From contig NZ_VIRL01000016.1 of NCBI RefSeq assembly GCF_006874465.1, positions 124,001 through 188,000 on the forward strand: a stretch of 64,000 nt of DNA, in the 5' to 3' direction. The notes under the pieces were generated by a model. It was not told the DNA's origin, searched no databases, and was given only the letters and a program-made list of their open reading frames with translations. Shown here piece after piece: positions 1 through 64,000 of this stretch. Source of the stretch: Microbispora bryophytorum. Lineage in GTDB: Bacteria > Actinomycetota > Actinomycetes > Streptosporangiales > Streptosporangiaceae. The stretch's first letter is position 1. Each line of letters begins with the position of its first letter. Both the position numbers and the translations under genes were made by a program.

Positions 1-1
1 C

Positions 2-1276
2 GCGTATCTCCGCTACCGGCTCACTCCCGGGCAGCGAGCCGATTGGGCCGGTCTGCTGTCGGCGTTGAAGGCCGACCCGGACGGCCCGCTGTCAGAGGCC
101 CTCTCCACGCCGCTCGTCGTGTGGCTGCTGCACAAGGTGTACGTCGAGACCCGCGCGAACCCCGCGCCGCTGTTCGACACCGATCGCTTCCCGACGGCGG
201 CCGCCGTCACCGACCACCTGCTCGACAACCTCGTGCAGGCGAGCTTCGCGGCCACGCCGCCCGACGACGATCCGAGCGAACGGCACGAGCACGACCACCC
301 GTTCCGTTCACAGCGGTCGTGGGATCCGGACGAGGCCCGCCGGTGGCTGTCGTTCGTCGCTCATCACATGTCGGCGATCGGCGCCAGGGACTTCCGCTGG
401 TGGCGCCTTCATCGGGCGATCTCGCGACGCTGGAGCATTCTTGTCGGAGGCGTGACCGTCGGGCTGTCCGTCGGCGTCACGGTGGGGCTGACCAGCGACG
501 CCGTGGTGGCGCTGCGCAGCCCGCACGAAGGCAGCCTCCGGGACGCGCTCCTTTTCGGGCTCGCCGGTGGACCGGTGGGCGGGCTCGTCGGCGGGCTCAC
601 CGGCGGGCTCATCCTGGAGCGTTTGAAGGGCTACACGCTGGAGCCGGCGTATGCCAACCTGCGCTGGCGCGGCAGCGTGCGCCGGTTCGTCATGCAGCTC
701 ACGCTCGGGCTGGTCACGGTGCTCCCGGTCGGGATGATCGCGGCGTACGCGCTGTGGCGGGTCGCGGGGATATCCTCGCGGGCCGACGGCCTGATCCTGT
801 ACGCGCTCGTCATCGGCGCCATCGGCGGTGTCACCCTCGGATTCAACAGGTGGGTGACGACCCCGCTCACGAACGACCGGCCGCAGGGCCCGCTGATCAC
901 GCTGCGGCGGGACCTGCGGCTCGTGTACGGGCGCTCCCTCACCTTCGGGCTGGCGCTGGGCCTCGCGTTCGGCTTCGCCGGGACGCTCGTGAACGGTTTC
1001 TCCGGGCTGCTGCGCGGCGCCGAGGCCGGGATCGCCTTCGGGCTCGCGGGCGGTGTCGTGTTCACGCTCACGTTCGGGTTCACGGGAGCCAGCTCCATCT
1101 ACCTCGTCGCCGTCGCCATGCTCCGCGCCCGCGGACGGATCCCGTTACGGCTGATGAGCCTTCTGGAGGACGCCCATCGCGTCGGGCTGCTCCGCCAGGT
1201 GGGGCCGGTGTACCGGTTCCGGCACGAGAAGCTGCAGGACCGTCTCGCCCACCTTCACGCGCACAACGACTCCTGA
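2..1276 (+). CDS. NACHT-type STAND NTPase, C-terminal part (cut by window edge)
   Basis: The frame is open to the left edge, so the start and nucleotide-binding motifs lie outside the window. What is visible begins with a helical segment typical of the end of a NACHT/STAND NTPase module (LTPGQRADW, then STPLVVWLLHKVY). A Gly-rich hydrophobic block follows, with repeated GLxGGLxGG and LGLAFGFAG-type segments that should make about six membrane spans. The end is a basic cytoplasmic tail (YRFRHEKLQDRLAHLH) of the sort that closes actinomycete membrane-attached NACHT proteins. The family is associated with signalling or defence, but nothing seen here proves a role. It ends 6 bp from the convergent hydrolase gene. 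Confidence 0.7.
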   Translation, partial: AYLRYRLTPGQRADWAGLLSALKADPDGPLSEALSTPLVVWLLHKVYVETRANPAPLFDTDRFPTAAAVTDHLLDNLVQASFAATPPDDDPSERHEHDHPFRSQRSWDPDEARRWLSFVAHHMSAIGARDFRWWRLHRAISRRWSILVGGVTVGLSVGVTVGLTSDAVVALRSPHEGSLRDALLFGLAGGPVGGLVGGLTGGLILERLKGYTLEPAYANLRWRGSVRRFVMQLTLGLVTVLPVGMIAAYALWRVAGISSRADGLILYALVIGAIGGVTLGFNRWVTTPLTNDRPQGPLITLRRDLRLVYGRSLTFGLALGLAFGFAGTLVNGFSGLLRGAEAGIAFGLAGGVVFTLTFGFTGASSIYLVAVAMLRARGRIPLRLMSLLEDAHRVGLLRQVGPVYRFRHEKLQDRLAHLHAHNDS

Positions 1277-1282
1277 GCCGGC

Positions 1283-2956
1283 TCAGGGGAGCGTGGGGAG
1301 GATCACGGCCGAGGGGTGGCGGGGGTCGTGCAGGATCTCCTGGTCGGAGGCGACCATCGGGGTGCCCGCCGTCAGCGGCGCGCCGGTGCCCGGGTTGCGC
1401 GCGATGCGCGGGTAGGCCCCGCTGGCCACCTGAACCCGGATGCGGTGTCCGCGGCGGAACCGGTGGCCCATCGGCCACAGGTCGACCTCCACCCGGCGCA
1501 CGCCGTCCTCGTCGCCGCGGTCCGCCGGGGTCAGGCGGCGCACGCCCTCGCAGACGTTCATCGACGTGCCGTCGGGGTGCACGTCGCACACCCGTACGAC
1601 GAAGTCGGTGTGCTCCCTGCCGGTGCGCACGAACAGTTCGGTGCTCACCGGGCCGATCATGTCGGTGTCCCGGTCGAGCACCTCGGAGCTGTAGACGAGC
1701 ACGTCGCGCCGGGCCTCGAGACGCCGGTTGTCCCTCGGTTCGGAGTTGCCGATGAGCACCGGGCCGCCGATCACCGGGGTCGGGTGCTCGGGGTCGTAGC
1801 GGTAGCGGTCCGGCTCTCCGTCCGCCGGGTTGTCCGGCGACAGGGCGAAGCCCGGCTGCAGGTGCCAGCGCTCGCGCCGCATGCGGGGCGGCGGCCAGTC
1901 GGGTTCGTCCCGCCACTCGCCCGCGCCGGTGACGTACAGCCGGACGGGGGAGGGGCGCAGCCCCGACGGGTCGCCGAGCAGGTGGGCGCGGAACCAGGCC
2001 AGGGCGTCGGCGTTGGCGGCGCGCCCGTGGCGGATGTCGGCGTGATACCACGGCCCGATGGTCAGGTGCGGCTGCCGCCCGGCGGCCCGCAGCGCCGCGT
2101 AGTCCTTGAGCTGCCAGGGCAGGAACACGTCGTACCAGCCGCCGGTCATCGTGATCTCCGCGCCGACCTGCCCCACCGACGCGGAAAAGTCTGCCTTGTC
2201 CCAGTACGTGCAGAGAGTCTCGCCGTGATGGGCCAGCAGTTCGCGGAAGAACGGCAGCGGCCTGCCCGCCGACAGCAGGTCGAGCTCGGGCAGCGGGCGG
2301 CCCGACAGCACGGCCCGCCGTGTGCGCCGGGGGGCGATGAACGCGGCCACGCCGCCCAGCCGGCCCTCCAGATGCGCGGTGAGCGTCGTCCAGATCAGCG
2401 TCGACTCCAGCGCGAACGACCCTCCGACGTACGCCGCGTCACGGAAGCACGAGGCGGTCACCTGGACGGCCATCGCCCGCAGGTCGGGAGTCTCCGCCGC
2501 GATCGCCCACTGGGTGTAGCCGAGGTAGGAGGGCCCGTGCATGGCGAAGCTGCCGCCGTACCACGACTGCGCCCGCATCCACTCCACCGTCGCGAGGCCG
2601 TCCGCCTGCTCGTGGACCAGCGGATCGAGCCGTCCGCCGGAGCCGAAGCCGCCCCGGCAGCTCTGCAGCAGCACCTGGAACCCGTGCCGGGCGAAGGTCC
2701 AGCCGTACATCCAGCCGACCACTCCGCCCCTGCCGTACGGCGTGCGGATCAGGATCGTCGGGGGCCGGTCGGCGCCGACGGGAGCGTAGTGATCGGCCAG
2801 GAGCGTCACGCCGTCCGGCATCGGCACGGGCACGTCACGGCGGACCCGGACCCGGCGGCCCTGCGGCCCGCCCGGATGCCCGACCGCACCCCTCGGCCCG
2901 CCCAGCCCTTGCGGGCCGTGGCGGTGCACGGGCAAGTGGGCCGGCACGCGGACCAT
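1283..2956 (-). CDS. CocE/NonD-family alpha/beta hydrolase (X-Pro dipeptidyl-peptidase S15 type)
   Basis: 557 residues. The N-terminal S15 catalytic domain shows VPMPDGVTLLADHYAP and the nucleophile motif GPSYLGYTQW (Ser near residue 143). The probable acid is in GGWYDVFLPWQ and the probable histidine in IGPWYHADIRHG. The C-terminal third is the jelly-roll domain typical of CocE-like enzymes (VSTELFVRTGREHTDFVVRVCDVHPDG; SGAYPRIARNPGTG). Family members cleave esters or amides such as cocaine, glutaryl-7-ACA or X-Pro peptides; the substrate cannot be told here. The first 35 residues are low-complexity and may be over-called; a start closer to residue 40 is possible. No signal peptide is evident. 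Confidence 0.85.
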   Translation of the reverse strand: MVRVPAHLPVHRHGPQGLGGPRGAVGHPGGPQGRRVRVRRDVPVPMPDGVTLLADHYAPVGADRPPTILIRTPYGRGGVVGWMYGWTFARHGFQVLLQSCRGGFGSGGRLDPLVHEQADGLATVEWMRAQSWYGGSFAMHGPSYLGYTQWAIAAETPDLRAMAVQVTASCFRDAAYVGGSFALESTLIWTTLTAHLEGRLGGVAAFIAPRRTRRAVLSGRPLPELDLLSAGRPLPFFRELLAHHGETLCTYWDKADFSASVGQVGAEITMTGGWYDVFLPWQLKDYAALRAAGRQPHLTIGPWYHADIRHGRAANADALAWFRAHLLGDPSGLRPSPVRLYVTGAGEWRDEPDWPPPRMRRERWHLQPGFALSPDNPADGEPDRYRYDPEHPTPVIGGPVLIGNSEPRDNRRLEARRDVLVYSSEVLDRDTDMIGPVSTELFVRTGREHTDFVVRVCDVHPDGTSMNVCEGVRRLTPADRGDEDGVRRVEVDLWPMGHRFRRGHRIRVQVASGAYPRIARNPGTGAPLTAGTPMVASDQEILHDPRHPSAVILPTLP

Positions 2957-3061
2957 GCCCCCTCCTTTCCCGGCTTCGGGCTGATCGCCCCGCGCGAGAG
3001 TGAGGTTTCCCGACCAGTAACAGAATATCTATCCGCTGTTCGCCCTTCCAGTCATGCCGCG

Positions 3062-3091
3062 TTGCATGATCGCGCTTGTCGCCGCTACCCT
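3062..3091 (+). promoter_or_regulatory. Promoter of the trp leader (leaderless)
   Basis: TTGCAT at 3062-3067, an 18-bp spacer and TACCCT at 3086-3091. The ATG of the leader peptide begins 7 nt after the last base of the -10 box, so transcription should begin at or next to the start codon. There is no Shine-Dalgarno before that ATG. Inferred from sequence only. Confidence 0.5.
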
Positions 3092-3097
3092 TGGCTC

Positions 3098-3136
3098 ATG
3101 CGAACTCATGCACCTTCCCAGTGGTGGCGCCGCTGA
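3098..3136 (+). CDS. trpL: trp operon leader peptide, MRTHAPSQWWRR
   Basis: A 12-codon frame reads MRTHAPSQWWRR and stops at 3134-3136. Tandem Trp codons (3122-3127) are the hallmark of trp attenuator peptides, because ribosomes stall there when charged tRNA-Trp is scarce. The Trp and Arg codons run directly into the first arm of a set of alternative hairpins. The anthranilate synthase gene starts about 100 bp downstream. The peptide is expected to act only as a sensor through its own translation. Confidence 0.85.
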   Translation: MRTHAPSQWWRR

Positions 3137-3194
3137 CAGGCGGCGTTTTCGCATTCGCGTCGAAGAGACCGGCCGCCCCATGAGTGGCGGCCTT
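3128..3194 (+). promoter_or_regulatory. trp attenuator: mutually exclusive hairpins
   Basis: Four segments form the classic layout. Segment 1 (CGCCGC, 3128-3133) pairs with segment 2 (GCGGCG, 3140-3145). Segment 2 shifted by one base (GGCGGC, 3139-3144) can instead pair with segment 3 (GCCGCC, 3172-3177). Segment 3 (GGCCGCC, 3171-3177) pairs with segment 4 (GGCGGCC, 3186-3192), followed by TTCT. The 3:4 stem is the terminator and 2:3 the antiterminator. Segment 1 overlaps the leader stop, so a ribosome finishing the peptide masks it, while one stalled on the Trp pair leaves segment 2 free. The 1:2 stem is itself followed by TTTT. Structures were read by eye. Confidence 0.8.
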
Positions 3195-3237
3195 CTGTGT
3201 GTCCGCCCCGGGGCATACGAATAAAGGGGCGTGGACA

Positions 3238-5373
3238 GTGGAGATCAGCGGATTTACCACGGCCGGCGGCATCGCGGTCGAGCGCCGGGTGCGCGAGGTG
3301 GCCGAGGAGGCGCTGGAGGAGATCGTCACGTCGCTGGGGGAGCGGCGCGGCGGGGCCTTCTCGTCCGGCATGGACTACCCGGGCCGGTACAGCAGGTGGG
3401 CGTTCGGCTACGTCGATCCCTGCCTTGAGATCGTGGCGCGGGGGCGGACCATCTCCGCCCGCGCGCTCAACGAGCGGGGACAGGTCGTGCTGCCCGTGGT
3501 CGCCTCCTGCCTGCTGGCGGCCGGCAAGCCGGTGGCCGAGCCGGCTCACGGCTACATCGAGGTGCACGTCCCCGAGTCCGAGGACCTGCTGCCCGAGGAG
3601 ATGCGCAGCCGCAGGCCCACGGTCTTCACCGCCATCCGCGAGATCATCGCGGCCTTCCGGTCCGACGACCCGCACCTCGGCCTGTACGGCGCCTTCGGCT
3701 ACGACCTAGCCTTCCAGTTCGAGCCGATCCGTTACCGCCTGACCCGCCCCGGCGACCAGCGCGACCTGGTGCTGCACCTGCCCGACCGGCTCGTCGTGAT
3801 CGACCGGGTCCGCGAGACCAGCGTCGAGCACTGCTACGAGTTCACCGTGGACGGCGTCTCCACCAGCGGCCTGGCGCGCACCGGCGAGACGATCCCCCCG
3901 GTCGAGCCCCGCGAGATCCCGCCGAACCCGGTGCGGGGGACCTACGCCGAGGTCGTCGCCAAGGCCAAGGAGAAGTTCCAGCGCGGCGACCTGTTCGAGG
4001 TCGTCCCCGGCCAGGTCTTCCACGGTGCCTGCACCGACCCGTCCGCCTTCTACCGCTCGCTGCGCACGGAGAACCCGGCGCCGTACGAGTTCCTGCTCAA
4101 CCTCGGCGACGGCGAGCACCTGGTCGGCGCCTCGCCCGAGATGTACGTCCGGGTGAGCGGCGATCGGGTCGAGACCTGCCCGATCTCCGGCACCATCGCC
4201 CGCGGGGCCAACCCCGTCGAGGACGCCGAGGCGATCCGCACGCTCCTGTCCAGCGTGAAGGAGGAGTCGGAGCTGACCATGTGCACGGACGTGGACCGCA
4301 ACGACAAGTCGCGGATCTGCGTGCCGGGCAGCGTCCGGGTGATCGGCCGCCGTCAGATCGAGATGTACTCCCGGCTGATCCACACCGTCGACCACATCGA
4401 GGGCCGGCTGCGCCCCGAGTTCGACGCCCTCGACGCGTTCCTCACCCACATGTGGGCCGTCACCGTCACCGGCGCTCCCAAGACGTGGGCCATGCAGTTC
4501 GTCGAGGACCACGAGGAGACCACCCGGCGCTGGTACGGCGGCGCGGTCGGCTTCATCGGCTTCGACGGCTCGATGAACACCGGCCTGACCCTGCGCACCG
4601 CCCAGATCCGCGACGGCGTCGCCACCGTGCGTGCCGGGGCCACGCTGCTGTACGACTCCGACCCCGAGGCCGAGGAGCGGGAGACCGAGCTCAAGGCCAG
4701 CGCCCTCCTCGGCGCGCTCGCCGCGTCCGCCCGTCCCCGGGAGGAGGCGCGGGCGGAGCCCCGCGCCGACCTGCCGGGCGAGGGCCACCGCGTGCTGCTG
4801 GTGGACCACGAGGACTCCTTCGTCAACACGCTCGCCGACTACTTCCGCCAGCAGGGCGCGTCGGTGGTCACGCTGCGGCACGGGTTCCCGCTGGAGAAGC
4901 TGGACGAGATCGCGCCCACGCTCGTCGTGCTGTCGCCCGGACCCGGCTGGCCGTCCGACTTCGGCTGCTCGGCGCTGATCGAGGCGCTGTATGCCCGCAG
5001 GCTCCCCGTGTTCGGGGTGTGCCTGGGCCTGCAGGCCATGGTCGAGCAGGCGGGCGGCACGCTCGAACTGCTGCCCTACCCGGAGCACGGCAAGCGCGGC
5101 CGGGTCCGCCGCGAGGGCGACAGCGCGCTGCTCGACGGCCTGCCCGGCGAGTTTGTCGCGGCCCGCTACCACTCCGTGCACGCCAAGGAGCCGGGAGTCA
5201 AGGGCTTCCGGGTCACCGCGTACACGCCGGACGGCGCGGCCATGGCGATCGAGGACGCCGAGAACCTGCGCTTCGGCGTGCAGTTCCACCCCGAGTCGAT
5301 CCTGACCACGCAGGGCGGGGCCGGGGCGCGGATCATCGCCAACGTCCTGCGGCTCTGCACACGCCATGGCTGA
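3238..5373 (+). CDS. trpE: Anthranilate synthase, fused TrpE-TrpG
   Basis: About 711 residues carrying both subunits. Residues 1 to about 500 are the chorismate-binding synthase domain (LVGASPEMYVRV, CPISGTIARG, LTMCTDVDRNDKSRIC, AVTVTGAPKTWAMQ). The rest is a class I glutamine amidotransferase with FGVCLGLQ (nucleophile Cys) and VQFHPES (His). It converts chorismate plus glutamine to anthranilate, the first step to tryptophan. The fused form matches the TrpE(G) clade best known in alpha-proteobacteria. GTG at 3238 is chosen because AGGGG lies 8 bp upstream; an in-frame GTG at 3184 falls inside the attenuator terminator stem. A phenazine or other secondary-pathway PhzE-like role is possible, but the Trp attenuator favours tryptophan synthesis. 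Confidence 0.92.
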   Translation: MEISGFTTAGGIAVERRVREVAEEALEEIVTSLGERRGGAFSSGMDYPGRYSRWAFGYVDPCLEIVARGRTISARALNERGQVVLPVVASCLLAAGKPVAEPAHGYIEVHVPESEDLLPEEMRSRRPTVFTAIREIIAAFRSDDPHLGLYGAFGYDLAFQFEPIRYRLTRPGDQRDLVLHLPDRLVVIDRVRETSVEHCYEFTVDGVSTSGLARTGETIPPVEPREIPPNPVRGTYAEVVAKAKEKFQRGDLFEVVPGQVFHGACTDPSAFYRSLRTENPAPYEFLLNLGDGEHLVGASPEMYVRVSGDRVETCPISGTIARGANPVEDAEAIRTLLSSVKEESELTMCTDVDRNDKSRICVPGSVRVIGRRQIEMYSRLIHTVDHIEGRLRPEFDALDAFLTHMWAVTVTGAPKTWAMQFVEDHEETTRRWYGGAVGFIGFDGSMNTGLTLRTAQIRDGVATVRAGATLLYDSDPEAEERETELKASALLGALAASARPREEARAEPRADLPGEGHRVLLVDHEDSFVNTLADYFRQQGASVVTLRHGFPLEKLDEIAPTLVVLSPGPGWPSDFGCSALIEALYARRLPVFGVCLGLQAMVEQAGGTLELLPYPEHGKRGRVRREGDSALLDGLPGEFVAARYHSVHAKEPGVKGFRVTAYTPDGAAMAIEDAENLRFGVQFHPESILTTQGGAGARIIANVLRLCTRHG

Positions 5374-5417
5374 GTAAAGGGGCCGTTTAGGGCGGTGCCG
5401 GCGCGGCGGGGGAGCCG

Positions 5418-5423
5418 TAGAGT
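5418..5423 (+). promoter_or_regulatory. -10 box of a probable leaderless promoter
   Basis: TAGAGT ends 8 nt before the GTG start at 5432, and no Shine-Dalgarno sequence is close to that start. No convincing -35 hexamer was seen. Confidence 0.35.
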
Positions 5424-5431
5424 CCACTGCC

Positions 5432-6643
5432 GTGCCGGAGCCGAGATCCCATGACATGCTGCCCGCGACCCTTCCCGACGCGGTGCGGGCCGCCCTGCTC
5501 GCGCCCATGGTCGACCAGCACTGCTGCGGTGTGCGCCGTGACGACACCACCAGGTCGGGATTCGAGCAGCTCATCGGCGAGGGCGGCACGCCGGCGCCGC
5601 CCGGGACCACGCACTTCGACACCCCGGCCGGCGCCGCCATCCGCCGTTGGTGCGCGCCGGTTCTCGGCCTGGAGCCGCACGCCTCGCCCACCGTCTACCT
5701 GTCGCGCCGCGCCGAACTCGGCGCGGGCGAGGTCAACCGGCGGCTGCTGCGCGGCGCCGGGGTGTCGGCCTTCCTGGTCGACAGCGGGCTCGACGTCCCC
5801 GCGCTGCTCTCGCCCGCCGAGATGGGACGTCTCGGCTCGGCCGCCGCCGACGAGATCGTCCGGCTGGAGCAGGCCGAGCAGGACGTCGCCGAGGCCGGGC
5901 TGCCCGCCGCCGACTACGCCGGGATGCTGCGGGACGAGCTGGCGGTCCGCGCGGCCCGCGCCGCCGCGCTCAAGTCGGTCGCGGCGCACCACTGCGGCCT
6001 CGGCTTCGACCCCTCCCGGCCCTCGCGCGGCAGCGTGATCGCGGCGGCCGGGCGCAGGCTCGCCGACCCCAAGTCGCGCCTGGACGACCCCGTCCTCGTA
6101 CGGCACCTGCTCTGGGCGGCGGTCGACGTCGCCAGAGAGCGGGGTCTGCCGCTGCAGTTCCACTGTGGTCTTTCCGGATGGGGCGTGACCGGATGGGGCG
6201 TGTCCGGATGGGGCGTGTCCGGCGCCGCGGCCGGCCACCTGACCGATCCCGCACTGCTGACCGGGTTCGTCCGCGCCCTCGCCCCGCTCGGGGTGCCGGT
6301 CGTCCTGCTGAACTGCTACCCCTACCACCGTCAGGCGGCCCACCTCGCGGGCGTCTTCCCGCACGTGTACGTGGACGCCGGGCCCGCCGTCGCCCACGCC
6401 GCCGCCGGCTCCGGCCACGTCCTGCGCGAGTTGCTCGAACTCGTCCCGTTCCACAAGCAGATGTACGGCTCCGGCTGCCACGGCGCCGCCGAGCTGTGTT
6501 TCCTGGCCGCGCTCAACCATCGCCGCGGCCTGGCCCGCGTGCTGGCCGACCGGATCGACGAGGGCGAGTGGAGCCCCGCCGACGCCGCCCGGATCGCCCA
6601 CATGATCGGCTCGGGCAACGCCCGCCGCGTTTACCGCCTCTGA
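5432..6643 (+). CDS. Amidohydrolase-like (FluG N-domain type) protein with altered metal-site residues
   Basis: 403 residues with the fold markers of the amidohydrolase-2 family (COG2159, like the N-terminal half of FluG): MVDQHCCG near the start, LPLQFHCG in the middle, LLNCYPYHRQA and YVDAGP later, and MYGSGCHGAAEL near the end. Relatives usually have an HxH pair and a late SDA-type aspartate. Here the pair reads H-C-C and the late motif reads SGC, so the usual metal ligands look changed. A 15-bp tandem repeat adds GWGV(T/S)GWGVSGWGVSG right after the central histidine. It follows trpE by 58 bp, but no link to tryptophan is evident. Substrate unknown; it may not be a hydrolase. Confidence 0.75.
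   Translation: MPEPRSHDMLPATLPDAVRAALLAPMVDQHCCGVRRDDTTRSGFEQLIGEGGTPAPPGTTHFDTPAGAAIRRWCAPVLGLEPHASPTVYLSRRAELGAGEVNRRLLRGAGVSAFLVDSGLDVPALLSPAEMGRLGSAAADEIVRLEQAEQDVAEAGLPAADYAGMLRDELAVRAARAAALKSVAAHHCGLGFDPSRPSRGSVIAAAGRRLADPKSRLDDPVLVRHLLWAAVDVARERGLPLQFHCGLSGWGVTGWGVSGWGVSGAAAGHLTDPALLTGFVRALAPLGVPVVLLNCYPYHRQAAHLAGVFPHVYVDAGPAVAHAAAGSGHVLRELLELVPFHKQMYGSGCHGAAELCFLAALNHRRGLARVLADRIDEGEWSPADAARIAHMIGSGNARRVYRL
6173..6217 (+). repeat. Three in-frame tandem 15-bp repeats
   Basis: Three copies of WCCGGATGGGGCGTG with only the first base varying (6173-6187, 6188-6202, 6203-6217). They encode repeats of the five-residue unit (S/T)GWGV inside the amidohydrolase-like gene. The period keeps the reading frame, so copy number could change without breaking the protein. 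Confidence 0.9.
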
Positions 6644-6789
6644 AGCGGTGGAGTTGGGGGAGCGCGTACGGTGAGTGCCGGCCGCCGTCGCCTGCGGTGG
6701 GTCATGTCAGGGGGGCCGGGTCGCGATCGTGAGGCCGAGCTGGTTTGCTTGGACGGTCATCCATCGGCACCACTTCACGGGGAATGTGA

Positions 6790-7572
6790 ATGCGCAGCGT
6801 CGAGCCCGAGGTCTTCCTCGTCGCCAAACCGTCCGTCGACTACGACGAGCTGGCCCGCTACCTCCACGAGATCGGCGGGGAGAGCTGGCTTGAGCGGCTG
6901 GAGCGGGGCGAGTTCGACGCCCAGAACCTCGCCGAGTTCGCCGGTCGGCTGTGCTACCGGTCGTTCGAGCCGGGCCTGAATCCGAACGTCACGAGGGTGC
7001 GCACCGACCAGGAGGCGTACCTGCGCAACATCCTGGCCAGCGCGCACGGCAGCGTCCTGGAGCACCTCAGCTTCAGCTTCGTGCTGCACAACGTCTCGCG
7101 GGTGCTCACCCACGAGCTGGTGCGGCACCGGCCCGGAGTGGCGATCTCGCAGGAGTCGCTGCGGTTCGTCCGGCTGAACGACATCCCGTTCTGGTTCCCG
7201 GAGTGGGCGCGCGAGGACGCCGAGCTGATGAAGCGGGCGACCGAGATGCTCGACCGGATGGAGGAGTTCCAGAACTGGATGGCGGTCCACTTCGGGCTGG
7301 ACGAGGACGGTGTGCCGTTCGCGGAGAAGAAGCACCGCACCTCGTTCATGCGCCGCTTCGCGCCCGAGGGCGTCGGGACCGGCCTGGTCTGGACGGCCAA
7401 CGTGCGCACCCTGCGGCACACGATCGAGGCCCGTACGGCCGCGGGAGCCGAGGAGGAGATCCGCCTCGTCTTCGACCGCATCGGGACGATCATGCAGGAG
7501 GAGGCCCCGGCCCTGTTCGGCGACTACGTCGTCGAGGACGGCGCCTGGGTTCCCGGTTATCGCAAGGTCTGA
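6790..7572 (+). CDS. thyX: Flavin-dependent thymidylate synthase
   Basis: 260 residues. ThyX methylates dUMP to dTMP using methylenetetrahydrofolate as carbon donor and FADH2 as reductant. The signature RHR...S is present as RHRPGVAISQES (RHR-X8-S, one residue longer than the common X7 form). It is preceded by HGSVLEHLSFSFVLHNVSRVLTHELV, the conserved helix that helps hold FAD, and followed by SLRFVRLNDIPFW. The C-terminal TGLVWTANVRTLRHTIEAR matches the substrate-binding half. GGGGAA lies upstream of the ATG. It is usually found near dapA in actinomycetes but stands alone here, convergent with the BNR gene. Confidence 0.93.
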   Translation: MRSVEPEVFLVAKPSVDYDELARYLHEIGGESWLERLERGEFDAQNLAEFAGRLCYRSFEPGLNPNVTRVRTDQEAYLRNILASAHGSVLEHLSFSFVLHNVSRVLTHELVRHRPGVAISQESLRFVRLNDIPFWFPEWAREDAELMKRATEMLDRMEEFQNWMAVHFGLDEDGVPFAEKKHRTSFMRRFAPEGVGTGLVWTANVRTLRHTIEARTAAGAEEEIRLVFDRIGTIMQEEAPALFGDYVVEDGAWVPGYRKV

Positions 7573-7590
7573 GCCGCCGTGAACCGCGGC

Positions 7591-7619
7591 CCCGCGGTCG
7601 CCCGGAAGGGCGCCGCGGG
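7591..7619. terminator. Hairpin between convergent thyX and BNR genes
   Basis: CCCGCGG-t-CGCCC, loop GGAA, GGGCG-CCGCGGG: a 12-bp G/C stem with one bulged base and a stable tetraloop. It has no U-run, as is common in actinomycetes, and could serve both strands. Confidence 0.6.
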
Positions 7620-7637
7620 ACCCCTCGCGGCGGCTGC

Positions 7638-8714
7638 TCAGAGGACGGCCGCCCGCACACACAGCACGTCGGGCAGGTGACGGGCGATCAGCGACCAGGT
7701 CTCGCCCGCGTCGGCCGAGCCGTACACCTCGCCGTCCCGGGTGCCGAAGAACACGCCGGCGGGCCCGGCGGACATCGCGTCCCTGAGCACCGAGGCGTGC
7801 ACCGGGCCCTCGGGCAGCCCGGCGGAGTGTCCGTGCCACGTGCCCCCGGCGTCGTCGCTGCGGAACACCTGGTATCGGTAACCGAGCGGCGTCCGGTCGA
7901 CGTCACCGTGCAGCGGCAGGACGAACAGCCTGTCCGGATCGTCCAGGTCGACCGTGATCGGGAACCCGAAGTCGGAGGGCAGGCCGGACCCGATATCGGT
8001 CCAGGAGTCGCCGAAGTCGTCGGACCGGTAGACCCCGAAGTGGTGCTGCAGATAGAGCCGCTCGGGCGTCGCGGGATGCTGCGCCACCTTGTGCACGCAC
8101 TGGCCGAACTCGGGATACTGCGCGCCCTCGGGCAGGAAGGGCGCGCGAATGTTCTTGTTGGACGGCCGCCAGGTGGCTCCCGCGTCGTCGCTGCGGAAGA
8201 ACCCCACGGCGGAGGCGGCGACCCCGATGCGCCGCGGGTCGGAGGGGTGCGGGATCACGGTGTGGAGGCACAGGCCGCCGCCGCCCGGCTGCCACTGGGG
8301 CCGGGTGGGGTGGTCCCACAGGCCGTCGACCATGGTGTAGGTGGCTCCGCGGTCCTCCGACCGGAACAGCGCGGCGGGCTCGGCGCCCGCCCAGACCACG
8401 TCGGGCTCGGACGGCGACGGCTGCAGTTGCCAGACCCGGGCCAGCGCGGTCGCGGTGCGCTCGGGGAAGGCGACCGGCGGGGTCGTCGCCTCCTCCCAGG
8501 TCTCGCCGAGGTCGTCGGACCACATCACCGACGGGCCGAAGTGGCCGTACTCGATGCCGGCGAGCAGGCGGGGCGTGCTCCCCCGCGTGTCGATCGCGAC
8601 CGAGTGGATCCCGATCGAGGAGAATCGCACGGGCTCGACCTCGAACGAGCCGCCGTCCGAGGAGCGCGCGAGGAACAATCCTTTGCGAGTGCCGATCGCG
8701 AGCAGTGCGGTCAT
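7638..8714 (-). CDS. BNR/Asp-box beta-propeller protein (sialidase-like, VPS10-like)
   Basis: 358 residues containing six Asp-box motifs (S-x-D-x-G-x-T-W type): SDDLGETW, SEDRGATY, SDDAGATW, SDDFGDSW, SDDAGGTW and SADAGETW. They are spread along the chain, as expected for a six-bladed propeller. No signal peptide is seen, and the sialidase Arg triad cannot be recognised, so an enzymatic role is not supported; it may be a binding or scaffolding propeller. GGGAGG precedes the ATG. It starts 24 bp after the flavohemoprotein gene on the same strand, so the two are probably co-transcribed. Confidence 0.85.
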   Translation of the reverse strand: MTALLAIGTRKGLFLARSSDGGSFEVEPVRFSSIGIHSVAIDTRGSTPRLLAGIEYGHFGPSVMWSDDLGETWEEATTPPVAFPERTATALARVWQLQPSPSEPDVVWAGAEPAALFRSEDRGATYTMVDGLWDHPTRPQWQPGGGGLCLHTVIPHPSDPRRIGVAASAVGFFRSDDAGATWRPSNKNIRAPFLPEGAQYPEFGQCVHKVAQHPATPERLYLQHHFGVYRSDDFGDSWTDIGSGLPSDFGFPITVDLDDPDRLFVLPLHGDVDRTPLGYRYQVFRSDDAGGTWHGHSAGLPEGPVHASVLRDAMSAGPAGVFFGTRDGEVYGSADAGETWSLIARHLPDVLCVRAAVL

Positions 8715-8738
8715 ATGTCCTCCCTGTGCTGATTTCGA

Positions 8739-9935
8739 TTATGTTTTCGATTCGAATCCTGCCAGGAAACCATCCACGTCGCGCGCCGTTCCGGTCAAGC
8801 CTCGCTCCTCACCGTGTGGTTCTGCTGTCGGGTCGCTCTGCATCGGGTCACGGTGGATGCGCGCGAGCGGCACCCCCGACAACTGCAGGCGCCGTACCGT
8901 CTCGTCGACCATCGCGGGCGGTCCGCAGACGTACGCCTCGTGGTCGGCCCAGGAGTGGAACCTCTCGACCACGTCGGGGAGCCGGCCGCGCATCCCGTCG
9001 TAGCCCGGGTCGTCGGACACCACCGGCACGACCCGCAGCCAGGGGAAGGCGGCCTCCATCCTCACCAGGTCCGGCATGTCGTACAGATCGGACGCGCGCC
9101 GGACGCCGAACAGCAGGTGGATGTTCGGGCGGTCGCCGGAGGCGATGACGTGCTCGATGACGGCCTTGAGCGGCGCGAGGCCGGTGCCGCCGGCGACGCA
9201 GAGGAGGTCGCGGTCCGACTCGGGCGGCGTCATCGTCCCCACCGGCGGGCCGAGCAGGAGCTGGTCGCCGATGCGGGTGTGGCGGACCAGCGCCGTGCTC
9301 ACCCAGCCGCCCGGCACGGCGCGCACGTGCAGGCGGAGCGTGCCGTCCAGGCGGGGCGCATTGGCGATGGAGAACCGTCGCCACACCCGTGGCCACCTGG
9401 CCGTCTGGACCGTGACGTACTGCCCGGGGACGAAGTCCATGCGCTCCGAGGGCCGCAGCGTGAGCACCGAGATGTCCCGGGTGCGCGGCTCGTGGTCGAT
9501 CACCTCCGCCAGCCACCAGGCGGGCGTGGTCTCCCCGGCGGCGGCGTCGATCATTATCTGCGCCGCCATGGCGTACGCCTCGGTCCAGGCGGCCTCGATC
9601 TCGTCGGTCCAGATCTCGGCGGCGAAATGCCGGATCGTGGCGAGAAGAGCGCTCCCCACGGCTCTGTAGTGGTCGGGGGACACGCCGTACTTGCGATGGT
9701 CCCGCCCGAGCTGGGCGAGATAGGACTCCAGCCCCTCAGGGCTGTCGAGCATCCAGACGACCCTCGTGAGCGCGGTGAAGAGCCGGTCGCGCTGCACCTC
9801 CATGCCCGGCGGGAACATGCCCCGCAGGTGCGGGCAGTGCGTGAACAGTCGCCCATAGAAGTACCCGGCGGCCTTCGCCGCGACGGGCTCGACGGCCGAG
9901 AAGCTCTCCTTGACGAGGCGTGGATTCAGCGGCAT
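8739..9935 (-). CDS. hmp: Flavohemoprotein (globin-FAD/NAD reductase), probable nitric oxide dioxygenase
   Basis: 398 residues. Residues 1 to about 135 are a globin (YFYGRLFTHCPHLRGMFP; proximal His in LGRDHRKYGV). An FAD-binding barrel follows (MDFVPGQYVTVQ, RRFSIANAP), then an NAD-binding reductase domain (CVAGGTGLAPLKAVIEHV, EAYVCGPPAMVDETV). Enzymes of this type turn NO into nitrate using O2 and NAD(P)H. The C-terminal 30 residues, after the usual family end, form an unusual acidic tail. It is upstream of the BNR gene in a likely operon and divergent from the amidotransferase-like gene across a 296-bp AT-enriched spacer. NO control is plausible, but no NsrR site could be recognised. Confidence 0.85.
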   Translation of the reverse strand: MPLNPRLVKESFSAVEPVAAKAAGYFYGRLFTHCPHLRGMFPPGMEVQRDRLFTALTRVVWMLDSPEGLESYLAQLGRDHRKYGVSPDHYRAVGSALLATIRHFAAEIWTDEIEAAWTEAYAMAAQIMIDAAAGETTPAWWLAEVIDHEPRTRDISVLTLRPSERMDFVPGQYVTVQTARWPRVWRRFSIANAPRLDGTLRLHVRAVPGGWVSTALVRHTRIGDQLLLGPPVGTMTPPESDRDLLCVAGGTGLAPLKAVIEHVIASGDRPNIHLLFGVRRASDLYDMPDLVRMEAAFPWLRVVPVVSDDPGYDGMRGRLPDVVERFHSWADHEAYVCGPPAMVDETVRRLQLSGVPLARIHRDPMQSDPTAEPHGEERGLTGTARDVDGFLAGFESKT

Positions 9936-10231
9936 CAGTTGTGTCCCACCCTAGGGACCGGAAACGTGCTCCGGTCTGTCGATCCACCTCCCTGACGGCT
10001 CCGGGTGACGAGCGCCGGCGGCCCCGGCTCGACCGATCGCTCAACCGGGAGTGTTCCACTCGCTCTCGGGCGTCACAACCGATTCCCCACAAGGCAACCG
10101 ACTGCGAACACTTCGTTATTTTTCGTGACCCCCATCTCTGTGACTGGTGTGACTGATGTGAAAACTGACAAAAAGGAAATAGATCTGCGCCATGATGGGC
10201 CTGCCTGCTCGCACACCCCCAGGAGATGGCA
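9936..10231. other. Divergent intergenic region hmp / amidotransferase-like gene
   Basis: No coding frame is supported here. The stretch 10080-10190 is much more A/T-rich than its surroundings (TTATTTTT, AAAACTGACAAAAAGG) and holds three 9-bp direct repeats (10139-10165). AGGAG at 10221-10225 is the ribosome binding site of the rightward gene. Promoters for both directions should lie here, but no hexamer pair stands out. Confidence 0.6.
10139..10165 (+). repeat. Three contiguous 9-bp direct repeats (iteron-like)
   Basis: TGTGACTGG, TGTGACTGA and TGTGAAAAC follow each other without gaps, giving TGTGA every 9 bp. Such phased repeats in a divergent promoter region suggest a binding site for a regulator that contacts direct repeats. 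The regulator is unknown. Confidence 0.7.
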
Positions 10232-10930
10232 ATGGCGCGTCCCATCGTCGGCATCACCACCTATCTCGAGGCTGCGCGCTGGGGCACATGGGTCCGTGAG
10301 GCGGCGCTCTCGCCCCAGGCGTACGCGCGGGCGGTGGAGAAGGCGGGCGGCGCGCCCGTCCTGCTGCCGCCGCTGAGCCCCGTGTCCGCCGGCGACTACG
10401 TGCGGCGCCTGGACGCGGTCATCCTCGCCGGGGGCGTGGAGGTCGATCCGGTGCTGTACGGCGAGGTCGCGGCGGGGGAGCCGGACGACGACGGGCTTGG
10501 CGGGCCGCAGCCCCAGCGCGACCGGTTCGAGACCGCGCTGGCGCAGGCGGCGGTGGAGGCGGAGGTGCCTCTGCTGGCGATCTCGCGCGGCATGCACGTG
10601 CTCAACGTCGCCCAGGGAGGCACGCTGATCACATCGTTGCGGGAGGCCGTCGGCCACGACCGTCACGAGACGGCCGCGCACGTGGTCACCGTCAGCGTGT
10701 CGAGCAAGGTCGGCAAGGCCGTGGGCGACCGCGCGGAGGTGACCGGCGCGCACCGCCGGGCCGTCCGGCGGCTCGGCAGCGGCCTGATCGCGGTGGCGTG
10801 GGCCGACGACCAGATCGTCGAGGCCGTCGAGCTCCAGGGGCACCGGTTCGCGGTCGGCGTCCAGTGGCACCCCGAGCGCGGCGCGGACAACCGCCTGGTC
10901 GAGGCCCTGGTGGACGCGGCCCGTCCCTGA
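10232..10930 (+). CDS. Class I glutamine amidotransferase-like (peptidase C26 / PuuD family) with Ser at the nucleophile
   Basis: 232 residues. It has the C26 family layout: PIVGITTY at the start, LDAVILAGGVEVDP, the elbow LLAISRGMHVLNVAQGG and the late VQWHPE. Working relatives (gamma-glutamyl-GABA hydrolase, gamma-glutamyl hydrolase) have Cys in G-I-C-R-G-M; here the codon is TCG, giving A-I-S-R-G-M. Normal gamma-glutamyl hydrolysis is therefore doubtful unless Ser substitutes. The downstream histidine and glutamate are kept. ATG at 10232 is preferred over 10226 because AGGAG sits 6 bp before it. Its neighbours do not encode polyamine catabolism. Confidence 0.8.
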   Translation: MARPIVGITTYLEAARWGTWVREAALSPQAYARAVEKAGGAPVLLPPLSPVSAGDYVRRLDAVILAGGVEVDPVLYGEVAAGEPDDDGLGGPQPQRDRFETALAQAAVEAEVPLLAISRGMHVLNVAQGGTLITSLREAVGHDRHETAAHVVTVSVSSKVGKAVGDRAEVTGAHRRAVRRLGSGLIAVAWADDQIVEAVELQGHRFAVGVQWHPERGADNRLVEALVDAARP

Positions 10931-10990
10931 GCCGTACCGGCGGGGAGAGCGCGCCGCGGCCGCTTCGGCGGTTGTGTCGGCGGGCGCTGT

Positions 10991-10996
10991 TACTGT
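10991..10996 (+). promoter_or_regulatory. -10 box of a probable leaderless promoter
   Basis: TACTGT ends 7 nt before the ATG at 11004. The longer in-frame start at 10974 would lie upstream of this box, which argues for 11004. Confidence 0.4.
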
Positions 10997-11003
10997 GCCG
11001 GGC

Positions 11004-11933
11004 ATGGCGTTGCATCCCCAGGCGGAGGCCTATCTCAAGCTCTTCCCCTCAGATCTCGGCATGGACCTCGCCTCCCTCACCCGTGAGCAGATCGCCCGGC
11101 TGCGGTCCCTCGACGGGGTGATGGAGCAGCGCGGGTCGCGGATCGACCTGCCGGTGGTCAGGGACGAGACGGCGGCCGGGGTGCCGGTCCGGATCTACCG
11201 CCCGGAGCCGGGCGAGCATCCGCTGCCGGTGCTCGTCTACTTCCACGGCGGCGGCTGGGTCTTCGGCAGCGTCGAGCGCAACGACGCCCTCGGCCGCGAC
11301 TTCGCCCGCAGGACCGGAGCGGTCGTCGTCTCGGTGGACTACCGCCTCGCGCCCGAGCACCCGTTCCCCGCGGCCGCCGAGGACGCCTTCGCAGTGGTCC
11401 GCGACGTCCACGCCCGCCCCGCCTTCTACGGCGCGGACGCGCGCAGGGTGGCGGTCGTCGGCGACAGCGCCGGGGGCAACCTCGCGGCGGTGACGGCCTG
11501 GCTGGCGAGAGACGCCGGGCTCCGCCTCGCCCACCAGGCGCTGATCTGTCCCGTCATCGACGTCGCGGCCGACACCCCCAGCTACCGGACGTACGGGAAG
11601 GGGTTCGGGCTCGACGCGGCGGAGATGAGGTGGTTCATCGAGCAGTACGCGGGCGGCGCCGACCCCCGCGACCCCCGTCTCGCGCCGATCCACCTGCCGG
11701 ACAAGTCGGGCCTGGCGCCCGCGACGGTGATCACGGCGGAGTGCGACCCGCTGTGCGACGAGGGGGTGGCCTACGCGCGGGCGCTGGCCGAGGCGGGCGT
11801 CCCCGTGGAGCAGCGCTGCTTCGAGGGGGCGCTCCACGGCTTCCTCGGCCTGCCCGGGTTCTTCGACCAGGCGCTGGAGGGCCGCGACTTCCTCGCCGCC
11901 AGGATCAGGGAATCCCTGGCCGCGGCGCCGTAA
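11004..11933 (+). CDS. HSL-family alpha/beta hydrolase (esterase/lipase)
   Basis: 309 residues of the hormone-sensitive lipase class. The oxyanion motif is FHGGGWVFG, the nucleophile elbow GDSAGGN, the acid is in AECDPLCDEG, and the histidine is in ALHGFLGLPG. VDYRLAPEHPFPAA is the typical family stretch between the oxyanion loop and nucleophile. It should hydrolyse short- to medium-chain esters; the real substrate is unknown. No signal peptide or membrane anchor is seen. The adjacent genes on the left are in the same direction but separated by a promoter-like element. Confidence 0.88.
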   Translation: MALHPQAEAYLKLFPSDLGMDLASLTREQIARLRSLDGVMEQRGSRIDLPVVRDETAAGVPVRIYRPEPGEHPLPVLVYFHGGGWVFGSVERNDALGRDFARRTGAVVVSVDYRLAPEHPFPAAAEDAFAVVRDVHARPAFYGADARRVAVVGDSAGGNLAAVTAWLARDAGLRLAHQALICPVIDVAADTPSYRTYGKGFGLDAAEMRWFIEQYAGGADPRDPRLAPIHLPDKSGLAPATVITAECDPLCDEGVAYARALAEAGVPVEQRCFEGALHGFLGLPGFFDQALEGRDFLAARIRESLAAAP

Positions 11934-11971
11934 GGGAATACGCGACGCCGAAATTCGGCGGGGGCTGGCGG

Positions 11972-13153
11972 TCAGAAGCTCCTGGGCAGGCCGAGCACCT
12001 GGGTGGCCAGGTGGTTGAGCAGCAGTTCCTCGGTGACCGGCGCGATCCGGCCGATCCTGGCGTCGGCCAGCAGGCGTGCGACGGGGTATTCCAGCGAGTA
12101 CGCCATGCCCCCGTGGGTCTGGAACGCGGCGTCGGCGGCCTCCCACGCGGCCTGCGAGGCCGTCAGCTTGGCGATGTTCGCCTCAGTGCCGCAGGGTAGG
12201 CGGTTGTCGAACGACCAGGCCGCCTTGTACAGCATCAGCCTGGCCAGCTCGATCTTGGCCTTGACCTGCGCCAGCGGGAACGCGATGGCCTGGTTGGCCC
12301 CGATGGGCCGGCCGAAGACCTCTCGCTGCTTCGCGTAGTCCACGCCCACCCGCAGCGCCACCTCGGCTCCGCCGAGCGCGCTGGCCGCCAGCAGGATCCG
12401 CTCGGGATTCAGCACGTCCCACAGCACGGCCGCCCCCCGGTCCACCTCGCCGAGGACGCTGGAGGCGGGCAGCCGCAGGTCGTCGATGAAGACCATGTTG
12501 GACGGCGTGGTGTTGGCGCCCATCTTGGGGATCGGCCGGTAGGACAGCCGCCCCGCCGCCACCGCCTCCGGCACGTTCACCAGGAACACCGTCAGCCCGT
12601 CACTGCGCGGCCTGGCCTGCGCCGCCGGGATCGTCCGGGTGACGAGCAGCATCCAGGTGGCCCGCTGGACTCCGGTGATCCAGATCTTCTGGCCGTTGAC
12701 GACGAAGTCGTCGCCGTCCCTGCGGGCGAAGGTCGAGATCGCCAGGGAGTTGGACCCGGCGTCGGGCTCGGTCAGCGCGAAGCAGGTCTCGATCTGTCCG
12801 GTCGCCAGCTTCGGCAGCAGCGCGGCCCTCTGCTCGGCCGAGCCGTGCCTGGCCAGCGTGAGCGCCCCGAACCCCGGCGTCAGCACGTACATGAACGCCG
12901 AACCGCCGGCGGAGCCGGAGGCCGACAGGGTCTCGGTGGCCACGGCCAGCTCCAGCAGGCCCTGTCCGGCTCCGCCGTGCTCCTCGGGCACGGCCAGGCC
13001 GAGCCAGCCGCCCTTGGCGAGTTCGGCCCACACCTCCTCGGGCCAGCGTTTGTCCGATTCGCAGCGCTGCCAGTAGTCGATGTCGTACCGCGAGCAGATG
13101 GCCGCGATGCCCCGGCGCACCGCCTGCGCGCTCTCCGGCAGCGTGAAGTCCAT
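11972..13153 (-). CDS. Acyl-CoA dehydrogenase
   Basis: 393 residues beginning MDFTLPES. N-terminal helical domain with GAGQGLLELAVATE; the central barrel carries CFALTEPDAGSNSLAIST and the flavin-contact stretch VNGQKIWITG; the C-terminal helical domain has AKQREVFGRPIGANQAIAFPLA and QTHGGMAYSLEYPVARL. It oxidises an acyl-CoA to the enoyl-CoA, passing electrons to ETF. The catalytic base region reads QTHGGMAYSLEYPVAR, close to the usual GGxGY motif, but which residue acts as base is unclear. Start chosen at 13153, where TAGAGT lies 7 nt upstream. It is 38 bp downstream of a methyltransferase gene on the same strand. Confidence 0.9.
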   Translation of the reverse strand: MDFTLPESAQAVRRGIAAICSRYDIDYWQRCESDKRWPEEVWAELAKGGWLGLAVPEEHGGAGQGLLELAVATETLSASGSAGGSAFMYVLTPGFGALTLARHGSAEQRAALLPKLATGQIETCFALTEPDAGSNSLAISTFARRDGDDFVVNGQKIWITGVQRATWMLLVTRTIPAAQARPRSDGLTVFLVNVPEAVAAGRLSYRPIPKMGANTTPSNMVFIDDLRLPASSVLGEVDRGAAVLWDVLNPERILLAASALGGAEVALRVGVDYAKQREVFGRPIGANQAIAFPLAQVKAKIELARLMLYKAAWSFDNRLPCGTEANIAKLTASQAAWEAADAAFQTHGGMAYSLEYPVARLLADARIGRIAPVTEELLLNHLATQVLGLPRSF

Positions 13154-13160
13154 GCCCGCC

Positions 13161-13166
13161 ACTCTA
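13161..13166 (-). promoter_or_regulatory. -10 box of a probable leaderless promoter
   Basis: On the minus strand TAGAGT ends 7 nt before the ATG at 13153. It lies in the short gap after the methyltransferase gene and would give the dehydrogenase its own transcript. Confidence 0.4.
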
Positions 13167-13191
13167 GAACGCCGTTCGGCGGGCTGCGAGA

Positions 13192-13782
13192 TCACCGGCG
13201 GGGGCGGCGCGCGTGGTAGACGAAGGCGGGCGGCAGGTTCCGCCACACCGTGCGCCCGGCCACCACCTCCTCGAACGCCTCGCCCAGCCTGCGGCGGAAC
13301 CGCAGGGCCGCGGGCAGGGCGCGGGCGTGGACGTAGGAGAACGTCGTGAACGCGCCCTCCGGGGCGAGTGAGGCGACCACGGCCCGCAGCAGGTCCGCCT
13401 GGTGGGCGGGGGGAAACGCCGCCCAGGGCAGCCCGCTCACGATCACGTCGGCGGCGGCCACGCCCCGGCCGGCGAGGAGCTCGGGCAGCCGCGCCGCGTT
13501 GTCGACCACGAGCTCCACCCCCGGATAGCGGGCGCCAAGGTGGCCGGCCAGCCGCGGATTGATCTCCACAGCCAGGTGCCGCCCCCGCCCGCCGATGCGG
13601 CGCTGGATCTCGGCGGTGAAGGGGCCCGTGCCCGGACCCAGCTCGACCACGACGGGGTCGCCGCGCTCCGGCACCGGCACGCACACCGCCTCCGACAACC
13701 GCCGTGAGCTGGGCGCGACCGCTCCGGTGACGGCGGGGGAGCGCAGGAACTGCCCGAAGAAGATCGTTGTCTCTCCTGTCAT
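13192..13782 (-). CDS. SAM-dependent methyltransferase, phospholipid N-methyltransferase (PmtA) type
   Basis: 196 residues. The opening IFFGQFLRSPAVTGAVAPSSRRLSEA is typical of PmtA-like enzymes. Motif I is VVELGPGTGPFTAEI, motif II region LAVEINPRLAGHL, then NAARLP and DVIVSGLPWAAFP. PmtA-like proteins methylate phosphatidylethanolamine, but the same family includes rRNA- and small-molecule-type enzymes, so the substrate is uncertain. ATG at 13782 has TAGCCT 7 nt upstream and no Shine-Dalgarno. The long open frame extending upstream of this start is antisense to the histidine kinase and is not coding. Confidence 0.82.
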   Translation of the reverse strand: MTGETTIFFGQFLRSPAVTGAVAPSSRRLSEAVCVPVPERGDPVVVELGPGTGPFTAEIQRRIGGRGRHLAVEINPRLAGHLGARYPGVELVVDNAARLPELLAGRGVAAADVIVSGLPWAAFPPAHQADLLRAVVASLAPEGAFTTFSYVHARALPAALRFRRRLGEAFEEVVAGRTVWRNLPPAFVYHARRPRR

Positions 13783-13789
13783 GGGGCCG

Positions 13790-13795
13790 AGGCTA
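13790..13795 (-). promoter_or_regulatory. -10 box of a probable leaderless promoter
   Basis: Minus-strand TAGCCT ends 7 nt before the ATG of the methyltransferase at 13782. Confidence 0.4.
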
Positions 13796-13944
13796 GGGCC
13801 ACGCCACCGCTCGGTTCGCCCGCCGTCCGGACCGACCTGGTGGCCGGATGGTTCAGCGCGTACGGCCACTTGGCGTACGGAAGCGGCCAGAAGGAGGGGA
13901 AGGCGTCCTCCCGGCGGAGGATCGGCTCTCACGCGGGCGGGCGG

Positions 13945-13950
13945 TAGCGT
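13945..13950 (+). promoter_or_regulatory. -10 box of a probable leaderless promoter
   Basis: TAGCGT ends 6 nt before the ATG at 13957. Further upstream GCGTACGG occurs twice in direct orientation, 15 bp apart (13858 and 13873), possibly a regulator site for the two-component operon. Confidence 0.4.
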
Positions 13951-13956
13951 TCCCGT

Positions 13957-15633
13957 ATGCGGTGGCCATCGACGCGCCGGCTCGTTCCCCAGCGTCCCCT
14001 CACTGGCGGGCCTTTCGCGCTCTCGCGCGGCACGGCCCTCGACATCGGCCTGGCGGTGGGCGGGACCGGGCTCGACGTGCTCGTCAGCGCCGGTTCCTGG
14101 AGCGGCGGGAGCGGCCCGGCCCCGGCGTGGGTGGGAACGGGCTTCGCCCTGCTGGCCGGGCTGCCGATGGGCCTGGTGCGCCGATGGCCCGGCCCCGTGG
14201 CCGTCTACCTGTCCGTGCTGCTGGTGGTGTGCGACCAGATCGGCGCGTTCACCGTCAACACCCTCCAGGTCCTGCTGCCGATCTCGGTGGGCGTGCTGGC
14301 CAGGTCGCGCGGCTGGGGCTGGACGGCGCCGGTCGCCGTGCTCGCCTCCGCCGCGACCGCCGTGAACCTCGCCGATCCCGGCATCGCCCTCACGAGCAAC
14401 ACCTGGTTCTACTCCGTCGGACTGATCGCGGCCCCGGTGCTGATCGGCCGCTACCTGCGCGGTCAGGAGGGGCGCCGCAAGGAGGATCCCGCGCCGCTGC
14501 TCGACCTGCTGCTCGCCGGCGGCGGGGTGGCGCTGTCGGTGCTGACCACCTGGCCGTACTGGCACGGCGGCGAGCCGCCCGTGTGGGCGGTCGCGCTCGG
14601 GGTGATGCTCGCGGGGCTCGCGCTGGGCGTCGTGCGGCACCTGCCCGGCGCTGTGCTGCTGCTGGAGAGCCTCGCGCTGGTCGTGGCCGACCACTACGTC
14701 CCGAGGGCCGGCAACAGCCTGCAACTGCTCGCCCTGGTGGCCCTCGGCGTGTTCGCGACCCGCGCCGCCTGGCCCTGGGTCGCCGCGGCGTACGCCCTGA
14801 CCTGCTCGGTCGCCGCGATCGTGGTCGTGGACGACCCCGGCGACATCACCCTGTTCCGGGTGGTGGCGCTGATGACGATGGTGACCGCGCCCGTGGCGAT
14901 CGGCCGGTACGTCGGCGTGCGGCAGGCCCAGGCCAGGCACGCCGCCGAGCTGGCCGCGGAGCGGGACAGGGCCGGCCGGCTCGCCGAGCGGGAGCGGATC
15001 GCCCGCGAGGTCCACGACATCGTGGCCCACCATGTGGGGGCGATGGTGCTGCGGGCGAGCGCGGCGCAGTACGCGGGGGCCGGCGGCCCGGCCGCCGAGG
15101 CGCTGTCCGACATCAGGGACACCGGCCACCGCGTGCTTGAGGACCTGCGCGGCCTGCTGGCCGTGCTGCGCGACCCGGACGAGGCGCTGGGCTCCGACCT
15201 CACGCTCGCGAACATGCTGGCCGACCCCGGCGACGTGCTGCGCGACGCCGTGTCCCGGATGTCGGCGGCCGGCCTGCGCGTGGACCTGCGTCTCGCGCCC
15301 GAGGTGGAACGGGCCCCGCTGGTGGTGCGGGCCTCGGCGGCGAGGATCGTCCAGGAGGGGCTGACGAACGTGCTCAAGCACGCCGGGCCGGGGGCCCGGG
15401 CGGAGGTCGACGTGGGGATACGCCCGGACGCGCTCACGGTCGAGGTGCGCAACGGCCCCGGCACGTCCCGTCCCCCGGACGTCCTGCCCTCCCACGGCCA
15501 GGGCATCGCGGGCATGCGGGAGCGGGCCCGCGCCTCGGCGGGCACGTTACCGCGGGCCCGGCCGAGGGCGGCGGCTGGCGGCTGGCCGCCTCACTGCCGG
15601 TGCCGCGTGAGAGCCGGTCGGAGTGCCGCATGA
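13957..15633 (+). CDS. Two-component sensor histidine kinase (HisKA_3, NarL-partner type), 3' end apparently frameshifted
   Basis: 558 residues as read. About eight or more hydrophobic spans cover residues 25-330. Then comes a linker helix and the dimerisation box ERERIAREVHDIVAHHVGAMVLRAS (phospho-acceptor His in EVHD), and an HATPase_c domain with ARIVQEGLTNVLKHAG (N box) and HGQGIAGMRERA (G box). After ASAGT the frame turns into Arg/Pro-rich sequence. A shift of one base near 15541-15555 gives TAGPAEGGGWRLAASLPVP, the normal family ending, and then stops at 15648-15650, overlapping the regulator start by 4 bp. One base is therefore probably missing from the gene or from the sequence. Signal unknown. 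Confidence 0.85.
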   Translation: MRWPSTRRLVPQRPLTGGPFALSRGTALDIGLAVGGTGLDVLVSAGSWSGGSGPAPAWVGTGFALLAGLPMGLVRRWPGPVAVYLSVLLVVCDQIGAFTVNTLQVLLPISVGVLARSRGWGWTAPVAVLASAATAVNLADPGIALTSNTWFYSVGLIAAPVLIGRYLRGQEGRRKEDPAPLLDLLLAGGGVALSVLTTWPYWHGGEPPVWAVALGVMLAGLALGVVRHLPGAVLLLESLALVVADHYVPRAGNSLQLLALVALGVFATRAAWPWVAAAYALTCSVAAIVVVDDPGDITLFRVVALMTMVTAPVAIGRYVGVRQAQARHAAELAAERDRAGRLAERERIAREVHDIVAHHVGAMVLRASAAQYAGAGGPAAEALSDIRDTGHRVLEDLRGLLAVLRDPDEALGSDLTLANMLADPGDVLRDAVSRMSAAGLRVDLRLAPEVERAPLVVRASAARIVQEGLTNVLKHAGPGARAEVDVGIRPDALTVEVRNGPGTSRPPDVLPSHGQGIAGMRERARASAGTLPRARPRAAAGGWPPHCRCRVRAGRSAA

Positions 15634-15646
15634 CGGGGAGGTTCGC

Positions 15647-16336
15647 GTGATCCGCGTCGTGGTCGCCGACGACCAGGCGCTGGTGCGGGCGGGCGTCCGG
15701 ATGATGCTGGAGGCGGCCGGCGGCATTGAGGTGTGCGGGGAGGCCGCCGACGGGGCCGAGGCCGTACGGCTGGCCGAGCGGCACCGTCCCGACGTGGTGC
15801 TGATGGACCTGCGGATGCCGCGCGTCGACGGACTGGAGGCCACCCGCAGGATCCTCGCCGCCCAGCCGTCCGCCCGGATCGTCGTGCTCACCACCTTCTC
15901 CGAGGACGAGAACCTCTACGCCGCGCTGGGCGCGGGCGCGCTCGGGTTCCTGGTCAAGGACGACCCGCCCGCCCGGATGGTCGAGTCGGTGCGGCGGGCC
16001 GCGACGGGAGACCCTCCGCTCGCGCCGTCGGTGCTGCGGCGCGTCGTCGAACGGGCCCTCGCGGCCGAGCGGCAGGCGGCGCCGCTTCCGCCGGGCCTCA
16101 CCGAGCGCGAGGCGCAGGTGCTCACCCTGGTCGGGGTCGGCCTGTCCAACGCCGAGATCGCCGACCGGCTGCACGTGGGGGTCACGACGGTCAAGAGCCA
16201 TGTCGCCGCGCTCATCGACAAGCTGGAGCTGCGCAACCGCACTCAGGCGGCGGTCATGGCGCACCGGTTCGGCTTGGTCGACACCGGGTTCAAGCCCGTG
16301 GCTCCTGCCCGGAGCGACCGGGAGGGCGGCATGTAG
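15647..16336 (+). CDS. Two-component response regulator, NarL/LuxR family
   Basis: 229 residues. Receiver domain with VVVADDQALVRAGV, phospho-acceptor in VVLMDLRMPRVDG, Thr in IVVLTTFSED and Lys in FLVKDDPP. The C-terminal LuxR helix-turn-helix is LTEREAQVLTLVGVGLSNAEIADRLHVGVTTVKSHVAALIDKL. GTG at 15647 is preferred because GGGGAG lies 6 bp upstream and because it overlaps the restored kinase stop (GTGA). Paired with the preceding kinase. Its target is not evident from the neighbours. Confidence 0.9.
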   Translation: MIRVVVADDQALVRAGVRMMLEAAGGIEVCGEAADGAEAVRLAERHRPDVVLMDLRMPRVDGLEATRRILAAQPSARIVVLTTFSEDENLYAALGAGALGFLVKDDPPARMVESVRRAATGDPPLAPSVLRRVVERALAAERQAAPLPPGLTEREAQVLTLVGVGLSNAEIADRLHVGVTTVKSHVAALIDKLELRNRTQAAVMAHRFGLVDTGFKPVAPARSDREGGM

Positions 16337-16339
16337 GGT
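16334..16339 (+). promoter_or_regulatory. -10 box of a probable leaderless promoter
   Basis: TAGGGT, whose first three bases are the stop codon of the response regulator, ends 7 nt before the GTG at 16347. Confidence 0.4.
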
Positions 16340-16346
16340 CTGGGGC

Positions 16347-16913
16347 GTGAACGCTGCCGAGGACCGGATCTGGACGGTGCCCAACCTGCTGAGCGCCCTG
16401 CGGCTGCTCGGCGTCCCCGTCTTCCTCTGGCTGGTGCTCGGCCCTCACGCCGACGGGTGGGCCATCGCGCTGCTGGCGCTGGCCGGCTTCAGCGACTGGC
16501 TCGACGGCAAGCTCGCCCGCGCCTGGAACCAGATCAGCAGGCTGGGCCGGCTCATCGACCCGCTCGCCGACCGGCTCTACATCCTCGCCACCCTGCTCGG
16601 CCTGGTGCTGCGGGGCGCCGTCCCCTGGTGGCTGGCGCTCGCGGTGCCGCTGCGCGACGTGCTGCTGCTGTGGATGCCGCCCGTGCTGCGGCGGCACGGG
16701 TACGGCCCGGCGCTGCCCGTCCACTTCCTCGGCAAGGCCGGCACCGCCGCCCTGATGTACGCCTTCCCGCTGCTGTTCCTCGCCTCGCACGAGGGATGGT
16801 ACGCCGAGATTGCCGCGATCTTCGGATGGGCCTTCGCCATCTGGGGAACTGGTCTGTATTGGTGGGCGGGGGTGTTGTATGTCGTACAGGTGCGCCAGCT
16901 AACGAAGGGGTGA
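16347..16913 (+). CDS. CDP-alcohol phosphatidyltransferase family membrane enzyme
   Basis: 188 residues. The signature DG-x2-AR-x8-G-x3-D-x3-D is complete in DWLDGKLARAWNQISRLGRL followed by IDPLADRLY. About five hydrophobic spans follow the pattern of phosphatidylglycerophosphate and cardiolipin synthases. It should transfer a phosphatidyl group from CDP-diacylglycerol to an alcohol acceptor in the membrane; the acceptor cannot be told. The next gene starts 3 bp after its stop, so the two are likely co-transcribed. It was probably called PgsA-like by similarity, but actinomycetes have several paralogues. Confidence 0.87.
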   Translation: MNAAEDRIWTVPNLLSALRLLGVPVFLWLVLGPHADGWAIALLALAGFSDWLDGKLARAWNQISRLGRLIDPLADRLYILATLLGLVLRGAVPWWLALAVPLRDVLLLWMPPVLRRHGYGPALPVHFLGKAGTAALMYAFPLLFLASHEGWYAEIAAIFGWAFAIWGTGLYWWAGVLYVVQVRQLTKG

Positions 16914-16916
16914 CCC

Positions 16917-19421
16917 GTGAAGGCCGTCGTCATGGCGGGCGGGGAGGGGACACGGCTGCGGCCGATGACCGCGAACCAGCCCAAGCCCCTGCTCCCCATC
17001 ATCAATCGGCCGATCATGGAGCATGTGCTCCGGCTGCTCAAGCGGCACGGGTTCACCGAGACCGTGGTGACCGTGCAGTTCCTGGCCGCGCTGATCCGCA
17101 ACTACTTCGGCGACGGCGACGAGCTGGGCATGACCCTCCACTACGCCACCGAGGAGATCCCCCTCGGCACGGCCGGCAGCGTGAAGAACGCCGCCGACAA
17201 GCTCCGCGACGACCGCTTCCTGGTCATCTCCGGGGACGCGCTCACCGACATCGACCTGACCGACATGCTCCGCTTCCACCGCGAGAACCGGGCGCTGGTC
17301 ACCATCGGGCTCAAGCGCGTGCCCAACCCGCTGGAGTTCGGGATCATCATCGTGGACGACAACGGCCGCATCCAGCGCTTCCTGGAGAAGCCCACCTGGG
17401 GCCAGGTGTTCTCCGACACGGTCAACACCGGCATCTACATCATGGAGCCGTCGGTCCTCGACGAGATCGCCCCCGGCCAGTCGGTCGACTGGTCGTCCGA
17501 CGTCTTCCCCGACATGCTCGAACGGGGCTGCCGGCTGTTCGGCTACGTGGCCGAGGGCTACTGGGAGGACGTCGGCACGCACGAGAGCTACCTCAAGGCC
17601 CAGGCCGACGTGCTGGAGGGCAAGGTCAAGGTCGACTTCGACGCGTTCGAGCTGGCTCCGGGCGTGTGGGCCGCCGAGGGCGCCTCGGTGGACCCCGAGG
17701 CCGTGCTCAAGGGCCCCCTCTACATCGGCGACTACGCCAAGGTCGAGGCCGGCGCCGAACTGCGGGAGTACACGGTGCTCGGCAGCAACGCCGTCGTCAA
17801 GGAGGGCGCCTTCCTCCACCGCGCCGTGGTCAGCGACAACGTGTACGTCGGCCCCGCCGCCCACCTGCGCGGCTGCGTGATCGGCAAGAACACCGACGTG
17901 ATGACCGGCGCGAGGATCGAGGAGAACGCCGTCGTCGGCGACGAGTGCGTCATCGAGGCCGAGGCGTACGTCTCCTCCGGCGTGAAGATCTACCCGTTCA
18001 AGACGATCGAGGCGGGCACGGTCGTCAACACCAGCGTCATCTGGGAGTCGCGCGGCCAGCGCAGTCTGTTCGGCCCCCGCGGGGTGTCCGGGCTGGTCAA
18101 CGTCGAGATCACCCCGGAGCTGTGCGTACGGCTGGCCAGCGCGTACGCCACGACGCTGCGCAAGGGCGACACCGTCGTCACCTCCCGCGACGCCTCGCGC
18201 GCGGCCCGGGCGCTCAAGCGAGCGGTGATCAGCGCGCTGAACTCCAGCGCGATCAACGTGGTCGATCTGGAGGCCGCCGCCCTGCCGGTCGCCAGGTTCA
18301 ACACCTCACGGGAGAACGTCCGGGGCGGCATCGCCGTGCGCACCACGGCGGGCGACCCCCAGAGCGTCGACATCGTGTTCATGGACGAGACGGGGGCCGA
18401 CCTGTCCCAGGCGGCCCAGCGCAAGCTGGAGCGGGTCTTCTCCCGGCAGGAGTACCGCCGGGCCTTCCCCGGCGAGATCGCCGAGCTGACCTTCCCGGCC
18501 CGCGCCGTCGACACGTACGCGCGGGAGCTGCTGGCCTGCATCGACATGTCCGGGGTGAAGGACGCCGAGATGAAGGTCGTGGTCGACTGCGCGGGCGGCA
18601 CCTCCTCGCTCGTGCTGCCGAGCCTGCTGGGCCGGGCCGGGGTCGACGTGCTCACCGTGAACAACCGCCTCGACGACGCCTCGCCGACCGAGACGCTCGC
18701 CGAGCGCCGCCGCGACCTGCAGCGCCTGGCGGAGCTGGTGGCCTCGGCGCGGGCCGCCTTCGGCGTACGGTTCGACCCGGTGGGGGAGCGCGTGTCCCTC
18801 GTGGACGAGATGGGCCAGCTGATCAGCGAGGAGCGGGCCCTGCTCGTCGTGCTCGACCTGGTGGCGGCCGAGCGCCGGGGCGGCCGGGTGGCCCTGCCGG
18901 TCACGACGACCCGGGTGGCGGAGATGGTGTGCCGCTTCCACGGCGTGCAGGTCGACTGGACGGCCACCAGCCTCGACACGCTTACGCGGTCGGCCCGGCA
19001 TCCCGACACGATCTTCGCGGGCGACGGGAAGGGCGGCTTCATCGTCCCGGAGTTCGCGCCCACCGTGGACGGCCTGGCGGTGTTCCTGCGTCTGCTCGGC
19101 CTGGTCGCGCGCACCCGGCTGTCGCTCAGCCAGATCGACGCCCGCATCCCGGAGGCCAAGCTGCTCAAGCGGACCGTTCCCACGCCCTGGGCGCACAAGG
19201 GGGCCGTGATGCGCTCGGTCGTCGAGGCGGCCGAGGGCCACCGCCTGGACACCACCGACGGCGTCCGCGTCGTGGAGGACGACGGGAGCTGGGCCCTCGT
19301 CCTGCCCGACCCCGCCGAGGCCGTCACCCACCTGTGGGCGGAGGGCCACGACATGGACACCGCCCAGGCACTCCTGGAGCGCTGGGCCCGCGTCGTCGAA
19401 CAAGCAGCGGGTGCTAGATGA
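16917..19421 (+). CDS. Sugar-1-phosphate nucleotidyltransferase fused to a degenerate phosphomannomutase domain
   Basis: 834 residues. Residues 1-235 are a nucleotidyltransferase ([13 protein letters not shown], then [33 protein letters not shown]). Residues about 245-380 are left-handed beta-helix hexapeptide repeats. The remainder resembles phosphoglucomutase/phosphomannomutase domains, but the catalytic TASHNP loop is replaced by VRTTAGDP and the metal loop DGDxDR by RFDPVGERV. The mutase half is thus probably regulatory or structural. The family is usually annotated as mannose-1-phosphate guanylyltransferase (GDP-mannose supply). It follows the phosphatidyltransferase gene by 3 bp, consistent with glycolipid synthesis. 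Confidence 0.88.
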
Positions 19422-19473
19422 CATTGAACCTCCGCTGGCTGTAGCGTTGGTCAGTCCGCGCCCAGCCGCGGTC

Positions 19474-19502
19474 TTGACCTTTGTGCCTGATCAGCGTAAG
19501 TT
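19474..19502 (+). promoter_or_regulatory. Sigma-70-type promoter upstream of garA
   Basis: TTGACC at 19474-19479, exactly 17 bp, TAAGTT at 19497-19502. Transcription would begin near 19509, about 50 nt before the garA start. This is the best hexamer pair in the window. Confidence 0.65.
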
Positions 19503-19561
19503 GCGGCATTCGCAGTTTGAGCTAGTCCTAGAGCAAGTCGTGAGAGAGGCCGAGCCGTTCG

Positions 19562-20065
19562 ATGCCCAGCGTCTACTGCACGCAGTGCGGTCATGCCAAC
19601 CCCGAGGATGCCCGTTTCTGCTCACGATGCGGTTCGCCGCTGAGCGCTCCGGCGCCCGTCGCAGCCGACACCACCTCGACGATCTCACTTGAGGCGCTTG
19701 AGGCGGAGACGGGCCAGACGCTTCTGCCGGACAGGGCCTCGGTCGAGCAGTTGCCGCCCGGCACGGCTCTTCTGGTGGTCATGCGGGGTCCGAACGCGGG
19801 GAGCCGATTTCTGCTCGACAGCGACCTCACTACGGCGGGTCGCCACCCGGAAAGCGACATTTTCCTGGACGATGTGACCGTGTCCAGGAGGCACGTGGAG
19901 TTCTACCGGCGCGGCGGCCAGTTCACCGTGCGTGACGTGGGCAGCCTCAACGGCAGCTACGTCAACCGGGAGCGCATCGAGGAGTCCCCCTTGCAGGGCG
20001 GCGACGAGGTGCAGATCGGCAAGTTCCGGCTGGTGTTCCTCACGCGTGGTCCCGGAGGGCTGTGA
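19562..20065 (+). CDS. garA: FHA-domain protein with N-terminal zinc ribbon, GarA/OdhI homologue
   Basis: 167 residues. Residues 5-24 hold two CxxC knuckles (CTQCGHANPEDARFCSRCG), a zinc ribbon absent from the short mycobacterial GarA. A Thr-rich linker (DTTSTIS) is where the family's kinase-targeted threonines sit. The C-terminal FHA domain shows TAGRHPESDIFLDD, TVSRRHVEFY and LNGSYVNRERI. GarA/OdhI switches 2-oxoglutarate dehydrogenase, glutamate synthase and glutamate dehydrogenase according to its phosphorylation by Ser/Thr kinases. The following ftsR, DUF151 and MerR genes repeat the Rv1827-Rv1830 order. Confidence 0.88.
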   Translation: MPSVYCTQCGHANPEDARFCSRCGSPLSAPAPVAADTTSTISLEALEAETGQTLLPDRASVEQLPPGTALLVVMRGPNAGSRFLLDSDLTTAGRHPESDIFLDDVTVSRRHVEFYRRGGQFTVRDVGSLNGSYVNRERIEESPLQGGDEVQIGKFRLVFLTRGPGGL

Positions 20066-20084
20066 TCGGTGAGGAGGAGGAGTC

Positions 20085-20741
20085 ATGAGCGCGCAGGCCG
20101 TACGGGCGTTCATGAGCATCGGGGAGGTGCTCGCCCTGCTGCAGGTCGAGTTCCCGGACGTGACCGTCTCCAAGATCCGGTTTCTGGAGGGTGAGGGGCT
20201 GATCGAGCCCCAGCGGAGCCCGTCGGGCTACCGCAAGTTCACCTACAACGACGTCGAGCGCCTGCGGTACATCCTGCGTGCGCAGCGTGACCAGTACCTG
20301 CCGCTCCGTGTGATCAAGGATCAGCTGGACGAGCAGGCGGCCCGTCCGCACGCGGTGTCCGCCGGCGCCCCGCCCGTACGTCTCAGCCGGGAGGAGCTCA
20401 TCGAGGCCGCCGGCATCGACGAGGAGACCCTGACCGAGATGGAGAGCTTCGGTCTGGTCGCGGCCGTGGCACGCCGCTACGACGGGGAGGCGCTGGAGAT
20501 CGCGCGCAGCGTGGGGGCGCTGGCGCGGTTCGGCCTGCGGGCGCGGCACCTGAGGGCGGTCCGCGCCGTGGTGGAGCGGGAGACCGGTCTCATCGAGCAG
20601 GCGGTGGCCCCGCTGCTTCGGCGCAAGGCGCCGGGGGCGATCGCGGAGGCGGACGAGACCGCCCGGGAGATCTCCGGACTTCTCCAGGAACTGCACAATG
20701 CATTACTGCGTGGGAGTGTTCGCGGCGTTCTGGGGCGGTGA
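20085..20741 (+). CDS. ftsR: MerR-family transcriptional regulator FtsR (Rv1828 type)
   Basis: 218 residues. N-terminal winged helix MSIGEVLALLQVEFPDVTVSKIRFLEGEGLI, then SGYRKFTYNDVERLRYIL. The C-terminal domain is unlike metal-binding MerR proteins and lacks effector cysteines. Homologues in Corynebacterium and Mycobacterium activate ftsZ and other cell-division genes. It lies 19 bp after garA with GAGGAGGAG as ribosome binding site, so the two are co-transcribed. The conserved neighbourhood makes the assignment strong. Confidence 0.88.
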   Translation: MSAQAVRAFMSIGEVLALLQVEFPDVTVSKIRFLEGEGLIEPQRSPSGYRKFTYNDVERLRYILRAQRDQYLPLRVIKDQLDEQAARPHAVSAGAPPVRLSREELIEAAGIDEETLTEMESFGLVAAVARRYDGEALEIARSVGALARFGLRARHLRAVRAVVERETGLIEQAVAPLLRRKAPGAIAEADETAREISGLLQELHNALLRGSVRGVLGR

Positions 20742-20817
20742 CCGGCACATCCGCACCTCCGTGGGTGTTACGTTGAATGCCTGGTGATATGCCGCGACGC
20801 TTGAGACGGAGCCGCCC

Positions 20818-21288
20818 GTGTTGCAGATGGAGGTCGTGGGGGTTCGCGTTGAGATGCCCACCAACCAGCCGATCGTTCTCCTGAAGGAGACGAGCGGTGA
20901 TCGGTACCTGCCGATCTGGATCGGGATGACCGAGGCGACCGCCATCGCGCTGGCCCAGGCGGAGGAGCCCCCGCCCCGGCCGCTCACCCACGACTTGTTC
21001 CGTGACGTTCTTGAGGCCCTGGGGGTGCGGTTGCGCACCGTCAACATCGTCGCGCTCCGCGATGGCATCTTCTTCGCCGATCTGGTCTTCTCCAACGGTG
21101 TGGAGGTCAGCGCCCGTCCTTCGGACTCGATCGCGCTGGCGTTGCGTACGGGTGCGACGATTTACGCGAGTGAGGACGTGATCCAGGAGGCGGGCGTGAG
21201 CATGCCCGACGACCAGGAAGACGAAGTGGAGAAGTTTCGCGAGTTCCTGGACAAAATCACACCGGAAGACTTCGGCCGGGCGGGCTGA
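20818..21288 (+). CDS. Bifunctional nuclease-domain protein (DUF151)
   Basis: 156 residues. Whole-length match to the DUF151/BFN domain: LQMEVVGVRVEMPTNQPIVLLKE, YLPIWIGMTEATAIALAQ, PRPLTHDLFRDVLEALG and SARPSDSIALALRTGA. Plant members cleave DNA and RNA; the bacterial role is unsettled. An acidic tail (DDQEDEVEKFREFLDKI) is typical of actinomycete members. The GTG at 20818, TTG at 20821 or ATG at 20827 could be the start. Corresponds to Rv1829 in the garA cluster. Confidence 0.88.
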   Translation: MLQMEVVGVRVEMPTNQPIVLLKETSGDRYLPIWIGMTEATAIALAQAEEPPPRPLTHDLFRDVLEALGVRLRTVNIVALRDGIFFADLVFSNGVEVSARPSDSIALALRTGATIYASEDVIQEAGVSMPDDQEDEVEKFREFLDKITPEDFGRAG

Positions 21289-21443
21289 CGTGCCGGACGA
21301 TTTCGGGAGATTACGCTTCACGACGCGCCGGACGGGGTCGTTGACTGACGATGGCCCCGGTCCTACGGTGCAAGGGAAACCACGGTTGTAATTCACGAAC
21401 CCCCAGATCAGACCGTGGGATGAGAGAAAGCCGGAGGTCCGCA

Positions 21444-22061
21444 GTGGCGGTCAGCAGCGGCGAGGGTAAGTCGGCCGGCCAGCACGACCCGGTTCGGCAG
21501 GCGGCGCGCGAGCGCGCCGGCGAACAGGGCCTGCTGTTCGACGAGCAGCCGACGGCGCTGCCTCAGGGCATCGGATACCGCGGGCCCACGGCGTGTGCCG
21601 CGGCCGGGATCACCTACCGGCAGCTCGACTACTGGGCCCGGACCGAGCTGGTGCTCCCGACGATAAGGGCCGCCCAGGGATCCGGGTCCCAGCGACTGTA
21701 CAGCTTCCGCGACATCCTCGTCCTGAAGGTCGTCAAACGTCTTCTGGACACGGGGGTCTCCCTCCAGCAGATACGCACCGCCGTACAGCATCTGCGCGAC
21801 CGCGGCGTCAACGACCTGGCCCAGATCACCTTGATGAGCGACGGCGTGAGCGTCTACGAGTGCACGAGCGCCGACGAGGTGATCGATCTGCTGCAGGGCG
21901 GCCAGGGCGTGTTCGGCATCGCGCTCGGGCGGGTGTGGCGGGAGGTCGAGGGATCGCTGGCCGAGCTTCCGGGTGAGCGCGCGGAGGCCGCTCCGGATGC
22001 GGAGGGGGACCATCCGTCGGACGAGCTGGCCCGCCGGAGAAAGGCCCGCAGGACCGGCTGA
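21444..22061 (+). CDS. MerR-family transcriptional regulator (Rv1830 type)
   Basis: 205 residues. The winged helix starts unusually late, after about 35 disordered residues: GYRGPTACAAAGITYRQLDYWARTEL, then SGSQRLYSFRDILVLKVVKRLLDTGVSLQQIRTAVQHL. The second half (VYECTSADEVIDLLQGGQGVFGIALGRVW) is specific to the Rv1830 group, which in mycobacteria influences cell division and antibiotic persistence. GTG at 21444 has GGAGG 6 bp upstream; an ATG at 21420 is also in frame. It closes the garA-ftsR-DUF151-MerR block, though a 155-bp gap suggests its own promoter. Confidence 0.86.
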   Translation: MAVSSGEGKSAGQHDPVRQAARERAGEQGLLFDEQPTALPQGIGYRGPTACAAAGITYRQLDYWARTELVLPTIRAAQGSGSQRLYSFRDILVLKVVKRLLDTGVSLQQIRTAVQHLRDRGVNDLAQITLMSDGVSVYECTSADEVIDLLQGGQGVFGIALGRVWREVEGSLAELPGERAEAAPDAEGDHPSDELARRRKARRTG

Positions 22062-22094
22062 GCGGATGCCGCGGCGATCACCGGGCTCGAACGG

Positions 22095-22817
22095 TCAGGC
22101 ACGCGCGCCGGGCCTGGCCGGGGGCAGGTCGAACTCGTCGTTACGCATGCGCAGCAGGGCGACGGACGCGCCGGCGAAGCCCACGGCCGTGATCAGCAGG
22201 CCGACGCCCGACGCGGTGTGACCGGGCATGAACGGATGGGTGAACCCGCCGGCTGCGAGCAGAAGGCCCATCCAGGCCGGCGCCGCGCCGCCGCGCCACA
22301 GCGCGAGGCCGAGCAGTAGCAGGCCGACGACGATGCCCACGATGAACAGCAGGCTCGCCACCAGCTGTACGGGGTCGTCCTCGAGCGCGTTCTGAATCCT
22401 CGCCATGGTCGCCACGTCGAAGTGCCTGGTCACTGTCAGGTACGCGAGGTCGTCGCCGCCGCGGATCAAGGGGAAGCCGGCCAGGTCGCCGAGCAGCGCG
22501 AGGAGGACGCCCGCCGTGGTGAGCCTGGGAGCGCCGCGACGGGCCACCCAGGCCACGGCGAAGGTGGCCGGGATCAGCCCGACCAGGAACGGCAGGGCGA
22601 ACCATCGGATCACGCCCGCGGCCTGCTCGTGGGCCGCGTACGCCGCGACCGTGGCCTCGAACGACTCGCCGCCGTCCACGGGGCTGAACAGGTAGTGGAG
22701 ACCCATGCCGAGCATGGGGAGCGGGGCGACGACGGCGAGCAGCACCCGCCAGAAGCCGCGCACGTCCCGCGGTGGTTTCTGCGGGGTGGCGGCGCGGGCG
22801 TCGATGGTCGGCTGCAT
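22095..22817 (-). CDS. Integral membrane protein of unknown function
   Basis: 240 residues, starting MQPTIDARA with GGAGG 7-11 bp upstream. Six hydrophobic spans can be traced: FWRVLLAVVAPLPMLGMGL, VIRWFALPFLVGLIPATFAV, TTAGVLLALLGDLAGF, VASLLFIVGIVVGLLLLGLAL, WMGLLLAAGGFTHPF and GVGLLITAVGFAGASVALL. No catalytic motif was recognised. It is divergent from the sensor kinase at 22982 across a spacer with inverted repeats, which makes it a candidate target of that two-component system. The gene could be a DUF4386-like protein, but this is not certain. Confidence 0.75.
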   Translation of the reverse strand: MQPTIDARAATPQKPPRDVRGFWRVLLAVVAPLPMLGMGLHYLFSPVDGGESFEATVAAYAAHEQAAGVIRWFALPFLVGLIPATFAVAWVARRGAPRLTTAGVLLALLGDLAGFPLIRGGDDLAYLTVTRHFDVATMARIQNALEDDPVQLVASLLFIVGIVVGLLLLGLALWRGGAAPAWMGLLLAAGGFTHPFMPGHTASGVGLLITAVGFAGASVALLRMRNDEFDLPPARPGARA

Positions 22818-22892
22818 GATGATCCTCCGAGAGTCCGGGAGCTGTCCGATCGAGTCCGAGGATGGGCCCGGACCGCTCCCTTCGTCGTGGGG

Positions 22893-22943
22893 GCATGGTC
22901 CCGATTCCGGTCCCATGCTCCCCGTGATCCGGGAGCACGCTCC
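22893..22943. repeat. Inverted repeats between membrane protein and sensor kinase genes
   Basis: GCATGG (22893-22898) and CCATGC (22913-22918) are flanked by G-rich and C-rich runs that extend the symmetry. A second short repeat GGAGC-AC-GCTCC spans 22932-22943. Both sit in the divergent promoter region and could bind the adjacent response regulator. Confidence 0.5.
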
Positions 22944-22981
22944 TATGGCCGATGGGAGCGCCGGGGTCCGATGATGAGCGC

Positions 22982-24952
22982 ATGGCAGTCAGGCGGGCCG
23001 GTCCGGTCGCGGTGCTCATCCTCACGGCCGTCGTGGTGGCGGCGGCGTGGGTGTCGTGGTTCCTCGGCGGGTTCACCTTCGCCGACGCGGCCGACGACTC
23101 CTACCTGCTGACCAACAGCGTCCAGGCGCTGACCTTCACCGCGTTCGGCGCGCTGGTGCTCGCCCACCGCCCCGGGCACCGCATCGGGCTGCTGTTCGTG
23201 GCGTACGGCGCCTGTTACACGCTGAGCGTGGCCTGCCTCGGGCTGATCACCGACGCGGTCGGGCTGCCGGAGGGGTGGGCGCGGGCGGTCGAGCTGTTCG
23301 GCATCACCGTGTGGATCCCGGCGCCGGCCGTCTGTCTTCCGCTGATCGTCCAGTTGTTTCCCGACGGCAGGACGCTGTCGCGGCGCTGGCGGCCGCTGGC
23401 CGTCGCGACCCTCGCCGTCCTGCCGCTCACGCCCACCCTGACCCTGCCCGTGGTGGCCGGGCTGGCGGGGGACGGGCCGGCCACGGGGGAGCCGATGCTG
23501 CCCGTCGTCGCGGGTGAGGTCTCCCAGCGGCTGATTCCGGTGTTCGCCGCCGCCGACGCGCTGGTGCTGCTGGCCTCTCTCTGCGCGCTCGTCCTGCGCG
23601 TCCGCCGGTCCCGCGGGGTGCCACGGCTGCAGCTGATGTGGCTGCTGTGGGCGGTGGGACTGTTCGCCGCGCTCAACGCGCAGCGGATCGTGACGACCGA
23701 CGGGCCGGTGTTGTTCCTGCTGACCCTGCCGCTGATCCCGGCCGCGGCCACGGTGGCGATCCTGCGCCACGGGTTGTACGACATCGAGCTGATCGTCAAC
23801 CGGTCGCTGGTGTACGGGGTGCTCACGCTCGGCGTCGTGCTGGCCTACCTGGGCATCGTCGCGGGGCTGTCCGCGCTGGCGCGGGACCGGCTGTCGGCCA
23901 CCCCGCTGATCGCGACCGCGGTCGTCGCGCTCGCCTTCGCGCCCGCCCGCTCGGCCGTGCAGTCCGCGGTGGACCGGGTCATGTACGGCCAGCGCCGCGA
24001 TCCTGCGGCGGCCGCCGCCCGGGTCGGCCTGCGGCTCGGCACCGGCCTGGACGGGGTCTTGCGTGCCGTGTGCGAGGCGCTGCGGCTGCCGTACGCCGCG
24101 GTCAGCTCCGACGGGCGGCTGGTCGCGACGTACGGCCGGGCGCCGCGGCTGCGGCACACCGTGCCGCTGGAGGTGGCCGGCGGGCCGCCCGCGGACCTGC
24201 TCGTCGGGCTGCGGGCGGGGGAGAGCCGGCTGTCCGGCGCGGACCGGCGGGCCCTGGGACTGCTGGCCGCCCCGGTCGGCCTGGCCCTGCAGGCGGTGCG
24301 TCTGTCGGAGCAACTGGGCGAGTCCCGCACGCGCATCGTGGCCGCGCGGGAGGAGGAACGCCGGCGGCTGCGCCGCGATCTGCACGACGGCCTCGGCACC
24401 GTGCTCACCGCGGTGACGCTCAAGGCCGACGCGGCCCACAATCTGCGTCACACCGACCCCGAGCGGAGCGGGCGGCTCCTGCTCGACCTGCGCGCCGACC
24501 TGACTGCCGCGATCGCCGACATCCGCCGGCTCGTCTACGATCTGCGCCCGCCCGACCTCGACGAGCTCGGACTGCTGGGCGCGCTGCGCCAGCGCGCCCA
24601 GCAATCCTGGCGCCGCGAGCACGCCGGGTGCGTGGTCACGGTCGACGCCCCGGACGACCTGCCGCCGCTGCCCGCCGCGGTGGAGGTGGCCGCCTATCGC
24701 ATCGCCACCGAGGCGGTCACCAACGCGCTGCGCCACGGCGGGGCGACGGCGTGCCGGGTCTCCCTGCGCGCCGATCACGCCCTGCACGTTGAGGTGAGCG
24801 ACAGCGGCTCCGGGGGCGCCGGAGCGTGGCCGCACGGCGTCGGCCTGCGATCCATGCACGAGCGGGCCGGAGAACTGGGCGGTACGCTCACCGCCGGCCC
24901 CACCGACCGCGGCGGCCGCGTCCACGCCCGCCTTCCACTGGAGCAGACATGA
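22982..24952 (+). CDS. Two-component sensor histidine kinase (HisKA_3 type)
   Basis: 656 residues. About seven to nine hydrophobic spans fill residues 8-330. A GAF-like region follows (VGLRLGTGLDGVLRAVCEALRLPYAAVS). Then come the phospho-acceptor box REEERRRLRRDLHDGLGTVLTAVTLKAD, the N box AYRIATEAVTNALRHG and the G box GVGLRSMHERAGELGGTL. It ends GRVHARLPLEQT. Stop and the next ATG overlap (ATGA), indicating translational coupling with the response regulator. The input signal is unknown; the divergent membrane protein is the closest candidate partner. The start at 22982 is preferred over an in-frame GTG 30 bp upstream. Confidence 0.9.
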   Translation: MAVRRAGPVAVLILTAVVVAAAWVSWFLGGFTFADAADDSYLLTNSVQALTFTAFGALVLAHRPGHRIGLLFVAYGACYTLSVACLGLITDAVGLPEGWARAVELFGITVWIPAPAVCLPLIVQLFPDGRTLSRRWRPLAVATLAVLPLTPTLTLPVVAGLAGDGPATGEPMLPVVAGEVSQRLIPVFAAADALVLLASLCALVLRVRRSRGVPRLQLMWLLWAVGLFAALNAQRIVTTDGPVLFLLTLPLIPAAATVAILRHGLYDIELIVNRSLVYGVLTLGVVLAYLGIVAGLSALARDRLSATPLIATAVVALAFAPARSAVQSAVDRVMYGQRRDPAAAAARVGLRLGTGLDGVLRAVCEALRLPYAAVSSDGRLVATYGRAPRLRHTVPLEVAGGPPADLLVGLRAGESRLSGADRRALGLLAAPVGLALQAVRLSEQLGESRTRIVAAREEERRRLRRDLHDGLGTVLTAVTLKADAAHNLRHTDPERSGRLLLDLRADLTAAIADIRRLVYDLRPPDLDELGLLGALRQRAQQSWRREHAGCVVTVDAPDDLPPLPAAVEVAAYRIATEAVTNALRHGGATACRVSLRADHALHVEVSDSGSGGAGAWPHGVGLRSMHERAGELGGTLTAGPTDRGGRVHARLPLEQT

Positions 24953-25644
24953 GCGACGGGGAACCGATCAGGATCGTCGTCGTCGACGACCACCCGCTGA
25001 TGCGGGAAGGCCTGCGTGCCCTGGTGACGTCGCTACCGGACATCGAGGTGGTGGGCGAGGCCGGCGACGGCGACGCCGCCCGCCGTGAGGTGCAGCTCAC
25101 GCGCCCCGACGTCGTGGTCATGGACCTGCACATGCCGGGCGTCAACGGGGTGGAGGCCACCAAGGCCATCGTGCGCGCCGTGCCCGCCACCCGGGTGCTC
25201 GTGCTCACGATGTTCGAGGACGACGAGTCGGTGTTCGCGGCGATGCGCGCCGGAGCCTTCGGATACCTGGTCAAGGGCGCGAAGCAGGAGGAGATCGTCC
25301 GGGCGGTCCGCTCGGTCGCGGCCGGACACGCCGTCTTCGGCCCGAGCGTGGCCCGCCGGATCATCGACTTCTTCGCCGTCGGGGCCTCCCGCGCGCCGGC
25401 CCCGGAGCCCTTTCCCGAGCTCACCGCGCGTGAACGGGAGGTCCTCGACCTCATCGCGGCGGGACGGTCCAACCCCGCGATCGCCCGGCATCTGGCCATC
25501 AGCGGCAAGACGGTGAGCAACCACATCACCACCATCTTCGCCAAGCTGGCGGTCGCCGACCGGGCCGAGGCCATCGTCCGCGCCCGCCAGGCCGGTCTCG
25601 GCGCCGATCTCGAGCAGGGTGCGAGTCGGGCCGATCCGGGGTAG
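24949..25644 (+). CDS. Two-component response regulator, NarL/LuxR family
   Basis: 231 residues. Receiver motifs are IVVVDDHPLMREGL, VVVMDLHMPGVNG (phospho-Asp), VLVLTMFEDDESV and FGYLVKGAKQ. The LuxR domain is LTAREREVLDLIAAGRSNPAIARHLAISGKTVSNHITTIFAKL. Coupled to the kinase by a 4-bp ATGA overlap. The promoter of the glycine riboswitch lies immediately after its stop codon, but there is no reason to think it controls gcvP. Confidence 0.92.
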   Translation: MSDGEPIRIVVVDDHPLMREGLRALVTSLPDIEVVGEAGDGDAARREVQLTRPDVVVMDLHMPGVNGVEATKAIVRAVPATRVLVLTMFEDDESVFAAMRAGAFGYLVKGAKQEEIVRAVRSVAAGHAVFGPSVARRIIDFFAVGASRAPAPEPFPELTAREREVLDLIAAGRSNPAIARHLAISGKTVSNHITTIFAKLAVADRAEAIVRARQAGLGADLEQGASRADPG

Positions 25645-25648
25645 CCGG

Positions 25649-25654
25649 TAGAGT
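25649..25654 (+). promoter_or_regulatory. -10 box of the gcvP leader promoter
   Basis: TAGAGT lies about 20 bp before the first riboswitch helix, at the right place to start the leader RNA near 25661. No clear -35 hexamer was seen; it would fall in the end of the regulator gene. Confidence 0.4.
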
Positions 25655-25671
25655 GGGAACGGCCGACGACC

Positions 25672-25868
25672 TCGTGCGGGAGAGACCCCTGGCATTTCAG
25701 GGGCGCCGAAGGAGCAAACCTCCCCGGAATCTCTCAGGCATCCGTACCGCACGGACGAGGCGACTCTGAAAAGCAGGCCCGCCGGCCAGGCGGCGCCTCA
25801 CCGAAGGGGAAAGCCGGGCTCGACGGCCCGGTGAAGCTCTCAGGTCCGATGACAGAGGGGGAGACCGC
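25672..25868 (+). promoter_or_regulatory. Tandem glycine riboswitch
   Basis: Two glycine aptamers are arranged head to tail. The first (about 25674-25752) opens with GTGCGGGAGAG, has the helix CCCCTGGCATTTCAGGGGCG, GCCGAAGGAGCAAAC and closes with TCTCTCAGGCA and CCGTACCGCAC. The second (about 25753-25868) has GGACGAGGCGACTCTG, then CACCGAAGGGGAAAGCC and CTCTCAGGTCCGATGACAGAGGGGGAG. GCGCCGAAGG/CACCGAAGG and CTCTCAGG are the standard glycine-aptamer landmarks. Such elements turn on the glycine cleavage system when glycine is abundant, consistent with gcvP lying 73 bp downstream. Confidence 0.95.
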
Positions 25869-25941
25869 TTCACGACCGGCCGCGCCACCCAGGGCGCCGG
25901 ACGGTCGCCGCAGGTCTCGACCCGCCCAGGAGGCCCCTGTC

Positions 25942-28767
<2,826 letters not shown>

Positions 28768-28858
28768 TCGGTTGGGTATGTCGGCCCCGCCCGGCGGCCG
28801 GTCTCGTTAAGATCGCGGTGATCGTTTCTCATCACCTGCGACCATGCGAGGCCCCTGT

Positions 28859-29401
28859 ATGACGGCCATCGATTCCGGGCGGCGGTCCGACCGGCTCGAC
28901 CACGCGCGCCGGCTCGCCGAAGGCGGCGACCTCGACGGCGCGGCCGCGATCTTCGCGGAACTCGCCGCGGACGAGGACGCGCCGGACCGCGGCGAGGCCG
29001 GCGAGGGTCTGTCCGTCGTGGTCGAGCGGATGGCCGAGCGGCTGCTGGAGGACGGCGAGCCCGAGCGGGCCGCCGACGTCCTGCTTGAGGCGCTGTCGGT
29101 CAGCGCGGTGGCCGACCCGGCGCGCCTGCGGGTGCTGCTCGGCATGGCGCACCTGGAGATGGCGTGCGCGCAGTTCGCCGGAGCCGTGGAGGACAGCCGT
29201 CAGGAGGGGGCCGACGCCGGTACCGGCGCGCTCGCGATCGAACTGCTGGCCCGCACGCTGCCGCTGCGGGGCCGCGACGCCGACGCGGAGACCGTGTGGC
29301 GCTACGGCCTCGACCATCCCGATCCCGCGCTCGCCGAGCAGGTGCTGCTGCGCCTGGGCCGGGACGTCCGTCCCGGGATGGAGGCCGGCGCGGCCGGCTG
29401 A
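28859..29401 (+). CDS. Small helical, TPR-like protein of unknown function
   Basis: 180 residues, almost entirely Ala/Glu/Leu/Arg-rich helices (DHARRLAEGGDLDGAAAIFAEL; RMAERLLEDGEPERAADVLLEAL; RLRVLLGMAHLEMACAQFAGAVED; DAETVWRYGLDHPDPALAEQVLLRLG). The spacing of small and large residues resembles about four tetratricopeptide repeats, suggesting a protein-binding scaffold. No signal peptide. ATG at 28859 is preferred because GAGG is 7 bp before it; another ATG at 28844 is in frame. It follows gcvP by 91 bp, with no evidence of a functional link. Confidence 0.65.
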   Translation: MTAIDSGRRSDRLDHARRLAEGGDLDGAAAIFAELAADEDAPDRGEAGEGLSVVVERMAERLLEDGEPERAADVLLEALSVSAVADPARLRVLLGMAHLEMACAQFAGAVEDSRQEGADAGTGALAIELLARTLPLRGRDADAETVWRYGLDHPDPALAEQVLLRLGRDVRPGMEAGAAG

Positions 29402-29440
29402 GGACGCTCAGCCGGCGGCGGTGAACCGACGGGCCGGACG

Positions 29441-29863
29441 TCAGCGCTGGGAGCGGCGGCTGATGGCGTAGGCGAAGTTGACCGCGATGATCCCGCCCCA
29501 GGACAGGAGCAGGCCCGGGAGGTTCGCGTTTCCCACCGCGATCCCGGTCAGGGGGATGCCCAGGGCCAGCGACCCCATGGCCACGCCCACGGCGCCGTCC
29601 CTCTGCTTGACCACGGGGCCGGGCGGCTGGTGACGCAGCTGGGCCGCCACCTCGTTGCGTATTCGTGCGGCGATCTCGACGTCGAGCTTGTCGAGGAACG
29701 AGTCGACCAGCGCGTCCTCGTACTCGGGGCCGAGGTCACGACGGGCCGCCATGACGGCGCGCAAGTCCTCGCGGGTCGAGGAGGCCGCCGACGGCGGAGG
29801 AAGCGGCGGAGAAACGGGGCGCCCGGTCGCGGGCGGCGGCTGCTGCGATGTGATGTCCGTCAC
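29441..29863 (-). CDS. Small membrane protein of unknown function
   Basis: 140 residues. A Pro/Ser-rich N-terminus (QQPPPATGRPVSPPLPPP) is followed by a soluble helix with acidic and basic residues (LGPEYEDALVDSFLDKLDVEIAARIRNEVAAQL), then two C-terminal membrane spans (GAVGVAMGSLALGIPLTGIAV and LLLSWGGIIAVNFAYAIS). The organisation suggests a cytoplasmic helix anchored to the membrane. The start is taken as GTG at 29863. No function can be assigned. Confidence 0.65.
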   Translation of the reverse strand: MTDITSQQPPPATGRPVSPPLPPPSAASSTREDLRAVMAARRDLGPEYEDALVDSFLDKLDVEIAARIRNEVAAQLRHQPPGPVVKQRDGAVGVAMGSLALGIPLTGIAVGNANLPGLLLSWGGIIAVNFAYAISRRSQR

Positions 29864-29943
29864 TGTGACATTCTGGCCCCTTCCGCGGGGGCGTGCCATC
29901 CTCCGATCGGAGGGTCGTGTCCTCCTGCTCCGGTCGGACCCGC

Positions 29944-29949
29944 TACCGT
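29944..29949 (+). promoter_or_regulatory. -10 box of a probable leaderless promoter
   Basis: TACCGT ends 7 nt before the ATG at 29957; no Shine-Dalgarno sequence is present. Confidence 0.4.
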
Positions 29950-29956
29950 CGCCCGC

Positions 29957-30553
29957 ATGGAGATCGAGACCCCGCACGGCCGTGCTCTGGCCGAGGTGGA
30001 CGAGGCGGCCGATCCCCGGCTGCTGCTGGTCCTGACCCACGGGTCCGGGGGAGGTGTGGACGCCCCCGACCTGCTCGCCGTACGGGACGCGGTGCTGGCG
30101 ATCGGGGGGACCGTCGCACGGGTGACCCAGCCCTTCCGGCTGCGCGGCGCGCGGGCGCCGGGGTCGGCGGTCAAGCAGGACGAGGCGTGGCTGTCGATCG
30201 TCGCCGCGCTTCGTGAGCGCCACCCGGACCTGCCGCTCGTCCAGGGCGGGCGCAGCAACGGCGCGCGGGTCGCCTGCCGCACCGCGCGCGCCGCCGGAGC
30301 CGAGGCGGTGGTGGCGCTCGCGTTCCCGCTCCACCCGCCGGGCAAGCCGGAACGCTCACGGGCGGAAGAACTACGGCAGGCGGGGATCCCCGTGCTCGTG
30401 GTCAACGGAGATCGGGATCCGTTCGGCGTGCCGGACGAGAAGGACACCGCACGTCTCGTGGTCCTCCCCGGGGAGGGGCACGAGTTCAAAAAGGACCCCG
30501 CCCGGGTGGGCGAGGTGGTGGCCCGGTGGCTGCTTTCGCCTAAGCGGCGCTGA
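29957..30553 (+). CDS. Alpha/beta hydrolase of the Tex30/KANSL3-like family
   Basis: 198 residues. LLLVLTHGSGGGVDAPDL is the oxyanion region, GGRSNGARVACR the nucleophile elbow (G-x-S-x-G), VVNGDRDPFG carries the acid and GEGHEFKK the histidine. The short length and ALAFPLHPPGKPERSRAEEL fit the Tex30-like dienelactone hydrolase group, whose substrates are unknown. Its last 14 bp overlap the end of the convergent DUF5999 gene. Confidence 0.82.
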   Translation: MEIETPHGRALAEVDEAADPRLLLVLTHGSGGGVDAPDLLAVRDAVLAIGGTVARVTQPFRLRGARAPGSAVKQDEAWLSIVAALRERHPDLPLVQGGRSNGARVACRTARAAGAEAVVALAFPLHPPGKPERSRAEELRQAGIPVLVVNGDRDPFGVPDEKDTARLVVLPGEGHEFKKDPARVGEVVARWLLSPKRR

Positions 30554-30740
30554 TGGCCATGTCGGTGGGGCGGTGCGGGGCGATGACGCCGCCGTCGGGC
30601 AGCAGCTCGCCGGTGTCCTCGAACAGCACGACGCCGTTGCAGAGCAGGCTCCAGCCCTGCTCTGGGTGACAGGCTATCGTGCGGGCGGCTTCTCGGTCCT
30701 TTGCATCCGCGCTGGGACAGGCCGGTTCATGAGGGCACAT
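30540..30740 (-). CDS. DUF5999 family small protein
   Basis: 66 residues. The whole chain matches the actinomycete DUF5999 pattern: MCPHEPACPSADAKDREAA, HPEQGWSLLCNGVVLFEDTG, then ELLPDGGVIAPHRP. Cys and His residues at 2, 4 and 8 and a later Cys may bind a metal. CGGAG lies 8-9 bp before the ATG. It overlaps the convergent hydrolase tail by 14 bp. Function unknown; it is conserved across streptomycetes and relatives, so it is a real gene despite its size. Confidence 0.82.
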   Translation of the reverse strand: MCPHEPACPSADAKDREAARTIACHPEQGWSLLCNGVVLFEDTGELLPDGGVIAPHRPTDMAISAA

Positions 30741-31064
30741 CGCCGGGGCTCCGTGTCTTTATCGTTCGCTCTTGTTTGTCTTCCGGGTGCCCGTGGGGTA
30801 TGACGCACACCACACTGGACTCCACCAGTTTGCGGCTCGGCCGCATCCGTACGACATAGTCCGTTCGGAGCATTTCCGCCGGTCGGGCAGGGGACCCGAC
30901 CGCACCCCGAGCAGGCTCGCGCACACTGATGTGACCTAGTACACAAGAATGCCCCATTGGCGGCACCGGTCGGGCCTCGACACGCCGACAGTCGGGTAAC
31001 CGAGATGTCACAGATTCCGGTCGGCAGACACGACCGATGCGGACCGACCGGAAATTCCAGGGGC
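30741..31064. other. Intergenic region upstream of the DUF5999 gene
   Basis: No coding frame is supported. It holds an 8-bp inverted repeat, CGGTCGGG (30880-30887) and CCCGACCG (30895-30902), which could end the TetR transcript arriving from the right. It also holds TGTGACCTAGTACACA at 30930-30945, one mismatch from the CRP/GlxR consensus TGTGA-N6-TCACA. Confidence 0.5.
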
Positions 31065-31631
31065 TCAGCCGCCGAGGCCCGCGACCAGCGCGTCGAGGCC
31101 GTGCTCGAAGTCGCGCTCGCCCTCGGCGGTGCGCGCGTCGCGCACCTCGGCGTCCGGATCCGCCCACCCCGACTGCTGAACCTCCACCGCCACGCTGCCG
31201 AAGACGTAGGCGCGCAACGCGCGGACCGCTCCGGCCGGGTCGCCCGCCCCCGACTCGCGCAACTGCTCGATCTGCTCCGTGATCGCGATGAGGGCCGACC
31301 CCTTCGGCGGCTTGGTCAGGGCCAGCGACAGCACGCCGGGGTGTTCGAGCAGCGCGGCACGGCTCGCGCGGGCCCAGGCGCGCGCCCTGTCCTGCCAGGT
31401 GGCGGCGGCGGCCGGATCGACCTGCACGGTCGTGACGTGCTCGGCGAGGGCATCCATCAGCGCCTCCTTGCCCCGCGGCAGGTGGTGGTAGATCGCCATG
31501 GCCTCCACCTGGAGGGCGTCGCCGAGCCGGCGCATGGTCAGCCGGCGCAGGCCCTGGCCGTCGGCGATGTGCAGGGCGGCGTCGATGATCCGCTCGCGGG
31601 ACAGGGGGACGGGTGGTCGCTTGGCAGGCAC
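31065..31631 (-). CDS. TetR-family transcriptional regulator
   Basis: 188 residues. The N-terminal helix-turn-helix is LSRERIIDAALHIADGQGLRRLTMRRLGDALQVEAMAIYHHLPRGKEALMDAL. The C-terminal ligand-binding part (TWQDRARAWARASRAALLEHPGVL) fits the TetR_C_1 group of drug-responsive repressors. The palindrome TTAC-TAT-GTAA lies 26 bp upstream of its start and may be its own operator. The gene on the other side of that site (31782) is the nearest candidate target. Confidence 0.88.
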   Translation of the reverse strand: MPAKRPPVPLSRERIIDAALHIADGQGLRRLTMRRLGDALQVEAMAIYHHLPRGKEALMDALAEHVTTVQVDPAAAATWQDRARAWARASRAALLEHPGVLSLALTKPPKGSALIAITEQIEQLRESGAGDPAGAVRALRAYVFGSVAVEVQQSGWADPDAEVRDARTAEGERDFEHGLDALVAGLGG

Positions 31632-31653
31632 ACGATCATGCTGCCATACCGAT

Positions 31654-31669
31654 CCTTACTATGTAAAGG
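31654..31669. promoter_or_regulatory. Palindromic motif CCTTAC-TAT-GTAAAGG
   Basis: TTAC and GTAA flank a 3-bp centre, followed by AGGGG. The same TAC-N3-GTAAAGG core recurs at about 43374 and 56407, always in a non-coding gap. Read on the minus strand it offers TTTACATAGTAAGG before the TetR gene. Confidence 0.5.
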
Positions 31670-31781
31670 GGGGCGCACCCTGCGGTGCGGGTGCCCGCGC
31701 GGAGCGCGTACGCTACGGACTGCGACGCGAGTTCGATTGCGCGCGTCCGATCGCGCGAGTTCGATACCGAAGGGGCTGACG

Positions 31782-32234
31782 ATGGCGTTTTTCCGTCCGC
31801 GGGTGAGCCGGGAGGCGGAGGTCCGCTACCACGCGGATCTGGAGATCCGGAAGGACTTCGACCACGTGCTGGAGAAGGTCCGGGTGGCGCAGCGGCGGTT
31901 CCAGGAGGCGAAGGCGGCGGGCGCGCCGCTCCCCGAGCTGCGTGAGGCGGCCCTGGGCTTCGACGCCGCCCTGACCGAGGGGCTGCGCGCGGCGGAGGCG
32001 GGCCAGCGCGCCACTTTCGGCGTGAAGTCCTACGACAGCAGGATCGCCCGGCGCAAGGCGAAGGCCACCCCCGACGGCGCGCTGTGGACCGACGAGGTGA
32101 ACCGTCTGCGCACGCTGCGCGAGGCGCACCGCCTCAGCGGCATCCCGCGGGTGCCCCGCGCCTCCAAGACGGGCGACCCCGCCCGCCTGACCCCGCGCGA
32201 CGTGCGCAAGGGCCTGGCCGCCGCCGGCCGCTGA
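31782..32234 (+). CDS. Conserved hypothetical helical protein
   Basis: 150 residues, basic and helical, beginning MAFFRPRVSREAEVRYHADLEI. A heptad-like stretch (FDHVLEKVRVAQRRFQEAKAAGA) suggests a coiled coil; the C-terminus is Arg/Lys-rich and ends RDVRKGLAAAGR. No domain was recognised, and there are no membrane spans. Just upstream CGCGAGTTCGAT occurs twice (31726-31737 and 31754-31765), possibly a regulatory direct repeat. A strong hairpin follows the stop. Confidence 0.6.
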   Translation: MAFFRPRVSREAEVRYHADLEIRKDFDHVLEKVRVAQRRFQEAKAAGAPLPELREAALGFDAALTEGLRAAEAGQRATFGVKSYDSRIARRKAKATPDGALWTDEVNRLRTLREAHRLSGIPRVPRASKTGDPARLTPRDVRKGLAAAGR

Positions 32235-32246
32235 GCGCACGCAGCA

Positions 32247-32281
32247 GTACGGCCCGCACCCCCAGAGGGTGCGGGCCGTAC
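32247..32281. terminator. Strong bidirectional terminator hairpin
   Basis: GTACGGCCCGCACCC (32247-32261) and GGGTGCGGGCCGTAC (32267-32281) form a perfect 15-bp stem with the 5-nt loop CCAGA. It separates the rightward hypothetical gene from the leftward sigma factor gene and can serve both. Confidence 0.85.
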
Positions 32282-32324
32282 GAATATCCGGATCAGCCGG
32301 CCCGAATCTCAGCTGGCCAGAATC

Positions 32325-33710
32325 TCAGCTAGCCCAGTCGAGCAGCGGGCGGGTGTTGCTCGGGTGGCGCAGCTTGGACAGCGACTCCTTCTCAAGCTGG
32401 CGGATCCGCTCACGGGTCAGGCCCAGGTGCTTGCCGATCTCGTCCAGCGTGTGCGGCTTGCCGTCGGCCAGGCCGAAGCGCAGGCTCATGATCTTGGCCT
32501 CGCGCGGCGACAGGTTGCTCAGCACGCCCTTGAGCTGCTCGGCCAGCAGCTGGCGGTCCACGACCTCGGACGCCTCGGGGGAGTCGACGTCCTCGATGAG
32601 GTCGCCGATACGCGTCTCGCCGTCCTCGCCGATGGTCGAGTCGAGGCTGATCGGCTGCCGGCTGGTGCGCAGCAGCTCCTCGATCTGGTCCGGAGTCTTG
32701 TCCAGCTCGGCGGCCAGCTCCTCCGGCGTGGGCTCCCGGCCGAGCCGCTGGTGCATGTCACGCTCGACGCGCGACAGCTTCGACAGCATCTCCAGCACGT
32801 GGACGGGCAGCCGGATCGTCCGAGCCGAGTCGGCGAAGCCGCGCTGGATGGCCTGCCTGATCCACCACATGGCGTACGTCGAGAACTTGTAGCCCTTGGT
32901 GTAGTCGAACTTCTCGACGGCGCGGATCAGGCCGAGGTTGCCCTCCTGCACGACGTCGAGCAGGGCCATGCCCCGGTCGGTGTACTTCTTGGCCACCGAG
33001 ACGACCAGGCGGAGGTTGGCCTCCAGCATGTGGTCCTTGGCCCGCCTGCCGTCCTCGATGACCCACTCCAGGTCCTCGCGCACGTGCGGGGGCAGGTGCT
33101 CGCCGTTATCGAGCCCGGTCTCCAGCTTGTACTCGGCGTACAGCCCGGCCTCGATCCGCTTGGCCAGCTCCACCTCCTGGGCGGCGGTGAGCAGGGTGCG
33201 GCGGCCGATGGACTTCAGGTAGGTGTGGACCGAGTCGCCCATGACCGAGGAGGTGTCGTCGAGGTCGAGCGTCCCGCCGTCCTCCACCTCGGCCTCGTCG
33301 GCCTGCGGCTCCTCGTCGTGTGGCTCCTCGGCGGCGGCCTTGGCCGTCTTCTTCGCCGCGCTCCTGGCGGCCGGCCCGTTCTTCGCGGCCTGCGCCGCGG
33401 CCTGGGCGGCCCGGCGGGACTTCCTGGCCGGCGTCGCGGGGGGAGCCCCCGCGCCCGTCTCGGCTGCCGCCTCGGTCTGCGCGACCGGCTCGCTGTCCGG
33501 GCCGCTGTCGGCGGCCAGGTTCACGCCCGCCTCCGTGAGCTCGCGCAGAATCGAGCGGCCCTCGACAGGGCTGACGCCGGCCTTGGCGAAGGCCTCGCGC
33601 AGCTCCGGCAGGGAAAGGCGACCCTGTGCGCGGCCTCGCTCCAAGAGCAGGTCGAGCGTCGTCGGGGTCGCCTCGCGCTCGGGCGAGGCCGCCACGGCGG
33701 TCCGGGGCAT
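32325..33710 (-). CDS. RNA polymerase sigma factor, sigma-70 principal type (SigA/HrdB-like)
   Basis: 461 residues. Region 1.1-like N-terminus (TTLDLLLERGRAQGRLSLPELREAF), an Ala/Lys/Glu-rich spacer, region 1.2 (DSVHTYLKSIGRRTLLTAAQEVELAKRIEAGL), region 2 (MLEANLRLVVSVAKKYTDRG; GNLGLIRAVEKFDYTKGYKFSTYAMWWIRQAI), region 3 and region 4.2 (HTLDEIGKHLGLTRERIRQLEKESLSKLR). The full -10 and -35 recognition regions make it a group 1 or group 2 sigma factor. The presence of region 1.1 and the spacer favours the main vegetative factor, but a paralogue elsewhere cannot be excluded. AGGAGG precedes the ATG. Confidence 0.9.
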   Translation of the reverse strand: MPRTAVAASPEREATPTTLDLLLERGRAQGRLSLPELREAFAKAGVSPVEGRSILRELTEAGVNLAADSGPDSEPVAQTEAAAETGAGAPPATPARKSRRAAQAAAQAAKNGPAARSAAKKTAKAAAEEPHDEEPQADEAEVEDGGTLDLDDTSSVMGDSVHTYLKSIGRRTLLTAAQEVELAKRIEAGLYAEYKLETGLDNGEHLPPHVREDLEWVIEDGRRAKDHMLEANLRLVVSVAKKYTDRGMALLDVVQEGNLGLIRAVEKFDYTKGYKFSTYAMWWIRQAIQRGFADSARTIRLPVHVLEMLSKLSRVERDMHQRLGREPTPEELAAELDKTPDQIEELLRTSRQPISLDSTIGEDGETRIGDLIEDVDSPEASEVVDRQLLAEQLKGVLSNLSPREAKIMSLRFGLADGKPHTLDEIGKHLGLTRERIRQLEKESLSKLRHPSNTRPLLDWAS

Positions 33711-33875
33711 GAGGACACCTCCTCCTTGCGGAGTTCATGGTTGGTTCGCGGTCTGATGCTTGCGATCGGGGCGCGGCGTCCGGCGGCTCAGCGCACCAGT
33801 ATCAATAACGCTCTCGCGCCCGGTTTGTTCCCTCACCTCGCGGGGGAGGTTGTCAGGTTCGCCCGGATGGGCCGT

Positions 33876-34259
33876 TCAATTGGGGATGATGCTGACGCTG
33901 ACCTGGGGCACCGGCAGGGGATTCGCCCCCTGGATGCGCTCGTCCGTCCAGTAGTCGGCGACCCCGTCCGGGTCGTCCGTGAGCTCCTTCAGCACCACGT
34001 CGGGGTCGACCTCGGATCCGGACCGCGGCCCGGTGGGGTCGTCGTGGCCGGGATCGCCGGGGGAGACCTCGACCGAGCTCCCGTGGCCGCCCGCCGCCGG
34101 GCCGAGCTTGGCGGCGGGGGCGTCGCCCACCTTCGCGACGTCGTCCAGGCGGCCGGCGAAGGCGGCGGCCGTGACCGACGCCCCGCCCACGATGACGACG
34201 CCGACGAGCACGGCGGAGGCCATCATCTTGTGGGCCGGCGTGAGGCGGATCGGTTGCAT
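33876..34259 (-). CDS. Small secreted or membrane-anchored protein
   Basis: 127 residues. A basic start and one hydrophobic span (MMASAVLVGVVIVGGASVTAAAFAG) form a signal peptide or anchor, followed by an acidic, Gly/Pro-rich exported part. The segment DDPDGVADYWTDERIQGANPLP resembles the short motif found near the N-terminus of actinomycete secreted trypsin-like proteases, but no protease domain is present. GGAAGGGG precedes the ATG. It lies 40 bp after menE on the same strand and may be co-transcribed. Confidence 0.6.
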   Translation of the reverse strand: MQPIRLTPAHKMMASAVLVGVVIVGGASVTAAAFAGRLDDVAKVGDAPAAKLGPAAGGHGSSVEVSPGDPGHDDPTGPRSGSEVDPDVVLKELTDDPDGVADYWTDERIQGANPLPVPQVSVSIIPN

Positions 34260-34299
34260 GCGGCGTCCCCTTCCCCCTGCTCTTACAGACGCACGAAGG

Positions 34300-35433
34300 T
34301 CATCCGCGGTTCCGGTTCTTGAGTTCGACCATATCGGGTTTGCCGTTCGGCAGGAGCGGTATCCGGGACACCAACTCGACGGCGCGCGGCGCGGCGTAGG
34401 CGGGCAGCCGCTCCTTGGCGAACGCCCTCAGCTCGCCGAGCGTGACCTCGCCGCCATCGCGGGGGACCACGACGGCGACCACGATCTCGCCCCACTCGGG
34501 GTCGTGCCGGCCCACCACAACGACGTCGCGTACGGCCGGGTGCCCGGCCAGGACGTCGGCGACCGAGCCGGCCACGACCTTGCGGCCGCCGGTGTTGATC
34601 ACGTCGTCGGCCCGGCCCAGCACGGTGAGCCGTCCGTCCTCGATCGAGCCCAGGTCGGAGGTGACGAACCAGCCGCCCTCGAAGGGCCGCTCCTCGCGCA
34701 GGCGGTAACCCGAGAACAGCACCGGGCCCGCGATCCGCACCCGTCCGTCGCCGCCGATCTTGACCTCGACTCCGTCGAGCGGCAGGCCGTCGTACACGCA
34801 GCCGCCGCTCGTCTCGCTGGAGCCGTACGTGGTGACGATCCTGGCCCCCGCCGCGCGGGCCTCGGCCAGCAGGCCCTGGGGGGCGGCGGCCCCGCCGAGC
34901 AGGATCGTGCCGAAGGCCGCCACATCGGCTCCCGCGTCCAGCATCCGCCGCAGCTGGGTGGGGACCAGCGAAACGTGGTCCGCCCCGCTCGCGGCGACCT
35001 CGCCGGGGGAGAAACGCGCGTGGACGATCGGCTCGGTGCCGCACAGCAGCGACCGGACGAGCACCTGCGCGCCCGAGATGTGCGACGGCGGCAGGCAGCA
35101 CAGCCAGCGGTCGCCCTCGCGGGCGCCGAGCCTGGCCAGCGAGGCGCGGGCCGAGGCGAGCAGCGCCTCGGCCGTCAGTTCGACCCCCTTCGGGGCGCCG
35201 GTGGAGCCGGAGGTCGCGATGATCAGCGCGGCGTCGGACGGCTCACCGTCCGGCTCGCGCCGCACGCCGTCGGCGGTGACGACGTGGGTGGGGCGCAGCG
35301 CCTCAAGCGTCGCCTCGAGCGCGGGTCGCGGCAGGTCGGGCGACAGCGGCAGCACGGCGGGGCCGTCGCCGGTCAGGGCCTGCCGTACGGCCTCGGACAG
35401 AGCGGGCCCCGGAGGCAGGACGAGGGCGTGCAC
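34300..35433 (-). CDS. menE: AMP-dependent acyl-CoA ligase, probable o-succinylbenzoate-CoA ligase
   Basis: 377 residues, short for an ANL enzyme, as MenE of actinomycetes is. The AMP-binding P-loop is IIATSGSTGAPKGVELT, with YGSSETSGG, SDLGSIEDGRLTVLGRADDVINTGGRKV and the catalytic lysine region LLPNGKPDMVELK. It activates o-succinylbenzoate with CoA in menaquinone synthesis. It is divergent from menB, which takes the next step product, and close to menD. GTG at 35433 is preferred because the earlier codons carry no conserved sequence. A generic acyl-CoA ligase is the alternative. Confidence 0.85.
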   Translation of the reverse strand: MHALVLPPGPALSEAVRQALTGDGPAVLPLSPDLPRPALEATLEALRPTHVVTADGVRREPDGEPSDAALIIATSGSTGAPKGVELTAEALLASARASLARLGAREGDRWLCCLPPSHISGAQVLVRSLLCGTEPIVHARFSPGEVAASGADHVSLVPTQLRRMLDAGADVAAFGTILLGGAAAPQGLLAEARAAGARIVTTYGSSETSGGCVYDGLPLDGVEVKIGGDGRVRIAGPVLFSGYRLREERPFEGGWFVTSDLGSIEDGRLTVLGRADDVINTGGRKVVAGSVADVLAGHPAVRDVVVVGRHDPEWGEIVVAVVVPRDGGEVTLGELRAFAKERLPAYAAPRAVELVSRIPLLPNGKPDMVELKNRNRG

Positions 35434-35492
35434 GGGTCGCTGTCTTGGGCGGTGTCCTGGACGGCTGAGCACGGTCGTAAGGTTAGTCCCGG

Positions 35493-35543
35493 CGCCTGAT
35501 TGAGGACGACGCCTGGTTGGTGACGACGCCTGGTTGATGACGA
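35493..35543 (+). repeat. Three tandem 17-bp repeats between menE and menB
   Basis: Three contiguous units of the form CGCCTGGTTGRTGACGA: 35493-35509 (three mismatches), 35510-35526 and 35527-35543. They end directly before the menB ribosome binding site (AGGAG, 35544-35548). Their position in the divergent men promoter region suggests a regulatory array. Confidence 0.8.
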
Positions 35544-35554
35544 TAGGAGCGGGT

Positions 35555-36385
35555 GTGACGAGCGGGGTCGACTGGAAGCGGTCGGGCGAGTACGAGGACA
35601 TCATCTACGAGACCGCGGAGGGGATGGCGAAGATCACCATCAACCGCCCCGAGCGGCACAACGCCTTCCGGCCCACGACCTTGTTCGAGCTCCGCGAGGC
35701 CTTCAACCGGGCTCAGGAGGACACCGAGGTCGGTGTGATCATCTTCACCGGGGCCGGGGAGAAGGCGTTCTGCTCCGGCGGCGACCAGAAGATCCGCGGC
35801 GACGACGGCTACGTGGACGACAAGACCCACGGCATCGGCCGGCTCAACGTCCTGGACCTGCAGGTGCAGATCCGCCGCTGCCCCAAGCCGGTCATCGCCA
35901 TGGTGGCGGGCTACGCCATCGGCGGCGGCCACGTGCTGCACGTCTGCTGCGACCTGACGATCGCCGCCGACAACGCGAAGTTCGGCCAGACCGGCCCCAA
36001 GGTGGGCTCGTTCGACGGGGGATACGGCTCCTGGCTGCTCGCCGAGACCGTCGGCCTCAAGCGGGCCCGCGAGATCTGGTACCTGTGCCGTCAGTACGAC
36101 GCCCAGACCGCGCTCCAGTGGGGCCTGGTCAACGCGGTGGTGCCGTTGGAGCGCCTGGAGGAGGAGACCGTCCAGTGGGCCCGCGAGCTGCTGGAGAAGT
36201 CGCCTCTCGCGCTGCGCATGCTCAAGGGCGCGCTCAACGCGGTGACCGACGGCGCGGCCGGCATGCAGCAGTTCGCCGGCGACGCGACGCTCATCTACTA
36301 CATGAGCGAGGAGGCCCAGGAGGGCCGCGACGCGTTCAAGGAGAAGCGCAAGCCGGACTTCTCGAAGTTCCCCCGCCGCCCGTAG
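35555..36385 (+). CDS. menB: 1,4-dihydroxy-2-naphthoyl-CoA synthase
   Basis: 276 residues of the crotonase fold. Seen: [47 protein letters not shown] (oxyanion), [41 protein letters not shown] and the C-terminal [25 protein letters not shown] tail, all specific to MenB. It closes the second ring of the naphthoquinone from o-succinylbenzoyl-CoA. GTG at 35555 is chosen because AGGAG lies 6 bp before it; in-frame TTG and ATG codons upstream fall in the tandem repeats. Confidence 0.95.
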
Positions 36386-36503
36386 AGGGCCGCGCGATGA
36401 CGGCGGCCTCTCCGTTTTGCCGTACGCTTGCGGCTCCGAGAACGGGAGGAGACGGGCGGGTGGACAGGAACCGGGCCGGCCGGGGCGTTCTGGGGGCGCG
36501 GCA

Positions 36504-38153
36504 GTGAACCCGGCGACCGCTCTTTCGACCGTCCTGATCGACGAACTGGTGCGCTGCGGGGTCACCGACGTGGTGCTCGCCCCGGGCTCCCGGTCCGCGC
36601 CGCTGGCGCTCGCCGCGCACGCCGAGTCGCGGGTGCGGCTGCACGTGCGCTTCGACGAGCGTTCGGCCTCGTACCTCGCGCTCGGCCTGGCCAAGCGGTC
36701 CGAGCGGCCGGTGGCCCTGATCTGCACCTCGGGCACGGCGGCGGCCAACTTCCACCCCGCCGTGATCGAGGCGTCCGAGTCGGGTGTTCCGCTGCTCCTG
36801 CTGACCGCCGACCGGCCGCCCGAGCTGCGCGGCACCGGCGCCAACCAGACGATCGACCAGGTCAAGCTGTACGGCTCGGCCGTGCGCTGGTTCGCCGAGG
36901 TCGGGGTGCCCGAGGAGCGGCCGGGCCAGGTGGCCTACTGGCGGTCGCTGGTGTGCCGGGCCTGCCAGCGCGCCGCCGGGCCGCCGGACCCCGGGCCCGT
37001 CCACCTCAACGTGGCCTTCCGCGAGCCGCTGATCCCCGACGGCGACGCGAGCTGGTGCGAGCCGCTGGACGGCGGCGCCTCCGGCGCGTGGTTCCGGGCA
37101 CGGGTTGCGCCGCCCTCCGCCGCCCTGCACATCCCGCCGACCCGGCGCGGAGTGCTGGTCGTCGGCGACGGCGCCGCCAACGTGCGGCGATACGTCGCGG
37201 CCGCCGGCATGGCGGGCTGGCCCGTGCTGTCGGAGCCCAACGGCGGCGGCCGGTACGGCGACCACGCCGTCTCGACCTACCACTTCCTCCTCGGCGACCA
37301 GGAGTGGGCCGACGCCCACCGGCCCGACGTCGTGGTCACCCTCGGCCGCCCCGGACTGTCGCGCCCCCTGCTGTCGTGGCTGCGCCGGGCCGACGAGCAC
37401 ATCGTGGTCGCCCCCGACCTGACCCGTTGGCCCGACCCGACCCGCTCGGCGACGCAGGTGGCCCAGGCCGTGGAGATCCCGATCGCGGCCGGCGGGGACG
37501 CCTGGCTGCGCGCCTGGCGGCACGCCGACCACGTGGCCCGCGAGGCGATCGACGACGTTCTCGACTCCTCCGGGCTGACCGAGCCGCGGCTGGCCAGGGA
37601 CCTCGCCGAGGTGGTGCCCAACGGCTCGCTGCTGTTCTGCGGGTCCTCCATGCCGATCCGCGACCTCGACCAGGCCATGCGCCCCCGGCGGGGGCTGCGG
37701 CTGATGGCCAACCGGGGCGCGTCCGGCATCGACGGCCTGGTCTCCGCCGCCGTCGGGGCGGCGCTCGCCCACAACGGCCCGGCGTACGCGCTGATCGGCG
37801 ACCTCACGCTGCTGCACGACCAGAACGGACTGATTCTCGGGCCGCGCGAGCCCCGGCCCGACCTGTGCCTGATGGTGGTGAACAACGACGGCGGGGGGAT
37901 CTTCTCCCTGCTGCCGCAGGCCGCGCTGGAGGACCCGTTCGAGCGGGTCTTCGGCACGCCCCACGGGGTGGACATCGGCTACCTGGCCGCCGCGAGCGGC
38001 CTGCCGTACACACTGGTCGAGGACCCGGAGGAGCTGTCCAGGGCGATCAAGGGGGACGGCCTGCGCATCGTGGAGGCGCGCACCGACCGGGTGAGCAACG
38101 CGGCCGTCCACGCCGCGATGCGCGAAGCCGTGCGCGCGGCGATGCGCGACTGA
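36504..38153 (+). CDS. menD: 2-succinyl-5-enolpyruvyl-6-hydroxy-3-cyclohexene-1-carboxylate synthase
   Basis: 549 residues, thiamine-diphosphate enzyme. N-terminal Pyr domain: LIDELVRCGVTDVVLAPGSRSAPLALA and RFDERSASYLALGLAKRS, with ICTSGTAAANFHPAVIEA. The C-terminal PP domain has MANRGASGIDGLVSAAVG and LIGDLTLLHDQNGL, with NNDGGGIFSLLPQA. It condenses 2-oxoglutarate with isochorismate, the first committed menaquinone step. It follows menB by 118 bp on the same strand. The isochorismate supplier is encoded at 44073-45296. Confidence 0.95.
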   Translation: MNPATALSTVLIDELVRCGVTDVVLAPGSRSAPLALAAHAESRVRLHVRFDERSASYLALGLAKRSERPVALICTSGTAAANFHPAVIEASESGVPLLLLTADRPPELRGTGANQTIDQVKLYGSAVRWFAEVGVPEERPGQVAYWRSLVCRACQRAAGPPDPGPVHLNVAFREPLIPDGDASWCEPLDGGASGAWFRARVAPPSAALHIPPTRRGVLVVGDGAANVRRYVAAAGMAGWPVLSEPNGGGRYGDHAVSTYHFLLGDQEWADAHRPDVVVTLGRPGLSRPLLSWLRRADEHIVVAPDLTRWPDPTRSATQVAQAVEIPIAAGGDAWLRAWRHADHVAREAIDDVLDSSGLTEPRLARDLAEVVPNGSLLFCGSSMPIRDLDQAMRPRRGLRLMANRGASGIDGLVSAAVGAALAHNGPAYALIGDLTLLHDQNGLILGPREPRPDLCLMVVNNDGGGIFSLLPQAALEDPFERVFGTPHGVDIGYLAAASGLPYTLVEDPEELSRAIKGDGLRIVEARTDRVSNAAVHAAMREAVRAAMRD

Positions 38154-38280
38154 CCGCCTCCCGGACGGGGGCGGGGCACGCCCGTCGTTCTCCCGGGTGA
38201 CCCGCTCTGGTCCTTCCGGCGGATGGCTCACCCCCGGGGCGACGGCAGAATGGGTGCTGTTACCGCGTTGAGGGAGTGAG

Positions 38281-38922
38281 ATGCACGTCGACGAGTGGCT
38301 GCAGACCATCCCGTCCGTCTGGGTCTACGTGCTCGTGGGCGCCGTCATCGGGCTGGAGAGTCTGGGCATCCCGCTCCCGGGTGAGATCGTGCTGGTGAGC
38401 GCCGCGCTGCTGTCGGCCAAAGGGGTCGTGGACCCCGTGGTCGTCGGGCTCTGCGCGAGCGGCGGCGCAATCGTGGGGGACTCCATCGGCTATCTGATCG
38501 GCCGCAAGGGCGGACGGCCGCTGTTCGACCGGCTGGGACGGCGCTTCCCCAAGCACTTCGGCCCCGCGCACATCGCCAAGGCGGAGCAGGTGTTCAACCG
38601 CCACGGCATGTGGGCGGTGTTCTTCGGCCGCTTCGTCGCCCTGCTGCGGATCCTCGCCGGTCCGCTGGCCGGTGCCCTGCACATGCCGTACTGGCGCTTT
38701 CTGGTCGCCAACGTCCTCGGTGGCGTCGTGTGGGCCGGCGGGACCACGGCCGCGATCTACTACCTGGGCGTGGTGGCCGACAAGTGGCTGAAGAACTTCT
38801 CCTGGGTGGGGCTGGCGGTCGCCGTCCTGGGCGGCCTGGGCACCACCGTGTGGCTCAAGCGCAAGGCCGCCAAGGCCGCGGACGAGGAGGACACGGTGCC
38901 GGAGACCGTCAGCGCCTCCTGA
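38281..38922 (+). CDS. DedA-family (SNARE-associated/VTT) membrane protein
   Basis: 213 residues. Typical DedA landmarks: GLESLGIPLPGEIVLVSAALL, GDSIGYLIGRKGG, FNRHGMWAVFFGRFVALLRILAGPLAGALHMPYWRFLVANVLGGVVWA. The F-x-R-F-x-P-x-x-R region is present with its conserved Arg. About five membrane-associated segments. DedA proteins help recycle or flip lipids and maintain membrane potential. AGGGAG lies close before the ATG. The C-terminus is charged (KRKAAKAADEEDTVPE). Confidence 0.9.
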   Translation: MHVDEWLQTIPSVWVYVLVGAVIGLESLGIPLPGEIVLVSAALLSAKGVVDPVVVGLCASGGAIVGDSIGYLIGRKGGRPLFDRLGRRFPKHFGPAHIAKAEQVFNRHGMWAVFFGRFVALLRILAGPLAGALHMPYWRFLVANVLGGVVWAGGTTAAIYYLGVVADKWLKNFSWVGLAVAVLGGLGTTVWLKRKAAKAADEEDTVPETVSAS

Positions 38923-38977
38923 CGCGTCGTCCGTTTTCCGCCAGCCCTCCGGACGGCCGTACGGCCACGATGAGGGC

Positions 38978-39520
38978 ATGACGTTCGACATCAGGGCCAT
39001 CGCGCCCGACGTGCTTGACCAGCTCAGGAAGACCGACGACGCCGGGCGGCGGCCGCGCCGGATCGTCGAGGAGGAGGGCGGCAACCCGCTGCGCTGCTGC
39101 CTGCGCCGCTCCCGGCCTGGAGAGGCGATCCTGCTCGCGGCCTACGCGCCGCTGCGCCGCTGGGCGCTGGAGACCGGCGCCGACCCCGGGGCGTACGAGG
39201 AGGTCGGGCCGGTGTTCGTCCACGAGGAGCCGTGTGAGGGGCCTCAGCCGGAAACAGGACCCGGCTATCCGGCCGCGATGGGCGGCCCGCGCCGGGTCTT
39301 CCGCACCTACCGCGCCGACGGCTCCATTCTGAACGGGCACCTCGTGGAGGGGCACCAGTCGGCCGACCCCGTCGCGGCGTCGATCCTGCTGGACACCCTG
39401 CTGGAGGACCCGGAGACGGCGCTGGTCCACGTGCGGGCCGTGGAGTTCGGCTGTTTTCTGTTCGAGGTGCGGCGCGCTGTGCTGGAGAGTCCCACTACGA
39501 GCGATGCGCCGGTTCGGTGA
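38978..39520 (+). CDS. DUF1203 family protein
   Basis: 180 residues. The pattern LRCCLRRSRPGEAILLAAYAPLRR, then AYEEVGPVFVHEEPC, RVFRTYRADGSILNG and HVRAVEFGCFLFEVRR matches DUF1203, in which GPVF and the closing aromatic-Cys segment are conserved. The function of the family is unknown. The N-terminus FDIRAIAPDVLDQLR is the usual start. CACGAT lies 6 nt before the ATG, so a leaderless message is possible. Confidence 0.78.
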   Translation: MTFDIRAIAPDVLDQLRKTDDAGRRPRRIVEEEGGNPLRCCLRRSRPGEAILLAAYAPLRRWALETGADPGAYEEVGPVFVHEEPCEGPQPETGPGYPAAMGGPRRVFRTYRADGSILNGHLVEGHQSADPVAASILLDTLLEDPETALVHVRAVEFGCFLFEVRRAVLESPTTSDAPVR

Positions 39521-39544
39521 GTTGGACTTGGTGGCGGCGGGAAA

Positions 39545-39870
39545 GGACGCCTAGCGTTCGGGCAACCACGAGGGAGAGGTCCACGAGTTCGCCGCCGGGG
39601 TGCTCAACGTCGCCACCGGCGTCGAGGCGACCTCCGACTCGCTCTTCCAGATCGGCTCGATAACGAAGCTGTGGACGGCGACGCAGATCATGCTGCTGGC
39701 GAGCAGGGGCGGGTCACCGTCGACACGCCGGTGTGGGAGATCCTGCCGGAGTTCCGGGTCGCGGACCCGGAGGTGTCCACGACGGTCACGTTCCGGCGGC
39801 GCACACCTCGGGCATCGACGGCGACCTGTTCCTCACAACGACGCACTCAACGGGGATTCTCGACCGGCCG
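39545..39870 (+). pseudogene. Remnant of a serine beta-lactamase-family hydrolase
   Basis: Translating in pieces gives GVLNVATGVEATSDSLFQIGSITKLW with the SxxK motif (SITK), then after a frame change QGRVTVDTPVWEILPEFRVADPEVSTTVT, and after another AHTSGIDGDLFLTT. This is the N-terminal third of a class C beta-lactamase/penicillin-binding type hydrolase, without a start codon, with at least two frameshifts, and missing all sequence after about residue 110. Non-functional. Both ends abut intact genes. Confidence 0.8.
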
Positions 39871-39882
39871 GGCCGGCGATGT

Positions 39883-39944
39883 GCAACCGTTGGTTGCGCA
39901 AATGCCGGCCTCCGGGATAGCCTCATGTGCAACCAAACGTTGCA
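39883..39944. promoter_or_regulatory. Two palindromic operators before the SRPBCC-ArsR operon
   Basis: GCAACC-GTT-GGTTGC (39883-39897) and TGCAAC-CAAAC-GTTGCA (39928-39944), both beginning GTGCAACC. The second one ends on the first base of the AGGAGG ribosome site. They are most likely autoregulatory sites for the ArsR-type protein encoded in the operon. Confidence 0.65.
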
Positions 39945-39954
39945 GGAGGCTGAC

Positions 39955-40416
39955 ATGGAGTTCGGCACCATCGAGCGCGAGATCTACATCGAGTCGGCGC
40001 CGGAGATCGTCTTCGAGGTGGTGAGCAGTCCCGACCACCTCAAGGAGTGGTGGCCTGACGACGCCCGGTACGAGCCGGCGCCCGGGTCGGCGGGGGAGAT
40101 CGTCTTCGGCGACCGCGACGCCGGCGGGGCGGTGGTGGCGTTCACTGTCGTCGACGTGCGGCCGCCGCGGACGTTCTCCTTCCGCTGGACGCACCCGGCC
40201 GGCGAGGTGGCGGCCGGGGGCAACTCACTGCTGGTCACCTTCGACCTGACCCCCTCGGGCGGCGGGACGCTGCTCAGGATGACCGAGTCCGGCTTCCGCG
40301 AGATGGGCTGGGAGGTCGCCGTCCTGGAGCAGCAGTACCGGGAGCACGTCACCGGCTGGGACTTCTACCTGCCGCGGCTGGCGCCGTACGTCGCGACGTT
40401 GCGGGTGCGGCCGTGA
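39955..40416 (+). CDS. SRPBCC (AHSA1-type) domain protein
   Basis: 153 residues. Whole-length AHSA1/START-like fold: IEREIYIESAPEIVFEVVSSPDHLKEWWPDDA, FSFRWTHP, LVTFDLTPSGGGTLLRMTESGF and the closing helix QQYREHVTGWDFYLPRLAPYV. Such proteins bind hydrophobic ligands, but the ligand is unknown. AGGAGG lies 5 bp before the ATG. Its stop overlaps the ArsR start (GTGA), so it is translationally coupled. Confidence 0.85.
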   Translation: MEFGTIEREIYIESAPEIVFEVVSSPDHLKEWWPDDARYEPAPGSAGEIVFGDRDAGGAVVAFTVVDVRPPRTFSFRWTHPAGEVAAGGNSLLVTFDLTPSGGGTLLRMTESGFREMGWEVAVLEQQYREHVTGWDFYLPRLAPYVATLRVRP

Positions 40417-40763
40417 GCGCCACAACGGCCGAGAACGTCGACGACGACCTCTGGTCGGCGATCGGAGACCCGACCCGGCGACGGATGCTCGACCTGCTGC
40501 TCATCGAGGGCGACGGCACCGCGACCTCGCTGGCCCAGCGGCTCCCGGTCACCCGTCAGGCGGTGGCCAAGCACCTCGGCGTCCTCGACCGGGCCGGCCT
40601 GGTCCGGGGGACGCCGGCGGGCAGGGAGAAGCGCTATCGGGTGGACGACGCCCAGCTCGCCCGCGCGGTGGCCCAGCTGTCGTCCGTAGGGGCGGCGTGG
40701 GACGCCCGGCTGCAGCGGATCAAGCGCATCGCCGAGGCGATCCAGCGCACCCAACAGGACTGA
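40413..40763 (+). CDS. ArsR-family transcriptional regulator
   Basis: 116 residues with a winged helix: DLWSAIGDPTRRRMLDLLLIEGDGTATSLAQRLPVTRQAVAKHLGVLDRAGLV. No metal-binding CxC motif is present, so it belongs to the non-metal group regularly found beside SRPBCC genes. GTG start overlaps the previous stop by 4 bp. Likely to bind the GCAACC palindromes upstream of the operon. Confidence 0.9.
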   Translation: MSATTAENVDDDLWSAIGDPTRRRMLDLLLIEGDGTATSLAQRLPVTRQAVAKHLGVLDRAGLVRGTPAGREKRYRVDDAQLARAVAQLSSVGAAWDARLQRIKRIAEAIQRTQQD

Positions 40764-40784
40764 CTAGACCGAGGAGAGCCGAGG

Positions 40785-41228
40785 ATGGCAGACATTCTGC
40801 ACAGGATCGGGGTCAAGACCCGGTCGCCGGAGAAGGTGTACGACGCGCTGACGACCGTCGAGGGCCTCGCCGGCTGGTGGACCGACGACACGAAGGGGAG
40901 CGGCGACGTCGGCGGCGTGCTCGAGTTCCGGTTCCCGCCCGGCGGCTTCGACATGGAGGTCGTCGAGCTGCGTCCGTCCGAACGGGTGGCGTGGCGGGTG
41001 GCCGACGGCCCCGAGGAGTGGATCGGGACGACGATCGACTGGGATCTCCGCCAGGACGGCGACTACACGATCGTGCTGTTCAAGCACCAGGGCTGGAAGG
41101 AGCCCGTGGAGTTCATGCACCACTGCAGCACCAAGTGGGCCACGTTCCTGATGAGCCTGAAGTCCCTGGTGGAGATCGGCGAGGGCGCGCCGGCCCCCCG
41201 GGACGTGCAGATCAGCGACTGGCACTGA
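40785..41228 (+). CDS. SRPBCC domain protein
   Basis: 147 residues. MADILHRIGVKTRSPEKVYDALTTVEGLAGWWTDDT, then GVLEFRFPPGGFDMEVVEL and STKWATFLMSLKSLVEIGEG match the AHSA1-like fold. It is 21 bp downstream of the ArsR gene with GAGGAGAG as ribosome site and forms the third gene of the operon. It is distinct in sequence from the first SRPBCC protein, so the pair is not a recent duplication. Confidence 0.86.
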   Translation: MADILHRIGVKTRSPEKVYDALTTVEGLAGWWTDDTKGSGDVGGVLEFRFPPGGFDMEVVELRPSERVAWRVADGPEEWIGTTIDWDLRQDGDYTIVLFKHQGWKEPVEFMHHCSTKWATFLMSLKSLVEIGEGAPAPRDVQISDWH

Positions 41229-41264
41229 GCCGTCGCAGGCGGGCCGGCCGGCCGCCGGCGGAGG

Positions 41265-41845
41265 TCAGAGCGTGATCCACTCGCTCGTGACGGTGACCTC
41301 GTCCAGCAGCGACGGGATCGGCTCGACCCCGATGCGGTCAGGCACCAGACGGCGAGCACCCGGTCGGACTCGTCCCCGGCGTTGATCGCGTCGCCCATGC
41401 TGCCGTAGAAGGCCGACAGGTACTCCTCGGGTCGGGCCCCGAGCTTGACGAGGTCGAAGTGGGCGTTGCGGCGCACCAGCGGATCGTACGTCCAGGTGAT
41501 CGTCTCCAGGCCGCGGTCGAGCGCCCACTGCCGCTGGTGCAGCTTCAGTGCGAAGCCGACGCCTCGCCCGGTGAGGGTCCCGGTGATGTGGGAGTGCAGC
41601 GTCCGCCGCGGCGGGGCCGCGACGAACCCGACCGACGCGCCGACCGGCCGGTCGTCCAGGTAGGCCCCCGCCGCATAGTTTCCGGCGTGCGACAGCGCAC
41701 GCAGCATCTCCACCGTGACCGGCGCACCGCCGGGATCCGGCCGTCAGATGCCGCAGAACAGGCGGCAGACCTCCTCGAACTCCTCGATGTCGTGCAACTC
41801 GCGCGGACGTGGCTCCCGCAGGTCCGGTTCGTCAGGGCCGCTCAT
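41265..41845 (-). pseudogene. GNAT acyltransferase (COG3375-like), broken
   Basis: Reads [33 protein letters not shown], then an in-frame TGA at 41744-41746 where relatives have Trp, then RPDPGGAPVTVEMLRALSHAGNYAAGAYLDD in the same frame. It continues through GFALKLHQRQWALDRGLETITWTYDPL and LGARPEEYLSAFYGSMGDAINAGDESDR. Near 41345 a frame change is needed to reach the expected ending PDRIGVEPIPSLLDEVTVTSEWITL. One nonsense and one frameshift mutation. Its ATG overlaps the stop of the M20 gene by 4 bp. Intact relatives N-acylate amino acids or similar amines. Confidence 0.8.
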
Positions 41846-42579
41846 CCGCGCACCGCCTCGACCAGGCCCGCCAGCAGCCTCGCACGGCCCGGCAACTCGG
41901 CCACGACCACATGCTCGTCGTCGGCGTGCGCGCCGCCGCCGACCGCGCCCAGCCCGTCCAGGGTGGGGCAGCCGGCCCCGGCGGTGAGGTTGCCGTCCGA
42001 CGCGCCTCCGACGGCCGCGCCCGCGAGCGGAGCGAGCCCGAGGTCGGCGGCGACCCGCCGGGCGAGCGCGAACAGGTCGGCCGACGCGGCCGGTTCGAGC
42101 GGCGGGCGGTTCGGGCCGCCGAGCACCTCCAGGCGGGTGCGGGGCATCCGCGGCCGCCATCGCGGCGACCGCGAGGATCTGGTGGGCGAGCTCGACTCCG
42201 GCGTTGGCCCCCTTGCCGGGGTCGAGGCCCGCGTGGGCGGCCCGGCCGTGCACCACGATCTCGTACGCCGAGATGCCCTTGCGCGCGGTCTTCAGCGCCC
42301 CGCCCTCGGCGCTCGCCGCCGACCGACCACGGCCGCGTGCGCAGGGACCCGTTCGGCCAGACCGTGTCGTGGTGACCGAGCAGCAGCACGCGCGGCTCGC
42401 CGAAGCTCCACCGCAGGTGCGTCACCCCGTCGACCACGATCGACTCGGGAGACGCCCCGCAGGCGGCGCCCCAGGCCGGCGACCACGGCGGCGCTGCGGG
42501 CCACCGCCTCGTGGTCGGCGGAGAACGACTCGCAGCAGACGAGCTCCTCCAGGTCGGCCAGCATGGCGGAGAGGTTCAC
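41842..42579 (-). pseudogene. M20-family metallopeptidase/amidohydrolase, broken
   Basis: Four frames are needed: NLSAMLADLEELVCCESFSADHEAVARSAAVVAG; then [28 protein letters not shown] (metal motif GHHDTVWP); then [34 protein letters not shown]; then [31 protein letters not shown] to the stop. Frame changes fall near 42470, 42315 and 42150. M20 enzymes remove acyl groups or amino acids using two zinc ions. The start GTG overlaps the M19 stop and its stop overlaps the GNAT ATG, so it was the middle gene of a coupled operon. Confidence 0.82.
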
Positions 42580-43319
42580 AACGGCCTGCCCAGCTCGGCC
42601 AGGAACAGCCGCCGCACGTTGCCGCCGAGGATCTTCAGGATCTCGTCGCCGGACCGGCCGCGCCGCAGCAGGGCCTCGGTGACCAGGGGGCAGCCCGCGT
42701 GGCCCGTCCAGCCCGGGCAGGGCGGCGTAGGGGTCGATTCCGTCGAAGCCCTCACAGCACGGGGGAGTGATGTCGTGCAGCACCTCGCGTACGAAGTCGG
42801 GTCCCAGCCCCACGTGGTCGATCCCGGCGACCCCGCGACGTGCTCGATGTGGTCCACCAGCCGGTCCACGGTGTGGTCGGCCGGATCCTCGGCGAGGAAG
42901 ACCGGGAAGAAGTTGACGCAGACGACCCCGCCGGTGGCGGCGACGCCGCGGATCTGGTCGTCGGTGAGGTTGCGGTGGTGGTCGCGCAGGGCGCGGGCGG
43001 ACGAGTGCGTCGCCATCACCGGGCGGGTGGCCAGCTCCAGCACGTGCTCGACCCCGCGTGCGCCCAGGTGGGAGACGTCGAAGATCATGCCGAGCCGCTC
43101 CATCTCGCGTACGGCCGCCACCCCGGCGTGGGTCAGCCGGCCACCGGTGGCGTCCTCGCCGCTGCCGTCCGCCAGCGGCGTGCGCCCCCAGTGGGCGATC
43201 GAGGCGACCCGCACGCCGAGCCGGTGCAGGGTGGGCAGCAGTTCGACCGATGGGGGTGCTGGTGGAGTTCGCCTGACACCTCGCAGAGGGTACGGCAGGG
43301 AGGGAACGGGATAGTTCAT
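42576..43319 (-). pseudogene. Membrane dipeptidase (peptidase M19), truncated and frameshifted
   Basis: The visible part begins around VELLPTLHRLGVRVASIAHW, so the first 100 or so residues with the HxD zinc ligands are missing. It continues MIFDVSHLGARGVEHVLELATRPVMATHSSARAL, HHRNLTDDQIRGVAATGGVVCVNFFP and HIEHVAG. A frame change is needed to read VAGIDHVGLGPDFVREVLHD, and another to reach LVTEALLRRGRSGDEILKILGGNVRRLF. M19 enzymes cleave dipeptides, often with a D-residue at the C-terminus. First gene of the decayed operon. Confidence 0.82.
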
Positions 43320-43373
43320 CGGGTCTCACCAAAGAACGGTGTGATGTTCGTCCGCGTGCACGAAGAACCGACA

Positions 43374-43387
43374 TTACTTTGTAAAGG
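43374..43387. promoter_or_regulatory. Palindromic motif TTAC-TTT-GTAAAGG
   Basis: Second occurrence of the TAC-N3-GTAAAGG core, in the gap between the truncated dipeptidase and the YigZ gene. It is about 25 bp upstream of the YigZ start and might be a regulator site for it. Confidence 0.45.
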
Positions 43388-43399
43388 CGGTGTGGTGAA

Positions 43400-43405
43400 T
43401 AAGCT
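43400..43405 (+). promoter_or_regulatory. -10 box of a probable leaderless promoter
   Basis: TAAGCT ends 6 nt before the GTG at 43412. Confidence 0.35.
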
Positions 43406-43411
43406 GATCCC

Positions 43412-44032
43412 GTGGCAGCGCCGTACCGGACCATCAGGGACATTGTCGAGCACGAGATCGAGATCCGCCGTTCGCGTTTCATCTGCGCGCTCGCCCCTGC
43501 GGCCACGGAGGAGGCCGCGCGGGAGTTCGTCGCCGAGCGCAGGCGGCTCTACGCCGACGCGACCCACAACTGCTCGGCGTACGTCGTCGGGGAGAGCGTG
43601 CGCAGGGCGGACGACGACGGGGAGCCCGGCGGCACGGCCGGCACGCCGATGCTGGAGATGCTCACCCGGCGCGGCTTCGCCGATGTGGCTGCGGTGGTCA
43701 CCCGCTACTTCGGCGGGGTGCTGCTGGGCGCGGGCGGCCTCGCGCGGGCGTACGGCGGCGCGGTGGGGGAGACGCTCGACCGGGCGAAGGTGGTCGAGAT
43801 GGTCCCCGCGGCGGTCGTGACCGTGTCGGTCGGCCACGCCCAGGCCGGGAGGCTGGAAAGCGACCTGCGCGCCTCGCCGTACGCGTTACGCGGGGTGGAC
43901 TACGGCGCGCGGGTCGCCTTCGAGGTGGCGGTGGCCGAGGACCGGCTGCCCGTCTTCGAGGAGTGGATCGCGGCGGTCACCGCCGGGCGGGCCGTGACCG
44001 CGCTCGACGGCACCGTTCACCTCGCTCGCTGA
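43412..44032 (+). CDS. YigZ/IMPACT-family protein
   Basis: 206 residues. The UPF0029 N-terminal domain has EIEIRRSRFICALAPAATEEAAREFV, then DATHNCSAYVVGE, ADDDGEPGGTAGTPMLEMLTRRGFADVAAVVTRYFGGVLLGAGGLARAYGGAV. The C-terminal DUF1949-like half follows (DYGARVAFEVAVAEDRLPVFEEWI). The bacterial family is highly conserved but of unsettled function; the eukaryotic IMPACT protein modulates GCN2. It ends 40 bp before the convergent isochorismate synthase. Confidence 0.9.
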   Translation: MAAPYRTIRDIVEHEIEIRRSRFICALAPAATEEAAREFVAERRRLYADATHNCSAYVVGESVRRADDDGEPGGTAGTPMLEMLTRRGFADVAAVVTRYFGGVLLGAGGLARAYGGAVGETLDRAKVVEMVPAAVVTVSVGHAQAGRLESDLRASPYALRGVDYGARVAFEVAVAEDRLPVFEEWIAAVTAGRAVTALDGTVHLAR

Positions 44033-44072
44033 CGCGAGTCCCACCTCGCCCGTTCCGACAGGGCGACGCGCG

Positions 44073-45296
44073 TCACCCTTCCAGGGCGTACCGCATCACG
44101 CGGAGCTTGGCCTGCGCCTCGGCGAGCTCGGCGGCGGGGTCCGATTCGGCCATGATGCCGCAGCCGGCGAACAGCCGGGCGCGCCTGCCCGAGACGTACG
44201 CGCAGCGCAGCGCGATGCCCCACTCGCCGTCGCCGCGCGAGTCGATCCAGCCGACCGGCCCGGCGTAGCCCCCGCGGTCCATGCCCTCCAGCTCGCGGAT
44301 GACGCCGATCGCGGCGCCGGTCGGCGTCCCGCCGACGGCGGCCGTGGGGTGCATGGCCGCCACCACGTCGAGCACCGACGCGCCGTCGGACAGCCGCCCG
44401 GTGACCCGGCTGGCCAGATGCTGCACGTTGGGCAGCACGAGGAGCTCGGGCTCGTCGGGGACGTTCAGCGTCGAGCACAGGGGGGCGAGAGCCTCCCGGA
44501 CCGAGGCGACCGCGTAGGCGTGCTCGTGACGGTCCTTCTCCGAGGCGTACAGCGCGGCGCCGCGGGCGGCGTCGTCGGCCGGGCCGCCGCCCCGCGCCGT
44601 CGTGCCCGCGAGCACCAGCGACTCCACCGCCTGGCCGGTGTGCCGCACCAGCAGCTCCGGTGTCGCGCCGACCAGCCCGTCCACGGAGAACGTGTAGCAC
44701 TCGGGGTAACGCTCGGCCAGCCGGTCCAGCAGCACGCGGGGGTCGATGTCCCGCTCGGCGACGGCCGTCAGGTCGCGGGCGAGCACGACCTTGTCCAGCA
44801 TGCCGTCCTTGATCCGCCGTACGGCTCGCGCGACCCGGTGCTCCCACTGGGCCGCCGTCAGCGAGCCGTCGGCGTACCGGATGCGGCCGGGCTCCCTCGG
44901 CGGGGAGAACAGGTCGAAGGCGCTGTCGCCGATCGTGGTGAGCCAGGCGCGGCCGTCCCGCCGGGCGAGCACCACGCGGGGGACGACCAGCACGGTCCCC
45001 GGGGCGTGGCCGTCGAAGGTGAAGGAGCCGAAGGCGACCGGTCCCGAGCCCGGCACGCCGACCTCGTCCTCGATGAGCGCCCCCGCGAACAGCGAGGAGA
45101 GCCAGCCGCGTGCCCAGTCGAACCGGCCGGGGCCTGCCGGCACCGCGGCCCGTGCCGCCTCCCCCCAGCCCACGAGTCCCTCACCGTGTCTGATCCAGGC
45201 GTACGGCGCGGCGTCGGGCAGACGCGCCAGCAGATCGTCAGGGTCGCTCACCGCGACCGTGCGAACCACGAGGGGCCGGATAAGAGCGACACTCAC
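44073..45296 (-). CDS. menF: Isochorismate synthase
   Basis: 407 residues of the chorismate-binding family. Core motifs: MLDKVVLARDLTAVAERDIDPRVLLDRL, TPELLVRHTGQAVESLVLAGTTARGG, SEKDRHEHAYAVASVREALAPLC, HLASRVTGRL, MHPTAAVGGTPTGAAIGVIRELEGMDRGGYAGPVGWID and GCGIMAESDPAAELAEAQAKL. It makes isochorismate from chorismate, which MenD uses. menE, menB and menD are 6-9 kb away, so menaquinone is the likely pathway; a siderophore EntC-type role is the alternative, but no NRPS is nearby. GTG at 45296 has TAGAGT 7 nt upstream. Confidence 0.9.
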   Translation of the reverse strand: MSVALIRPLVVRTVAVSDPDDLLARLPDAAPYAWIRHGEGLVGWGEAARAAVPAGPGRFDWARGWLSSLFAGALIEDEVGVPGSGPVAFGSFTFDGHAPGTVLVVPRVVLARRDGRAWLTTIGDSAFDLFSPPREPGRIRYADGSLTAAQWEHRVARAVRRIKDGMLDKVVLARDLTAVAERDIDPRVLLDRLAERYPECYTFSVDGLVGATPELLVRHTGQAVESLVLAGTTARGGGPADDAARGAALYASEKDRHEHAYAVASVREALAPLCSTLNVPDEPELLVLPNVQHLASRVTGRLSDGASVLDVVAAMHPTAAVGGTPTGAAIGVIRELEGMDRGGYAGPVGWIDSRGDGEWGIALRCAYVSGRRARLFAGCGIMAESDPAAELAEAQAKLRVMRYALEG

Positions 45297-45303
45297 TCGA
45301 CTC

Positions 45304-45309
45304 ACTCTA
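45304..45309 (-). promoter_or_regulatory. -10 box of a probable leaderless promoter
   Basis: Minus-strand TAGAGT, preceded by TGCG, ends 7 nt before the GTG at 45296. TTGTCG lies 19 bp upstream as a possible -35 element. Confidence 0.45.
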
Positions 45310-45467
45310 CGCAGGATCTGAACGTGTTCGACAACAGGCCCCCCTTGCGTTCGCGGGCCCCACCTGTCAAGCCGCGATAGGAACTTGGTCATGGAAGGGT
45401 CGCCTTCCCTGGTGGCGATAGAGCGCACCTCCACGCGATCCCTACCTTTGATCTCCCGGAGGTGCCC

Positions 45468-46283
45468 ATGATCAAGAAGATCACGCCAGTCCTGGCCACG
45501 GCCGTCCTGCTCGTGCCGACCGGCGCCCACGCCCGTACGATGCCCGCCGTCATGGCGGCGCTGGGCGACTCGATCAGCGCAGGGTTCAACGCCTGCGGCT
45601 GGTACGTCGCCTGCACGTCCCGCTCCTGGTCCGCGGGCGACTCGCCGTCGGTGAACAGCCACTATCTGCGCCTGCTCACGATGGGGAGCGCGATCAAAGG
45701 GCACAACCTGAACTTCGCCGTCCCGGGGGCGACCAGCGCCGACCTGGCCGGGCAGGCGCGCAAGGCCGTCCAGGCCGGGGCCGGCTACGTCACCGTCCTG
45801 ATCGGCGCGCAGGACGCCTGCGTGGGCTCCGAGAAGGAGATGACCCCCGTGACCGCGTTCCGGCGCAACATCGACGCCGCCTTCGACGTGCTGCGGCCCA
45901 CCGGCGCGCGAGTCTACGTCGCGAGCATCCCGGATATCAAGCGCCTGTGGCGGGTCGGCAAGGCCAACGGATGGGCGCCCGTCTTCTGGGGGATCGGCCA
46001 CATCTGCCAGTCGATGCTGGCCAACCCGAAGTCCACCGCGAAGAAGGACGAGGCCAGGCGCGACCGGGTGCGCGAGCGGGTGATGGACTACAACGAGCAG
46101 CTCGGGCAGGCATGCGAGAGCTACGGCCCGGCCTGCCACTACGACGGGGGCGCGGTCTTCTCCTACCCGTTCACCCTCAAGCAGGTGAGCGGGTGGGACT
46201 ACTTCCACCCCAACGCCGACGGGCAGAAGGCCCTCGCCAAGATAACCTTCGACGCGGGCTTCTTCGCCGACGTGGAGCCCTGA
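45468..46283 (+). CDS. Secreted SGNH/GDSL hydrolase
   Basis: 271 residues. A signal peptide MIKKITPVLATAVLLVPTGAHA leads into the mature chain. Block I is ALGDSISAGFNACGW (Ser), block II around the Gly in VPGATSADL, block III Asn region is replaced by LIGAQDACVG (G-A-Q-D), and block V is DYFHPNADGQ (Asp-x-x-His). Such enzymes are extracellular esterases or lipases. Several paired Cys (CGW...ACTS, CESYGPACHY) suggest disulfides. ATG at 45468 with GGAGG 5 bp upstream. The block III change from N to Q is unusual. Confidence 0.85.
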   Translation: MIKKITPVLATAVLLVPTGAHARTMPAVMAALGDSISAGFNACGWYVACTSRSWSAGDSPSVNSHYLRLLTMGSAIKGHNLNFAVPGATSADLAGQARKAVQAGAGYVTVLIGAQDACVGSEKEMTPVTAFRRNIDAAFDVLRPTGARVYVASIPDIKRLWRVGKANGWAPVFWGIGHICQSMLANPKSTAKKDEARRDRVRERVMDYNEQLGQACESYGPACHYDGGAVFSYPFTLKQVSGWDYFHPNADGQKALAKITFDAGFFADVEP

Positions 46284-46293
46284 TCGCGTTCAC

Positions 46294-46986
46294 TCAGCCC
46301 GCGCGGCGGAGGCGGCCGAGGGTCTGCTCCAGTTCCTCCTGCAGCACGCGGCCCGCGCCGTCGGCGTCACCGCCCTCGACGGCGCCGACGAACGCCGCGT
46401 GGGTGTGGTCTCCCGGGTTCGGGTCGCCCGCCCGCAGGTCGAGCAGGTCCACCAGGGCGACCAGACCCTCGCGCAGCCGGGGGACGAACTCGGCGAACAG
46501 GTCGGTCAGCACCGGGTTGTGCGCGGCCGCGACGACGGCCGCGTGCAGAGCGATGTCGGCGTCGACGAAGGCGGCGTCACTTTCCCGCGCGGCGGCCCGC
46601 CGCGCCTCCAGCGCCGCGTGCAGCGCCGTCACGTCGTCCGGCGTACGGCGCCGCGCCGCCAGCCGGGCGGCCTGCACCTCGACCAGCATCCGCACCTCGT
46701 AGACGTCGGCCACGGCGGCACGGCGCAGGCGGGCCGTCCAGTCCTCAGCAGGACTGGTGGCGATGACGAAGACCCCGGCGCCCTGCCGCGCCTGCACCAG
46801 CCCGGCTCCGGCCAGTGCGCGCAGGGCCTCGCGGACGGTGGAACGGCCCACGCCCAGGGTCGTGGCCAGGGTCGTCTCGCCGGGCAGTCGGGTGCCGACC
46901 GGCCAGCGGCCCTCCGCGATCTGCTCGCGCAGGCTCTCGACGGCCTGGTCGACCAGAGGGCTGCGACGGAGTGCGCCGAGCGCCAT
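46294..46986 (-). CDS. GntR-family transcriptional regulator, FadR subfamily
   Basis: 230 residues. The N-terminal winged helix is DQAVESLREQIAEGRWPVGTRLPGETTLATTLGVGRSTVREALRALAGAGLV. The C-terminal FCD domain is all-helical with the metal-binding pattern VRMLVEVQAARLAAR, DADIALHAAVVAAAHNPVLTDLF and DHTHAAFVGAVEGGDADGA. Divergent from the leuA leader; a FadR-like palindrome GGTTAG-T-CTAACC overlaps the leu promoter -10, so it may regulate itself, the leu leader, or both. Confidence 0.9.
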   Translation of the reverse strand: MALGALRRSPLVDQAVESLREQIAEGRWPVGTRLPGETTLATTLGVGRSTVREALRALAGAGLVQARQGAGVFVIATSPAEDWTARLRRAAVADVYEVRMLVEVQAARLAARRRTPDDVTALHAALEARRAAARESDAAFVDADIALHAAVVAAAHNPVLTDLFAEFVPRLREGLVALVDLLDLRAGDPNPGDHTHAAFVGAVEGGDADGAGRVLQEELEQTLGRLRRAG

Positions 46987-46997
46987 CGACTTTCACC

Positions 46998-47024
46998 TCT
47001 CAGGTTGTCGGATCTCAGGTTGTC
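46998..47024 (+). repeat. Direct repeat TCTCAGGTTGTC x2 at the leu promoter
   Basis: TCTCAGGTTGTC occurs at 46998-47009 and 47013-47024, a 15-bp period. The second copy overlaps the -35 hexamer of the leu leader promoter. Confidence 0.75.
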
Positions 47025-47053
47025 TGAGGAGTTGTTCTGTGGTTAGTCTAACC
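47020..47053 (+). promoter_or_regulatory. Promoter and operator of the leu leader
   Basis: TTGTCT (47020-47025), 18-bp spacer, TAGTCT (47044-47049), then 7 nt to the leader ATG at 47057, so the message is probably leaderless. The palindrome GGTTAG-T-CTAACC (47041-47053) covers the -10 box and resembles GntR/FadR sites. Confidence 0.6.
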
Positions 47054-47056
47054 GCC

Positions 47057-47122
47057 ATGTCGCCGCGCTGGTCCTTCGGCCGTATCTCCGGCCTGCTTCT
47101 CAGTCGCCGCGGCGGGGTTTGA
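47057..47122 (+). CDS. leuL: leu leader peptide
   Basis: A 21-residue frame begins [12 protein letters not shown] and continues LLLSRRGGV to TGA at 47120-47122. It holds three consecutive Leu codons (CTG CTT CTC), including the rare CTT, immediately before a strong hairpin whose first arm overlaps its last codons. This is the expected form of a branched-chain amino-acid attenuator peptide, and leuA starts 71 bp later. No similarity is needed for function, only ribosome position. Confidence 0.7.
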
Positions 47123-47146
47123 CCCGAGACCGGCGCCCCGCCGCGG
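47107..47146 (+). promoter_or_regulatory. leu attenuator hairpin
   Basis: CCGCGGCGGGG (47107-47117) pairs with CCCCGCCGCGG (47136-47146), a perfect 11-bp stem overlapping the leader's end. A weaker alternative stem TGCCG (47149-47153) and CGGCA (47167-47171) follows. Ribosome stalling at the Leu triplet would change which forms. No U-run is present, so action by translation control rather than termination is also possible. Confidence 0.55.
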
Positions 47147-47193
47147 AGTGCCGTTCCGCCGGTCGCCGGCAGTCCGACCAAAGGACCATCTCC

Positions 47194-48924
47194 GTGACCA
47201 CCGTCTTCCCCACGATTCGCACCCCGCGTGGCGCGGTGCCCGCCGATGCTCCCGCCTGGAATCCCCAGCGGGGCAGCGAGATGCCGTCTCACCGCTACCG
47301 GCCCGCCCACGAGCGGGTCGAGATTCCCGAGATCCGGCGCGCCTGGCCCGGGCGCAGGATCGAGCAGGCCCCCCTGTGGGTGCCCGTGGACCTGCGCGAC
47401 GGCAACCAGGCGCTGGCCGAGCCGATGGACACGCCGCGCAAGCGCCGCATGTTCGACCTCCTCGTCGCGATGGGGTTCAAGGAGATCGAGGTCGGCTACC
47501 CGTCGTCGAGCCGGACCGACTTCGACTTCGTCCGTCACCTGGCCACAGGCGGCGCGGTGCCGGACGACGTGACCCCCGTGGTGTTCACGGCGGCCCGCCG
47601 CGACCTCATCGAGCAGACCTTCGCCTCAATCCAGGGCATGCCGCGCGCGGTGGTGCACCTGTACACCGCGACCGCGCCGGTCTGGCGCGACGTCGTGCTC
47701 GGACAGGACCGGGCCGGGCTGCACGCGCTCATCCGGGAGGCCGCCGGGCACATCGCGCGGCTCGCCGACGCCATGCCGGCAACGGCGCTGCGGTTCGAGT
47801 TCTCCCCTGAGGTGTTCAACTGCACCGAGCCCGACTTCATCCTGGAGGTCTGCAACGGCCTCACCCGGTTGTGGGACGCCTCGCCCGACCGGCCGGTGAT
47901 CCACAATCTGCCCGCCACCGTCGAGATCGCCACGCCGAACCTGTACGCCGACCAGATCGAGTACATGCACCGCCACCTCGAACGGCGTGACGCGGTCATC
48001 CTCTCGGTCCACCCTCACAACGACAGGGGCACGGGGGTGGCCTGCGCGGAGCTCGCCGTACTGGCCGGGGCGCAGCGCGTCGAGGGCTGCCTGTTCGGCA
48101 ACGGCGAGCGCACCGGGAACGTCGACCTCGTCACTCTCGCGCTCAACCTGTACGCGCAGGGCGTCGACCCGATGGTGGACTTCTCCGACATCGACGTCAT
48201 CCGGCGGACCGTCGAGGAGTGCAACCGCCTGCCGGTCCACGTACGGCATCCGTACGGCGGAGACCTGGTCTACACGGCCTTCTCCGGGACCCACCAGGAC
48301 GCGATCAGCAAGGGCCTCGCCCACCACGAGCGCGCGGCGGCCGAGCGGGGCGTGCCGGTGGGGGAGGCGCCCTGGTCGGTGCCCTACCTGCCGATCGACC
48401 CGGCCGACGTCGGCCGCACGTACGAGGCGGTCATCCGGGTCAACAGCCAGTCGGGCAAGGGCGGCATCGCCCACCTCCTCCAGGCGCACCACGGGCTCGA
48501 CCTGCCGAAGGCGCTGCGCGCGGAGTTCTCCCGCGTCGTGCAGGACGCGACGGACCGCAGCGGGCGGGAGGCCACGCCTGAGGACCTGCTCCGGTTGTTC
48601 CGCGCCGCTTACATGGCGCAGGACGGGCCGGTCACGCTGGGCGAGGGCGAGGGCGAGGGCGCCGGACCGGCGGCGGCCCTCGCCGCCGCGCTGGAGGCGT
48701 CCGGAATCGCGGTGGAGGTGCTCTGGCAGGGCGGGCATCCGGCGGAGGGCGGCGCCGTCGCCTACGCCCGGTGCCGCGTCGGCGACACGTCCGTCTGGGG
48801 GGCGGGCGAGGACACCGACGCCGCGTCGGCGTCCGCCAGGGCGGTGCTCGCCGCCGTCAACCGCGCCCTGGCCGGGCAGCGGGGTGACCGCTCGCAGGGG
48901 TGGCCGGGCGACGTCATGCCTTGA
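47194..48924 (+). CDS. leuA: 2-isopropylmalate synthase
   Basis: 576 residues, the long actinomycete form. The TIM barrel carries [44 protein letters not shown], the metal motif [11 protein letters not shown] and [21 protein letters not shown]. The C-terminal LeuA dimerisation/regulatory domain follows after a short EGEGEGAG linker. It condenses acetyl-CoA with 2-oxoisovalerate, the first step to leucine. GTG at 47194 has AAGGA about 9 bp upstream. Leucine feedback and the upstream leader both fit. Confidence 0.96.
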
Positions 48925-49782
48925 TCAGGTACGCGTCGCGGCGGTGCCGTGCCGGTGCTGCGGGCCGAGCACGCGCAGCATGTCGAGCGCCTCGGTGCCG
49001 CCGGGCGGCGGGGTGAAGACCCGCAGCCGCTGGTCCGCGGCAGGTGTCGCCAGCACCTCGCAGTCGAACTCGATCCTGCCCAGCTCGGGATGCATGAGCC
49101 GGTACGGGTGTGACCTGCGCACCGCGACCTCGTGCCGGTCCCAGAGCGTCGCGAACTCGGCGCTGGCCGCGCGGAGCCGCGTGACAAGCGTGCGGGCCGC
49201 CGCGTCGTCCCCGCGGCGGGCGACCGCGGCGCGCAGGTCGGCGACCAGCTGCCGGGAGTGCTCCTCGTGCTCCTCGGCGGCGAAGTGGTCGCGCACGTCC
49301 GGCTCGGTGAACCAGCGCAGCACGATGTTGCGGTCCTCCTGGGCCACCGTGCACACGCACCCGAACAACGCCTGCGCCATGTCGTTCTGCGCCAGCACGT
49401 CGCCCAGATCGCTCAGGATCTGGACCGGAACGCCGTCCAGCCGGTCGAGGAGGTACAGCATGCCCGGCCGCAGGTACTCCCCGGCCCGCGCCCCCTCCGG
49501 CGGGCGGTGCCCGGCGAGCAGGTAGAGGTGGTCGCGCTCGTCGGCGGTCAGCCGCAGCGCGTGCGTCAGCGCGGACAGCACCTGAACCGAGGGTTGTGGG
49601 CTCCTGGCCTGTTCGAGCCGCATGTAATAGTCGGCCGACATCCCGGCGAGTGCCGCGACCTCCTCGCGGCGCAGTCCAGGCGTACGCCGCCTCGGCCCCT
49701 CGACCAGTCCGACGTCCCGTGGAGTCAGCCGCTCCCGGGACCGGCGCAGGAAATCGGCGAGGTCGTCGCGGTGAATCCCCAT
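48925..49782 (-). CDS. XRE-family regulator with MmyB-type ligand-binding domain
   Basis: 285 residues. The XRE helix-turn-helix is DLADFLRRSRERLTPRDVGL, then RRRTPGLRREEVAALAGMSADYYMRLEQARSPQPS. The C-terminal MmyB_LBR domain has YLLDRLDGVPVQILSDLGDVLAQNDMAQALFG, EDRNIVLRWFTEPDVRDHFAAEEH and SAEFATLWDRHEVAVRRSHPYRLMHPELGRIEFDCEVL. Some MmyB-type proteins bind fatty acid-like ligands. Divergent from the zinc-independent dehydrogenase at 49922, the likely target. It abuts the leuA stop end to end. Confidence 0.9.
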   Translation of the reverse strand: MGIHRDDLADFLRRSRERLTPRDVGLVEGPRRRTPGLRREEVAALAGMSADYYMRLEQARSPQPSVQVLSALTHALRLTADERDHLYLLAGHRPPEGARAGEYLRPGMLYLLDRLDGVPVQILSDLGDVLAQNDMAQALFGCVCTVAQEDRNIVLRWFTEPDVRDHFAAEEHEEHSRQLVADLRAAVARRGDDAAARTLVTRLRAASAEFATLWDRHEVAVRRSHPYRLMHPELGRIEFDCEVLATPAADQRLRVFTPPPGGTEALDMLRVLGPQHRHGTAATRT

Positions 49783-49796
49783 ATCGCTAGTGATAT
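49781..49796. promoter_or_regulatory. Operator-like palindrome at the MmyB start
   Basis: ATATC (49781-49785) and GATAT (49792-49796) flank GCTAGT. The left arm overlaps the start codon of the MmyB-type regulator, so it is a candidate autoregulatory site shared with the divergent dehydrogenase. Confidence 0.55.
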
Positions 49797-49921
49797 CACC
49801 GTTCGTTCAGCACATCCTGGGACCGTCGATCCTAGGTAGACCGCTCCGTTCCTGGGCCTTCGCCGGCGAGTGCATAGTCGAGACGTGGCCGTCCCAAGGC
49901 CTGCCCCGACGAGGAAGAACG

Positions 49922-50851
49922 GTGATCAACGCGATGAAGGCGGTGCGGTTCCACGAGTACGGCGGCATCGATGTGCTGCGGGTGGAGGAGGTGGCGCGTC
50001 CGGTGCCCGGCCCCGGGCAGGTGCTGGTCGAGATGCGCGCGGCCGGGATCCAGCCCGGCGAGGTGATGATCCGGAAGGGCGCACGGCACGAGCGCTGGCC
50101 GGCGACGTTCCCCTCCGGGCAGGGCAGCGATCTGGCCGGTGTCGTGGTGGAGGCCGGTCCGCAGGTGCGTGGCGTCGCGGTGGGCGACGAGGTCCTCGGC
50201 TTCACACACAACAGGGCGAGCCACGCGGAGTTCGTCGTGGCCGACGACGTGAATCTGACCCCGCGTCCGAAGGGGCTGCCCTGGGACGTGGCCGGGTCGT
50301 TGTACGTGGCCGGCACGACCGCGTACGCCACCGTGTTCGCGGTCGACCCCGGTCCGGCCGACACGGTCGTCGTGTCCGGTGCGGCGGGCGGCGTCGGGTC
50401 CCTTGCCGTGCAGCTCGCGCGGCGGCGCGGCGCCACGGTCATCGGGCTGGCGAGCGAGCCGAATCACGCCTGGTTGAAGGATCGCGGCGTCGTCCCGGTC
50501 GCGTACGGACAGGGCGTGGCCGAGCGGATCCGGCAGGCCTCCGGCGGGAACGTCGACGCCTTCATCGACACGTTCGGCGACGGCTACGTGGATCTGGCGG
50601 TGGAGCTGGGCGTACGGCCCGAGCGGATCGACACGATCCGCGACTGGCGGGCCGCGGCCAGGGTCGGCGCGCGGACCTGCGGAGAGGGCGCGGCGGCGTG
50701 CGCGGTCGTGCTCGGCGAGCTGGCCAGGCTCGCCGCGCGCGGGGAGCTCGAGGTGCCGATCGCCCGCGTCTACCCGCTGGAGCGGGTGCGGGACGCGTTC
50801 CGCGAGCTGGAACGGGGGCACACGCACGGCAAAATCGTGCTCCATCCCTAG
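49922..50851 (+). CDS. NADP-dependent oxidoreductase (quinone oxidoreductase-like MDR)
   Basis: 309 residues. GroES-like N-terminus MKAVRFHEYGGIDVLRVEEVARPVPGPGQVLVEMRAAGIQPGEVMIRKG, then the Rossmann fold VVVSGAAGGVGSLAVQLARRRGATVIGLAS. The structural and catalytic zinc ligands of alcohol dehydrogenases are absent, so it belongs with the zinc-independent quinone reductases. GTG at 49922 has GAGGAAG 4 bp upstream; the ATG at 49934 is the alternative. It is probably controlled by the divergent MmyB-type regulator. Confidence 0.9.
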   Translation: MINAMKAVRFHEYGGIDVLRVEEVARPVPGPGQVLVEMRAAGIQPGEVMIRKGARHERWPATFPSGQGSDLAGVVVEAGPQVRGVAVGDEVLGFTHNRASHAEFVVADDVNLTPRPKGLPWDVAGSLYVAGTTAYATVFAVDPGPADTVVVSGAAGGVGSLAVQLARRRGATVIGLASEPNHAWLKDRGVVPVAYGQGVAERIRQASGGNVDAFIDTFGDGYVDLAVELGVRPERIDTIRDWRAAARVGARTCGEGAAACAVVLGELARLAARGELEVPIARVYPLERVRDAFRELERGHTHGKIVLHP

Positions 50852-50884
50852 AGGGCCGGAACCGCCCGCGCCCTCGGATGGCCG

Positions 50885-51349
50885 CTACGCGCCGGCGAGC
50901 CGCCCGAGTGCGGCGGCGGCGCGTTCTCTGGCCGCCAGCACCACCGTGAGAGCGGTGTCGAGCTCGGCTGGATCGATGCCCCCGAAGACGGCATCTGTGA
51001 CCTGGCGCGCATGCGCGTACAGGGCCGTGAAGTGGTCCGTGCCGGCTTCGGTGAGTTCCGCTTCGACGGAGGCGCTTTCGGGTCGGTACGCGATGTGGCC
51101 CGCAGCAACGGCGCGCTCGAGCACCCGCATGGTGTCCGGCTCGGCCAGGTCCAGTCCGCGGTCGAGTTCCTTCGCCACCTCGTCAAGGGGCAGTGGAGCG
51201 CCCGCCTCCCAGAGCAGGGTCAGGAGCATCCAGGTGGGGAAGTCCGAGTCGAAGTCCGCGAGGGCGCGGCGGTGCAGCTTGCCGATCAGGCGTGCGGTCT
51301 CGCCGAACGCGCGGCCGAGGCTGGGACGTGAATCGGGGTTCACGGTCAT
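50885..51349 (-). CDS. MarR-like winged-helix regulator
   Basis: 154 residues. Helical N-terminus (LGRAFGETARLIGKLHRRALAD), a winged helix (FPTWMLLTLLWEAGAPLPLDEVAKELDRGLDLAEPDTMRVLERAVAAGHIAYRP...ELTEAGTDHF) and a long final helix. The order of elements matches MarR, though the DNA-recognition part is divergent. AGGAG precedes the ATG. Divergent from a second MarR gene, with three shared operator-like sites between them. Confidence 0.78.
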   Translation of the reverse strand: MTVNPDSRPSLGRAFGETARLIGKLHRRALADFDSDFPTWMLLTLLWEAGAPLPLDEVAKELDRGLDLAEPDTMRVLERAVAAGHIAYRPESASVEAELTEAGTDHFTALYAHARQVTDAVFGGIDPAELDTALTVVLAARERAAAALGRLAGA

Positions 51350-51379
51350 CCGAGTCTCCTTGTTGCGTGGTGGCCAGTT

Positions 51380-51436
51380 ATTGGTGCCACCAATGTTGGT
51401 GTCACCCACCATACATGAATTGATGGCGTCACCAAC
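51380..51436. promoter_or_regulatory. Three operator-like palindromes between divergent MarR genes
   Basis: Site 1 ATTGGTG-C-CACCAAT (51380-51394) is perfect. Site 2 TTGGTG-T-CACCCA (51396-51408) and site 3 TGGCG-T-CACCA (51424-51435) are close variants. All follow TTGGTG-N-CACCAA. Confidence 0.75.
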
Positions 51437-51443
51437 GATCGAT

Positions 51444-51449
51444 TAGCCT
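51444..51449 (+). promoter_or_regulatory. -10 box of a probable leaderless promoter
   Basis: TAGCCT ends 6 nt before the GTG at 51456. Operator site 3 lies just upstream, in the spacer between -35 and -10. Confidence 0.4.
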
Positions 51450-51455
51450 GAGGGG

Positions 51456-51914
51456 GTGGACGGCACTACGCACCCGACACCCGCCCGGCTGCTCGCCCTG
51501 CCGAGTTGGGTGATCAATCAGGCCGCGATCGCGGCCAACCGGCTGACCGACCGAGCGTTGGCGGGCACGAGTTCCCGGCGCCAGTTCGCGATGCTGGCGG
51601 CCCTCGACGAGTTCGGCCCATCCAGCCAAGCCGATCTGGGCAGATGCACCGGAATCGATCGCAGCGATGTGGTGGCGGGGGTGAACGCGATGGTCAAGCA
51701 AGGATTCCTGCAGCAGCGTCCCGACCCGGCCGACGGCCGGCGCAACATCGTCACGCTCACCCCCGAGGGGAAAGATCATCTGGAGAGGCTCAGCGCCCTC
51801 ATCGCCGGCGCCCAGGACGAACTACTGCACGCCCTCTCCCCTTCGGAATCAGAAATGGTCGTCGACCTGCTCAAACGCGTCCTCGACAGTGGCTGGCGCG
51901 CAGACGAACGCTAG
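51456..51914 (+). CDS. MarR-family transcriptional regulator
   Basis: 152 residues with a canonical MarR fold: PSWVINQAAIAANRLTDRAL, RQFAMLAALDEFGPSSQADLGRCTGIDRSDVVAGVNAMVKQGFLQQRPDPADGRRNIVTLTPEGKDHL. The wing motif DPADGRRNIVTLT is typical. It is divergent from the MarR-like gene at 50885 and probably binds TTGGTG-N-CACCAA. Its stop overlaps the convergent CGNR gene by 4 bp. Confidence 0.93.
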   Translation: MDGTTHPTPARLLALPSWVINQAAIAANRLTDRALAGTSSRRQFAMLAALDEFGPSSQADLGRCTGIDRSDVVAGVNAMVKQGFLQQRPDPADGRRNIVTLTPEGKDHLERLSALIAGAQDELLHALSPSESEMVVDLLKRVLDSGWRADER

Positions 51915-52483
51915 CGTTCCCGGGAACGGTGGGCGCGGACCTTGTGGCGGTTGCCGCACCGCTCCATCGAGCACCAGCGCCTGCTGCCCGGGCGTGAGGT
52001 GTCGACGAAGATGAGCGCGCAGTTGTCCCCCGCGCACTCCCGCACGCGGTCCGCGTACGGGCCGGTGAACAGCTCGATCGCGTCTCTCGCGACGGTCGCG
52101 ATCACCTGGCTCCCGGTCGCGGGGGCGACCCGGGATCGCAGCCCGTCCGCCGTCATCACGGGCGTCAGCGGTGGCGCCGCCGCCGCGTGGTTGACCGCGT
52201 CCACATCCGCCGGTCTCGGCGTGCGGCCATGGACGCGGTCGCCGGCCAGCCCCCACAGGGCGGTGCGCAGGGCTTTGGCGCGGGTGAGCTCGTCGGCCGT
52301 CGTGTCCACTTCCTCCAGGCCGAGCCGGGACACGGCGGCCCACCGGGCGAGGTCGGCCGGCTCGTGCAGCGTCTCGTAGTGGGCGTAGACCCCCACGCCG
52401 CCGCTCACGAGGAACTCCAGGCAGAGGGTGCCCGGATCGAACCGGAAGGAGACCCCGTCACGCGGGTGTAGCGTCAGGCTCAT
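51911..52483 (-). CDS. CGNR zinc-finger (ABATE-domain) protein
   Basis: 190 residues. N-terminal ABATE-like helical domain (FRFDPGTLCLEFLVSGG; ADLARWAAVSRLGLEEVDTTADELTRAKALRTALWGLA) and a C-terminal zinc finger RECAGDNCALIFVDTSRPGSRRWCSMERCGNRHKVRAHR containing the CGNR signature. The family is thought to be stress-responsive transcription factors. The ATG at 52483 is part of a 27-bp palindrome shared with the divergent VOC gene. Confidence 0.9.
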   Translation of the reverse strand: MSLTLHPRDGVSFRFDPGTLCLEFLVSGGVGVYAHYETLHEPADLARWAAVSRLGLEEVDTTADELTRAKALRTALWGLAGDRVHGRTPRPADVDAVNHAAAAPPLTPVMTADGLRSRVAPATGSQVIATVARDAIELFTGPYADRVRECAGDNCALIFVDTSRPGSRRWCSMERCGNRHKVRAHRSRER

Positions 52484-52507
52484 GTAACCACTATAAAGGG
52501 TTACATG
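52481..52507. promoter_or_regulatory. Bidirectional leaderless promoter inside a 27-bp palindrome
   Basis: CATGTAACC and GGTTACATG flank ACTATAAAG. The outer CAT and ATG are the start codons of the two divergent genes. Plus-strand TATAAA (52492-52497) ends 7 nt before the rightward ATG; minus-strand TATAGT (52495-52490) ends 6 nt before the leftward ATG. The two -10 boxes overlap on a shared TATA. Confidence 0.65.
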
Positions 52508-52948
52508 ACTCTCGAATGGAAGCTCGTCGTCGACTGCGCCGACCCGCACGCGCAGGCCGCGTTCTGGGCGCAGGCCCTCGGATACGAGGTGGAGGACAAC
52601 AGCGCGCTGGTCGGCCGGCTCCTGGCCGCCGGCGTCGTGGGAGAGGAGGCGGTGACCCCCGACCACGCGGCCTTCCGGACGCTGCGGGCGGTACGGCACC
52701 CGGACGACCCGGTCGATCCGGACAGCGGCACCGGGCTCGGCCGCCGGATCCTCTTCCAGGCGGTCCCCGAGCCGAAGGCGGGCAAGAACCGCCTGCACAT
52801 CGACCTGCACGCGGGCCCCGAGCGCAGGGACGCCGAGGTGGACCGGCTCACGGCGCTCGGCGCCACCGTACTGCAGGTCGTCAGGGAGCCTGGGAGCCAC
52901 CACGTGACCATGGCCGACCCCGAGGGCAACGAGTTCGACGTGCAGTGA
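52505..52948 (+). CDS. VOC-family (glyoxalase-like) protein
   Basis: 147 residues. Glyoxalase-like repeats: LEWKLVVDCADPHAQAAFWAQALGYEVE and RLHIDLHAGPERRDAEVDRLTALGATVLQ, then HHVTMADPEGNEFDVQ. This is the DUF-type VOC subgroup of actinomycetes, in which a dimeric barrel binds a small ligand or metal. Substrate unknown. It shares its promoter region with the divergent CGNR regulator, which may control it. Confidence 0.85.
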   Translation: MTLEWKLVVDCADPHAQAAFWAQALGYEVEDNSALVGRLLAAGVVGEEAVTPDHAAFRTLRAVRHPDDPVDPDSGTGLGRRILFQAVPEPKAGKNRLHIDLHAGPERRDAEVDRLTALGATVLQVVREPGSHHVTMADPEGNEFDVQ

Positions 52949-52952
52949 GCCC

Positions 52953-53558
52953 CTACAGCCAGCCGTTGTGGCGAGCCAGGCGGGCGGCCTCGATCCGGTT
53001 CCTGGTGCCGGTCTTGCCGATGGCCGACGACAGGTAGTTGCGCACGGTGCTCTCCGACAGGTGGAGACGGGCCGAGATGTCGGAGATCGTGGAGCCGTCG
53101 ACCGCCGCGGCGAGGACGTCCCGCTCCCGGTCGGTCAGCGGGCTCGGGCCGGTGCTGAGCGCGGCCGCCGCGAGCGCGGGGTCGATGACCCGCTCGCCGC
53201 GCAGCACGCGGCGGACGGCGTCGGCGAGATCCTCCACCGGGCCGTCCTTGACCAGGAACCCGCGCGCCCCGGCTTCCATGGCCCGGCGCAGGTAGCCGGG
53301 CCGCCCGAACGTCGTGAGGATGAGCACGGCGCAGCCGGGCAGGCGCTCACGCAGGTCGGCGGCGCTGTCCAGCCCGCCGCGGCCCGGCATCTCGATGTCG
53401 AGCAGGGCCACGTCGGGCCGGGTGCGCAGGGCGGTGTCCACCACCTCGTCGCCGTGGCCGACCTGGGCGACGACCTCGATGTCCTCCTCCAGGCCGAGGA
53501 GCAGGGCCAGCGCGCCGCGCATCATGCCCTGGTCCTCGGCCAGCAGCACCTTGATCAC
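52953..53558 (-). CDS. Response regulator, DesR/NarL type
   Basis: 201 residues. Receiver: KVLLAEDQGMMRGALALLLGLE, the phospho-Asp in DVALLDIEMPGRGG, VLILTTFGRPGYLRRAMEAGARGFLVKDGP. LuxR domain: LTDRERDVLAAAVDGSTISDISARLHLSESTVRNYLSSAIGKTGTRNR. Its start overlaps the kinase stop by 4 bp. Fourth gene of the ABC transporter-kinase operon. The 26-bp palindrome at 56375-56400 upstream of the operon is its likely binding site. Confidence 0.92.
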   Translation of the reverse strand: MIKVLLAEDQGMMRGALALLLGLEEDIEVVAQVGHGDEVVDTALRTRPDVALLDIEMPGRGGLDSAADLRERLPGCAVLILTTFGRPGYLRRAMEAGARGFLVKDGPVEDLADAVRRVLRGERVIDPALAAAALSTGPSPLTDRERDVLAAAVDGSTISDISARLHLSESTVRNYLSSAIGKTGTRNRIEAARLARHNGWL

Positions 53559-54679
53559 TGACCGTCCTCCTCCGCGTACGGCACGGCCACCCGGAGCAGG
53601 AAGCCGCCGTCGGCCGGCGCCGTGGTCTCGACGGTGCCGGCGACGGCCTTCACCCGCTCACGCAGGCCGATCAGCCCGTTGCCGTGCCCGTGGGCCTTCT
53701 GCGGCGGGCCGTCGTCGCGGATCTCCAGCACCAGGACCCCGCCGTCGTCGCGCAGGCCGATCTCGCACGCCGACGCGCGGCTGTGCCGTACGACGTTGGT
53801 CACGCCCTCGCGCACGGCCCAGCCGAGCAGGGCGTCGGCCTCGGGACCGGGCCGTACGGAGGAGATGCGGACGGTCGCCTCGATACCGGCGTCCGCGAGC
53901 ACGGCGCGGGCGGAGTCGAGTTCGGCGGCCAGGCCCCTGCCCCGGTAACCGGTGACGGCGGCCCGCACCTCGGTCAGCGCCTGCCGCCCGATCTGCTCGA
54001 TGTCGGCCGCCTGTCCGGCCGACGCGTCCGCGTCCACCCGGGCCAGCCGGCGCACGGCCTCGGCCTTGACGACCATGATCGAAAGGGTGTGTCCGAGCAG
54101 GTCGTGCAGGTCGCGGGAGAAGCGCAGCCGCTCCTCGGCCACCGCGGCGCGGGCCAGCTCCTCGCGGGTGGCCTTGAGCTCGTGGATGGCCTCCCACAGC
54201 CGGATGATGATCGCTGGGATCAGGCCCGCGGTGAACGTGCCCCAGATCATGGAGAGCACACCGGTGAGGTCGGCGTCGGCCCGTACGGCCACGACCAGAG
54301 CGGCGGCGCACTCGGTGAGCAGCACCACCGGCAGGATCTTGCCGCGCACGGTGGTCCCGGTGGCGACGGCCAGCATCATGATCAGGTAGAGCCAGTTGCC
54401 CTCGAACCCGGCGGCGGACGCCAGGACCACCACCGCGAGCAGCCCCAGCAGCGGCAGCGCACGCCGCCGGTCCGTGAAGGCGAAGTGCGTGGCGGCCACG
54501 TACAGCCCGGCGGCGGCCAGCGCGGCCGGCCATGCCAGCCAGAGGGGATGGGACCGGCCGTGTGCGATGTCCCACACGGGTGCCGCCGTCACGGCCACCC
54601 ACATGTACATGCCCTTGGCGTCGGGGCCGCGCTCGCCCTCGCGCAGCGGGTCGAGCCAGGTGTCGCGTTCTGTCGTCAT
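53555..54679 (-). CDS. Sensor histidine kinase, DesK type
   Basis: 374 residues. About five membrane spans in residues 25-165 (MYMWVAVTAAPVWDIAHG; LWLAWPAALAAAGLYVAATHFAF; LPLLGLLAVVVLASAAG; LTGVLSMIWGTFTAGLIPAIII). The DesK-like box is EERLRFSRDLHDLLGHTLSIMVVKAEAVRRL and the HATPase part has WAVREGVTNVVRHSRAS and GNGLIGLRERV. Such kinases sense membrane state or membrane-active compounds. The start at 54679 is the best of several; no Shine-Dalgarno is seen, but TAATGT lies 10 nt upstream. Confidence 0.9.
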   Translation of the reverse strand: MTTERDTWLDPLREGERGPDAKGMYMWVAVTAAPVWDIAHGRSHPLWLAWPAALAAAGLYVAATHFAFTDRRRALPLLGLLAVVVLASAAGFEGNWLYLIMMLAVATGTTVRGKILPVVLLTECAAALVVAVRADADLTGVLSMIWGTFTAGLIPAIIIRLWEAIHELKATREELARAAVAEERLRFSRDLHDLLGHTLSIMVVKAEAVRRLARVDADASAGQAADIEQIGRQALTEVRAAVTGYRGRGLAAELDSARAVLADAGIEATVRISSVRPGPEADALLGWAVREGVTNVVRHSRASACEIGLRDDGGVLVLEIRDDGPPQKAHGHGNGLIGLRERVKAVAGTVETTAPADGGFLLRVAVPYAEEDGQ

Positions 54680-54699
54680 CGGCAACGTCACATTAGCGG

Positions 54700-55425
54700 T
54701 CAGGCCCGGCGACCGGCGCGGCGGTAGCCGTACACCGCGTAGACGCCGAAGACGAGCAGCCAGGCCGACAGGAGGACGACCTGACGGAGGCTGGGGACGT
54801 CGCCGAAGGCGATCCGCCAGGACAGGCCCGCGTAGCTGTTCGACGGGGTCCACTCGGCGATCGCCCGCAGCCAGGACGGGAAGTTCTCGACCGGCACCCA
54901 CAGGCCGCCGAGGATCGACAGCGTCAGCATGGTCGCGATGTTGGCCATCGCCGCCGACTGACCCGACAGGCGGTAGCCGTTGCCGAGACCGAGCAGGGAG
55001 AAGGGCACGGTGCCCGCCCACAGGAGCGCGACGATCGCCAGCCACCGCTGCGGGGGGAGCGTGACGTGGTTGACCAGCACGCCGGCCAGCAGCACCGCCG
55101 CGATGCTCGGCACTACGGCGACCGCTCCGGTGACGACCTTCCCGGCCACGACCTGGGCGGGGGTCAGCGGGGTGAGCCGCAACTGGCGCAGCCATCCCGC
55201 CGCGCGGTCCTCGGCGATGCCGCTGCCGTTGTTGAACGCGCCGCCGAGCGCGCCGTACGCCGCCATGCTCACCATCGTGTAGATCGCGGCGTCGTGCCGG
55301 TCGCCGGGGGCCAGGCCGAGGTTGGTGAAGACGAGGTACATGACGACCGGCATCACGATCGCGAAGATCACATAGCCGCCGTCACGCATGGACCTGGTCA
55401 GTTCGAGCCGTACGTATCCCCACAT
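54700..55425 (-). CDS. ABC-2 type transporter permease
   Basis: 241 residues with six spans, including YVIFAIVMPVVMYLVFTNLGL, VVPSIAAVLLAGVLV, WLAIVALLWAGTVPFSLLGLGNGY and ATMLTLSILGGLWVPVENFP. Pattern of drug or lipid exporters of the ABC-2 class. The ATG shares one base with the stop of the ATP-binding gene (TGATG), so the two are tightly coupled. The kinase gene follows 20 bp later. Confidence 0.92.
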   Translation of the reverse strand: MWGYVRLELTRSMRDGGYVIFAIVMPVVMYLVFTNLGLAPGDRHDAAIYTMVSMAAYGALGGAFNNGSGIAEDRAAGWLRQLRLTPLTPAQVVAGKVVTGAVAVVPSIAAVLLAGVLVNHVTLPPQRWLAIVALLWAGTVPFSLLGLGNGYRLSGQSAAMANIATMLTLSILGGLWVPVENFPSWLRAIAEWTPSNSYAGLSWRIAFGDVPSLRQVVLLSAWLLVFGVYAVYGYRRAGRRA

Positions 55426-56321
55426 CACGCGTTCTCCTTCGCCGTGAGGGCCACGAAGGCGTCCTCCAGGCCGGCCGGGACGACCTCCAGGTCGCGGACG
55501 GCGCCCGCGCGGGCGAGGGCCATGACGGTGGCGTCGGAGTCGCCGCTGCGCAAGTGGACCCGGCCGCCCCTGATCTCCATGTGGCGCACGCCCGGCAGGG
55601 TCGCGAGCCAGGCGGACTCGCCGTCGGCGGTCACGCTCACCGTGGTCAGCGCCGCCGCCCGCTTGACCTCCGCGCTGGTGCCGTCGGCGATCACCCGGCC
55701 GTGGCCGAGCACGACGACGCGGTCGGCGTGCTCGTCGGCCTCGTCCAGATAGTGGGTGCTGAACAGGATGGTCATGCCCTGGCCGGCCAGCCCGCGCATG
55801 CCGCTCCAGAACTCGCGCCGGGCCGTCACGTCGAGCGCGGCGGTGGGCTCGTCGAGGACGATCAGGTCGGGGTCGCCGCACACCGCCATCGCGAACCGCA
55901 CGCGCTGCGCCTGCCCGCCGGACAACCGGTCCACCCGGCGGTCGCGCAGGTCTTCGATCCGGGCGAGCGCGAGCACCCGGTCGAGGGGGAGGGGAGCGGC
56001 GTACGTCCCGGACACGAAGGTCAGCAACTCGCGGACCGTGACGCGGGGGATCAGGCCGCCCTCCTGCGGCATCGCGCCCGCCAGGCCCTGCCGTACGGCC
56101 TGCTCCGGGTCGAGGCCGAACAGCGCGGCCCGCCCGGAGTCGGGCGGCAGCAGTCCGAGCAGCAGCGCGATGGTGGTCGACTTGCCCGCGCCGTTGGGGC
56201 CGAGGAGAGCGACCGTCTGACCGCGGGGGATGGCGAGCGTGAGCCCGTCCACGGCCCGTACGGGGCCGAAGCGTTTGGTCGCCGAGGTCAGGGAGACGGC
56301 GTCGGCGGTTTTCGTGGTCAT
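55425..56321 (-). CDS. ABC transporter ATP-binding protein
   Basis: 298 residues. Walker A LLGPNGAGKSTTIALLLG, signature RLSGGQAQRVRFAMAVCGDPDLIVLDEPTAAL (LSGGQ and Walker B), H-loop FSTHYLDEADEHADRV. The C-terminal part resembles DUF4162 domains of drug exporters. First gene of a four-gene operon with permease, kinase and regulator, the layout of LnrJK/DesKR-controlled exporters for membrane-active antibiotics. ATG at 56321 has TACCGT 7 nt upstream. Confidence 0.94.
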   Translation of the reverse strand: MTTKTADAVSLTSATKRFGPVRAVDGLTLAIPRGQTVALLGPNGAGKSTTIALLLGLLPPDSGRAALFGLDPEQAVRQGLAGAMPQEGGLIPRVTVRELLTFVSGTYAAPLPLDRVLALARIEDLRDRRVDRLSGGQAQRVRFAMAVCGDPDLIVLDEPTAALDVTARREFWSGMRGLAGQGMTILFSTHYLDEADEHADRVVVLGHGRVIADGTSAEVKRAAALTTVSVTADGESAWLATLPGVRHMEIRGGRVHLRSGDSDATVMALARAGAVRDLEVVPAGLEDAFVALTAKENA

Positions 56322-56328
56322 GGGGACG

Positions 56329-56334
56329 ACGGTA
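56329..56334 (-). promoter_or_regulatory. -10 box of the ABC exporter operon (leaderless)
   Basis: Minus-strand TACCGT ends 7 nt before the ATG at 56321. The centre of the 26-bp palindrome lies about 65 bp upstream of this start point, a typical activator position. Confidence 0.45.
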
Positions 56335-56374
56335 GGCAGGCGACGCCGGCCCAGGTAGAGAGATCGATACGGCC

Positions 56375-56400
56375 CTGGGCGGGACAAATGTCCCGCCCAG
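56375..56400. promoter_or_regulatory. 26-bp perfect operator palindrome
   Basis: CTGGGCGGGACA (56375-56386) and TGTCCCGCCCAG (56389-56400) around AA. The inner GGGACA-AA-TGTCCC core is typical of sites for NarL/LiaR-type regulators. Probably bound by the response regulator of the same operon. Confidence 0.8.
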
Positions 56401-56404
56401 AGAA

Positions 56405-56419
56405 TCTACAATGTAAAGG
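56405..56419. promoter_or_regulatory. Motif TCTAC-AAT-GTAAAGG
   Basis: Third occurrence of the TAC-N3-GTAAAGG core. It lies in the gap between the ABC operon promoter and the end of the hydrolase gene. Confidence 0.4.
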
Positions 56420-56429
56420 CGTCGGCTTG

Positions 56430-57164
56430 TTACACCATTTCGGAAAGGAGTACGGCCAGGTCGCCGGGACGGGAGAACATCGGCCAGTGACCGGTGGGCA
56501 GCTCACGCAATTCCCACTCCGGCCCGGCCAGCGGTGCGAACGCCGGGTGTCCGGTCGCGATCAGCTCCTTGACCTGCGTCAAAGGGAACGAGCAGCTAAC
56601 CAGGGTCTTCGGCAACGCGGCGAACGCGGCGGCGGCGTCTCCCAGGGCGAGGGGCTGCGTGATCGTGCCGAGCGGCTGGCCGGTGGCCCGGGAGGCCATC
56701 AGCGCACGCTCGGGCTCGCCCAGCCCCTCCAGGCTCGAACCCGACTCCTGCAGTTCGTCCCACGAGGGCATGGGGTAGCGCCAGCCGTCCACGACGCGCT
56801 TGTCGACGAACTCGCGCCCGGTGAGGTCGATCTGGGCCATGCCGTCCGGCACCGGGCCGCTCTCGACGTACACGACCCGGCTCACACGGCCGGCCGCGCG
56901 GGCGGCGGCTCCGGTGACCGCGGCGGCGCTCCCGCTGTGGCCGACGAGCACCACGTCGTTCAGGTCCTCGGCCTCGACGAGGCCGGTGATGTCGCGGATG
57001 TGGGTGTCGAGGTCGAGATCGGGGGAGGCGAGGTGGGCGCGGTCCGCGAGGCCGGTGAGGGTCAGGGGGTGGACCTCGTGCCCCATGCCGCGAAGGGCGG
57101 CGGTCACGTCCCGCCATGCCCATGCGCCCAGCCAGAAACCCGGAACGAGTACGTATGTCGTCAT
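56430..57164 (-). CDS. Alpha/beta hydrolase (RsbQ/HNL-like)
   Basis: 244 residues. MTTYVLVPGFWLGAWAWRDVTAAL (oxyanion HG-x replaced by PGFW), nucleophile elbow VVLVGHSGSAAAVTG, acid in the region after VVDGWRYPMPSWDE, His in PTGHWPMFSRPGDLAVLL. The typical WxWxxV and GHWP motifs fit the family of hydroxynitrile lyase-like and esterase enzymes from actinomycetes. Substrate unknown. Divergent from the WYL regulator with a shared palindrome, so likely its target. Confidence 0.88.
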   Translation of the reverse strand: MTTYVLVPGFWLGAWAWRDVTAALRGMGHEVHPLTLTGLADRAHLASPDLDLDTHIRDITGLVEAEDLNDVVLVGHSGSAAAVTGAAARAAGRVSRVVYVESGPVPDGMAQIDLTGREFVDKRVVDGWRYPMPSWDELQESGSSLEGLGEPERALMASRATGQPLGTITQPLALGDAAAAFAALPKTLVSCSFPLTQVKELIATGHPAFAPLAGPEWELRELPTGHWPMFSRPGDLAVLLSEMV

Positions 57165-57170
57165 GTTTCG

Positions 57171-57176
57171 ACGCTA
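57171..57176 (-). promoter_or_regulatory. -10 box of a probable leaderless promoter
   Basis: Minus-strand TAGCGT ends 6 nt before the hydrolase ATG at 57164. Confidence 0.4.
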
Positions 57177-57183
57177 GAGCCGA

Positions 57184-57206
57184 ATCAGGGCAGAATCGGT
57201 CCTGAT
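57184..57206. promoter_or_regulatory. Operator-like inverted repeat before the WYL gene
   Basis: ATCAGG (57184-57189) and CCTGAT (57201-57206) with an 11-bp spacer, ending directly at the ATG of the WYL regulator. Candidate site for that regulator in the 42-bp divergent gap. Confidence 0.55.
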
Positions 57207-58196
57207 ATGTCGACCAATCGCGTTCTCGCCTTCCTGGAGCTGCTGCAGGCCAGGCCCGGGCTCACCGGTCCGGAGCTGGCCGAGCGCCTGGAGGTGGACG
57301 TGCGGAGCGTGCGCCGCTACGTGCGCAGGCTGGAGGACCTCGGCATTCCGGTGCAGGCCGAGCGGGGACGCTACGGCGGCTACCGGCTGATGCCGGGTTA
57401 CCGGCTGCCGCCGCTCATGCTCACCGGCGACGAGGCCACCGCCGTGGTGCTCGGGCTGCTCGCGGGCCGCCGCGCGGGCCTGACGGTGGGCGAGGGGGCG
57501 GCGGAGAGCGCGCTCGCGAAGATCCAACGGGTGCTGCCCGGCACCCTGCGCGACCGGATCGGCGCCGTCGAGGACATGGTCGGGCTGACCACCCGCTCCG
57601 CCGCGACCTCCCGGCCGAGCGGCGCCACGTTGCTGACGCTGGCCGACGCGGCCCGGCGTCGTCTCCGCGTACGGCTGGCCTATCGGTCCTACCGGGGACA
57701 GGACAGCGAGCGGACGGTCGATCCCTACGGGCTGGTGTTCCACTCGGGCCGCTGGTATCTGACCGGCCATGACCACCGCAGGGGCGAGGTGCGGACGTTC
57801 CGGCTCGACCGGATCGGCCGGGCGGAGACGACGGAGGAGGAGTTTCCCGCCCCGGGGGAGTTCGACGCGGTCGCCCACGTCATGGAGTCGCTGGCCTCCG
57901 TACCGTACCGGTACGAGGTCGAGGTGGTGCTGGCCACGACGATGGAGGAGGCCCGGCGGCGGATCCCGCCGACGGTGGCCGCGCTCGCCCCGGTTGACGG
58001 GAGCGCGGTGAACGGCGGCGCGGTTGACGGCGGCGTACGGATGACCGGCCGCGCGGAACGGCTGGACGGCATGGCGCAGGTGCTGGCGGGCCTCGGCGTG
58101 CCGTTCACCGTGGTCGGCCCGCCCGAACTGCGCGAGGAGGTCCGGGCGCTCGCCCGTCGTCTGGAGGAGTGGACCGGTCAGGCCCCGAGGTGCTGA
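57207..58196 (+). CDS. HTH-11/WYL-domain transcriptional regulator (YafY family)
   Basis: 329 residues. The N-terminal HTH-11 is NRVLAFLELLQARPGLTGPELAERLEVDVRSVRRYVRRLEDLGIPVQAERGRYGGYRL. The WYL domain carries RTVDPYGLVFHSGRWYLTGHDHRRGEVRTFRLDRI, and the WCX tail follows (YEVEVVL; RLDGMAQVLAGLGVPFTVVGPPELREEVRALA). WYL proteins sense nucleic-acid or nucleotide ligands in several defence and DNA-damage systems, but here the divergent hydrolase is the only evident target. Its last 19 bp overlap the convergent XRE gene. Confidence 0.93.
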   Translation: MSTNRVLAFLELLQARPGLTGPELAERLEVDVRSVRRYVRRLEDLGIPVQAERGRYGGYRLMPGYRLPPLMLTGDEATAVVLGLLAGRRAGLTVGEGAAESALAKIQRVLPGTLRDRIGAVEDMVGLTTRSAATSRPSGATLLTLADAARRRLRVRLAYRSYRGQDSERTVDPYGLVFHSGRWYLTGHDHRRGEVRTFRLDRIGRAETTEEEFPAPGEFDAVAHVMESLASVPYRYEVEVVLATTMEEARRRIPPTVAALAPVDGSAVNGGAVDGGVRMTGRAERLDGMAQVLAGLGVPFTVVGPPELREEVRALARRLEEWTGQAPRC

Positions 58197-59017
58197 CTGC
58201 CGATGACGGCGAGCAGGCGCAGCTTGTCGTGGCTCTCGGTGCCCGGCGTGGCCGTGTAGACGAGCAGCGCCTGCGACTGGTCGGGATCGAGCAGCGTCTG
58301 GCACTGCAGTTCCAGCACGCCGAGTTGGGAGTGCACGAGGCGCTTGTCGGCCGGGTGCCCCAGGCCGACCTCGTGCCTGTCCCAGAGCGCGGCGAACTCG
58401 GGGCTGCGGCCGAGGAGGTCGCGGGTGAGGGCGGCGGCGCGCGACCGGGGCCCCTCGCGCGTGGCGGCCTCGCGCAGCAGGGAGGTGAACACCCGTCCGT
58501 ACAGCGGATGGTCGTCCTCCAGGTAGAGGCGTCGCTCGGCCGGGTCGGTGAACCACCGGTAGAAGACGCTGCGCTCCATGCCGCTGAAGCCGGTCTGGTC
58601 GCCGAACAGGGCGACGGCGGCCGGGGTCTGCCGGAGCGTCTCGCCGAGTGCCGTGGTGACCAGGGCGGGTGTGTCGCAGAGCCGGTCGAGCACGCGCATG
58701 ATCCCCGGGTTCACGTGGTCGCTCCGCAGCGCGCGTTGCGGTGCGCTGTGGCCGGCGAGAAGGAAGAGGTGGTCACGCTCGGCGAGGGTGAGGCGCAGGC
58801 CACGGGCGATCGCGGAGAGCATCTGGTCCGACGGCTGCGGTCCTCTCTGGCGTTCCAGACGGCTGTAGTAGTCGCTGGACATGCCGCAGAGGGCGGCCAC
58901 CTCCTCGCGGCGGAGTCCGCTGGTGCGCCGGCGCGGCCCGCGGACCATCCCGACGTCCTCGGGCTGCAGGGCCTCCCTGCGCCTGCGCAGGAAATCCGCC
59001 AGTCCCTCGCGGTCCAC
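58178..59017 (-). CDS. XRE-family regulator with MmyB-type ligand-binding domain (second copy)
   Basis: 279 residues. HTH: EGLADFLRRRREALQPEDVGMVRGPRRRTSGLRREEVAALCGMSSDYYSRLERQRGPQPS. MmyB-like part: MRVLDRLCDTPALVTTALGETLRQTPAAVALFG, ERSVFYRWFTDPAERRLYLEDDH and FAALWDRHEVGLGHPADKRLVHSQLGVLELQCQTLLD. Closely similar in plan to the protein at 48925-49782. Divergent from an SDR gene at 59254, its likely target. Confidence 0.92.
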   Translation of the reverse strand: MDREGLADFLRRRREALQPEDVGMVRGPRRRTSGLRREEVAALCGMSSDYYSRLERQRGPQPSDQMLSAIARGLRLTLAERDHLFLLAGHSAPQRALRSDHVNPGIMRVLDRLCDTPALVTTALGETLRQTPAAVALFGDQTGFSGMERSVFYRWFTDPAERRLYLEDDHPLYGRVFTSLLREAATREGPRSRAAALTRDLLGRSPEFAALWDRHEVGLGHPADKRLVHSQLGVLELQCQTLLDPDQSQALLVYTATPGTESHDKLRLLAVIGSQHLGA

Positions 59018-59253
59018 CCTCGGCCTCCTCGCCTTCTCCCGTCCCCGCTCATCCTGTCGCGCCGGTCACGGCGTATCCACGGCCTGCCGATCCCCGGATA
59101 AGGAGGCCCCGGCTGCGCGAGCCCCGATTGCGTGGGCCGTGGCTGCGTGAACCGTGGACATGTGGGCCGTGGCAGCCCGGCGCGCGACGCGGTCAACTGG
59201 GCGTGACAGCCCCCGCCAGGGGGCCGTGTCCCCTATGACCAGGAGCTTCCATC

Positions 59254-60015
59254 ATGACCTCTCAGCGAGTCGCCCTCATCACCGGCGGCAACCGGGGCCT
59301 CGGACGTGCCACGGCACTCGCCCTCGCCGAGCGCGGCGTCGACGTCGTCGTCACCTATCGGGCCGGCAAGGACCAGGCCGAGGACGTCGTCGAGTCCGTG
59401 ACCGGGCTCGGACGTACCGCGGTGGCGCTGTCGCTGGACACCGCGGTGGTGGCGGGGTTCGACGACTTCACGGACGAGTTGCGCCGCACCCTGCGCGAGC
59501 GGTGGCACCGGGACGATTTCGACTACCTTGTCAACAACGCCGGCATCGCGGTCACCGCGGCGTTCGCCGACACGACCGAGAGCGAGTTCGACGCACTGAT
59601 CGACGTGCATCTCAAGGGCGTGTTCTTCCTCACGCAGAAGCTGCTGCCCCTCATCGCGGACGGCGGCCGGATCGTCAACCTCTCGACCGGGCTGACCAGG
59701 TTCACGATCGCGGGGCAGGCGGCGTACGCGTCGGTGAAGGGCGCGGTGGAGGTGCTGACGCGATACCTCGCCAAGGAGCTCGGGCCGCGAGGCATCACGG
59801 TCAACACCGTCGCCCCCGGCCCGGTCGCCACCGACTTCGCGGGCGGCGTCACACGGGACGACGAGGGGTTCCGCGCCATGCTCGCGTCGCAGACCGCGCT
59901 GGGACGGGTAGGGGAACCCGCCGATGTCGGGGGCGCGATCGGCGCCCTGCTCGCCGACGGCAGCGGCTGGATCACCGGTCAGCGCGTCGAGGTCTCCGGC
60001 GGCATCTTCATGTGA
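59254..60015 (+). CDS. SDR-family NAD(P)-dependent oxidoreductase
   Basis: 253 residues. TGGNRGLGRATALALAERG cofactor motif, LVNNAGIAV, catalytic Ser in NLSTGLTRF, and YASVKGAVEV (Y-x-x-x-K). The C-terminal SGWITGQRVEVSGGIFM is typical of classical SDRs of the FabG-like group. Divergent from the second MmyB-type regulator. A ribosome site GGAGC lies about 8 bp before the ATG. Its end overlaps the convergent glycosyltransferase by 37 bp. Confidence 0.92.
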   Translation: MTSQRVALITGGNRGLGRATALALAERGVDVVVTYRAGKDQAEDVVESVTGLGRTAVALSLDTAVVAGFDDFTDELRRTLRERWHRDDFDYLVNNAGIAVTAAFADTTESEFDALIDVHLKGVFFLTQKLLPLIADGGRIVNLSTGLTRFTIAGQAAYASVKGAVEVLTRYLAKELGPRGITVNTVAPGPVATDFAGGVTRDDEGFRAMLASQTALGRVGEPADVGGAIGALLADGSGWITGQRVEVSGGIFM

Positions 60016-61346
60016 CCGTGGCGTTGCAAGTCGTCCTCGCTCGCCCCGTCCGGCCTGTACGCGAGCGGGGCGCCGGGCGGGAGAGCGCGGCGCCGGGCCA
60101 CCAGGCCGGACAGCAGGTCCTCCCACAGCGCGCCGACGACGTCGAGGTCGTGGCGCGCGGCCGTCTTCAGCGCGTTGGCGCCCATCCGGCGGCGCAGGTC
60201 CTCGTCCTCGATGAGCGTGCAGATGGCGTCGGCCATCGCGTGGATCTTCTCCGGCTTCACCAGCAGCCCGTCGTGGCCGTGGCTGATCATCTCCTTGGGG
60301 CCGGTCGGGCAGTCGTAGCTGACGACGGGGACGCCCTTGCTCATCGCCTCGAGGATGGCCATCGGCATGCCCTCGTGGCGGGAGCTCAGCACGAACATCG
60401 AGGCGTCCGCGAGGACGGCGCCGACGTCCTCGGCGGGGCCTTCGAGGAAGACCCGCTCGCAGAGCCCGCGCTTGTCGATCGACGCCTGGAGCTTCTCCTG
60501 CCGGGGGCCGCCGCCGTAGATCCGCAGCGTCCAGTCCGGGTAGCGGGCCGCCACGTGCGCCCACGCGCGGATGAGCAGGTCGTAGCCCTTGCCCCAGGTC
60601 AGGCGGCCCACGGTGACGACGGTCTTCGCGGTGAGCGGCGAAAGGCCGCCGTTCAGGCGGGGCGTCGCGTTGGGCACCTGCGCCAGCACGGCCGGCCGGT
60701 CCACGCGCGCCTTCTCGAAGGACCGCTCGTAGGCGCGCAGGTCGGCCTGTGTGAGGGTGACGACCGCGTCGTGCCTGCCGTACCTGCGGATGATCTGCCT
60801 GCGCACCGCCGGCTGGTGGGAGGACAGGTTCCCGTGCTCCTGGGCGACCGTGATGATCTCCGGTGGTGCGAAGCGGGCGGCGATCAGGTTCAGGCCGGGC
60901 CGGGTCCCGATGAGGACGCCCCCGCGGCGGGAGCGAATGTAGCGGACGAGTTTGAGGTCGGTGCGCAGGGTGAACCAGTGATAGGCGGCCTCGCCCTTCG
61001 GCACCAGCCTGCTCGGGAACCGCGACAGCAGGCCCTTGCGCCGGGGCAGCCGGTCGTCGAGGTAGCGAACGCGCACTCCGGGAGGAACCTGGAAGAAGGG
61101 CTCCTCGCGTTCCCGTACGACGCTGACGATCTCGACATCATGAGTGCGCGCCAGTTGTCCGGCGAGGTTGAAGACCGTGCGGATCGTGCCGCCCATGCCG
61201 TTGGCGTGCAGCAGCAGGATGCGGATCTCGTGACCGTCGGGCGGCGGCGCCGACCGGGCACGCTGCCGGTCGCGGGCCTCCAGCGCCCGTACGACCGCCC
61301 TGGCCGCTTTCCTTGCCGCCCTGCGGTGAAGAGAAGGCACAGCCAC
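59979..61346 (-). CDS. Glycosyltransferase family 4
   Basis: 455 residues of GT-B fold. N-terminal acceptor domain: ILLLHANGMGGTIRTVFNLAGQLARTHDVEIVSV. C-terminal donor domain: VVTVGRLTWGKGYDLLIRAWAHVAARYPDWTLRIYGGGPRQEKLQ, then VFLEGPAEDVGAVLADASMFVLSSRHEGMPMAILEAMSKGVPVVSYDCPTGPKEMI with the E-x7-E motif. It probably adds a sugar to a cell-surface glycan or lipid. An Arg-rich N-terminal helix may hold it to the membrane. A perfect CRP-like palindrome lies about 65 bp upstream. Confidence 0.92.
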   Translation of the reverse strand: MAVPSLHRRAARKAARAVVRALEARDRQRARSAPPPDGHEIRILLLHANGMGGTIRTVFNLAGQLARTHDVEIVSVVREREEPFFQVPPGVRVRYLDDRLPRRKGLLSRFPSRLVPKGEAAYHWFTLRTDLKLVRYIRSRRGGVLIGTRPGLNLIAARFAPPEIITVAQEHGNLSSHQPAVRRQIIRRYGRHDAVVTLTQADLRAYERSFEKARVDRPAVLAQVPNATPRLNGGLSPLTAKTVVTVGRLTWGKGYDLLIRAWAHVAARYPDWTLRIYGGGPRQEKLQASIDKRGLCERVFLEGPAEDVGAVLADASMFVLSSRHEGMPMAILEAMSKGVPVVSYDCPTGPKEMISHGHDGLLVKPEKIHAMADAICTLIEDEDLRRRMGANALKTAARHDLDVVGALWEDLLSGLVARRRALPPGAPLAYRPDGASEDDLQRHGHMKMPPETSTR

Positions 61347-61409
61347 GCCCCGTTCCGTGTCAGATGAAGATCCCCTTCCCTGTGACGTAACCGGCAGTTG
61401 CTTCGTTGT

Positions 61410-61425
61410 TGTGACCTAGGTCACA
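61410..61425. promoter_or_regulatory. CRP/GlxR-type palindrome TGTGACCTAGGTCACA
   Basis: A perfect 16-bp palindrome matching TGTGA-N6-TCACA. It is 63 bp upstream of the glycosyltransferase start and overlaps the last codons of the methyltransferase gene. Confidence 0.7.
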
Positions 61426-62075
61426 GCATGCTTGGAAAGCTGATATATGGTCGTCCGTTTGCTGGGGACGTCCTCCAGATAGGCGGGCACGTGATGCACT
61501 GCGACCTGCTCGAACACGCCTTCAGGGAGATAGGAGCAGGCGCGGTCGGGCACGCCGATAAGGACATCGCCGCCGGCCCGGGACAGGAACGGGGTGACCC
61601 GCCGGGCCAGCGGTTCCTCGTAGTAGACGTCCCCGGCCAGCACGACCTGCGGGGACGGCGTCCCGTCGAGCAGGTCGCCACCGGCGATCCGCACCGCGAC
61701 GCCGTTGGCGCGGGCGTTCACGGCGACGGCCGCCAGCGCGTACGGGTCGACGTCGTTGGCGACCACCAGGGCGGCTCCGGCCAGCGCCGCGGCGACCGCG
61801 ACCAGCCCCGATCCGGTGGCGAGGTCGAGGACGGTGCGGCCCCGCACAATCTCGGGGTGGTCGAGCACGTGGCGGGCCAGCGCCTGCCCGCCCGCCCAGG
61901 GGCAGGCCCAGAAGGGCAGCCGTCCGGCGCGCTCCCACAGCTCGTACACCCGGTCGTCCCCGCCCGCGTCCGGCACGGCGCCGGGCATGACCAGGCGCAG
62001 CCGTATCTCCGGCACGTACGGCACGGCCGCGAGCCTGGTGTGCGCGCGGACGAAGTCCTCGGCGTCGTGCTCCAC
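61416..62075 (-). CDS. Class I SAM-dependent methyltransferase (ETF-beta-lysine methyltransferase-like)
   Basis: 219 residues. EHDAEDFVRAHTRLAAVPYVPEIRLRLV, then LPFWACPWAGGQALARHVLDHPEIVRGRTVLDLATGSGLVAVAAALAGAALVVANDVDPYAL and LAGDVYYEEPLARRVTPFL. The DVYYE motif and FWAxPWxGGQ motif are shared with the METTL20/PrmA-like protein lysine methyltransferases. The start GTG at 62075 has TACGAT 8 nt upstream; an in-frame GTG at 62102 is less likely. Substrate unproven. Confidence 0.85.
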   Translation of the reverse strand: MEHDAEDFVRAHTRLAAVPYVPEIRLRLVMPGAVPDAGGDDRVYELWERAGRLPFWACPWAGGQALARHVLDHPEIVRGRTVLDLATGSGLVAVAAALAGAALVVANDVDPYALAAVAVNARANGVAVRIAGGDLLDGTPSPQVVLAGDVYYEEPLARRVTPFLSRAGGDVLIGVPDRACSYLPEGVFEQVAVHHVPAYLEDVPSKRTTIYQLSKHAVT

Positions 62076-62083
62076 GGCCGCCG

Positions 62084-62089
62084 ATCGTA
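62084..62089 (-). promoter_or_regulatory. -10 box of a probable leaderless promoter
   Basis: Minus-strand TACGAT ends 8 nt before the GTG at 62075. Confidence 0.35.
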
Positions 62090-62150
62090 TCCGCACGGAC
62101 AACCGTCCGGAGCGGCCGGAGTTCTTGATGTCGCCGGCAGAAGCACCGGA

Positions 62151-62807
62151 TCATCCGTGGGGGAGCGCCGGCGCCGCGTTCTCCAGGGCGTCGATGCTTC
62201 CGGACATGATCGTGCGGATGTGGTCGGTGATGTGCTGGAGCGGCCAGTCCCACCAGGCCAGCGCGAGAAGGCGCTCGATGTCCGCGTCTTCGTAGCGGCG
62301 GCGGATGAGCCTGGCGGGGTTGCCGCCGGCGATGCCGTAGTCGGGGACGTCGTCCACGACGACCGAGCCGGAGGCGATGATCGCTCCGTGGCCGATGCGT
62401 ACGCCCGGCATCACCATCGACCGGTATCCGAGCCAGACGTCGTTGCCCACCACCGTGTCGCCCCGTCCGGGCAGGCCCGTGATGAGGTCGAAGTGCTCCG
62501 CCCAGGACCCGCCCATGATCGGGAACGGGAACGTCGAAGGCCCGTCCATGCGATGGTTGGCGCCGTTCATGATGAACCGCACGCCCTCGCCCAGGGCACA
62601 GAACTTCCCGATGACCAGCTTCTCCGGCCCGTAGTGGTACAGCACGTTGCGGGTCTCGAACGCGGTCGGATCGTCCGGGTCGTCATAGTACGAGAACTCG
62701 CCGACCTCTATCAGCGGCGAGGCGATCAGCGGCTTCAGCAGCACCACCCGCGGTTGCCCGGGCATCGGATGCAGCACGGTCGGGTCGGGGGGCACAGCCG
62801 GCATCAC
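62151..62807 (-). CDS. Vat-family streptogramin A O-acetyltransferase-like xenobiotic acetyltransferase
   Basis: 218 residues. Left-handed beta-helix acetyltransferase: VLYHYGPEKLVIGKFCALGEGVRFIMNGANHRMDGPSTFPFPIMGGSW (catalytic His in NHRMDG), DTVVGNDVWLGYRSMVMPGVRIGHGAIIASGSVVVDDVPDYGIAGGNPARLIRRR. This is the XAT class that inactivates virginiamycin-type antibiotics; chloramphenicol XATs are close relatives. Divergent from a TetR gene, the usual arrangement for an inducible resistance gene. GTG at 62807 has GGAAGG upstream; the ATG 3 bp inside is the alternative. Confidence 0.9.
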   Translation of the reverse strand: MMPAVPPDPTVLHPMPGQPRVVLLKPLIASPLIEVGEFSYYDDPDDPTAFETRNVLYHYGPEKLVIGKFCALGEGVRFIMNGANHRMDGPSTFPFPIMGGSWAEHFDLITGLPGRGDTVVGNDVWLGYRSMVMPGVRIGHGAIIASGSVVVDDVPDYGIAGGNPARLIRRRYEDADIERLLALAWWDWPLQHITDHIRTIMSGSIDALENAAPALPHG

Positions 62808-62925
62808 GCGTCGTTTCCTTCCTGGCCAACGCTTCGAACGAGAGTCGATGGCGCCACTACTGCGACAAATGGTGCGTTAAGATACTGCCACGACGCCGTT
62901 CCCAGGAGCAACCGGACCACCAGCG

Positions 62926-63576
62926 ATGACTCCTTCAGCACCACCACCGGAGGGCGCCAGGCCCGTGCCGCCGCCTCGGCGCCGCCCCGGCGGCCGTACC
63001 GCCCGAATCCGCAGGCAGGTGCTCGACGCGGTGCTCGCCGAGCTTGGGGAGCGCGGTTATGACGGGCTCACCATGGACTCCGTCGCCGCCCGCTCGGGTG
63101 TGCACCGCGCGACGGTGTACCGGCGCTGGGGAGACGTTGGCGGCCTGCTCGCCGACGTCCTGGACGCGGCGGGCGACGACGCCTGGCAACCCCCGGACAC
63201 CGGTTCCCTGGAGGGCGACCTGGCGGCACTGAACCGCGAGATCCATGACGCGCTCACCGCACAGCCGCCGATCGTGGCGGCCCTGATCGCCGCCTCGTTC
63301 CGCTCCGAGCAGGCCGACCACGCCCAACGGCGGCTCTGGGAGGACCGGTACGCCCGGTGCGAGGTCATCGTCCGCCGGGCCGTCGAGCGCGCCGAACTCC
63401 CGCTGGGCACGGACGCCCGGCGACTGCTCATCGCCGCCACCGCGCCCGTGTATCACCAGTTGGTGCTTCTCCGCACGCCGCCCGGCCCGGACCTGCCCGG
63501 CCAGGCGGCCAGAACCGCCGCTCTCGCCGCATCCGCCGGCGCCTTCGCCGTGCCGCCACCGGCCGGTGATACCTGA
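62926..63576 (+). CDS. TetR-family transcriptional regulator
   Basis: 216 residues. HTH: TARIRRQVLDAVLAELGERGYDGLTMDSVAARSGVHRATVYRRWGDVGGLLADVLDAA. The Pro/Arg-rich N-terminus ([18 protein letters not shown]) is disordered. The C-terminal helices match the TetR_C group common in actinomycetes. Divergent from the Vat-like gene and probably its repressor. The 118-bp divergent gap contains TTAAGATACT, a plausible -10 region for this gene. Confidence 0.92.
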   Translation: MTPSAPPPEGARPVPPPRRRPGGRTARIRRQVLDAVLAELGERGYDGLTMDSVAARSGVHRATVYRRWGDVGGLLADVLDAAGDDAWQPPDTGSLEGDLAALNREIHDALTAQPPIVAALIAASFRSEQADHAQRRLWEDRYARCEVIVRRAVERAELPLGTDARRLLIAATAPVYHQLVLLRTPPGPDLPGQAARTAALAASAGAFAVPPPAGDT

Positions 63577-63648
63577 CCGGCCCGGCGCGGCCCGGTCCGG
63601 CCCGGTCCGCTCCGGGGCCGAGCAGGAGCGACCGCACCTACCACTTTT

Positions 63649-63680
63649 CCCTACGGCCGCCTATCCCCTACGGCCGCCTA
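63649..63680 (+). repeat. Direct repeat CCCTACGGCCGCCTA x2
   Basis: Perfect 15-bp copies at 63649-63663 and 63666-63680, 17 bp apart. The second copy ends on the stop codon of the radical SAM gene. Preceded by a C/G-rich stretch with repeated CCGGCCCGGT (63580-63612). May be a terminator-like region between convergent genes. Confidence 0.7.
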
Positions 63681-63998
63681 GAGGAGCGTGAGCTGTTCGG
63701 GCGCCGCGGCCGGTGCGGGCGGGGGAGCCGGCCGCTCACCGGGCCGTTGCCCGGCACGAGTGCCGCGCGGGGCCGACCGGCCGATGCCGTGCTCGCGGGC
63801 GAGCGCGCGCACGGCCTGGCCGATCCGTTCCTGGTACGCCTTGGGGGCGTAGGCGCCCCGGCCGTACAGCTCCAGATAGCGGGGGACGAGCCGGGGGTGC
63901 TCGCGCGACAGCCAGGCCATGAACCACTCACGCGCGCCCGGCCGCAGGTGCAGCACGATCGGTGTGACGTGCGTCGCGCCGGTCTCGGCGATACGGCG
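63678..63998 (-). CDS. Rv2578c-family radical SAM protein, C-terminal part (cut by window edge)
   Basis: Only the last 106 residues are in the window: RRIAETGATHVTPIVLHLRPGAREWFMAWLSREHPRLVPRYLELYGRGAYAPKAYQERIGQAVRALAREHGIG and a Pro-rich tail ending PEQLTLL. The LHLRPGxREWFxxWL and LYGRGAYAPxAY motifs are specific to the Rv2578c group. The radical SAM CxxxCxxC cluster lies beyond the right edge. Its role is unknown, possibly DNA-repair related (spore photoproduct lyase-like fold). Confidence 0.8.
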   Translation of the reverse strand, partial: RRIAETGATHVTPIVLHLRPGAREWFMAWLSREHPRLVPRYLELYGRGAYAPKAYQERIGQAVRALAREHGIGRSAPRGTRAGQRPGERPAPPPAPAAAPEQLTLL

Positions 63999-64000
63999 CA

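Follow-up and report, generated by a model that had tools for sequence, protein, structure and literature searches.

A palindrome spanning two divergent start codons is a candidate operator of a CGNR zinc-finger regulator in Microbispora bryophytorum

Introduction

The nearest leaderless divergent precedent that we found for the locus described here is LysG/LysE of Mycobacterium tuberculosis, a divergent pair whose promoters are reported to overlap around an inverted repeat and to include one leaderless lysE transcript (PMC5648196). Work on Escherichia coli from the Grainger laboratory describes bidirectional promoters with overlapping -10 elements, at which the two polymerases are mutually exclusive and start points 18, 10 or 23 bp apart are common (PMC12825309). 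Both TANNNT elements and leaderless starts are common in Streptomyces coelicolor, where 80.4% of start sites are reported with TANNNT and 21.0% of primary starts to give leaderless mRNAs (PMC4895711). For the ABATE/zf-CGNR family, sequence-specific DNA binding has been proposed, and Jann_2411 is described as probably dimeric, its treble-clef finger having been put forward as the DNA-binding part (PMC2954205). Its PDB entry, 3h0n, labelled an uncharacterised protein, is the only one there that is credibly related in sequence to the CGNR protein considered here (E 0.00021).

Here we describe a 27-bp palindrome in a 64,000-nucleotide stretch of the M. bryophytorum genome (the window) that lies between a CGNR regulator gene and a divergent VOC gene. 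Among the titles listed for CGNR and ABATE in the open-licence literature, most concern other subjects and none a CGNR operator, and the subscription literature may contain more; the combination of glyoxalase, zinc finger and leaderless returned only an unrelated review in the open-licence literature.

Results

The features of the locus are collected in Table 1. The regulator carries PF07336 followed by PF11706, each well above its curated cut-off, and its translation contains ECAGDNC and WCSMERCGNR, which together hold four zinc-binding cysteines ending in the CGNR motif; the roles of these cysteines are taken from the published ABATE/CGNR structure (PMC2954205). NCBIfam has no family for either the CGNR or the VOC protein, and relatives of the CGNR protein at E ≤ 0.001 were present in 194/200 genomes of the window's family. 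Read by eye, the next in-frame ATG, GTG or TTG is codon 26 of the CGNR gene, whose ABATE match begins at residue 18, and codon 29 of the VOC gene, whose Glyoxalase_6 match begins at residue 7. Because these codons already fall inside the respective domains, neither start plausibly moves inward, which makes implausible the inward shift of the CGNR start that the preliminary description had named as a danger to its reading.

Table 1. Predicted features around the CGNR/VOC intergenic palindrome (window positions)
Feature	Position	Strand	Remarks
CGNR/ABATE zinc-finger regulator gene, 190 aa	51911..52483	-	ABATE PF07336 E=1.1e-24; zf-CGNR PF11706 E=7.9e-21
VOC (Glyoxalase_6) gene, 147 aa	52505..52948	+	Glyoxalase_6 PF18029 E=1.2e-28
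CGNR ATG	52483-52481	-	
VOC ATG	52505-52507	+	
Gap between the two ATGs	52484-52504		21 bp
27-bp palindrome CATGTAACC-ACTATAAAG-GGTTACATG	52481..52507	.	Putative operator and promoter core common to both genes; includes the two start codons
Left operator half-site GTAACC (candidate)	52484..52489	.	GnnACC-N9-GGTnnC in relatives
Right operator half-site GGTTAC (candidate)	52499..52504	.	GnnACC-N9-GGTnnC in relatives
CGNR-direction -10 TATAGT	52490..52495	-	Ends 6 nt before CGNR ATG; TANNNT there in 60/65, 25/26
VOC-direction imperfect -10 TATAAA	52492..52497	+	Ends 7 nt before VOC ATG; TANNNT there in 0/65, 1/26
Site of VOC-direction -35	52468..52473	+	18-bp spacer; within CGNR codons 4-6; GTAGCG here, TTGCnn in many relatives

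Both 9-bp arms of the palindrome are perfect. Its ends are the two start codons, as the preliminary description had claimed, and the pattern recurs in relatives. No match to it arose in 100 dinucleotide shuffles of the window. A whole-genome search found the perfect GTAACC-N9-GGTTAC once in the 7.85-Mb genome, together with three further sites that are one base off and have G+C-rich spacers. The neighbouring response regulator shares 97.5% identity with that of three Microbispora records, so that the genome looks like one of this genus.

Searching 257 Gb of genomes for CATGTAACC-N9-GGTTACATG (18 fixed bases) returned 77 genome stretches, against about 4 expected at uniform base composition. 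The reading frames that open at the palindrome's own ATGs are a CGNR and a VOC frame, one at each end, in 61/77; at least one end is CGNR in 69/77 and VOC in 67/77. By tblastn anywhere in the stretch (n=77), CGNR was matched in 71, VOC in 69 and both in 65, with CGNR alone in 6, VOC alone in 4 and neither in 2, one of which (L046) stops just inside a CGNR gene. Some stretches, including ones titled Leifsonia, Glaciihabitans, Stenotrophomonas and an alphaproteobacterial MAG, keep CGNR at the palindrome without VOC, which suggests that the motif follows CGNR. Two exact matches from outside actinobacteria, titled Stenotrophomonas maltophilia and an alphaproteobacterial MAG, likewise sit exactly at CGNR starts.

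Several stretches depart from this arrangement. L031:337-363, titled Leptolinea, is an exact palindrome in a stretch with no CGNR or VOC match, and L017 has its CGNR gene at a distance of 1.8 kb from the palindrome. L020, L053, L065 and L077 have the exact palindrome at a VOC start with no CGNR match in the stretch; the adjoining reading frames that we tested gave no Pfam CGNR match.

Loci were also chosen by protein, with the motif ignored. Similarity to the window CGNR protein within the same family of genomes gave 89 loci (29 besides the window's own and 60 more; contig-end rows and partial matches were skipped), and a motif was called where GnnACC-N9-GGTnnC had all eight core bases and at least 5/6 arm pairs between -120 and +60 of the start. 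It stands at the CGNR start in 50/89 loci, and in 22/50 after removal of relatives at ≥75% identity, compared with 0/89 in two control stretches, 0-2 at other spacers from 3 to 15, and 0.42 in shuffles (maximum 3 in 40). Because these 89 loci had themselves supplied the motif that was then counted in them, a second set was tested, comprising 24 new loci minus 3 from the window's family: the motif was present in 12/21, with 0 at every other spacer and 0 in the control, and in six further loci an N9 site stands there in imperfect form. Some of these 21 loci may be Streptomyces, a genus already present among the exact-pattern stretches. An in-frame start codon directly follows the operator in 39/57 and 15/16 of the loci with a core site.

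These controls, the recurrence and the fixed spacer leave very little room for a chance palindrome or an RNA hairpin without regulatory role, which we regard as scarcely credible. RNA from this region can form a stem; a 100-nt fold is not unusually stable (z -1.36; 18/200 shuffles fold as well), and transcripts that begin at either ATG would lack the stem.

Sampling the phylum by Pfam family, regardless of similarity (29 + 60 loci), gave a sharper partition. Of these 89 zf-CGNR loci, 11 encode a protein related to the window CGNR (tblastn E ≤ 1e-20); the motif occurs in 7/89, and each of the seven belongs to the 11, with 0 in the remaining 78. L182 and L222, which are among the 11, duplicate genes L272 and L273 from the 21-locus set, and a few others recur too. 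Since the motif sits at the regulator start and only in relatives of this protein (7/11 vs 0/78), the CGNR protein probably binds the palindrome, so that this protein, which the preliminary description had suggested as a possible symmetric regulator, now appears, on grounds of conservation, to be a likely binder.

A motif universal to all zf-CGNR genes was considered and rejected, as only 2/29 phylum loci and 5/60 class loci carry it in the 500-bp stretch. Where the finger pattern was matched, the motif was found in 2/25 phylum and 1/43 class loci (the pattern failed in 4/29 and 17/60, which were left out), and generic palindromes with 6-bp arms in the class set showed no clear peak at spacer 9 (15/43 vs 9.4 in shuffles, other spacers similar). 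The stretches of eight zf-CGNR paralogues of this genome hold no such site. One paralogue in the same genome, L087, has an inverted repeat, TCGAACCG-N7-CGGTTCGA, about 41 bp before its estimated start, which may be that paralogue's own operator.

Several observations run counter to the operator reading: VOC and palindrome occur without CGNR in 4/77 stretches, L031 has neither gene, most zf-CGNR genes lack the motif, and in many loci the arms match only in part. The first of these would be expected if a different regulator bound the palindrome and CGNR were merely one of its targets, and the window does contain a neighbouring MarR gene, whose product is a predicted DNA-binding protein. We nevertheless consider this explanation very improbable, given that MarR is found in 0/77 stretches (the LuxR-type gene in 6/77), that the motif occurs at CGNR starts with different partners and among zf-CGNR loci is confined to relatives of the window CGNR protein, and that a residue of the CGNR finger itself, position 182, is second among 190 columns in its association with half-site class. 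This last point is a lead only, in that most of the top columns lie in ABATE and phylogeny confounds the comparison.

The half-sites often vary together, as GTAACC, GAAACC, GACACC, GGAACC, GTTACC or GTCACC, each with its complement, which is the pattern expected from a diverging DNA-binding protein; many loci have unmatched arms, for example GACACC with GGTTTC or GTAACC with GGTGTC. Ten relatives from one genus-level group (L279-L288) combine a left GTAACC with a right GGTTTC, GGTGTC or AGTTTC, and in these the start codon is overlapped by GCAA (ATGCAA or GTGCAA) rather than having it 10 bp deeper in the gene. Seven loci (L111, L112, L114, L119, L120, L122 and L124), CGNR relatives with no VOC match in the stretch, have two tandem N9 operators 26-28 bp apart upstream of CGNR; in the distal copy the CGNR-direction -10 is without its last T, and in some loci that copy keeps TATAACT toward the partner. 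L098, from the same genus and likewise with no VOC match, has three GTAACC/GGTTAC half-sites in 15-bp steps before CGNR and two possible CGNR ATG starts 15 nt apart.

To compare the two promoter directions we used the 65 exact loci that could be oriented out of 78 (77 plus the window; 13 fell outside the orientation rule) and the 26 CGNR/VOC pairs found among 110 protein-chosen loci. TANNNT stands exactly 6 nt before the CGNR start in 60/65 exact loci (TATAGT 29, TATATT 21, TATACT 10), vs 0/65 at the leaderless distance in the VOC direction, where the strand mostly reads TATAA. The pairs behave alike, with TANNNT on the CGNR strand in 25/26 and on the VOC strand in 1/26; their arms are exactly GTAACC/GGTTAC in 15/26, in 24 the CGNR gene begins right after the operator, and the distance from operator to VOC start is at most one base in 19 and tens of bases in 7/26 (L099, L104, L105, L107, L123, L133 and L139). 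Only one strand can be favored because the spacer is odd, the AnTATAAnT core placing TATAnT correctly on a single strand. The CGNR start looks leaderless, with TANNNT 6-7 nt before it and no room for a ribosome site, an arrangement that is ordinary for the group given how common TANNNT and leaderless starts are in S. coelicolor. The VOC side of the window has no TANNNT at that distance, since its TATAAA lacks the last T, and AAGGG lies 4 nt before the window's VOC ATG.

The overlapping -10 boxes of the preliminary description, each 6-7 nt from an ATG, therefore hold at the CGNR side and fail as a TANNNT at the VOC side; its leaderless starts in both directions are borne out for CGNR by conservation and for VOC only by the geometry of the window, given the displaced starts in other pairs; and the symmetry that it proposed is not supported by the strand counts. 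A palindrome acting as a symmetric leaderless two-way promoter, with one shared -10 used equally both ways, would account for the abutment of both ATGs on the element, for predicted starts 22 bp apart, near the 23-bp class of E. coli (PMC12825309), and for the TATAAT on the VOC strand of L273. Against the near absence of TANNNT on the VOC strand (0/65 and 1/26) and the VOC starts off the operator in 7/26 pairs, we judge it improbable.

The VOC direction has a second candidate element, lodged in the coding sequence of the regulator. Across 65 loci no -35 match reached 5 matching bases in either direction; no CGNR -35 was found inside the VOC gene, where the best match averages 2.48 vs 2.83 in shuffles, and the best match in the VOC direction averages 3.51 vs 2.76. 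Codon usage was examined in 114 CGNR genes starting at the operator (60 from the exact search and 54 protein-chosen). The codon-5 alanine is GCA in 50/54, compared with 4.6% of alanines beyond codon 12. After dereplication at 80%, CAA occupies nucleotides 13-15 (A of ATG = 0) in 28/60 genes, no other offset between 3 and 59 has it in more than 3/60, and the third base of codon 5 is A in 34/60 vs 4.6% beyond codon 30. Third-base A is also frequent in these dereplicated genes at codons 7 (20/60) and 10 (17/60), the background being 4.6%.

Read on the VOC strand, the codon-5 CAA is a TTG exactly 18 bp from TATAAn. A TTG at this distance occurs in 17/26 protein-chosen pairs and in 34 of the 65 exact loci, where other spacers from 14 to 22 give 0-6 and 31/65 lack it. 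The nine pairs without it are six of the window's genus (GTAGCG), L142, whose operator is shortened, L275, whose CGNR start has moved, and L273, which has the only consensus -10 on the VOC strand among the 26 pairs. At L275 the CGNR gene no longer starts at the operator, and AGGAGG with a TTG codon follows instead. Clades with a non-GTAACC operator keep CAA at its offset in 11/18 rows, with L120 and L125 matched at a distal operator, and this conservation alongside other half-sites makes the codon-5 element more likely a -35 than a third CGNR half-site, a candidate we set aside as less likely. The element may also be a downstream translation aid for the leaderless mRNA.

With a TTG -35 at 18 bp in the VOC direction, a two-way promoter is still likely in many relatives; the window's own clade lacks that TTG. 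The window's VOC direction reads TATAAA and GTAGCG, so that both the TANNNT -10 and the TTG -35 are missing, and VOC may here be weakly expressed, activated instead of repressed, or started elsewhere. This bears on the possibility that CGNR binds the palindrome and activates VOC, or flips the polymerase, in the manner of MerR or SoxR while repressing only itself. A perfect CGNR -10 beside an imperfect VOC -10 is what would be expected if VOC needs help, the TTG -35 of many relatives lies at 18-bp spacing, and for SoxR, activation of a bidirectional promoter in one direction together with a block in the opposite one has been reported (PMC12825309). However, MerR proteins are described there as binding between the -35 and -10, whereas this operator lies on the VOC -10 and start point, and 18 bp is close to the 17 bp that the same source calls optimal. 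We regard activation as unlikely, though less so than the other alternatives.

Discussion

The locus is a divergent regulator/target pair with an inverted repeat over both predicted promoters, and we propose, with a probability of roughly 0.7, that the palindrome is a CGNR operator lying over both core promoters through which CGNR would repress its own gene and VOC. From sequence, conservation, spacing and strand asymmetry, we infer the following mechanism. A CGNR dimer, a geometry that is likely by analogy with Jann_2411, would grip the half-sites GTAACC and GGTTAC and cover the -10 region and start points of both genes, so that both are repressed. The ABATE domain would sense a signal, perhaps a substrate of the VOC enzyme, and CGNR would be released. 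CGNR would be made from a leaderless transcript with the perfect -10 TATAGT, and VOC, in smaller or more dependent amounts, from the same AT-rich core read the opposite way with an imperfect -10; in many relatives, the -35 TTG in CGNR codons 5-6 would help the VOC promoter.

A fuller version of this proposal is put forward tentatively, as somewhat less likely than not. According to it, the 21-bp element is at once the CGNR operator, two opposed leaderless promoter cores and, at its edges, both start codons; the odd spacer gives one strand a good -10, the other promoter is completed by a -35 in the codons of the regulator, CGNR sets both level and direction, and a half-site code, GnnACC, drifts between CGNR clades.

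The novelty appears to lie in two candidates, an operator with a half-site code and fixed spacing for a CGNR subfamily, and an asymmetric two-way promoter inside a perfect palindrome. With a candidate site in hand whose 9-bp spacer is fixed and whose half-sites are clade-specific, a poorly known CGNR subfamily becomes directly testable, and the asymmetry within a perfect palindrome, combined with a putative -35 behind a rare codon, offers a natural system in about 50 bp in which operator symmetry, promoter direction and coding constraint have to be fitted together.

Each of the closest systems shares part of this design. Jann_2411 has the same ABATE and CGNR zinc-finger domains as the window protein; the part of its description consulted here reports no DNA site (PMC2954205), whereas here there is a candidate operator with half-sites and spacing. 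Prokaryotic bidirectional promoters direct opposed transcripts from overlapping -10s, and the predicted starts here are 22 bp apart; in the present locus, however, the core and the two start codons fall together with a perfect candidate operator palindrome, and only one strand has a consensus -10. The leaderless genes of Streptomyces have a TANNNT -10 and transcripts from near the start codon (PMC4895711), features that the CGNR gene is predicted to share, with the difference that here an operator abuts the start codon. LysG/LysE resembles the predicted arrangement most closely in having a regulator and its target diverge around an inverted repeat, and differs in its 108-bp intergenic region and in its LysR-type activator, which belongs to an unrelated protein family (PMC5648196).
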